NCBI GenBank assembly: GCA_024644745.1
Contig: JAHEHF010000034.1
Span: 1-32,524 of the forward strand
DNA from: Flavobacteriaceae bacterium
GTDB taxonomy: Bacteria; Bacteroidota; Bacteroidia; Flavobacteriales; Flavobacteriaceae
DNA: 32,524 nucleotides
Direction: 5' to 3'
How positions within the stretch are numbered: position 1 is the stretch's first letter; the number at the start of each line of letters is the position of its first letter. Below the pieces are notes generated by a model. The model did no database searches. It worked only from the letters and a program-made list of their open reading frames with translations, and was not told the DNA's origin. The translations under genes were made by a program, and so were the position numbers. This document shows, one piece after another, positions 1 to 32,524 of this stretch.

Positions 1-2
1 AA

Positions 3-569
3 ATGAGTTTCAGGGAGGCGACCCAATTGATGCGAACCAGTCAGATCAGCAAAGTGGCCAGCCGGGCAGATGATTATGGAGGATTTCAGCAACCCTGGGG
101 TTTGGCCTATGGAGATCTGGGATCGGTTCAATTTGCTGAAGTGACCGTAAACACTGATACAGGTTTTGTAAAAGTTGACAGGATTGTCGCGGCGCACAGT
201 TGCGGGCGACCTCTCAATATGAGTCAAATAGAAAGTCAGATTAATGGAGGAATCATACAGGGTATATCTTATGCGCTTTATGAAAACAGAGTGATGGACA
301 ATAGTACGGGTCATATGATGAATGCTAATGTTGACCAGTATAAGGTACCTTTATCAATGGATATTCCTCAGATTGATTCAATAGTAATAGAAGAATATTC
401 AGCACTTTCTTCCACAGATGCCTATGGCATTGGGGAACCGGCGAATATAGCAACAGCTGCAGCCGTAGCCAATGCGGTATATAACGCCATTGGTGTCAGA
501 ATCCATGAAATACCAATAAGTCCTGCAAGTATCTTGAAGGCATTAAATAAAGTAGAGCAAAAGGCTTGA
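3..569 (+). CDS. Molybdenum hydroxylase (xanthine dehydrogenase family) molybdopterin-binding subunit, C-terminal fragment
   Basis: This is the last 188 codons of a large molybdopterin-binding subunit of the xanthine dehydrogenase/aldehyde oxidase family; the reading frame runs off the left edge, so the ATG at position 3 is probably internal. Visible family signatures are a cofactor-binding stretch around fragment residues 64-91 (HSCGRPLN, then QINGGIIQGISYAL) and the GIGEP motif at 142-146, whose glutamate (E145) is the conserved active-site base of these enzymes. The subunit would hydroxylate an aldehyde or N-heterocycle and pass electrons to Fe-S and FAD subunits. The FAD subunit follows 31 nt downstream on the same strand, so the two are likely co-transcribed. 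A [2Fe-2S] subunit is not in the window and is presumably upstream. The substrate cannot be deduced. Confidence 0.9.
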   Translation: MSFREATQLMRTSQISKVASRADDYGGFQQPWGLAYGDLGSVQFAEVTVNTDTGFVKVDRIVAAHSCGRPLNMSQIESQINGGIIQGISYALYENRVMDNSTGHMMNANVDQYKVPLSMDIPQIDSIVIEEYSALSSTDAYGIGEPANIATAAAVANAVYNAIGVRIHEIPISPASILKALNKVEQKA

Positions 570-600
570 TTCAAAAAAAGCCCAATTTAAATTCAAAGAC

Positions 601-1617
601 ATGAACAAATTTAGCTGGTATGAAGCCAAATCCGTTGAAGATGCCATTCAACAGGTAAATTCGACTGTATCAGAGCAACTGTATGAATCAACCCAAGACG
701 CGGCCATCTTTAAATCGGGAGGTGTCGATGTGTTCGACTGGATAAAGGAAGGCTTGCTCAAGCCGCAGAAGATCATCAATATTCGGAACATTCCCGGACT
801 TGATAAGATCAGTTTCAACACAAAGGATGGATTGCGCATTGGCGCCAATGTTACCCTGGCCGAATTGGCTTCAAATCAGGAAGTCAAAGAAAAATATATG
901 GCTTTGCACCAGGCCGTAAATCACGCCGCAACTCCTCAGTTGCGGAATATGTCGACCCTGGGCGGTAATATTGCACAGCGCAACCGTTGCTGGTATTTTC
1001 GGTCTGCCGAACATCATTGCTTCCGCAAAGCAGGAGACCGATGCTTTGCCCGTCACTCTGAAACCGGTGAAAATGAGAATCATGCGATCATTGACAATGG
1101 TTCCTGCGTGAGCGTGCATGCCTCATCAATTTCAACGGCACTTATGGCCTTTAATGCCACTGTTATGATCTCAGGAGAAGATGGAAAGACTAAAAAGATT
1201 TCAATGGATGACTTTTTTGTCCGTGCAGGGCAGGATATTGTCATGGAAACCATACTCAAATCCAAGGAGATCATTACGGAAATCATTCTACCGGCTCCTG
1301 GAAAGAATACAAGGAGCGCTTATATCAAGCAGGTGGCACGGGAGTCATATGACTGGTCTTTGGGCGATGTGGCAGTGGTCATGGAAACATCGGGGAATAC
1401 ATGCAGATCGGCCAGCATTGTTTTAGGGGCTGCAGCACCCGTACCATTCCGGTCAGGACAGGCCGAAAAGGCGATGGAAGGCAAGGATATCAATGCTCAA
1501 AATGCTGCGGCTGCAGCAGAAGCAGCCATGTCGGTTGCACGTCCGCTTTCGAAAAATGGCTATAAAGTTCCCCTGTTTAAATCGATCATCAAACAAGCCA
1601 TTCTGGATATCACTTAA
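601..1617 (+). CDS. Xanthine dehydrogenase-family FAD-binding subunit with a probable [4Fe-4S] loop
   Basis: 338 aa, the usual length for the FAD-binding (subunit M, CoxM-like) partner of molybdenum hydroxylases. The flavin-binding domain spans roughly residues 1-210, with FKSGG near 37-41 and the STLGGNIAQ motif at 118-126; the CO-dehydrogenase flavoprotein C-terminal domain covers about 215-330. Just after the flavin motif there is an inserted loop with four cysteines at 130, 140, 148 and 169 (RNRCWYFR, HHCFRKAGDRC, GSCVSVH). This layout is the one known from HcrB of 4-hydroxybenzoyl-CoA reductase and PaoB of the E. coli periplasmic aldehyde oxidoreductase, where the loop holds a [4Fe-4S] cluster. 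The gene lies between the molybdopterin subunit and a small Cys-rich gene that starts 3 nt after its stop. The cluster is inferred, not seen. Confidence 0.9.
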   Translation: MNKFSWYEAKSVEDAIQQVNSTVSEQLYESTQDAAIFKSGGVDVFDWIKEGLLKPQKIINIRNIPGLDKISFNTKDGLRIGANVTLAELASNQEVKEKYMALHQAVNHAATPQLRNMSTLGGNIAQRNRCWYFRSAEHHCFRKAGDRCFARHSETGENENHAIIDNGSCVSVHASSISTALMAFNATVMISGEDGKTKKISMDDFFVRAGQDIVMETILKSKEIITEIILPAPGKNTRSAYIKQVARESYDWSLGDVAVVMETSGNTCRSASIVLGAAAPVPFRSGQAEKAMEGKDINAQNAAAAAEAAMSVARPLSKNGYKVPLFKSIIKQAILDIT

Positions 1618-1620
1618 AAT

Positions 1621-1842
1621 ATGGGACCAATGAATTCAAAGAATAAGAACATTTGCAAGTTTCTTCGTGCCAGAAATCCGTATGGAATGATGGAAGGAGG
1701 GGAGCATCCCTGGCTTCTGCTCGACGATGCCAATACGATCTGTTGGTGTATCAACTCGGCAGGTGCCACCGGACCCGACAACGGACTTGTGTCTCCCAAA
1801 GATTGCATCGAAGGAAGAGTTTGTTTTCAGCCTATCGAATAG
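1621..1842 (+). CDS. Small cysteine-rich protein of the molybdenum hydroxylase operon, function unknown
   Basis: 73 aa, beginning 3 nt after the stop of the FAD subunit, which suggests translational coupling. I do not know a function. The sequence looks like a real compact protein rather than a chance frame: cysteines at 12, 41, 43, 62 and 68 (a CxC pair and a CxxxxxC pair), a WLLLDD stretch at 31-36 and GPDNG at 51-55. There is no signal peptide or membrane segment. The position and cysteines suggest a metal- or Fe-S-binding helper or electron-transfer partner of the oxidoreductase, but this is inference. A second ATG three codons in (1630) is an alternative start. A longer overlapping frame (1653-2066) has the composition of a shadow over this gene and is not preferred here. 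Confidence 0.6.
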   Translation: MGPMNSKNKNICKFLRARNPYGMMEGGEHPWLLLDDANTICWCINSAGATGPDNGLVSPKDCIEGRVCFQPIE

Positions 1843-1907
1843 GTCCGAAGGTTTGCAAATGGAGAAATATTGGATGTTGCAATTACTCCCGTGATATAAA
1901 AGTTAAA

Positions 1908-2200
1908 ATGCTGAAATCGAAACCAGTCATACCTGTTTACGAGCGGTATGAGGAAGAGATTAGAGCGCAGCAGGATGTCTATGAATTTTTCGAACGTGAG
2001 GCTGAGGCTCGGATCGTTTTTTATTTTTTTAATTGCCGGTTATCCGTTCATAAAGAGCCGGGTTGAATCCATCTACCGGGGACATCAACAATATTTTAGT
2101 GCGCATAGAGGTAATTGGTTCTTGGGGGTTTGAGAAGGCCCATGGTTATGGGCGGGTTCAAACCTGGCAACTAGAAAACGGGAAAAGATATAAGGATTAG
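1908..2200 (+). pseudogene. Possible decayed gene in two frames
   Basis: The 380 nt between the Cys-rich gene and the next gene hold no intact ORF that I trust, but two adjoining pieces look protein-like. One frame from ATG 1908 to the stop at 2064-2066 reads as an acidic helical segment (VYERYEEEIRAQQDVYEFFE). A second frame, open from 2054 to the stop at 2198-2200, contains ILVRIEVIGSWGFEKAHGYG. A -1 shift in the 10-nt overlap would join them into about 97 residues. I do not recognise the product. It could be a frameshifted pseudogene, a sequencing error in a short real gene, or chance. Confidence 0.3.
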
Positions 2201-2222
2201 CTAATAGAAATTTACCCAAAGT

Positions 2223-2765
2223 TTATTCGGCTTTTTGATAGGCTTCTTTTAACCATGCTATTAATTCTTCATCAATTTGATTTATGTCGGTCAACCTTAC
2301 TCTATGGGTACACATTGTTCCAAAAGGACCCGAATTCTCAAGCCTTTCTGTTGTTGATTTTCCTTTCAGTTTCAAACCTAAATCTATTCTTGATTTGGTA
2401 GAAGGGCGAATCACCGCAAATTTCTTTTTTCGGTCTAAACTAACTTCTGTCTTTTTTGGTGTTATCCTGACGTCTTTTCCAAAACCATTTACCGAGCCGA
2501 TTAATTTATTGTATATCGGCATTAAATGATCTTTTCCCTGATACTGATTTGCAACGAGCTCATCCGATGATTTTTGTTCTTCTTTTGATAAAGAGACGAT
2601 TGTGTTTGCAAATCCATGAGTCACTTTATGTTCAGTTTTCAAATATTTGACCGCCTCAGAATGTTTGGCAAAGGCCTTGGATTTTATGATTATTTTCCAT
2701 TCATCTAAAGATTTACCTGTTTTTTCAGGCATATTATCAATCATTGTTTGAAGTGCTTTATCCAT
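2223..2765 (-). CDS. DUF4287 / DUF5655 domain protein
   Basis: 180 aa soluble protein. The N-terminal ~60 residues (DKALQTMIDNMPEKTGKSLDEW, then the VTHGFANTIV stretch) match the DUF4287 family, which often sits in front of DUF5655; the C-terminal ~115 residues match DUF5655, a small domain related to the YdhG/DUF1801 group in fold and length. No catalytic motif, signal peptide or membrane segment is visible, and its biochemical role is unknown. It stands alone on the minus strand with 254 nt of non-coding DNA upstream. That upstream DNA holds an 18-nt sequence shared with the region upstream of the DUF2200 gene further right, which hints at a common history or regulation. Confidence 0.8.
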   Translation of the reverse strand: MDKALQTMIDNMPEKTGKSLDEWKIIIKSKAFAKHSEAVKYLKTEHKVTHGFANTIVSLSKEEQKSSDELVANQYQGKDHLMPIYNKLIGSVNGFGKDVRITPKKTEVSLDRKKKFAVIRPSTKSRIDLGLKLKGKSTTERLENSGPFGTMCTHRVRLTDINQIDEELIAWLKEAYQKAE

Positions 2766-2837
2766 AGAATCAGTTTTAGAAATGTATCTTATTTTTAAAG
2801 TAGGCTATCCTTTGTAAAAGATTTTTTGTATTCTTTG

Positions 2838-2855
2838 AGCATCTAATTTAGTAAA
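2838..2855 (-). repeat. Copy 1 of an 18-nt direct repeat (TTTACTAAATTAGATGCT on -)
   Basis: Exact 18-nt match to 6247-6264 in the same orientation. This copy lies 73 nt upstream of the DUF4287/DUF5655 start codon; the other lies 65 nt upstream of the DUF2200 start codon. The flanking bases differ. It could be a regulatory element or a remnant of a dispersed repeat. Confidence 0.5.
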
Positions 2856-3019
2856 GAAACACGAGCCAGAGAAAATTCCGAAAATTTTTTCCATTAGGCT
2901 GGTATGAGCAATGGATTCTGCATGGTGTTGACCCAGTTTATTTTTTCATCCCAAATCAATTTCAGAATTTTTCAATTCATAATCGATACTATTCAATGAA
3001 TTCAAAAAGAATCAAGTCT

Positions 3020-3532
3020 TCATGATGCACCATCTATTTGGTCTTCATTTTTTTTGTTCGTAAATCCGAAGTCGGAAATGACTCCTGTTTTATATTTTTC
3101 AAGATCATCATAAAGGTCCGAAAACAGCTTGTTCTGTTCACAAAACGGTTTACATCCAGGTTGCTCTAAAAACTGTGCGGCTTCTTTAGCAAAGACTGCC
3201 CATTCATTTCGTGAAAGGCTTCCTCTGTCATAAAGCTTATATAATTTCCACCATTGGTTGGCGTAACAGCGTAAAATGAAATTGAATTGAACGGTCTCTA
3301 TTTCCGTTAATTCATCTGTATTCATACAGCCTCGATTAATTATGGAGGCCAATTCGGGTGTGCTTGCAACAACAACATTTATGTCGTTAAATCCGGTCAT
3401 GGTACTTTCATATGTTGAAGTGGCCACCGCAGCTGTGTTCTGCTTCATTTGAATTGCCAGATAAATTAGTGTGATAAGAACTGCAATGGCTCCAACTATC
3501 TGTCCAATTGCTGATATTGCTTCCCAATTCAT
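3020..3532 (-). CDS. Hypothetical protein with one N-terminal membrane helix
   Basis: 170 aa. Residues about 7-27 (AIGQIVGAIAVLITLIYLAI) form a single hydrophobic helix, followed at once by QMKQNT, the pattern of a widespread uncharacterised bacterial family whose members begin with a similar 'MNWEAIGAIGE' style sequence. The remainder (about 35-150) is a soluble, mostly helical domain with several aromatic residues (CYANQWWKLYKLYDRG) and probably faces the cytoplasm. No enzymatic motif is visible. It has non-coding DNA on both sides (2766-3019 and 3533-3786), so it is likely transcribed alone. Function unknown. Confidence 0.7.
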   Translation of the reverse strand: MNWEAISAIGQIVGAIAVLITLIYLAIQMKQNTAAVATSTYESTMTGFNDINVVVASTPELASIINRGCMNTDELTEIETVQFNFILRCYANQWWKLYKLYDRGSLSRNEWAVFAKEAAQFLEQPGCKPFCEQNKLFSDLYDDLEKYKTGVISDFGFTNKKNEDQIDGAS

Positions 3533-3786
3533 AAAATATTTTTATTTAATTGTTCATTATTCATTTTTTAAAACATTAAAATTAAAACAAACTTTTTTAA
3601 TGGATTTTTCCTCATGTATGGCAACCGTATCCTATGTGGCAAGCAGCGGATTGACAAGCACTAAATTTTCAGATTAAAACTGACCTAAATTTATACAATA
3701 CTTTTTCGTTTAATCACATAAACCTCTGTTGATTATTCACCTTGGAGTCAATTCCATCATTCAACCAATGATCATAAATTGATCGG

Positions 3787-5694
3787 TTATAAAAAATTCC
3801 AATAGAACAAAAAAGATATGTGTATGAGCAAAGTAACTTCCAGGATGGTTAAATAAAGCCTTGCGAATAAACTACCTAATCCTTTGCTCCAAATTTTCCA
3901 TAGAAAAAAACCCAATCCAATGCCCAGTGGGATCAATAAGTAACCAAGCAAAGAAACTATTCTAAAAGAATCAGGATAACCTAAAAGGAATTCCTGAATG
4001 TTTTTCAATAATTGCCATGGCACCAAAATTGTATGCAATATGAACAGAATTATAGTAGCACTAAACAAAATATGAAATCTTGCAGGAAGTAATTTTTCTT
4101 TGAAAAAGTCTTTTTTCCTGAGCCGAATTAATCTTACAAAAAGGCTAAATATGATAAAAATGATTCCTGTAAATGTGAAAAGAGGGACGAATCCATAATA
4201 TTCATTAAGAAACACTGGGCTATTGTACCACTTTGTTTTTTCATAACTTGTAGGGACGGATAAACCCCCAATATTAAGGTTTCTAGATAAGGATAATATT
4301 TCTCCGTTTTCATTTTCCTCGAAAACGATATACTCGTATGGCAAAAAATCATTTTGAAATATACCTTTACCGACCGGGATATAAGAATGCCACCTGCCAT
4401 TATGGTAGACCACAAGAGAGTCAGTGGTTTTATTATCGTAAACATTCCACTGACCTCTAAACAGGCTTACCATATTTTCCTGGGTTTTTCTGTTATAGCG
4501 TTTATCTCTGTACACTCCTGTGTATTTTGTTGTATTGACATTTTTTTCAGCCGACTTTACAGTTGTGGTATCAGGAAAGGCTCTGTCGAATAGCGTTTTG
4601 TAAAAATACTCTCCGAAATTATCGTTACTTGTATTTACCACAGAGAAAATGGCAAATTCATCGGGTACGATCAGTATATGAGATAAAACTCCCGGGAGCA
4701 TTCCCCCTTTTGCCCAGCTATTTTTACCATTAATATTTTGATGCTCTAAGCCGTAACCATAACCATTTAACAAGGGGTGATTCTTAAATTGCTGACTATA
4801 AAATAAATCCCATGAGCTTGGAGAAAGCAGCTCAGGATCTTTGTTAAACATTGCCTTAATAAATAAGCTCATGTCATGAGATGTTGACACCAAACTACCC
4901 GCAGGAATTGCATGTCGTGGGTAGATTTTTACTTTGTTATAGCCTTCTTCAGTCTGTGAATAGGCATTTGCATAGGTAGATTCAGTTTCATAGTCAGATG
5001 GAAAATCAAAGGTTGAATTTACCATTCCTAATTGCCTGAAAATATTTCTGTCAGCATAAACTGAGAATTCTGTGTTTGCTGCTTTTTGAACGATGAGTCC
5101 TGCCAAGGCGTAGGAGAAGTTTGAATAAGTAATACCAGTTCCTGGAGCTTGAAATAATCCGGGATTCGTTTTCTTGATATATTCCTCAAGAGGAAGCACA
5201 CTTTCCTTGTCTTTGGACATATATCCAATATTGGTGTCGTTGAATCCGCAGGAATGCGTCAAAAGGCAGTGCAAGGTAACTGGTTTGTCTTTTGTTCCTA
5301 AATCCAATTCAAGATCTTGTACATATTCAGAGATATCGGTGTGTAAATCAAGTTTGCCCTGGTCTACCAATTGTAAAACAGAAACAGCCGTTATCAATTT
5401 TCCAATTGATCCTAATTGAAATTTAGTTTGATTAGAAACAGCTTCTTTTGATTCTATTTTAGCATCTCCATAATTTAAAAACTGAACAGAATCATTCTTA
5501 TAGAATACCAATGCAATTCCCGGAATCATCTGGTCCTGATAACCTTTTTGCATCAGAGAATCTATAACTGAATGAATCCTATCATTGATCTTATAATCGG
5601 GATTGGTCAAGTTTTGCCCGAATGCTATATTGCATAGCAATAAAATTAAAATGATCGGCACGTGAATCAAAATATGGTTATTTCTCAAATTCAT
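3787..5694 (-). CDS. Beta-lactamase-family (class C-like) serine hydrolase with C-terminal membrane segments
   Basis: 635 aa. An N-terminal signal peptide (hydrophobic residues about 8-26, ending near FGQ) is followed by a penicillin-binding-protein/class C beta-lactamase-type domain (about 35-370). The three active-site elements are visible: S96-I-G-K99 (SxxK), Y190-S-N192 (YxN) and K329-G-G (the KTG/HxG position). The enzyme would act in the periplasm on a peptide, ester or lactam; these domains are annotated very broadly, so no substrate is claimed. After a linker domain (about 375-495), four or five hydrophobic segments occupy about 505-635, an arrangement seen in a subset of Bacteroidota and Bacillota serine hydrolases. 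It is a single gene between non-coding stretches and is read towards the left. Confidence 0.85.
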   Translation of the reverse strand: MNLRNNHILIHVPIILILLLCNIAFGQNLTNPDYKINDRIHSVIDSLMQKGYQDQMIPGIALVFYKNDSVQFLNYGDAKIESKEAVSNQTKFQLGSIGKLITAVSVLQLVDQGKLDLHTDISEYVQDLELDLGTKDKPVTLHCLLTHSCGFNDTNIGYMSKDKESVLPLEEYIKKTNPGLFQAPGTGITYSNFSYALAGLIVQKAANTEFSVYADRNIFRQLGMVNSTFDFPSDYETESTYANAYSQTEEGYNKVKIYPRHAIPAGSLVSTSHDMSLFIKAMFNKDPELLSPSSWDLFYSQQFKNHPLLNGYGYGLEHQNINGKNSWAKGGMLPGVLSHILIVPDEFAIFSVVNTSNDNFGEYFYKTLFDRAFPDTTTVKSAEKNVNTTKYTGVYRDKRYNRKTQENMVSLFRGQWNVYDNKTTDSLVVYHNGRWHSYIPVGKGIFQNDFLPYEYIVFEENENGEILSLSRNLNIGGLSVPTSYEKTKWYNSPVFLNEYYGFVPLFTFTGIIFIIFSLFVRLIRLRKKDFFKEKLLPARFHILFSATIILFILHTILVPWQLLKNIQEFLLGYPDSFRIVSLLGYLLIPLGIGLGFFLWKIWSKGLGSLFARLYLTILEVTLLIHISFLFYWNFL

Positions 5695-5810
5695 TTGTGA
5701 TTATATAGTTATCCTTATGTCGGGACCCATGTGTTTTTCTATTCACCCGCTGCGATTTGCCGCAGAAAGCCAGGCTGGCTTGAACACATCGCCTGTGTTG
5801 GCTAAAGTTT

Positions 5811-6182
5811 TTATTTTTTCTCTTCTCGTAAAATTTTCTCCATTTTTCTCCCTTTCGCCAATTCATCTACCAACTTGTCTAAAAACCTCACTTGTTGGGT
5901 CAATGGATTATCAATTTCCTCAATTCTATATCCACAAATTACTCCTGTAATAAGATGGGCATTGGGATTCAATTCTGCGTCTTGAAAGAATTTTTCAAAG
6001 GTTGCCTTTTCATCAATCAAGTCCTGTAACTTATCTTGATCAAAACCCGTTAACCAAGCTATCACCTGGTGCAGTTCTTCTTTCGTTCTGTCTTTTTTCT
6101 CCACCTTGGTCACATAATGAGGATAAACTGAAGCAAATGTCATTTTTGCTATGCGGTTATTGTGTTCAGCTGTTACTTTCAT
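5811..6182 (-). CDS. DUF2200 family protein
   Basis: 123 aa, full length for DUF2200. The family pattern is clear: it opens with the NNRIAKMTFASVYPHYV stretch, has the ELHQVIAWLTG helix in the middle, ends the core with NPNAHLITGVICGYRIEEI and finishes with a helix ending in lysines. No membrane segment or catalytic motif is visible. Function is unknown; some family members are annotated only as hypothetical proteins of accessory gene sets. It is preceded by about 165 nt of non-coding DNA that includes copy 2 of the 18-nt repeat. Confidence 0.85.
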   Translation of the reverse strand: MKVTAEHNNRIAKMTFASVYPHYVTKVEKKDRTKEELHQVIAWLTGFDQDKLQDLIDEKATFEKFFQDAELNPNAHLITGVICGYRIEEIDNPLTQQVRFLDKLVDELAKGRKMEKILREEKK

Positions 6183-6246
6183 TTTTTATATATTAAATTT
6201 TTTGATTGGTGCTAACCTTTTTGCACACGATTTCGTAGCATGTTTC

Positions 6247-6264
6247 AGCATCTAATTTAGTAAA
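6247..6264 (-). repeat. Copy 2 of the 18-nt direct repeat
   Basis: Identical to 2838-2855, same orientation, 65 nt upstream of the DUF2200 start. See the first copy for interpretation. Confidence 0.5.
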
Positions 6265-6349
6265 TAAAAACTGGATTTAAATCGGTGCAAGGTTGATTAA
6301 GAGGAAAATAAAAAGCAAGGAATGATGCACCTTGTTGGACACTGGCTTT

Positions 6350-6925
6350 TTATTTTAAAAACTTTATATGAGGTAGATACATCACTTCCTTTTCATTGCT
6401 GATTCTGAATATATTTATCAATATTGAAATCAAATTGACAAAATATAAAAGGCCTAGAACGATAAAAAATGTGCTGAAATTGATGTGTTCTATAAATCCG
6501 ATTTTGGATATTATAAACCACAATATAGGAATGAAAAATAGAATTATTGTCCATGTTATTTCAAAGTTGATTAAATCTTTCCCTATTTTATTGATGTTTT
6601 TAATCTTACCTTTATTTGATGTCCACAGTATAAAAGGAACTAAAATCCCTAATAAGGGAAAGAACAGAAAGGTTAGGGCAGAGAGATTGAGAAAGGTTAA
6701 ATATTTTTTATTTTCTTTCATTGCCCAGTCGATCAATTCATCCGGGTTTACATTCAATGCATTTGATAATCTTTTGATGGATTCACTTGTTGGATTTGAT
6801 TCTCCATTTTCAACCCTTTGAACAGTTCTTAAGCTAAGGCCTGATTCTTCTGCAAGAAATTCTTGGGACATACCTTTTTGGTTTCTTAATTCCTTTATTC
6901 GAATTGCCAATTGACTCTTATCCAT
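6350..6925 (-). CDS. XRE-family transcriptional regulator fused to a DUF4870-like membrane domain
   Basis: 191 aa. Residues about 5-62 form an XRE/Cro-type helix-turn-helix (IKELRNQKGMSQEFLAEESG, then LRTVQRVENGESNPTSESI). From about residue 74 onward there are three or four hydrophobic helices, and the pattern LVPFILW..NKGKIKN....GKDLINFEITW plus the final IKFLK corresponds closely to the DUF4870 protein encoded at 9222-9560. The product would be a membrane-anchored DNA-binding protein. The start codon overlaps the end of the upstream membrane-protein gene by 8 nt, so the two are translated from one mRNA. The promoter region ahead of the pair holds repeated ATGACGTC-like boxes that could be its own operator. 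The regulated process is unknown. Confidence 0.8.
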   Translation of the reverse strand: MDKSQLAIRIKELRNQKGMSQEFLAEESGLSLRTVQRVENGESNPTSESIKRLSNALNVNPDELIDWAMKENKKYLTFLNLSALTFLFFPLLGILVPFILWTSNKGKIKNINKIGKDLINFEITWTIILFFIPILWFIISKIGFIEHINFSTFFIVLGLLYFVNLISILINIFRISNEKEVMYLPHIKFLK

Positions 6926-7406
6926 TTTTTAGGGTGTTATTTTCCAGTTTTAAAGTCTTTTTTTGTTGCATTATTGTAAAGGTAATTGAACCCAATAAAA
7001 ATCCGGGGATTATTTGAATGAGTGTGCCATAGACAACTTGATTCAATAATACTTGTGCAAAGCTGTCAAAGTATAATCCGTAATGTGTGCCTAATTCCCA
7101 ATTTGTGTCAATCCACCAGGCTAAAGCAACAGGAATTCTTGAAATTGGCGAATAAACCATTAAGCTTAACAAGAGTATTGTTAAAAATCTCTTTTTATTA
7201 TAAAATCTGATGCCCCAATATATGGAGACTCCAATAGTTAACCATAGCAATCCAACAATAAAAATGAAATTTTCCGGAAGCCCTATCATTTCTAATGTAA
7301 ATCGAATTGGTGTAAGGAAAAGTGCAATTATTATTGGTATTCCGGTCAAGCTTAAGGCTTCTTGAAACAGTGTCTTTTGAATTGTGATTTTTTTTTCTTT
7401 TTCCAT
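6918..7406 (-). CDS. Small integral membrane protein partnered with the XRE regulator
   Basis: About 162 aa from the ATG at 7406; a TTG one codon earlier (7409) is also possible. After a short basic N-terminus there are four predicted membrane helices (about 17-35, 44-66, 71-92 and 125-147), the last two separated by a loop with several Trp, Tyr and His residues. I do not recognise a named domain. It is the first gene of a two-gene unit with the HTH/DUF4870 gene, whose start lies inside its last codons, and pairs of this sort are common next to XRE regulators in Bacteroidota. A role as a membrane sensor or partner for the regulator is inference. Confidence 0.65.
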   Translation of the reverse strand: MEKEKKITIQKTLFQEALSLTGIPIIIALFLTPIRFTLEMIGLPENFIFIVGLLWLTIGVSIYWGIRFYNKKRFLTILLLSLMVYSPISRIPVALAWWIDTNWELGTHYGLYFDSFAQVLLNQVVYGTLIQIIPGFLLGSITFTIMQQKKTLKLENNTLKNG

Positions 7407-7434
7407 CAATATCGAAATTTTTAATTATTTGAAA

Positions 7435-7442
7435 CAAAAGTA
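7435..7442 (-). promoter_or_regulatory. Candidate -7 element (TACTTTTG) for the membrane protein/XRE operon
   Basis: Matches the Bacteroidota -7 consensus TAnnTTTG, about 29 nt upstream of the ATG at 7406. No TTG sits at the best -33 distance, so support is partial. Confidence 0.4.
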
Positions 7443-7462
7443 ATTGGGTTACCACGACATTG

Positions 7463-7494
7463 ATGACGTCGTAGATATGACATCTTTACGTCAT
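7463..7494. promoter_or_regulatory. Operator-like repeat of ATGACGTC boxes
   Basis: Contains ATGACGTC (7463-7470), ATGACATC (7477-7484) and the reverse complement of ATGACGTA (7487-7494). The outer two form a 7-bp inverted repeat. The block lies just upstream of the candidate promoter of the XRE operon, where an autoregulatory binding site would be expected. The rest of the 310-nt gap (7407-7716) shows nothing I can name. Confidence 0.35.
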
Positions 7495-7716
7495 TCATGC
7501 GAAACACCATATTTGCTGCTGTAAAGAGCTTTTTGCAAGCTGCACCCATTGAAATTGAATAGCCTGGTCGAGTTCATGCATATTTTTATTTTCCTGATTG
7601 AGTTAGGTGTTGTAAATTTCAAAGGGTCGGTTTCAAGTCCGGCAAAGTTTTGATTGACATTGAAGGTATTCAAATATTCCTATTGGACGATTTAACCATA
7701 ATGATGAATAGAGCAT

Positions 7717-9120
7717 CTATTTTCCAATACAGAAATTAGCAAAGATATTACCCAGCAGGTCATCGGTGGTAATTTCTCCAGTGATCTCACCCAGATGGAA
7801 AAGGGCCTGACGGATATCAATGGCCATCAGGTCACTCGAGATGTTTTGGTCCATGCCTTTTTGTACTTCATTCAGGGCTTCGAAGGCCTTGTTCAGGGCC
7901 TCAAAATGCCTTGAATTACTTACAACGGTCTGTTGGTTGCTCAGGGCACCGGCATTGACAAGACGGGTCAGGTGATTGATCAAGGTATCCAATCCGGTTT
8001 TTTGTCTGGCAGAGATCAGGATCCATTGGGGTCGTTCGGCTTCAATATTTTCGATTTCATCCTTTGTAAGGGTATCTGCCTTGTTAATGACTGTCAGGAC
8101 CTTTTTGTCAGGATATTCATGTTTGAGCTCCTTTGTTTTATTGATCCAGTCTCTTAGGTCAACTATTTTTTCCGCATCGATCAGGTGCAGCACAAGCTGT
8201 GCCTTTTCGATGTTCTCAAATGTCTTTTTGATCCCGATATTTTCCACGACGTCCTGGGTATCCCTGATGCCGGCCGTATCGATAAATCTATAGGTGACTC
8301 CATGTAGCGCAATTTCATCTTCAATAGCATCACGGGTGGTACCCGCGATATCACTGACTATCGCTTTTTCTTCATTTAGCAAGGCATTCAGCAGGGTCGA
8401 TTTTCCCACGTTGGGTTCCCCTACAATGGCAACGGGAATCCCGTTTTTTAAAACATTGCCCAGGGCAAAAGAATCGATAAGCCTTTTGATCACATTCAAA
8501 ATTTTAGAGATCAGTTCCTGAAACTCAGTTCTGTCAGCAAATTCCACGTCTTCTTCCGAAAAATCGAGTTCCAGTTCTATCAGGGAGGCAAAATTCAGTA
8601 GTTCAGCCCTCAGTGACTCGATTTCATTTGAGAATCCGCCACGCATCTGCTGCATGGCTATATTGTGTGAAGCCTGTGAGTCAGAGGCGATCAGGTCTGC
8701 AACGGCTTCGGCCTGGCTGAGGTCCATTTTACCGTTCAAAAAGGCCCGGAGCGTAAATTCTCCTGCCTCTGCATGACGTGCACCCTGCTTTAAAAAGAAC
8801 TGAAGGATCTCCTGCTGTATATAAGCCGAACCATGGCATGAAATTTCCACTACGTTTTCTCCTGTATAAGAATGAGGAGCCCTGAATACGGTAACCAGTG
8901 CTTCATCGATGACCCGATTATTGTCTGTAATCCAACCGAGGTGAACCGTATGGGAGGAAACCTTGGAGAGTTTTTTTCCTTTTTTTTTGGACTTAAAACA
9001 ACCATCGACCAGATCAATGGCCCGCTCGCCCGATAACCGGATCACAGCAATTGCCCCAACGCCATAAGACGTGGCCAATGCAATAATCGTATCTTGTGAG
9101 ATGCCTGAACGGGTATCCAT
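7717..9120 (-). CDS. mnmE: tRNA uridine-5-carboxymethylaminomethyl modification GTPase MnmE (TrmE)
   Basis: With MnmG this GTPase modifies the wobble uridine of tRNAs reading NNA/NNG codons. I chose ATG 9120 (467 aa) over ATG 9162 because homologs begin a few residues before the DTIIALAT motif and the usual length is 450-470. The N-terminal folate-binding domain covers about 1-120 (YGVGAIAVIRLSG); the G domain has GEPNVGKST (G1), DTAGI (G3), NKAD (G4) and an SA element (G5). The protein ends with CIGK, the C-terminal motif needed for the modification reaction. All functional residues appear intact. It is transcribed leftwards and is divergent from the DUF4870 gene, with a -7-like element in between. 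Confidence 0.96.
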   Translation of the reverse strand: MDTRSGISQDTIIALATSYGVGAIAVIRLSGERAIDLVDGCFKSKKKGKKLSKVSSHTVHLGWITDNNRVIDEALVTVFRAPHSYTGENVVEISCHGSAYIQQEILQFFLKQGARHAEAGEFTLRAFLNGKMDLSQAEAVADLIASDSQASHNIAMQQMRGGFSNEIESLRAELLNFASLIELELDFSEEDVEFADRTEFQELISKILNVIKRLIDSFALGNVLKNGIPVAIVGEPNVGKSTLLNALLNEEKAIVSDIAGTTRDAIEDEIALHGVTYRFIDTAGIRDTQDVVENIGIKKTFENIEKAQLVLHLIDAEKIVDLRDWINKTKELKHEYPDKKVLTVINKADTLTKDEIENIEAERPQWILISARQKTGLDTLINHLTRLVNAGALSNQQTVVSNSRHFEALNKAFEALNEVQKGMDQNISSDLMAIDIRQALFHLGEITGEITTDDLLGNIFANFCIGK

Positions 9121-9182
9121 AGCTGCTAATGTTATTTTTGTTTTTGGCAAAGGTACATACATTTCATGTGAAATGGATGTAA

Positions 9183-9190
9183 CAAATATA
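9183..9190 (-). promoter_or_regulatory. Candidate -7 element (TATATTTG) for mnmE
   Basis: Exact TAnnTTTG match on the minus strand, 62 nt upstream of the chosen mnmE start. A convincing -33 TTG was not found. Confidence 0.45.
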
Positions 9191-9221
9191 ATCGCTTCGC
9201 GTCCTATTGAAAAATAATCAT

Positions 9222-9560
9222 ATGAGAGAAGACAGACAGACCCTGATGTTGGCCCATTTGAGCCAGTTGCTTGATCTTGTAACAGGTTTCGGAGGCTTTT
9301 TAGTGCCGCTGATCATCTGGATCACTAATAAAGACAAGATCTATGACATGGACGAACAGGGTAAAGGCATTATCAATTTTCAACTGAGCATGTTCCTGTA
9401 TGCACTGATCTGTGTGCCGCTTATATTGCTTCTTGGTCTGGGCTTTATTGGTTTGATCGGAATTGGAATTCTTTGCCTGGTTTTCCCAGTCATCAATGCC
9501 ATAAAGGTCAACAATGGTGAAGCTCCTCATTATCCGTTGAGCATTCAATTTATCAAATAG
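9222..9560 (+). CDS. DUF4870 domain membrane protein
   Basis: 112 aa from ATG 9222; a TTG at 9207 would add five residues. The family pattern of DUF4870 is clear: a short polar start, a hydrophobic segment leading into FLVPLIIW, the TNKDKIYDMDEQGKGIINFQ cytosolic loop, then two hydrophobic helices (about 52-100) and an ending in HYPLSIQFIK. It is a small inner-membrane protein of unknown function, often annotated as Tic20-like. The same domain occurs fused to a helix-turn-helix at 6350-6925. It stands alone on the plus strand, 6 nt from the end of the convergent MiaE-type gene, so little space remains for a terminator. Confidence 0.85.
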   Translation: MREDRQTLMLAHLSQLLDLVTGFGGFLVPLIIWITNKDKIYDMDEQGKGIINFQLSMFLYALICVPLILLLGLGFIGLIGIGILCLVFPVINAIKVNNGEAPHYPLSIQFIK

Positions 9561-9566
9561 AACGAT

Positions 9567-10148
9567 CTATCCGTGAACTTTTGCTGAAGTACCCCTGTTT
9601 TTCATGAATTCAGCTTCGTAAGCCAACAGGCCTTCCCATTTTTGGTCCACCACCTTTCGGTCCTGGAACTTACGTGCAAATCCAAGAAAAACCGTGTAAT
9701 GGTTGGCTTCAGAAACCATCAGGTCCCTGTAAAATTCTGACAGGTTTTCATCTTCTATATTTTCTGAAAACACCTTAAAACGTTCACAACTTCTCGCTTC
9801 AATCAGGGCAGCGATGAGCAGTCGCTGGATCAGGGCATCTGTGCGATCTTTGGTTTTTTTAAAATAGGTGTGAAGGTGTTTTGCGTAATCATTGGTCTGT
9901 TCACGGCCCAGTACCATGCCTCGCTCAACCATAAATTCATGCACCATTTTAAAATGCTCCATCTCTTCAATGGCAATATCACTCATGGCCCTGACAAGGT
10001 CTGTTTCTTCAGAATAATTGATGATGATCGACACGGCATTAGAGGCAGCTTTTTGCTCGGCAAAAGCATGGTCGGTGAGCACCTGTTGCAAGCCATTTCT
10101 GGCGACCTCCACCCATGAGGTTGCGGTTTCAAATTTTAATCCTAACAT
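9567..10148 (-). CDS. miaE: MiaE-type tRNA 2-methylthio-N6-isopentenyladenosine hydroxylase
   Basis: 193 aa, matching the non-haem diiron tRNA-(ms2io6A37) hydroxylase family. Ligands for a ferritin-like diiron site are all visible: E31 in the HAFAEQKAA helix, E62-x-x-H65 (EEMEHF), E117 (LIEARSCERF) and E147-x-x-H150 (SEANHY). The enzyme hydroxylates the isopentenyl side chain of modified A37 in tRNAs reading U-starting codons, using O2. It needs MiaA and MiaB products as substrate; those genes are not here. Bacteroidota members of this family are distant from the Salmonella enzyme, so the exact substrate is less certain than the fold. It converges with the DUF4870 gene on its right-hand neighbour side at 9560. 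Confidence 0.9.
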   Translation of the reverse strand: MLGLKFETATSWVEVARNGLQQVLTDHAFAEQKAASNAVSIIINYSEETDLVRAMSDIAIEEMEHFKMVHEFMVERGMVLGREQTNDYAKHLHTYFKKTKDRTDALIQRLLIAALIEARSCERFKVFSENIEDENLSEFYRDLMVSEANHYTVFLGFARKFQDRKVVDQKWEGLLAYEAEFMKNRGTSAKVHG

Positions 10149-10188
10149 GTTTTTTGTTTTGAAGTTGTCAAACCCGATTTCGATAGTG

Positions 10189-10196
10189 CAAATGTA
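10189..10196 (-). promoter_or_regulatory. Candidate -7 element (TACATTTG) for the miaE-like gene
   Basis: Exact TAnnTTTG on the minus strand followed by CA, 41 nt upstream of the ATG at 10148. The -33 element is not clear. Confidence 0.45.
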
Positions 10197-10274
10197 AAAT
10201 TTATATTCGACATGAATTGTTTAACAACCTTTGATATTCTTAAAAAAAGTCTATTTTAGAGAAAAATTTGCGAA

Positions 10275-12476
10275 TTGAAAAAACTTGAACGCAGTTTAAA
10301 TTTAACTTCAGTAATTGCGATCAGCATAGGTGGCATGCTTGGAAGTGGCATTTTTGTCCTTCCCGGAATCGCTGCGGCAAAAACAGGCTCCTCGATCTGG
10401 CTGGCCTATTTGCTTGCAGCAGTATGCATCCTGCCCGCGGCACTTTCAAAATCTGAACTGGCTACTGCCATGCCCTCATCAGGAGGTACTTATCTCTATA
10501 TTGAAAGGGCCTTTGGACCGATTTTCGGGACCATTGCCGGATTGGGTTTGTGGCTCTCTCTTTTGTTGAAAAGCGCTTTTGCCCTTGTTGGATTTGGCGC
10601 CTACCTTTCTATATTGGCCAATGCCTCCAATGGTTTTACCAAGTACATTTCCTTGTTCTTTCTTCTGATCATTTTGTTTCTCAATATTAACGGTGTGAAA
10701 AAAGTAGGGAAGGTGCAAATTGTTGTGGTGAGTATTTCTTTGATCACACTGGTAACCCTTTTTATTTTTGGTGTACCTGAAGTGGATCCGGTTTTGCTGG
10801 ATCCATTTTATTCTGACGGTTCCGTGGGCCTGATCTCTACGGTGGCTTTTGTTTATATTTCTTATGCCGGGGTGACCAAGGTTGCTGCCATTGCCGGAGA
10901 AATCAAGAATCCAAGCAAGAACCTGCCCAGGGCTATGATACTTTCTTTATTTATCATGACCATGATTTACGTGTTCATTGCTTTTACCCTCGTAGGGAAT
11001 ATTCCTATGGAGACCCTGGGCACTGACCTCAAACCCATTTACACCCTGGGTGAAATTCTTGGTGGTTCGTACGTAGGTTACGCGGTGGCCATTGTTGGGG
11101 TGATCACCCTGATCTCTATGGCCAATTCAGGAGTGCTGGCGGCATCCCGCTTCCCTTTTGCCATGGCGATTGACAAGTTGCTTCCTGAATTTGTTGGAAA
11201 GATTCATTCCAGGTTCCTGACACCCGTGTGGGCCATTGTGCTGACTTGTCTGACCATGGCACTGGTGATCCTGTTTCTGGATGTTGAAAAGATTGCCAAA
11301 CTGGCTTCGGCTTTTATGGTCATGATGTTCATTTCAGTAAATCTTTGTGTGGTGATCTTAAGAGAGACTTCTGCACAATGGTACAATCCGACCTATAAAT
11401 CACCTTTATATCCCTTTGTTCAAATATTTGGAATTGTATCAGGCATCATACTCCTGATATTTCTTGGCTTTCTTCCTTTTGTGTCTATACTGACCATTTT
11501 CATCATTGGTTTTGTCATTTATCATTATATCGGAAAAAAGACGGCCAGAACAGGGGTGTTGCGAAAATACGGGCACAGACCAGCGCTTTATCTTTTGTAT
11601 AAAAAGAAAAAAAACGGTCAAAGAGAATACAGTAATGGAGAAAAGATCAACAATCCAGTTCTGGACGGTAAGATTGCTTCAGACGCAGGGGTAGTGATCC
11701 CGCTGCTGGGAAATGAAAAATCTCCTGAAATGCTGGTGGAAATAGGTGCCGCACTGAACAAAAAGGAGATCACTCAAACGGTACACATTACCGAGGTCCC
11801 GAACCAGACTTTTCTGGATGCTGTCATGGAAGAAAATCCGATGATCCATTCTCTGGGGCGCCGATTCAGCGGGCTGGCAAAGGCAAGAAAGGTGAAATTG
11901 GATTTTGAAGCGGTTGTTACCCATGACCTTTCAGAGACCATTAGGGAGCTTAGTGAGCAAACCCATTGTGACTGGATGGTCATGGGCTGGGATGCCAGGG
12001 CTCATAAAGGCTTGCTGGTGCGCAACCCGATAGGGTGGTTCGTTACCCATGTGAACTCAGATTTTGCCTTGTTCCGTGATAATGGGGTAAGACATATTTC
12101 AAAGGTGGTCATGGCCCTCAGGCCCGGAAGAAAGGACAAGAATTTTGTCGCCATTGCCGACAGGGTTTGTCTCTTCTACGGAGCTTCTCTCACCCTGCTT
12201 CATGTTGTGCCCGAATCAATGTCAGCTGATGCCGTTGAGAAAATGGAGATTGGATCAACCAACCTGCTGAAAAAGGCCAAAAGTGAATCCAAGGTATTGG
12301 TAAAGCATTCGAATGACCCCATTGAAAAGATCACTGATATGTCAGCAGAATACGACTTGCTGATCATTGGTACACCTGAAAAAGACAATTGGCAAAACGT
12401 TCTTTTTGGTAAAAACAAAGACAAATTTGCAGATCATTCTGTTTGTTCGGTCCTGCGTCTTACTGTAAAAGATTAA
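10275..12476 (+). CDS. APC-family amino acid permease with C-terminal universal stress protein domains
   Basis: 733 aa starting from TTG. The first ~430 residues are an amino acid-polyamine-organocation transporter with about twelve helices; the helix-1 substrate motif GGMLGSGIFVLPG is at 19-31. After a basic linker (near residues 425-455) the remaining ~270 residues are soluble and fall into two universal-stress-protein-like halves (about 465-600, beginning VVIPLLGNEKSPEML, and about 610-733, with LLIIGTPEKDNW near the nucleotide-binding end). Such fusions are known for APC and cation transporters and are thought to couple transport to adenine nucleotide or stress state; that role is inference. 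The stop is 6 nt from the end of the convergent dnaX tail. Substrate unknown. Confidence 0.88.
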   Translation: MKKLERSLNLTSVIAISIGGMLGSGIFVLPGIAAAKTGSSIWLAYLLAAVCILPAALSKSELATAMPSSGGTYLYIERAFGPIFGTIAGLGLWLSLLLKSAFALVGFGAYLSILANASNGFTKYISLFFLLIILFLNINGVKKVGKVQIVVVSISLITLVTLFIFGVPEVDPVLLDPFYSDGSVGLISTVAFVYISYAGVTKVAAIAGEIKNPSKNLPRAMILSLFIMTMIYVFIAFTLVGNIPMETLGTDLKPIYTLGEILGGSYVGYAVAIVGVITLISMANSGVLAASRFPFAMAIDKLLPEFVGKIHSRFLTPVWAIVLTCLTMALVILFLDVEKIAKLASAFMVMMFISVNLCVVILRETSAQWYNPTYKSPLYPFVQIFGIVSGIILLIFLGFLPFVSILTIFIIGFVIYHYIGKKTARTGVLRKYGHRPALYLLYKKKKNGQREYSNGEKINNPVLDGKIASDAGVVIPLLGNEKSPEMLVEIGAALNKKEITQTVHITEVPNQTFLDAVMEENPMIHSLGRRFSGLAKARKVKLDFEAVVTHDLSETIRELSEQTHCDWMVMGWDARAHKGLLVRNPIGWFVTHVNSDFALFRDNGVRHISKVVMALRPGRKDKNFVAIADRVCLFYGASLTLLHVVPESMSADAVEKMEIGSTNLLKKAKSESKVLVKHSNDPIEKITDMSAEYDLLIIGTPEKDNWQNVLFGKNKDKFADHSVCSVLRLTVKD

Positions 12477-12482
12477 ATGGGG

Positions 12483-13199
12483 TCAGAGATCCAGGTTAAA
12501 GGTTTTGCGAAGCAGCGAGATGTCTTTATTTTTTTCTTTGAGCAATTCGTATTTTTCCTGGGGTGTATAGGCAAACCTTTTTGAAGTATCTTCATTAACT
12601 CTGATTTCAAAATCAATACTGTAATTGTTCAGGGCTTTTCTAATGTGTTTCAGTACTTTGGGCCTTACTTTTAAAAGCTCAAGTTTCATCATCTCATTCG
12701 GATAACTCAGCTGAATCAGGTGTCCTTTTAATCCGGGGGCATCTGCTTTTAGGATAGAAGCAAGAATTTTCTCCCCTTTGTCGTGCAGTGATTCCACATA
12801 GTCAGTCCAGACCTTGATAAAAGCTTCCTTGGAGAACGGATCCTGTGGAAGGTCCTTGGGGGAAACTTTTGCGGCCTCCATGCTTTTAGCCTTCGCTTCT
12901 TCTTCCTTTTTTCGCTTTAAACTCGATAAAGACAAGGCTGAGTTTCTTCTTCCGGAAGGTTGAATTGCCTTTGGTTTCAACGGCTTGGGAGTGGGTGGTG
13001 CTTTGATCGGTTCAGCCGGAGTAGATTTAATTTTTTCTGTTGGTGTTTTATCTGATGCCCGTAAAGCGGGTTCAGGTCTGTTTCTCTTTACAGTAACCGG
13101 TTCCTCAATTTTTTCCACAGAATGTGTGGTCAAAAAATGAATGGAGGGAATTATAAAACGTTTAGATTTTTTTTTTGCCATCAAAAGTGATGGATGCAA
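12483..13199 (-). CDS. dnaX: Tau-like C-terminal part of DNA polymerase III subunit DnaX, in a different frame from the N-terminal part
   Basis: 238-codon frame overlapping the end of the DnaX ATPase gene by 38 nt. It has the features of the C-terminal region of flavobacterial DnaX: a KSKRFIIPSIHF entry segment, a long Pro/Lys-rich linker (about residues 40-110), then a folded end (about 120-238) that finishes with KYELLKEKNKDISLLRKTFNLDL. The likely reading is not independent translation but entry from the upstream frame: removing one A from the A10 run at 13167-13176 fuses the two into a single protein of about 585 aa. An ATG at 13181-13179 (reading MAKKKSKRF) could also allow separate initiation. 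Whether it is a pseudogene-like break, a slippage product or a sequencing error cannot be settled here. Confidence 0.75.
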   Translation of the reverse strand: MHPSLLMAKKKSKRFIIPSIHFLTTHSVEKIEEPVTVKRNRPEPALRASDKTPTEKIKSTPAEPIKAPPTPKPLKPKAIQPSGRRNSALSLSSLKRKKEEEAKAKSMEAAKVSPKDLPQDPFSKEAFIKVWTDYVESLHDKGEKILASILKADAPGLKGHLIQLSYPNEMMKLELLKVRPKVLKHIRKALNNYSIDFEIRVNEDTSKRFAYTPQEKYELLKEKNKDISLLRKTFNLDL

Positions 13200-14241
13200 T
13201 TTTCATTAAAGACAGTTCAATCAGCAGGCGCCGGTTTTTGCTCGCCTTGTAGTTCAGATCGCATTCGTTGGCCAGGTCAATCGAACGCATCAAAAAGCGC
13301 AGGTCAGCCTTTTTTGATTGTTCCAGGTATTGTTTTTTAGCGGCATCTCCAACCTCCAGCAATTGAGTTGTTGCCGGATCCTTGGCCACCAGAAGGTCCC
13401 TGAAATGGGAGGCCAGTCCGTTGATAAAATGATGTCCTTCAAAACCTTTGGCCATGATATTGTTCAAAGAAACCAGCACCTGGGGGATATTGTTGTCCAA
13501 AAGCAGGTCCGTTACCTGAAAATAGACGTCATAATCAAGAACGTTGAGATTTTCTGAAACGGCTTTTCTCGTAAGGTTCGTGCCTGAATAACTCACGACC
13601 CGGTCAAAAATGGACAAGGCATCTCTCAAAGCGCCATCGGCCTTTTGGGCAATGATATGCAGGGCATCATCTTCGGCCTCAATTTTTTCATCTTTAGCAA
13701 TATAATGAAGGTAATTTTTGATATCGAGGACTCCAATTCGTTTAAAATCAAAGATCTGACATCTGGAAAGGATGGTGGGTATGATTTTGTGCTTCTCGGT
13801 TGTCGCCAGGATGAAGATCGCATGGGCCGGCGGTTCTTCCAGGGTTTTCAAAAAGGCGTTAAAGGCAGACTGCGACAGCATGTGCACCTCATCTATGATA
13901 TAGACTTTAAATTTTCCAGTTTGCGGCGGAATCCTGACCTGGTCATTCAGTGTTCTGATGTCTTCCACAGAGTTGTTGGAAGCCGCATCAAGTTCGAAGA
14001 TGTTAAATGCAAAATCCTCGTCTTCAGGGTGCTGCTCCATGCTTTCCTGGTTGATCCTTTTGGCAAGTATCCTTGCGCAGGTCGTTTTGCCAACCCCTCT
14101 CGGGCCTGTAAATAAAAGCGCCTGTGCCAGATGGTTATTCTTTATAGCATTTTCCAGGGTGTTCGTAATGGCCTCCTGGCCTACGACATCACCAAATACC
14201 TGTGGTCGGTATTTTCGGGCTGATACTATAAAATGTTCCAT
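13162..14241 (-). CDS. dnaX: DNA polymerase III subunit gamma (DnaX clamp-loader ATPase, domains I-III)
   Basis: 359 aa as read. It opens and loads the sliding clamp as part of the clamp loader. Motifs in order: Walker A GPRGVGKTT at 46-54, Walker B IIDEVHML, the SRCQIFDF sensor region, and the domain III helical collar ending in LLIELSLMKIASITFDG. The four-cysteine zinc module present in E. coli DnaX (between Walker A and the ELDAASNN stretch) is missing: the corresponding segment has no cysteine. The frame ends with KKKI and a TAA right after ten A residues, exactly where domain III stops. This is the shape of the shorter gamma form. A promoter with TTG-N20-TACATTTG lies just upstream, which supports the ATG at 14241. 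Confidence 0.93.
   Translation of the reverse strand: MEHFIVSARKYRPQVFGDVVGQEAITNTLENAIKNNHLAQALLFTGPRGVGKTTCARILAKRINQESMEQHPEDEDFAFNIFELDAASNNSVEDIRTLNDQVRIPPQTGKFKVYIIDEVHMLSQSAFNAFLKTLEEPPAHAIFILATTEKHKIIPTILSRCQIFDFKRIGVLDIKNYLHYIAKDEKIEAEDDALHIIAQKADGALRDALSIFDRVVSYSGTNLTRKAVSENLNVLDYDVYFQVTDLLLDNNIPQVLVSLNNIMAKGFEGHHFINGLASHFRDLLVAKDPATTQLLEVGDAAKKQYLEQSKKADLRFLMRSIDLANECDLNYKASKNRRLLIELSLMKIASITFDGKKKI
13167..13176 (-). other. dnaX: A10 slippery run within dnaX
   Basis: Ten consecutive A residues on the coding (minus) strand, preceded by GGC and followed by TCTAAACG. In frame it reads GGC AAA AAA AAA ATC TAA (stop); with nine A residues it reads on into the tail frame (KKKSKRF). Homopolymers of this kind cause RNA-polymerase slippage in Thermus dnaX, and E. 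coli dnaX uses ribosomal slippage at A AAA AAG. Confidence 0.8.
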
Positions 14242-14262
14242 GTAATTGTTCGTTGTAGCTCA

Positions 14263-14293
14263 CAAATGTATGAATTAAGACAGGTATTTACAA
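14263..14293 (-). promoter_or_regulatory. dnaX promoter, TTG-N20-TACATTTG
   Basis: On the minus strand TTG at 14293-14291, exactly 20 nt, then TACATTTG at 14270-14263, ending 21 nt before the dnaX ATG. Both boxes and the spacing agree with the Bacteroidota housekeeping promoter. It gives dnaX its own promoter, independent of the acyl-CoA ligase gene upstream on the same strand. Confidence 0.7.
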
Positions 14294-14425
14294 CTAAAAA
14301 AAGCGCACAGCATAAAAGGTAAAAAACATAAAAGGAACAAGGATCTCTAAAGTGGTGATAGTGAGGGCTACACAAAGTCCATACGCCTTAATATGCACCT
14401 TAAAACTTTTGTTTTCTCTTTCCGA

Positions 14426-16201
14426 TCAGCCGTAGATCTCTGTATAAAGGTGTTTGTACTTTTGCAGGATCATCTCTCTTTTTGGTTTGAAAGTAGGGGT
14501 AAGGAGGTTGTTGTCTACGGACCAAACCTCAGGGGTCATCTTAATTCTCTTGATCATTTCCCACTTTCCGAAATGCTGGTTTCCAATTTCAATTTCTTCC
14601 ATGATACGGTCCTTCACGGCCTTGTTCGTTACGATTTCTTCAGGTGTTTTTCCGCAATCCACGTTGTGTCTCCTGGCCCATTCCTTAACAAATTCAAAAT
14701 TGGGCTGTAAAATGGCAGCAGGCATTTTTTGCCCTTCACCAATAACCAGAATCTGTTCAATAAAACGTGACTGTTTCATCTCGTTTTCCAAAAGGGTGGG
14801 AGAAATATATTTGCCGCCAGAGGTTTTGAAGATCTCTTTTTTGCGACCTGTGATCTTTAAAAAGCCTTCTTTGTCGATTTCGCCCTTGTCACCGGTGTGA
14901 AAATATTCACCGCTCATGACTTCAGCGGTTTTCTTCGGGTCCTTGTAGTAGCCCAACATGATATTGGGGCCCTTGACCAGGATTTCACCGTCATCCTCTA
15001 TTTTTACAGAAACATTGGCAATAGGTTTGCCTACGGTTCCGACTTTGAAATTTTCATCTTCGTAGACATTGACACTAACCACGGGTGAAGTTTCTGTCAG
15101 GCCATAGCCTTCGAGGATCTGCATGCCTGCCGCCGTAAATATTCTGGTCAGCCTGGGTTGCAGGGCCGCTGATCCTGAGACCATATTGTTTAAATTTCCT
15201 CCAAGGGCCAGTTTCCATTTGCTGAAGATGAGCTTTCTGGCCAGGGCCAGTTTTTTTTCATAGAACCACCCATTCCTGCCATAGGGTTCGTAGGCAAGTC
15301 CAATTTTAACGGCCCAGAAAAACAATGATTTTTTTATACCGGTCAGGTCAGTGCCTTTGGAGATGATGCTGTCGTATATTTTTTCAAGTAATCTGGGAAC
15401 CACACTCATAAAATCTGGTTGAACCTCCCTTACATTGTCGGCTATCTTTTCAATGGATTCGGCATAGTGAATTGTGACACCTGAATAGATGTACAGATAG
15501 TGCAGCATGCGCTCAAAAACATGGCAAACAGGCAAAAAGCTCAGTACATTTTTGATGTCTTTTAAAAATGGTAATCCGGCAACCGTATCTTTGACGTTAC
15601 TCACAAGATTGTTATGGGAGAGCATCACACCTTTGGGAACGCCTGTAGTGCCTGAGGTGTAAATGATTGTGGCCAGGTCATCCGGCTTCACTTTACTTTT
15701 CATCTCTTCAACAGTATCCTGGAGCGCAGTGTCAGAACCTTTGGTATAAACTTCTTCCCAGAAGTTACAGCCTTTGATCCTTTCAAAGGAGAATATCCCT
15801 TTGAGGCTTTTGACTTCCGGCATTACCGCATTCGCTTTTACAAAAAGGGCCTCATCAGAAAGGAAACAATACTTTACTTCTGCATGGTTAAAAATATATT
15901 TGTAATCAGCTTCGGAAATCGTGGGATAAACCGGAATATTGACTGCTCCGATCTGAAGAATAGCGAGGTCCATCAGGTTCCATTCGGTTCGGTTTGTTGA
16001 AGAGATCAACGCTATTTTATCTCCCTGTTTTACACCCATGGCCAGCAGACCCCTGCTGAGTATATTGGCCTTGTCAATAAATTCTTTAGACGAAACAGCT
16101 ACCCAGGATCCACTCGTTTTGGACACCAGTGATTTTGTCAAATTATGTTTTTCCAGCTGGTGATAAGCAAAATCAAAAATTCTTGTAATTTCTACTGGCA
16201 T
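14426..16201 (-). CDS. Long-chain fatty acid--CoA ligase (AMP-forming)
   Basis: 591 aa, the length of bacterial/plant-type long-chain acyl-CoA synthetases. It activates fatty acids with ATP and CoA through an acyl-adenylate. The phosphate-binding P-loop YTSGTTGVPKG is at 181-191; the adenylate-binding EGYGLTETSP motif, the GDKGEID stretch and the C-terminal hinge GRKKEIFKTSGGKY with catalytic lysine are all present. No signal peptide; probably cytosolic or peripheral at the inner membrane. It is divergent from pheT (205 nt between) and is followed by 184 nt containing the dnaX promoter. Chain-length preference cannot be read from sequence, so no gene symbol is assigned. Confidence 0.92.
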   Translation of the reverse strand: MPVEITRIFDFAYHQLEKHNLTKSLVSKTSGSWVAVSSKEFIDKANILSRGLLAMGVKQGDKIALISSTNRTEWNLMDLAILQIGAVNIPVYPTISEADYKYIFNHAEVKYCFLSDEALFVKANAVMPEVKSLKGIFSFERIKGCNFWEEVYTKGSDTALQDTVEEMKSKVKPDDLATIIYTSGTTGVPKGVMLSHNNLVSNVKDTVAGLPFLKDIKNVLSFLPVCHVFERMLHYLYIYSGVTIHYAESIEKIADNVREVQPDFMSVVPRLLEKIYDSIISKGTDLTGIKKSLFFWAVKIGLAYEPYGRNGWFYEKKLALARKLIFSKWKLALGGNLNNMVSGSAALQPRLTRIFTAAGMQILEGYGLTETSPVVSVNVYEDENFKVGTVGKPIANVSVKIEDDGEILVKGPNIMLGYYKDPKKTAEVMSGEYFHTGDKGEIDKEGFLKITGRKKEIFKTSGGKYISPTLLENEMKQSRFIEQILVIGEGQKMPAAILQPNFEFVKEWARRHNVDCGKTPEEIVTNKAVKDRIMEEIEIGNQHFGKWEMIKRIKMTPEVWSVDNNLLTPTFKPKREMILQKYKHLYTEIYG

Positions 16202-16312
16202 GTGAAAATAATTAGAGTTGACGCAAATTAATCAAATAAAGTTAATAATTAAAATCCTTCTGCAAAGCGTAAATTTTGAAGGGAATATAAGGTCAAAAAT
16301 CGTTCAAATGTA

Positions 16313-16320
16313 TATATTTG
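16313..16320 (+). promoter_or_regulatory. Candidate -7 element (TATATTTG) for pheT
   Basis: Exact TAnnTTTG followed by CA, 86 nt upstream of the pheT ATG, implying an mRNA leader of about 80 nt. The TTG at 16276-16278 is too far (34 nt) to serve as -33, so only the -7 box is supported. Confidence 0.5.
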
Positions 16321-16406
16321 CAGCTGATAAAAATTGAGGAAGAAAGCATGGTTTTAAACCTTCTAAAATGAATTTCCTCCTTGGTTCTTAGCGAAAAACT
16401 TAAATA

Positions 16407-18839
16407 ATGAAGATATCATATAATTGGTTAAAGGAGTTTTTACGCATCGATCTTGATGCTGTAAGGGTGGGCGAGATATTAACTGATTTGGGACTGGAAG
16501 TTGAAGGAATTGAAACTTTTGAATCTGTGAAGGGAAGCCTTGAAGGGGTTGTCGTTGGAGAGGTTTTAAAATGTGTCAGGCATCCGAATGCAGACAGGCT
16601 AAAATTGGCTGAGGTAGATCTTGGCAACGGAGCACCGGTGCAAATTGTTTGCGGGGCCCCAAATGTGGCAGTCGGCCAAAAAGTTCCGGTAGCGACCGTA
16701 GGAACGATGCTTTATACTGAATCCGGAGAAGGATTCAAGATCAAAAAAGGAAAAATCAGGGGAGAGGAAAGTCATGGAATGATCTGTGCAGAAGATGAAC
16801 TTGGCCTGGGAAACAGTCATGACGGGATCATGGTACTCGATGAGGATGCCATCGCCGGAACACCAGCTGCCGAAATATTCGAACTCTATACTGATCAGGT
16901 TTTTGAAATTGGTTTAACGCCTAACAGGGCCGATGCCATGAGTCATTTAGGAGTCGCAAGGGACCTGTATGCAGGTTTGATGCAGATGGAAGAAATGCAG
17001 ATGAAAATGGATACCCCTTCGGTAAGTGACTTTCATGTTGATGAGCGTACTTTTAATATCAAAGTTGATGTTGAAGATTATACACAGGTACCGCGCTATG
17101 CAGGTATCACTATTACGGATCTTAAAATAGAAGAATCGCCAAAATGGTTGCAGCACAGGCTGCTTGCCATTGGTCTCAGTCCGATCAATAACGTTGTTGA
17201 CATTACCAATTTCATTCTTCACGGTCTTGGCCAGCCCCTGCATGCCTTTGATGCAGACAGGATCAAGGGAGACAAGGTACAGGTGAAGAATTTACCAACT
17301 GGAACCATCTTTGTGGGTCTTGACGGGATCGAAAGAGAACTGCACAAAGATGATATCATCATATGCGACGGCGAGAACAATCCGATGTGCATTGGAGGTG
17401 TATTCGGTGGACTCAAGTCGGGCGTGACAGAAAAAACCAAAACCATCTTCTTAGAAAGTGCCTATTTTGATCCGATTTCAATAAGAAAAACGGCCAAACG
17501 TCATGGTCTGAATACAGATGCTTCCTTCAGGTTTGAGAGGGGGATCAATCCGAATGCAGTGGTATATTCCCTGAAGCGGGCTGCCATATGGATCGCTGAA
17601 ATTGCTAATGGAAAGATCGTTTCAGATGTCACCGATATTTACCCCAATAAAATTGAAGATTTTCAGGTCAATTTTTCATATGAAAAGGCCTTCAGACTTA
17701 TCGGTGAAGAGATTCCGACAGATACCATCAAGAACATTCTGGCTTCCCTGGATATCAGGATCAATCATCAGACTGAATCTGGTTTGGGACTTACCATACC
17801 AGCTTACAGGGTCGATGTAACACGAGAAGCGGATATTGTAGAGGAAATTTTAAGGGTATATGGATACAACAATGTTGAAATCCCCGAAAAGATTAAAACT
17901 TCCGTTTCGCCATCTGACAGATGGAGTCAAGAGAAGATTGAAGCCCTTATTTCGGAGTTCCTGATTTCGAATGGTATTTTTGAAACGATGAGTAATTCCC
18001 TGACCAAGCCTGAGTACGGTGAATCCAGTGCGTCGATCAGTAAGGAATCAAATGTCGGGATTCTCAATGCGCTGAGCGGGGATCTCTCTGTGATGCGTCA
18101 GTCGATGCTATATGGTCTTTTGGAGGCTGTTGCTTATAACCTGAACAGGAGGAACAGCAATTTAAGAATGTTTGAATTCGGAAATACCTATCATAAATAT
18201 GATCAGGCTTATGTGGAAAACAAACACCTTTCATTGGTCTTGAGCGGTAACAGAACACGTGGTCATTGGGATCATGGTTCCAGGACTTCCGATCTGTTCT
18301 ATTTAAAAGGGTTGATCACTGCGATTTTGGAGCGACTGGGTATCACAGGCTTCAAATATGGAAAAACAAAAAATGATTGTTTCTCAGAGGGAATTTCCCT
18401 GAGCCTTGGTAAAACAAAGCTCGTTGAATTTGGGGTTGTAAAAAACGAGGTATTGAAGTCATTCGGGATCAAGCAAGAGGTTTTGTTTGCGGATTTCAAC
18501 TGGAATATGGTGATCAGCACTGCAGGAAAGAAAGACATCAGCGTTGCCCAACTTCCCAAATATCCGGAGGTAAAAAGGGACCTTGCCCTGCTATTGGATG
18601 AAGGGGTAGATTTTATAGATCTGTATGATTTTGCTTTCAAAAGTGAAAGAAAACTATTGAAAAACGTTGATCTTTTTGATGTGTACCTGGGAGATAAGTT
18701 ACCTCAAGGGAAAAAATCCTATGCCCTTAGTTTTATATTACAGGACCCTGATAAAACGCTTACAGACAAGCAGATTGATAAGATCATGACCAGATTGCAG
18801 CAAGGATTTGCGAAAGAATTTGGTGCTGAACTGAGATAG
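16407..18839 (+). CDS. pheT: Phenylalanine--tRNA ligase beta subunit
   Basis: 810 aa, full length. It forms the alpha2-beta2 enzyme with PheS, which is not in this window. Domains in order: N-terminal B1, the EMAP-like tRNA-binding domain at about 40-150 (VVVGEVLKCVRHPNADRLKL), the B3/B4 editing domain (about 215-390, with the LDGIERELHKDDIIICD stretch), B5 (about 400-475, ending in IVEEILRVYGYNN), the catalytic-like B6/B7 region, and the anticodon-binding FDX-ACB domain at about 715-810 (PKYPEVKRDLALLLD). All look intact. The gene follows a -7-like promoter element, and pyrD follows 67 nt downstream in the same direction. Confidence 0.97.
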   Translation: MKISYNWLKEFLRIDLDAVRVGEILTDLGLEVEGIETFESVKGSLEGVVVGEVLKCVRHPNADRLKLAEVDLGNGAPVQIVCGAPNVAVGQKVPVATVGTMLYTESGEGFKIKKGKIRGEESHGMICAEDELGLGNSHDGIMVLDEDAIAGTPAAEIFELYTDQVFEIGLTPNRADAMSHLGVARDLYAGLMQMEEMQMKMDTPSVSDFHVDERTFNIKVDVEDYTQVPRYAGITITDLKIEESPKWLQHRLLAIGLSPINNVVDITNFILHGLGQPLHAFDADRIKGDKVQVKNLPTGTIFVGLDGIERELHKDDIIICDGENNPMCIGGVFGGLKSGVTEKTKTIFLESAYFDPISIRKTAKRHGLNTDASFRFERGINPNAVVYSLKRAAIWIAEIANGKIVSDVTDIYPNKIEDFQVNFSYEKAFRLIGEEIPTDTIKNILASLDIRINHQTESGLGLTIPAYRVDVTREADIVEEILRVYGYNNVEIPEKIKTSVSPSDRWSQEKIEALISEFLISNGIFETMSNSLTKPEYGESSASISKESNVGILNALSGDLSVMRQSMLYGLLEAVAYNLNRRNSNLRMFEFGNTYHKYDQAYVENKHLSLVLSGNRTRGHWDHGSRTSDLFYLKGLITAILERLGITGFKYGKTKNDCFSEGISLSLGKTKLVEFGVVKNEVLKSFGIKQEVLFADFNWNMVISTAGKKDISVAQLPKYPEVKRDLALLLDEGVDFIDLYDFAFKSERKLLKNVDLFDVYLGDKLPQGKKSYALSFILQDPDKTLTDKQIDKIMTRLQQGFAKEFGAELR

Positions 18840-18906
18840 TCAAGGGACCTGAAACAAATAAAAAGAATAAGGCCATACCCTTGAAAAGAAACTAATTTGT
18901 TCATAA

Positions 18907-19920
18907 ATGTATAAATCAATTATTCGCAGCATCCTTTTTCGGTTCGATCCGGAGAAAATTCATCATGTTACTTTTTTTCTGATCAGGGTACTGATGAAGC
19001 TTCCGTTTGCACCCGCTTTGACCAGAAGTATCTTTAAGGTGGAAAAGCCTGAACTGGAAAAAGAATTGTTTGGAATAAGGTTCAAGAACCCGGTCGGGCT
19101 GGCAGCCGGATTCGATAAAAATGCCCTGTTGTTTGACGAATTCTCGAATTATGGATTTGGCTTTGTCGAAGTCGGTACGGTCACCCCAAAACCACAGCCC
19201 GGTAATCCTAAAAAACGTATTTTCAGGTTGCGGGAAGACGAGGCCCTGATCAACCGAATGGGATTTAACAATGACGGTGCCGATGCGATCGTTGAAAGAT
19301 TGCGGAAACGAAAAACCGATATCATCATAGGAGGAAATATCGGCAAGAATAAGGTGACTCCCAATGAAAATGCAATTGAGGACTACCTGATCTGTTTCAA
19401 CAAGCTCTTTGATGTAGTTGATTATTTTGTTGTCAATGTAAGCTCTCCGAATACACCAAACCTCAGGGCCTTACAAGATAAGGAACCCTTGACCAGATTA
19501 TTGAAGACCCTTCAAAATGAGAATTTAAAAAAGGCACAGCCCAAGCCCATTTTACTCAAGATAGCGCCTGACCTTACAAACAGCCAGTTGCTCGATATTA
19601 TAGCAATTGTGGATCACACAAAAATTGCGGGTGTTATCGCCACCAATACCACCCTGTCCAGAGAGGGACTCAGTTCTGAGCACAGAAATGAAACGGGAGG
19701 CCTCAGCGGTAAACCCGTAAAGGACCGTTCTACGGATGTGATTCGTTTCTTGGCTGAAAAATCGGGAAAATCGTTTCCTATCATTGGAGTGGGAGGGATT
19801 CATTCTCCGGAAGATGCCATGGAAAAACTGGATGCCGGAGCTGATCTGGTACAGTTGTATACGGGTTTTATCTATGAGGGGCCAGGACTGGTGAAAAGGA
19901 TCAACAAGGCTTTGTTATAA
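18907..19920 (+). CDS. pyrD: Dihydroorotate dehydrogenase (quinone), class 2
   Basis: 337 aa. The enzyme oxidises dihydroorotate to orotate with a quinone as acceptor in pyrimidine synthesis. Class 2 is shown by the N-terminal membrane-associating helices (about 1-40, [20 protein letters not shown]) and by a serine base: [11 protein letters not shown] at 177-187, with S180 in the catalytic position. FMN/substrate-binding elements include [12 protein letters not shown] (61-72), [12 protein letters not shown] (90-101), and the C-terminal GVGGI and [10 protein letters not shown] stretches. It lies 67 nt after pheT, perhaps in the same transcript, and its stop is 10 nt from the end of the convergent L,D-transpeptidase-like gene. 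Confidence 0.96.
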
Positions 19921-19930
19921 TACCCTGTTT

Positions 19931-20674
19931 TTAAATTGTTTCTTCCAGGATGCCCTGCACAGGTGAGGGTCTCTCTTTGTGGTTGGCCAGTTCAGAGTTT
20001 TTAAGGTAATGGCCTTCCGGATAATATACGAATAACAAGGTGCCGTTTTTTATCTTACTGATGACCTCTTCATATCCTTTTACAGGCAGGGAAGGACAGC
20101 CCAGACTGCGTCCCAGACGTCCGTTATTTTTGATGAAGGCCTGACTCACATAGTCTGCCGCATGGATCACGATGGCCCTTTGTCTGGCATTGCTGTTGCT
20201 GTATTCGAGACCGTCGAGTCTCAATGAGAGCCCGTGTTTTCCTTTATAGGTCTCCGCTGTTTTGTAAAATCCGATACTGCTCTTGAACGACCCTATTTTA
20301 TTGGAAAAGGATTTGGCATATTCTCCTCCTGAATTTTTCCCGTGTGCCACAATGCTTTTATGGATGATCTTTTTCTGTTTCAGGTCGATCAGAAAGAAAC
20401 GATTCTCGTTAGCCGAGCGGCTCATATCAATAACCGTTAGGTAACTGTTGTTCTTGATTTCACCTTCTGAAGCCAGTTTGACATATCCTTTCAGGCCGGT
20501 TTCAAAAGCCTTGTAATTCAGATCTTTATCATTGATGGAGGTGTAAATGCTTTCAGCATAGGTCTCAAAGTCATCAAGGAATACATGTTTGGCCTTTTCA
20601 ACTCTTTCCATAGCTGTCAGTTGCCATCCTCCAAGACACAGCAAGCAAATGAATAAAATCCCTTTTCTGATCAT
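19931..20674 (-). CDS. Murein L,D-transpeptidase catalytic domain family protein (YkuD_2 type)
   Basis: 247 aa with an N-terminal signal peptide (hydrophobic residues about 4-20), so exported to the periplasm. The catalytic domain spans about 75-225 and belongs to the YkuD_2 (DUF4784-like annotation 'murein L,D-transpeptidase catalytic domain') group. The conserved H111-G-K-N-S-G-G stretch, H171 (VIHAADYV) and the nucleophile C193 in GRSLGCPSLP are present. L,D-transpeptidases cross-link peptidoglycan or attach proteins; the function of this subgroup is poorly defined. It is preceded by a TATCTTTG promoter element flanked by strong inverted repeats, which suggests specific regulation. Confidence 0.87.
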   Translation of the reverse strand: MIRKGILFICLLCLGGWQLTAMERVEKAKHVFLDDFETYAESIYTSINDKDLNYKAFETGLKGYVKLASEGEIKNNSYLTVIDMSRSANENRFFLIDLKQKKIIHKSIVAHGKNSGGEYAKSFSNKIGSFKSSIGFYKTAETYKGKHGLSLRLDGLEYSNSNARQRAIVIHAADYVSQAFIKNNGRLGRSLGCPSLPVKGYEEVISKIKNGTLLFVYYPEGHYLKNSELANHKERPSPVQGILEETI

Positions 20675-20714
20675 ATTTCAAGTTAATAAAGGTCGGCTTT
20701 GGTTGTATAAGATC

Positions 20715-20730
20715 CAACTGTTACCAGTTG
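20715..20730. promoter_or_regulatory. Inverted repeat CAACTG-N4-CAGTTG in the leader of the L,D-transpeptidase gene
   Basis: Perfect 6-bp inverted repeat. Read on the minus strand the loop is GTAA, a GNRA-type tetraloop, so as RNA it would be a small stable hairpin just after the presumed start of transcription; as DNA it is an operator-like palindrome. Confidence 0.5.
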
Positions 20731-20743
20731 CAGCAAACAGTTG

Positions 20744-20751
20744 CAAAGATA
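20744..20751 (-). promoter_or_regulatory. Candidate -7 element (TATCTTTG) for the L,D-transpeptidase gene
   Basis: Exact TAnnTTTG followed by CA on the minus strand, 70 nt upstream of the ATG. No clear -33 TTG, which would fit a promoter that depends on an activator. Confidence 0.45.
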
Positions 20752-20790
20752 ACAATTAAATGTGAACACTTTAATTTTTAAGAATAATTT

Positions 20791-20805
20791 AACTGGAAAC
20801 CAGTT
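20791..20805. promoter_or_regulatory. Inverted repeat AACTGG-N3-CCAGTT upstream of the L,D-transpeptidase promoter
   Basis: Perfect 6-bp inverted repeat sharing the ACTG/CAGT core of the repeat at 20715-20730, about 40 nt upstream of the -7 element. A third related half-site (AACAGTTGC, near 20736-20744) touches the -7 element. The placement on both sides of the promoter is typical of a regulator operator pair. Confidence 0.5.
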
Positions 20806-20841
20806 GTTTGTGTTACAAGAATTACAATGATTAAAATTCCA

Positions 20842-23295
20842 TCAGGAATACAGACTCTTGTATTTAATCGGGTCATATTCATGCATCACCTTGTAAACAC
20901 CTTCAAAAATATCGTTGGCAGAGGGTTTTGAGAAATAGTCTCCATCTGTACCGTAAGCGGGTCTGTGGGCCTTTGCTGTAATGGTGGTCGGTTTACTGTC
21001 AAGATAATAATAAGCCTCCTGTTTATTGACAATTTCATCCAGTAAATAGGCGGAGGCACCACCGGGAATGTCCTCATCAATGATCACTAGCCTGTTGGTT
21101 TTTTGAACACTCAATAGCACTTCCTTGTTCAGATCAAAAGGCAGTAAGGTCTGGACATCGATGATCTCAGCATCAATTCCGGCTTGAGAAAGATCTTTTG
21201 AAGCCTCCTCAACGATCCTCAGGGTTGATCCATAAGACACCAGGGTGATGTCATTTCCTTCTTTAACCGTTTCAACCACTCCAATAGGCGTTGTAAATTC
21301 ACCCAGGTTGGAAGGAATTCTTTCCTTTAACCTGTAACCATTCAGATTTTCAATGACGATGGCTGGTTCGTTGGATTGCATCAGCGTATTGTAAAAGCCT
21401 GCAGCTTTTGTCATGTTGCGCGGAACCAGTATGTATATGCCTCTTAATAGATTGATCAGACTGCCCATCTGAGAACCCGAATGCCATATCCCTTCCAGGC
21501 GGTGACCACGCGTTCTGACGATCAAGGGGGCCATTTGTTTTCCAAAGGTCCTGTAGCGCAGGGTTGCCAGGTCATCTGTGAGGACCTGGGTGGCATAAAA
21601 AAGATAGTCAAGGTATTGGATTTCAGCAATTGGACGAAGGCCTCTCATGGCCATTCCTATTCCCTGTCCGATAATGGTCGCCTCGCGTATACCGGTGTCG
21701 TAGACTCTTTCTTCCCCATGCTTTTCCTGCAGTCCTTCAAGTCCCTGATTGACGTCACCGATCTTACCGGAATCCTCCCCGAAAATAAGTATTTCCTTTT
21801 TTTTGGTGAGCAGGGCATCAAAATTGTCTCTGATCACCAGTCTAGCATCGACATCTTCTGAATCTTCATCATACTGAGGTTCTGTTTCAGGGATGTTTGT
21901 CGCTTTGTTGCCATGCTCACTGTAAAGATGCGCACTGTATTTTGGTTGCTGGATCTCCTGGTAGTCCTTGATCCAGTTCTGCAGCAGTTCTTTTTCCTTA
22001 AAATCTTCCTCTCTGAGATACATCAGACTTTTCCTGCCGACCGTCAGAATATTTTTTCGTATCGGTTCATCGATTGCAGCCAGTTCTCTTTTCAGCTTTT
22101 CAAGAAAGATTTCATTTTCACTTTTCTGTGCTGCCTGTTCGAGTAATTTAAGTAAAGCACTTCTCTCTTCAAGCATCGGTTGCATAAAGTCGTTCCAAGC
22201 TTCTCTTTTTGCCTTGGAAACGATTTGTTTTGCCTCCTTTTCGAGAGCAACCAGCTCCGCTTCATTTTCTACAAATTTAAGGACTTCTCCGTCTGAATCT
22301 TCAAGTTCGAAACTCAGGATCCATTCTCTCATTTTGCTGTTGCAATCGAATTCTTTTTCCCATTCAAGCCTTTCTTTACTCTTGTATCTTTCGTGAGATC
22401 CTGAAGTGGAATGTCCCAGGGGCTGTGTAAGTTCCTTTACATGAATCAGAACAGGCACATGTTCTTCACGCGCGATCTTTGATGCTTTGGTGTATACATC
22501 TATCAGCTGGGAGTAGTTCCATCCCTGAACAACAAAGATTTCATATCCCGAGCCTTTTTCGTTTCTCTGAAACCCTTTAAGAATTTCTGAAATGCTCTCT
22601 TTGGTGGTCTGGTATTTTGAATGCACCGAAATGCCATAAGCATCATCCCATATGCTTATCACCATAGGGACTTTCAATACGCCTGCGGCATTGATGGTTT
22701 CAAAGAACGGACCCTCAGAAGTGCTGGCATTTCCTATGGTGCCCCAAGCCACTTCATTTCCCCCGTTTGAAAACTGATGATCGGGATCCAGATCCCTGAT
22801 ATTTTTGAATTTTTTTGAAGCTTCGGCAAGGCCGAGTAGTCTTGGCATTTGACCTGCAGTGGGCGAAATATCGGAACTCACATTATATTGTTCTGTCAAC
22901 CGCTTCCAGGTTCCGTCATCATTGAGTGAATGTGTGGCAAAGTGCCCGTTCATCTGCCTGCCTGCCGAATATGAATCAGCCTTGATGTCTGCATGGGCAT
23001 AAAGGCTTGCGAAAAAATGGCGCGGACTGTATTCGTCAATGGCCATCATGAAGGTCTGGTCTCTGTAATAGCCGGATCTCCAGTCTCCTTTTTGAAAAAC
23101 TTTCGCCATGGCAAGCTGGGGTAATTCCTTTCCGGATCCGAAAATTCCGAATTTTGCTTTTCCTGTGAGAACTTCACGCCTTCCCAAAACACTGCATTCC
23201 CGACTGATAAGAGCTGTTTTATAATCCTGAAGAACTTCTTTTTGGAATTCCTGAAAAGATAATTTATTCGAGATTTTCGGCGTGTCTTTTATCAT
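20842..23295 (-). CDS. 2-oxoacid dehydrogenase E1 component, alpha and beta subunits fused
   Basis: 817 aa from ATG 23295. This start is chosen over ATG 23343 because a TATATTTG promoter element lies between them. Residues about 20-370 form the thiamine-diphosphate-binding E1 alpha domain; a helical linker (about 375-480) leads to an E1 beta half (about 490-670 pyrimidine-binding, 690-810 C-terminal transketolase fold). It would decarboxylate a 2-oxoacid and hand the acyl group to an E2 lipoyl protein, not encoded nearby. The branched-chain type is favoured from general similarity, not proven. In the ThDP/Mg motif the usual acid is N189 and the usual Asn is D218, with Y220 kept, a reciprocal exchange discussed in the findings. 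Confidence 0.9.
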   Translation of the reverse strand: MIKDTPKISNKLSFQEFQKEVLQDYKTALISRECSVLGRREVLTGKAKFGIFGSGKELPQLAMAKVFQKGDWRSGYYRDQTFMMAIDEYSPRHFFASLYAHADIKADSYSAGRQMNGHFATHSLNDDGTWKRLTEQYNVSSDISPTAGQMPRLLGLAEASKKFKNIRDLDPDHQFSNGGNEVAWGTIGNASTSEGPFFETINAAGVLKVPMVISIWDDAYGISVHSKYQTTKESISEILKGFQRNEKGSGYEIFVVQGWNYSQLIDVYTKASKIAREEHVPVLIHVKELTQPLGHSTSGSHERYKSKERLEWEKEFDCNSKMREWILSFELEDSDGEVLKFVENEAELVALEKEAKQIVSKAKREAWNDFMQPMLEERSALLKLLEQAAQKSENEIFLEKLKRELAAIDEPIRKNILTVGRKSLMYLREEDFKEKELLQNWIKDYQEIQQPKYSAHLYSEHGNKATNIPETEPQYDEDSEDVDARLVIRDNFDALLTKKKEILIFGEDSGKIGDVNQGLEGLQEKHGEERVYDTGIREATIIGQGIGMAMRGLRPIAEIQYLDYLFYATQVLTDDLATLRYRTFGKQMAPLIVRTRGHRLEGIWHSGSQMGSLINLLRGIYILVPRNMTKAAGFYNTLMQSNEPAIVIENLNGYRLKERIPSNLGEFTTPIGVVETVKEGNDITLVSYGSTLRIVEEASKDLSQAGIDAEIIDVQTLLPFDLNKEVLLSVQKTNRLVIIDEDIPGGASAYLLDEIVNKQEAYYYLDSKPTTITAKAHRPAYGTDGDYFSKPSANDIFEGVYKVMHEYDPIKYKSLYS

Positions 23296-23319
23296 ATTTG
23301 TATGCGATTGGGAGTTGCG

Positions 23320-23327
23320 CAAATATA
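23320..23327 (-). promoter_or_regulatory. Candidate -7 element (TATATTTG) for the E1 fusion gene
   Basis: Exact TAnnTTTG on the minus strand, followed by CG, 24 nt upstream of the ATG at 23295. It supports that ATG as the start. A -33 TTG is not seen. Confidence 0.5.
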
Positions 23328-23414
23328 CAAAAAATATAAGCATTTTTTTATTTTTCCTAAGTGCCTGATAACGAGTTTGTACCTCAGTTTTGACCCTTTA
23401 AAAAATACGGTTGA

Positions 23415-26258
23415 TCAATAGAATCCCCTTTTGATGAGGTTGTAAATTCTGACAGGATCAATGGTCAGTACAAACCTGATCCTGCTTGCATAATCAGACA
23501 TGCCCGGTTCAAAGCCAAGACTGGATTGCAAGGGGAAGTAAAATTCCAGAAAATTATGAACAAAATTGAGCCGGATGCCGCTGTCATATTTGAAACGGGC
23601 CTTTGCGCCACGGTCCTTTAAAAAACCTGCATCTCCATAGAGTTCGATCCATCGCCAGATGCCAATGCTGAAATTGGAAGTAAGCATCCACTGGTTGGCA
23701 TATTGGTCCTCAAAGGCCGATTTGAACCCTCCTTCAGTAATAATAACCTGCTGGCTTAAAAAACCTGAATCCTCCGACCTGCCCAGATAATTGAGATCAA
23801 ACATATAATCACTAGGGCGGTCTAAGGCAAAGCTGAAAAAGTCAGTGTCGGTAGTGTTGTTCAAAAAGGAACCGAAATACAATCTGAAATCCAGATACCT
23901 GTCAATATCTGTCAGTTTGCGATACCTCAGGTCAAGCGAAACCTTGCTGAATTCATTGTGGTATTGAAAATCTGTAAAATACCTGAGATCGTTTATGATT
24001 TCCGGTTTTGAATAAGCATAGCGAATATTGAACACATTGTACTGGTAGGTCTCAGGTTCGGTTACATTTTCCGGTAATTCCTTATCCACGCCTACAAGTC
24101 GCGCCACCAGACTTTGTCCGCCGACGTCCCTTAAACTTTTTCTTTTAAAATCTATCCTGAAAAAGGGAGTGTACTTATTGAAGGTAAGGTCATTGTCGTA
24201 ATGGGATCTGCTCGCAGCAAATCCGGCACGATAACGATAAATGCTGGTTTCTTCCGGCAGGTGTTCGTAGGCCAGTGACAATGATCCGGTAATGACATTG
24301 CTTTTAAAACCATAGAGGGGCGCTAAGGAGTAAAGCCATTTTTTCTTAAACAAGGCCTGGTTGTAGATGTTGGGTCCTAATAAAAATCCATCATAAAAAT
24401 TATAGGCGATCAAAGGCTTGTAGAAGACCTGGTTGTAATGAGGGTCTTCAATATCCCTGTAAAAAGTAAGTTTTACAGGCCGGTTGAATAATTTTTTATC
24501 AAGCCTTTCCCAGTTGTCTCTCAGGTTGGTTTCCGGATAGAGGTATTCAAAGTTCAGACTCAACCTGTCAATGTTATTTTTTGAAACAGTCACTATTTTT
24601 TCACTGGGAATGGGCTCAAACCATTCTTTGAATACAATCTTTCTCTTGTCAATTCCGTATAAAGTGATCGGGGCACTAAAGTTACTTTTGTTTGTGATCT
24701 TAACCTTGACCGAATCGCCTTCAGTCTCAACTTTTTTAAGGGTATAATTAATTTTTTTTCTCGTTTTCAGATAATCATTGAAGTACCAGTCCAGGTTTTT
24801 GTCTGTTTTTCCTTTGAGAATTTCATTGAACTGATCACTTTTGGAAAATAAAAGTACGTTTTGCGTATAGTAATCTTTCAAACTGCTTCTGATGATGCTG
24901 TCATTTAAATAAGATTCAAGGTAACGCAGCCCCAGGCCCGATTTGTATCGATTGACCAGTTTTAAATTGAAATTTGACAAGGAGTCCGACCGGGTTGTCA
25001 AAGCCTGGTCCAGTTGATTTCTCGCTGAAAATTGATAGACAAAAGGATATTTGCCGTTAAAATCCAGTTTTGAGATATTGAACCTGTTGATTCCCCATTT
25101 TTTAGAAATGTTTCCGATCGCTTTGACCTCAGGATAATATTCTTTTACATAGGCCATCATCAGGTAGATCTGAATCCCGTCAGGTAACCAGGCGTCCTCT
25201 CTTTTGTTCAGGATCAGGGTATTTTCAATATAGCGGCCGCTTAAGGCTTTGAACAATTTGATGTCCCACTCAAAGATGTCCGAAAAGGGATTCATTTTTT
25301 TTGGCAACTGGTTGAACCCGTAAACAGGCTGTTTGAGATAAGATGTCCTGTTCACCAGAAGCTTGTCATGGGGATAAGCCCCGAGATAGGCATCAATAAA
25401 ATCAAGCTGCCTCTGTATCACGTCCGTTTTTATATTTTCGGTAAGGTTCTTGCTCTGCAAATTTGTAATGATTTCCGGACCACTTGACTGGTATACAGAG
25501 AAATCATTTTTGAGCTGTATATTTAGTTCTATATCCAGTCTGTTGCTGCCCTGAAGTTTGTAAAGTACCTGTTTTTCTTCCAGACTCACTTCGCTGTTCA
25601 AGTCAGTGTTCAGGGTGTATCCCATGGGTATCCTGAAATTGATATGATAATCACTGGGCCGTACATAGTAATCATCCATGTTCAAGTTGGATAATAAATA
25701 CCATTTGTTATCGAAAACTGCCGGGGTGATATGCCAGTAGCGTAAATTATAATTGGTCCCGTTCTGTCCGTATCGCGTGAACTTGTCAATGGGAATCTTT
25801 ACCTCATACCTCAGCCTGATATCAATTGAATCTCCCGGTGCCAAAGATGCAGGCAACAGGACTTTGACAAGATCACTTGCCATATCAGGAACTTCGAATA
25901 TGAGATCTTTGTCCTTATGTCTTATATTTTCAATCCTGGAATAGCCCCGGTCTTTCGGTTTGGCAAAATGCAGCGATTTGTTGTAGTTCTCGATCAGCCT
26001 TTTTGACAAGGGGGTGTTCCGGTCTTTATAGCCGTTTGCCCAATTCAGTAAGTACAGGGTGTCAAGCGCGGTCTCTGAGACATTGTAATAAGTAATCTCC
26101 TGTTGGACCATCAATTTATTGCCCTCCACCAATTCAGCATCAATCATGATCTTATTGTTCTGTGCGAAGAAAATAAGAGGCATAAAACATAAAATCGTAT
26201 GTATGATACTTTTATGAGGCAAGATTCTGGTTTTATCTTTGGGTTGTAAACGAATCAA
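23415..26258 (-). CDS. M1-peptidase-like domain joined to a C-terminal outer-membrane beta-barrel, zinc site missing
   Basis: 947 aa, read from TTG 26258, which overlaps the stop of the LOG gene by 4 nt. A signal peptide covers about 14-33 (ending FAQ). Residues about 35-560 follow the layout of M1 aminopeptidases: an N-terminal beta domain (about 40-255), then the thermolysin-like region. The zinc motif HExxH is replaced by KALSG at 337-341, and the downstream WLNEG glutamate motif reads WLPDG at 357-361, so no metal site can form. From about 610 on, alternating aromatic/polar beta-strands (LDLRYRKLTDIDRYLDFRLY and similar) end in a terminal strand RIYNLIKRGFY, as in an outer-membrane barrel. 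The function is unknown; peptide or polymer binding at the cell surface is inference. Confidence 0.8.
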   Translation of the reverse strand: MIRLQPKDKTRILPHKSIIHTILCFMPLIFFAQNNKIMIDAELVEGNKLMVQQEITYYNVSETALDTLYLLNWANGYKDRNTPLSKRLIENYNKSLHFAKPKDRGYSRIENIRHKDKDLIFEVPDMASDLVKVLLPASLAPGDSIDIRLRYEVKIPIDKFTRYGQNGTNYNLRYWHITPAVFDNKWYLLSNLNMDDYYVRPSDYHINFRIPMGYTLNTDLNSEVSLEEKQVLYKLQGSNRLDIELNIQLKNDFSVYQSSGPEIITNLQSKNLTENIKTDVIQRQLDFIDAYLGAYPHDKLLVNRTSYLKQPVYGFNQLPKKMNPFSDIFEWDIKLFKALSGRYIENTLILNKREDAWLPDGIQIYLMMAYVKEYYPEVKAIGNISKKWGINRFNISKLDFNGKYPFVYQFSARNQLDQALTTRSDSLSNFNLKLVNRYKSGLGLRYLESYLNDSIIRSSLKDYYTQNVLLFSKSDQFNEILKGKTDKNLDWYFNDYLKTRKKINYTLKKVETEGDSVKVKITNKSNFSAPITLYGIDKRKIVFKEWFEPIPSEKIVTVSKNNIDRLSLNFEYLYPETNLRDNWERLDKKLFNRPVKLTFYRDIEDPHYNQVFYKPLIAYNFYDGFLLGPNIYNQALFKKKWLYSLAPLYGFKSNVITGSLSLAYEHLPEETSIYRYRAGFAASRSHYDNDLTFNKYTPFFRIDFKRKSLRDVGGQSLVARLVGVDKELPENVTEPETYQYNVFNIRYAYSKPEIINDLRYFTDFQYHNEFSKVSLDLRYRKLTDIDRYLDFRLYFGSFLNNTTDTDFFSFALDRPSDYMFDLNYLGRSEDSGFLSQQVIITEGGFKSAFEDQYANQWMLTSNFSIGIWRWIELYGDAGFLKDRGAKARFKYDSGIRLNFVHNFLEFYFPLQSSLGFEPGMSDYASRIRFVLTIDPVRIYNLIKRGFY

Positions 26259-26968
26259 AAGTTCGGACTAAGCATGTGTTTTTTATAGAAGGAGTCGATG
26301 ATTTCAATCACTTCCTCAGCGGTGTCAACCACCTGAAAGAGGTTGAGGTCATCCTCATGGATATTCCCGTTTTGTTTGAGCAGGGTTTCTTTGATCCACC
26401 CGAGCATGCCATTCCAGAATTGTGTCCCGACGAGAACAATCGGAAATTTTTCTATTTTTTTCGTCTGGATCAGGGTCATGGCCTCAAAGAGTTCATCCAG
26501 GGTGCCAAATCCACCCGGCAGGGCGACGAAGCCTTGGGCATATTTTACGAACATCACCTTTCTGACAAAGAAATAATCGAATTGCAGGTTTTTGTCATGA
26601 TCTATAAAAGAATTGTCTTTTTGTTCAAAGGGCAGGTCAATGTTCAATCCAACAGATACACCACCTCCCCTGCGCGCGCCTTTGTTACCTGCCTCCATAA
26701 TGCCGGGTCCGCCACCGGTTATAACACCATAACCGTTCTGTGTGAGTTGAAAAGCAATATTTTCAGCCAGCTTGTAATAAGTATCTCCAGGCTTTGTCCT
26801 GGCCGATCCAAATACACTTACACAGGGTCCGATCCGGCTCATTTTTTCAAAGCCGTCAACGAACTCGCTCATGACTTTAAAAATGGCCCAGGAATCATTG
26901 GCCTTGATTTCATTCCAGGTTTTCTGTTTCAGGTTTTGTCTTATATTTTTGTTTTCATTTGGGGTCAT
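26255..26968 (-). CDS. LOG family protein (TIGR00730, lysine decarboxylase-like Rossmann fold)
   Basis: About 237 aa from ATG 26968; a TTG at 26974 is an alternative. The LOG family contains cytokinin riboside 5'-monophosphate phosphoribohydrolases, which release a base from a nucleotide. The diagnostic elements are the GSARTKPGD start, GVITGGGPGIMEAGNKGA and the PGGFGTLDE motif with catalytic Arg/Glu context (FVALPGGFGTLDELFEAMTL). All look intact. Its bacterial physiological role is uncertain and is probably general nucleotide metabolism. It sits between uvrA (about 40 nt upstream) and the M1-like gene (4-nt overlap), probably one operon. Confidence 0.92.
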   Translation of the reverse strand: MTPNENKNIRQNLKQKTWNEIKANDSWAIFKVMSEFVDGFEKMSRIGPCVSVFGSARTKPGDTYYKLAENIAFQLTQNGYGVITGGGPGIMEAGNKGARRGGGVSVGLNIDLPFEQKDNSFIDHDKNLQFDYFFVRKVMFVKYAQGFVALPGGFGTLDELFEAMTLIQTKKIEKFPIVLVGTQFWNGMLGWIKETLLKQNGNIHEDDLNLFQVVDTAEEVIEIIDSFYKKHMLSPNF

Positions 26969-27008
26969 AAGCAATTTTTTTATTTGATTTATACAGAATA
27001 ATAAAAAC

Positions 27009-29849
27009 TTATAAATTTAGTTCTTTTTTTAAGAAGTCTGCCGTATAGCTTCTCTTGTTCATGATAATTTTTTCGGGGGTACCGGTACAAAGTATTTGCC
27101 CTCCTTTTATGCCTCCTTCTTTTCCTATATCAATGATGTGGTCACATAATTTGATCACGTCAAGATTGTGTTCAATGATTAATACCGTATTTCCTTTGTC
27201 GACGAGTTTGTTCAAGACTTGCATTAAAATACTGATGTCTTCGAAATGCAGACCTGTAGTGGGTTCATCAAGTATATAAAAAGTATTTCCGGTATCGCGT
27301 TTTGAGAGCTCCGCAGCCAGTTTGATACGTTGTGCTTCTCCGCCTGACAAGGTGGTAGACTGTTGTCCGAGGGTAATATAACCCAGGCCAACGTCTTTGA
27401 TGGTCTTTAATTTTAAATAGATCTTGGGAATCTGCTCAAAAAATGAAACGGCTTCATCAATGGTCATGTTCAGGACGTCTGATATGGATTTTCCCTTATA
27501 CCTGATCTCAAGTGTTTCCCGGGTGAATCTCTTTCCCTGGCAGGTTTCACATTCTACCTGAACATCAGGAAGGAAGTTCATTTCGATGACCCTGACGCCT
27601 CCGCCCATGCAGGTTTCACAACGTCCCTGTTTTACATTAAAGGAAAATCGTCCCGGTTTGTATCCTCTGATCTGGGCTTCCGGAGTTTTTGCAAATAAAC
27701 TGCGGATCTCTGAAAATACACCCGTATATGTGGCAGGGTTTGATCGCGGTGTCCTGCCTATAGCGGTTTGATTGACATCAATGACCTTGTCAATATGCTC
27801 AAGTCCGGTAATAGAACTATAAGGAAGCGGTTCTTTCACGGCCTTATATATATGTCTGTTCAAAATGGGATAAAGGGTTTCGTTGATCAGTGTTGATTTG
27901 CCACTGCCAGAAACTCCGGTAACTCCTATGAGCTTCCCAAGTGGCACCCTCAGCGTTACATTTTTCAAATTGTTTCCCTTGGCACCCTTGAGAATGATTT
28001 CCTTTCCATTGCCCTCGCGCCTTGTATCAGGAATCTTGAAGGATCTGGTACCGTTGAGGTAATCAGCTGTCAGGGTTTTACTGTTCAGCAAGGCTTTCGG
28101 GGTTCCAATACTGATGATCTCTCCGCCGTGTTTGCCTGCCTCAGGGCCGATATCAATGACATAGTCTGATGAGATCATCATGTCTTTGTCGTGTTCAACC
28201 ACAAGAACGGAATTACCGAGGTTTTTCAGCTTTTGCAGTGACTCGATCAATTTGACATTATCTCTTTGATGCAATCCGATACTGGGTTCGTCCAGAATAT
28301 ACAGCACACCCACCAGCTGTGAGCCTATCTGAGTGGCAAGTCTGATGCGCTGTGCTTCCCCTCCTGACAGGGTTTTGGATCCGCGGTTGAGCGCCAGGTA
28401 GTTCAATCCGACGTCCAGCAGGAACTGTATTCTTGTTCTGAGTTCTTTGACGATCTCGGACCCTATAATTAATTGTTTTTCAGTAAGTTTGTCTTCTAAC
28501 TCATCGAACCATATGGCAAGGTGGTCAAGGTCCATTGCCGCTAGGTCGGCTATCGAAGCGTCATTTATTTTGAAATGAAGTGATTCTTTTTTCAGGCGCT
28601 GTCCGTGACACACCGGGCAATCCACTTCGTCCATGAATCCTTTGGCCCAACGCTTGATAGAACTCGACTGGCTGTTATGATACTGGTTTAGAATAAAATT
28701 ACTGATGCCTTCAAAATCTATTTCATATTTTCGTGAAACTCCAAGCTCCTTCGAATGAATTTCAAGTTTTTCTTTTCCACCATAAAGGATCAGTTCCATG
28801 GCCTCCTCAGGAATTTTCCCGATCGGATCACTTAAAACAAAGCCGTATTTTTCAGCAATATGCCCCAATTGCTTGAAGATCCATGACTTTTTTTCTTCAC
28901 CAATGGGGGCCAGACCACCATTTTTAATGGAAACCTGTTTGTCCGGAATGATCAGTTCAAAATTGATTTCGTGCACTTTTCCAAGGCCATTACATTGTTC
29001 GCATGCACCTTTGGGAGAATTAAAGGAAAATGAATTGGGTTCTGGTTTGGGATAAGAAATTCCCGTGGTCGGACACATCAGATTTCGACTGAAATATCTG
29101 GGTACCACGGCTTCTTTTTCAGCATCCACTGAGATGACCATAAGTGTTTCGTCGCCGTGATACATGGCCGTTATAATACTTTCCATAAGTCTTTTTGCCG
29201 AATTCTCATGAACAACAAGACGGTCAATGACAATTTCTATGTCATGGGTTTTATAGCGGTCCAGTTTCATGCCTTTTTCGATCTCCATGATCTCTCCGTC
29301 AACACGGACCCGCACAAATCCCTGTTTGGAAATCTGCTGGAACAATTCCCGGTAATGCCCTTTTCTGGATTTGATGACCGGAGCCAGGATCATGGTCCTT
29401 TGATCCCTGAAATCCTTCAATATGAGTTCCTGTATCTGCTGGTCAGTGTAACTGATCATTTTTTCATTGGTATGATAAGAATGAGCAATACCAATTCTGG
29501 CATAGAGCAGTCTCAGAAAATCATAAACTTCGGTGATCGTTCCTACTGTAGATCTCGGGCTCTTGCTGGTTGTTTTCTGCTCGATTGCAATGACCGGGGA
29601 AAGACCTTCGATCTTGTCTACGTCAGGTCTTTCAAGCCCTCCGAGAAATTGTCTTGCATAAGCAGAAAAGGTCTCAATATACCTGCGCTGCCCTTCGGCA
29701 TAGATCGTGTCAAAGGCCAATGAGGATTTTCCGCTGCCACTGAGGCCAGTGATCACCACCAGTTTTTCTCTGGGGATACGAACATCTATGTTCTTTAAGT
29801 TATGTACTCTGGCACCGAGAACTTCTATGTATTCCTTCTGTATACTCAT
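27009..29849 (-). CDS. uvrA: UvrABC system protein A (excinuclease ABC subunit A)
   Basis: 946 aa from ATG 29849; a TTG at 29870 would add seven residues. It is the damage-recognising ATPase of nucleotide excision repair, working as a dimer with UvrB. The first Walker [10 protein letters not shown] is at about 35-43 and a second GVSGSGKST near 640; two ABC signatures LSGGEAQR occur. Zinc-binding cysteines are visible in [15 protein letters not shown] and the second pair [15 protein letters not shown], and the usual signature insertion domain is present. It is followed by the LOG and M1-like genes and diverges from the pspC-like gene. A TAAATTTG element lies just upstream. Confidence 0.97.
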
Positions 29850-29867
29850 TGAATCTTCGAAAAACAG

Positions 29868-29875
29868 CAAATTTA
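29868..29875 (-). promoter_or_regulatory. Candidate -7 element (TAAATTTG) for uvrA
   Basis: Exact TAnnTTTG followed by CT on the minus strand, 18 nt upstream of the ATG at 29849. It favours that ATG over the TTG at 29870. No -33 TTG found; no SOS-type operator was recognised. Confidence 0.4.
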
Positions 29876-29950
29876 ATTAAATGATAGCAGTTTTAAATTA
29901 TAGATGTATTGTAAATTTTATTTTTATAAATTGCAACAAAAAAAGAAAGC

Positions 29951-30178
29951 TTGAAAATTATTCATTCCATACGTCACTTTTTTGAGATGAGAGGCTTTGA
30001 TGTTTCGGCTCGATTTGCAGATAAATTGGGCATGAGGGCCACGAATGTAAGGCTTTTTTTTATATATATATCTTTTGTTACCGTGGGTCTTTCATTTGGT
30101 ATTTACCTTACACTGGCTTTTTTATTGCGGTTGAAGGATATGGTGTACACCAAAAGAACTTCGGTTTTTGATTTGTAG
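29951..30178 (+). CDS. PspC-domain family small membrane protein
   Basis: 75 aa, starting from TTG after an A-rich stretch. The sequence is typical of the short flavobacterial PspC-like family: an amphipathic start (HSIRHFFEMRGFDVSARFAD), the KLGMRATNVRLFFIYISFVT stretch and one or two membrane helices, with a conserved ending MVYTKRTSVFDL. PspC in enterobacteria senses envelope stress with PspA and PspB, but no pspA is nearby and the role of this lone family is unknown. It is the first gene of a tight cluster; the K+ channel gene begins 18 nt after its stop. Confidence 0.85.
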   Translation: MKIIHSIRHFFEMRGFDVSARFADKLGMRATNVRLFFIYISFVTVGLSFGIYLTLAFLLRLKDMVYTKRTSVFDL

Positions 30179-30196
30179 TATAAAAAAAAACAGGTA

Positions 30197-31210
30197 TTGG
30201 AGTTTAAAAGAGGATTTATAAAATCAAAGTTCTATATAGCATTAGGCTTGTTGTTCTTAATTATTTTCCTGGGCACCTCGGGCTTTGTGCTTATCGCGGG
30301 ATACGAATGGGTCGATGCTTTGTATATGACGGTCATAACCGTATCGACCGTCGGCTTTAAGGAAGTACAGCCATTGGATGCCGGGGCAAAGGTATTTACA
30401 ATTTTTCTGATCATAACCAGTATCACACTATTCGGGTATATTGTTTCTGTGATCACGGATTATATATCCAATAATAAATTAATTGAAGAACTTAAATTAA
30501 AGCAGGTGCAAAGAAAAATTCAAAAACTGGAGGGGCATACCATTGTATGCGGCTTTGGCCGAAATGGAAGACAGGCGATGGCCAGGTTGAAAAGTTACAA
30601 AAAAGATTGCGTTATCATCGAAAGTGATCCGGATCTGATAGTGGACATCGAAGCTGACGGAGAACTGCTTTACATTAAAGGAGATGCCACTGATGATGAA
30701 GCTTTGCAGTCAGCCGGTATTACCAAGGCTTCCAGCCTGATCACGACTTTACCCTCCGATGCTGATAATTTATATGTCGTTCTTTCTTCGCGGCAGCTGA
30801 ATAACAAATGCACCATTGTAAGCAGGGCATCCAATGATTCATCCTACAGGAAATTGAAGGTGGCCGGAGCAGACAATGTGATCATGCCGGATAAACTTGG
30901 CGGGGCACATATGGCCTCACTGGTGATCACACCGGATATCATTGAATTTATTGACAGGCTTTCTATAGAGGGAGAGAGCTCTTCCAATATTGAAGAGTTG
31001 ATCATCGAGGACCTGCCCGAAGAATATACCAATAAATCCATCTTTGATCTTGAACTCAGGAAGCGAACAGGTTGCACGGTGATTGGATTTAAAACACCCA
31101 ACAGGGAATATATCATCAATCCGGATGCCTCCACCAAACTGGTGCCCAAATCAAAATTGATCGTGATCGGAAGACCTGAAGAAATTCAAAAACTCAATAA
31201 ATTGTTTTAG
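30197..31210 (+). CDS. Two-TM potassium channel with RCK (TrkA-N/TrkA-C) domains
   Basis: 337 aa from TTG. Two membrane helices (about 13-35 and 66-90) flank a pore loop, with the filter sequence TVSTVGFKEVQPL at 48-60; most K+ channels have TVGYGD, so here GF-KE replaces GY-GD. After a helical linker the RCK N-domain begins at about 113 (TIVCGFGRNGRQ, a nucleotide-binding glycine motif at 119-124) and includes DATDDEAL and the SRASNDSSYRKL stretch; RCK C-domain covers about 255-337. It would be a ligand-gated K+ channel in the inner membrane, similar in architecture to MthK. It is in an operon-like cluster with the pspC-like gene and the reductase 15 nt downstream. Confidence 0.9.
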   Translation: MEFKRGFIKSKFYIALGLLFLIIFLGTSGFVLIAGYEWVDALYMTVITVSTVGFKEVQPLDAGAKVFTIFLIITSITLFGYIVSVITDYISNNKLIEELKLKQVQRKIQKLEGHTIVCGFGRNGRQAMARLKSYKKDCVIIESDPDLIVDIEADGELLYIKGDATDDEALQSAGITKASSLITTLPSDADNLYVVLSSRQLNNKCTIVSRASNDSSYRKLKVAGADNVIMPDKLGGAHMASLVITPDIIEFIDRLSIEGESSSNIEELIIEDLPEEYTNKSIFDLELRKRTGCTVIGFKTPNREYIINPDASTKLVPKSKLIVIGRPEEIQKLNKLF

Positions 31211-31224
31211 GAAAAATTTTTACT

Positions 31225-32133
31225 TTGAAAAAAGTTGTCATCACAGGAAGTAACGGGTTATTGGGTCAGAAACTGGTAAAGCTCTTTTTAAGCAAGGCAG
31301 GTTATGAGATTTATGCCTTGTCAAGAGGCCCCAACCGCTTACATGATAAAAAAGGATATACCTATATAAATATTGATTTATCTGACGACAGGACTCTTGA
31401 TCATTGTTTAAGTGAAATAGGGCCTGATTTAATCATACACACGGCGGCCATGACCAATGTGGATGCCTGTGAGCTGGACCAGGTCTTATGCGACAAGATG
31501 AATGTGGAGCTTGTTCGCCATCTCACAAGCTTTTGCAAAAAGCATCAGGTGAGGTTGATACACTTATCTACAGATTTTATTTTTGATGGAACAAAGGGAG
31601 ACATATATAAGGAGGAGGACAAGCCTAATCCGGTAAATCATTACGGTATGTCTAAACTGAAATCGGAGACTGTGATCAGGGAAGCGGGAATTGATCATGC
31701 CATCCTGAGAACGATTCTGGTTTATGGTCTGGTCGACGGAAATGACAGGAGTAATATTGTACTTTGGGTAAAAAAATCTCTGGAAGATAAAAAACACATC
31801 AATGTGGTGACCGATCAGCTGAGGATGCCAACTTTGGTAGATGACCTCGCAGAAGCCTGCTGGCTTGCCGTTAAACATGATGCCAAAGGGGTTTACCATG
31901 TATCCAGTTCGGAACTTATGAGCATTTATGAGATCGCTCTGGCTGTGGCGGATGTCTTTGGACTTGATAAAAAGTACATCCACCCGGTAGGAACTGAAGC
32001 CCTGAGTCTTCCTGCAAAAAGGCCATGGAGTACAGGATTTGATCTTAATAAGTCTGTGAAGGAAATTAATTTACCTTCTTATTCCTTTATCGAAAGATTG
32101 CAAGTTTTTAAGGATCAGGTCGATAAGCTTTAA
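31225..32133 (+). CDS. RmlD-like NAD(P)-dependent sugar-nucleotide reductase (extended SDR)
   Basis: 302 aa from TTG. It belongs to the dTDP-4-dehydrorhamnose reductase/extended SDR family. The cofactor motif GSNGLLG is at 8-14, an HTAAMTNVDACE stretch at 72-83, LSTDFIFDG at 114-122 and the catalytic Y140-x-x-x-K144 (YGMSK). RmlD reduces dTDP-4-dehydro-L-rhamnose, but no other rml genes are in the window and this family includes enzymes with other substrates, so the exact reaction is open. It is the last gene of the pspC-channel-reductase cluster, beginning 15 nt after the channel stop. Confidence 0.87.
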   Translation: MKKVVITGSNGLLGQKLVKLFLSKAGYEIYALSRGPNRLHDKKGYTYINIDLSDDRTLDHCLSEIGPDLIIHTAAMTNVDACELDQVLCDKMNVELVRHLTSFCKKHQVRLIHLSTDFIFDGTKGDIYKEEDKPNPVNHYGMSKLKSETVIREAGIDHAILRTILVYGLVDGNDRSNIVLWVKKSLEDKKHINVVTDQLRMPTLVDDLAEACWLAVKHDAKGVYHVSSSELMSIYEIALAVADVFGLDKKYIHPVGTEALSLPAKRPWSTGFDLNKSVKEINLPSYSFIERLQVFKDQVDKL

Positions 32134-32187
32134 GGGCTGGAAGCCGGCTGAAGAAACTTGTGATTGTTGATAAGTTTGTTGCCTTTT

Positions 32188-32221
32188 TTGTTTTCTATTT
32201 TCAACTTTTATTTTACATTTG
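32188..32221 (+). promoter_or_regulatory. Tandem promoter-like element 1 (TTG-N23-TACATTTG)
   Basis: TTG at 32188-32190 and TACATTTG at 32214-32221, with CA following. The 23-nt spacer is at the long end for this promoter type. Downstream at 32226-32240 lies a small hairpin (CCCAT-T5-ATGGG). Confidence 0.45.
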
Positions 32222-32297
32222 CAGTCCCATTTTTTATGGGATCGTTCCTTGTGAATTTTGAAGTAGTAAAAAAAGGCAAATAAAGTTGAGGTTTTAT

Positions 32298-32328
32298 TTG
32301 CGGATTAAAGAAAAGGGTTATAAATTTG
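32298..32328 (+). promoter_or_regulatory. Tandem promoter-like element 2 (TTG-N20-TAAATTTG)
   Basis: TTG at 32298-32300, exactly 20 nt spacer, TAAATTTG at 32321-32328, then CA. It is 107 nt after element 1 and its start region (GCAATCC) resembles that of element 1 (GCAGTCC). Confidence 0.65.
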
Positions 32329-32424
32329 CAATCCTTTTTTTTATGACTATTACGGAATAAAAAGAAAGGTTCGTAATGCAAAACCAGGCTAATTATCAAT
32401 AGCAAATATTTTATCAAATTTTAT

Positions 32425-32455
32425 TTGGTGGTTATAAAAAATGGTTTTAGTTTTG
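32425..32455 (+). promoter_or_regulatory. Tandem promoter-like element 3 (TTG-N20-TAGTTTTG)
   Basis: TTG at 32425-32427, 20-nt spacer, TAGTTTTG at 32448-32455 followed by CACCCGC. Immediately downstream are a short GC-rich stem-loop and a leader ending in TTCATTG, a sequence style I associate with flavobacterial rRNA operon leaders. Confidence 0.65.
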
Positions 32456-32524
32456 CACCCGCTTTCGGGGTTAGGATTTGATGATTAGGGAAGAGAGCGC
32501 GAAAGAGAATTAAGTAGTTCATTG

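Follow-up and report, generated by a model that had tools for sequence, protein, structure and literature searches.

Two sizes of DnaX from one gene are established for Thermus thermophilus, whose RNA polymerase slips on a run of nine As (Larsen et al. 2000, as described in PMC1088944 and PMC5009743), and are also the outcome in E. coli, where −1 ribosomal frameshifting at A_AAA_AAG, with an SD-like motif and a stem-loop, gives gamma (PMC3711429, PMC5009743). In the Thermus gene the poly-A is at the gamma/tau boundary with stops in both other frames, and the frame written in the DNA is that of tau, so that slippage yields gamma. Antonov et al. (2013; PMC3711429) report 17 dnaX genes from 12 genera that comprise two ORFs, all of the −1 type and nine with an A10 run, and propose transcriptional realignment for them; overlap of the nine A10 species with the Bacteroidota is possible and likely. 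Section 10 of that paper has the rule that existence of both directions among orthologues points to transcriptional realignment. In Blochmannia, poly-A frameshifts include an indel in dnaX that is thought to be bypassed by slippage (PMC3017870). A 2012 review (PMC3290774) describes most other bacteria as lacking a dnaX frameshift signature and as perhaps making no gamma.

The case considered here is in a window of 32,524 nt, the window being the whole stretch of Flavobacteriaceae bacterium DNA analysed (assembly GCA_024644745.1, contig JAHEHF010000034.1). On its minus strand a gamma-like dnaX ORF of 359 codons (13162–14241), specifying ATPase, lid and domain III, runs from an ATG at 14241 to ATC ACT TTT GAT GGC AAA AAA AAA ATC TAA, i.e. 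it ends KKKI-stop, with its ten As at 13167–13176 (ten Ts on the plus strand). The TAA of the templated frame (13162–13164) starts 2 nt past the run, and that of the third frame, entered with one extra A, starts 13 nt past it (13151–13153) within TTT ATA ATT (Phe-Ile-Ile); both non-tau frames are thus closed shortly after the run, as in Thermus. The +1 frame continues as TCT AAA CGT TTT ATA ATT and onward to a stop at 12483–12485, giving a tau-type tail of 227 aa plus stop (12483–13166). Also in the tail frame, just upstream of the run, is an ATG (13179–13181). That dnaX is split at this A10 is real and confirmed, and the initial annotation's description of a 359-aa product, an other-frame tail and a joined protein of about 585 aa stands, the sum being 358 + 227 = 585.

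Against NF011531 (DNA polymerase III gamma/tau), the N part matches positions 1–367 (E 3.5e-189) and the tail on its own positions 413–613 (E 9.1e-21), with neither alone reaching the whole-protein cut-off of 685 bits. The N part scores 385.5 bits against TIGR02397 (cut-off 250) and has Pfam matches to PF13177, PF22608 and PF12169, so that clamp-loader ATPase, lid and domain III are all present; the tau-specific C-terminal part is recognized through the NF011531 match of the tail. For the C-terminal domain of the tail (12486–12863, limits approximate), a likely counterpart of tau domain V from that profile and its position, the domain V name is a lead, and only that, because the PDB, fold and Pfam searches gave weak results. 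A PDB profile search with the tail yielded no clamp-loader match (best E 0.084), and a fold search gave nothing at E ≤ 0.001, DciA and DnaA domain I being best and the E. coli replicase 5fku ranking eighth (E 0.41); likeness to E. coli domain V is thus not significant by either search. Pfam searches with 58 tails detected DnaX_C in 4, tau_5 in 1 and DNA_pol3_a_NII in 11, all weakly, and none of the three in the window's own tail. In the 3.14-Mb genome (138 contigs) the N part and the tail are each represented by a single full-strength copy; no second intact dnaX or second tail was found in it. Among its 13 distinct runs of ten or more As (15 overlapping matches), the one in dnaX is the sole run flanked on either side by over 100 open codons, which exceeds what chance would give; another (L050) has 92 and 75, which look non-coding.

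In comparison with the described systems, two-ORF poly-A dnaX is a kind already known (PMC3711429), the resemblance being a gamma ORF ending at poly-A with tau encoded by a second ORF accessed through recoding. The suggestion in the initial annotation that slippage would be a novelty in this group is not supported. There are, however, differences. All 17 of the genes of Antonov et al. are −1, while the tail in the window is +1, and the method described there did not extend to fused genes carrying this run and these stops; the −1 direction of that set does occur in 66 other Bacteroidia junctions. Unlike Thermus, whose genomic frame encodes tau directly, the DNA frame in the window leads to gamma and slippage would be needed for tau, though fused Bacteroidia dnaX genes do have the Thermus layout. 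The Blochmannia dnaX case differs in that its indel is downstream, in the tau-only part, in reduced symbiont genomes, and is not a gamma/tau switch. Within the open-access articles searched, no paper on Bacteroidota dnaX slippage other than PMC3711429 was found, nor any account of the +1 direction, of run plus paired stops in fused Bacteroidia dnaX, or of frame drift.

The extent of retention of the run was assessed from N-part searches of 299 family, 118 order, 158 class and 198 phylum genomes, partly overlapping, and from 80 named loci, with 140 junction stretches being fetched. Of 307 junctions anchored, 7 duplicates were dropped (the Flavicella marina junction, for instance, duplicating L058) and 300 kept, the tail being uncalled in 13. 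A run of at least nine As at the end of domain III is present in 269 of 282 class-Bacteroidia junctions, i.e. in 22/22 of the genus sample, 65/65 and 73/73 of those from the family, 47/51 from the order and 62/71 from the class, though since many sequences are related these counts are not of independent events. Every one of the 160 Flavobacteriaceae junctions, genus included, has it; in the rest of the phylum, beyond the class, the share falls to 6 of 18. The remaining parts of these genes contain 11 comparable runs over 326,736 nt, a chance level of approximately 0.0066 per search window. Lengths cluster at 9–11, with exactly ten As in 206/282 and 7–8 in just 5/282, and all four stretches with a GC content of 60% or more (GC being that of the fetched stretch) retain a run of at least nine. 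In a sample of 48 class families, each represented by a single genome for which coordinates were available and selected blind to phase, 40 have the run; the eight representatives without it (L280, L288, L295, L296, L299, L308, L310 and L313) are among the 13 of 282 Bacteroidia junctions that lack it. A gamma/tau boundary marked by approximately nine or more As, and retained among relatives, is therefore a feature shared with the Thermus type. Where the initial annotation had set fused relatives without conservation of the run as evidence against its proposal, the opposite was found, with the run being conserved in fused genes.

A stop within 21 nt in both non-tau frames is present in 228 of 267 scored junctions, whereas control positions within those tails have it in 18%, and in fused genes alone the figure is 149/170. 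Taken singly, the two frames have such a stop in 244/267 and 250/267, with controls at 42% and 47%. In Flavobacteriaceae an Ile-Ile or Ile-Val motif soon after the run is found in 138 of 155 scored junctions, and its first isoleucine codon is ATA in 135 of the 138, as against 606 of 2187 isoleucine codons (28%) in the rest of the tails; the motif's ATA creates the TAA of one alternative frame. From this preference and the pairing of near stops it follows that stops encountered solely in shifted translation are under selection, and this includes those in fused genes of ordinary appearance.

The genomic frame across the run varies. With the frame of the tail called by means of a profile of tails, the 282 Bacteroidia junctions have the tail in frame in 177, requiring one A fewer in 30 (as in the window) and one A more in 66, with 9 uncalled. 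These are not population frequencies, because 14 of the 20 stretches of one family set were chosen for looking split and the 73 named junctions are from nearest relatives. The statement in the initial annotation that related genes are plain single ORFs is not supported: many are split, in both directions, and those that are single ORFs share the run and the nearby stops. Named split cases include Bizionia argentinensis, Lacinutrix mariniflava, Flagellimonas amoyensis, Wenyingzhuangia aestuarii and Flavicella marina, and for Flagellimonas and Lacinutrix there are fused relatives too. On a FastTree tree of 154 N parts, which is rough, being of one protein, at least 17 changes of phase are needed, 13 of them among the 134 Flavobacteriaceae rows. 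When phase labels were shuffled 100 times the mean was 40 changes and the least 36, so that phase is clustered on the tree, and the drift is therefore slow rather than free.

Added to the anatomy, conservation, occurrence of both directions, paired stops and tail selection observed here, the proposal that we consider well founded, and in which our confidence is high, is that the A10 is a programmed site for RNA polymerase slippage of the Thermus type, which would permit synthesis of both gamma and tau regardless of the frame in the DNA. RNA polymerase stuttering on the run would generate dnaX mRNAs of varying A number. Those with the templated ten As, or with 11, would direct ribosomes to the stop 2 or 13 nt on to give gamma of 359 or 363 aa, and on those with 9 or 12 translation would proceed through the tail, for a tau of 585 or 586 aa. 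The genomic frame could then drift between in frame, one A too many and one too few, with the run and the stops of the other frames being kept; it would matter little because the mRNA pool would hold all three phases. The initial annotation's suggestion of gamma-like and tau-like products by Thermus-like slippage is supported. Slippage by RNA polymerase rather than by the ribosome is favoured by the presence of both directions, run lengths of 9–11, the paired stops, the paucity of SD-like motifs and the lack of consistent structure; both proteins would then be made.

Ribosomes also slip on A runs, and the alternative that tau here is due to programmed ribosomal frameshifting (+1 or −2), comparable to the −1 event yielding gamma in E. 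coli, is considered improbable. A zero-frame A_AAA_AAA or A_AAA_AAG is present in nearly all scored junctions. The second of these is in 20 of 67 −1-phase junctions and 34 of 170 fused ones, and there a −1 ribosomal shift is possible. In the window, however, a −1 shift leads to the frame that stops 13 nt past the run, so that an E. coli-type event, also raised in the initial annotation, would miss the tail and not yield tau; +1 or −2 would be required. What is shared with E. coli is an A-rich site and two DnaX sizes from one gene, predicted in the case of the window, and what is not is direction and run length, with SD-like motifs being few (15 of 275 junctions) and a consistent downstream stem-loop lacking. 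The mean z for downstream RNA structure over 112 sequences is −0.37, i.e. without consistent signal, the window having −1.4 and single genes standing out, e.g. L028 at −2.6. Further points against ribosomal shifting are that both directions exist among orthologues, that 5 of 282 runs are 7–8 long with the norm being 9–11, and that selection maintains stops in each of the alternative frames. (Of other signals, a promoter scan returned 5 against a shuffle mean of 3.6, inside the range of the shuffles, and no terminator-like site was found, shuffles averaging 2.7.) A single mechanism for all Bacteroidia dnaX is nevertheless spoken against by the A_AAA_AAG counts and by L236 and L237, split genes from the order sample with −1 phase. 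These lack a long run and have CCA AAA AAG TAG, the E. coli heptamer followed by an immediate stop; from its appearance their tau looks to be a product of ribosomal shifting, and a switch to it from slippage is possible. The 13 run-less Bacteroidia junctions, the low share of runs beyond the class and the clustering of phase on the tree also weigh against the slippage proposal.

A different type of explanation, rated as distinctly unlikely, dispenses with joined tau altogether and has the tail as a separate polypeptide, with re-initiation at the ATG at 13181–13179. All 14 of the +1-phase genus junctions with called tail frame do have an ATG in the open tail frame, which would permit re-initiation in the genus. 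That ATG is, though, a by-product of conserved Phe-Asp-Gly codons that are also present in fused relatives, an upstream start codon in the open tail frame is found in only 5 of the 67 −1-phase split genes, and in most called relatives (177/273) the tail is encoded fused.

Polymerase slippage, as opposed to simple loss of function, also accords with how the tail has evolved. In a genus sample of 22 genomes, the window's own included, 21 gave a total of 22 junctions, G010 giving two and G006 having no full-strength dnaX match and no junction. Sixteen of the 22 are split as GGC-A10-TC plus an immediate stop that differs by genome, being TAA, TAG or TGA; the other six keep the tail in frame, with A10 or A11, and all 22 have a run of at least nine As. 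Pairwise comparison of 14 split tails (91 pairs) gives a median pN/pS of 0.38 (maximum 0.53) at a median pS of 0.80, which is saturated, and over the last 130 columns pN/pS is 0.27 (maximum 0.34). The value for 12 N parts (66 pairs) is 0.11, i.e. slower evolution than that of the tail. The shifted tail has long been kept protein-coding under purifying selection. That the gene is decaying, or that the run is a chance poly-lysine tract without function, given that in most junctions read it codes for two or three lysines, is very hard to reconcile with this selection on the tail, with selection at the nucleotide level that favours stops in the two alternative frames and with retention of the run at 60–70% GC. 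Error of one A in sequencing or assembly, which the initial annotation had held to be a real alternative, and to which the error-prone nature of homopolymers and an own assembly of 138 contigs might seem to lend weight, is rejected and scarcely merits consideration because the identical A10 split is in 16 of 22 genus junctions, two of them in the one-contig genomes G004 and G021, with varied stop codons after it and saturated synonymous divergence among the split genes.

A broader reading, to which we give a little better than an even chance, is that Bacteroidia dnaX has no fixed frame across the run, the in-frame, +1 and −1 forms all giving gamma and tau, with near-neutral drift of frame and selection on the run and its two stops. 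If so, gamma production would be an old trait of most Bacteroidia instead of an oddity of Thermus and enterobacteria. With a slippage site across most of those sampled, the class as a whole would probably make both forms, implying strong selection for gamma. Nature would here offer a housekeeping gene whose protein is not dictated by its genomic frame, and with it a warning, since such genes are annotated as errors or pseudogenes. Comparison of fused, split and run-less lineages makes the question of what gamma is for a testable one.

Elsewhere in the window, a 947-aa ORF (23415–26258, minus strand) has no Pfam match at E ≤ 0.001. A gene for a molybdopterin dehydrogenase FAD-binding subunit (601–1617, plus strand; PF00941, PF03450) is followed by an ORF (1653–2066) that has no Pfam match and may not be a gene. 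Convergent with dnaX is a gene (10275–12476, plus strand) for an amino-acid permease (PF00324/PF13520) fused to a universal-stress-protein domain (PF00582, residues 628–727).
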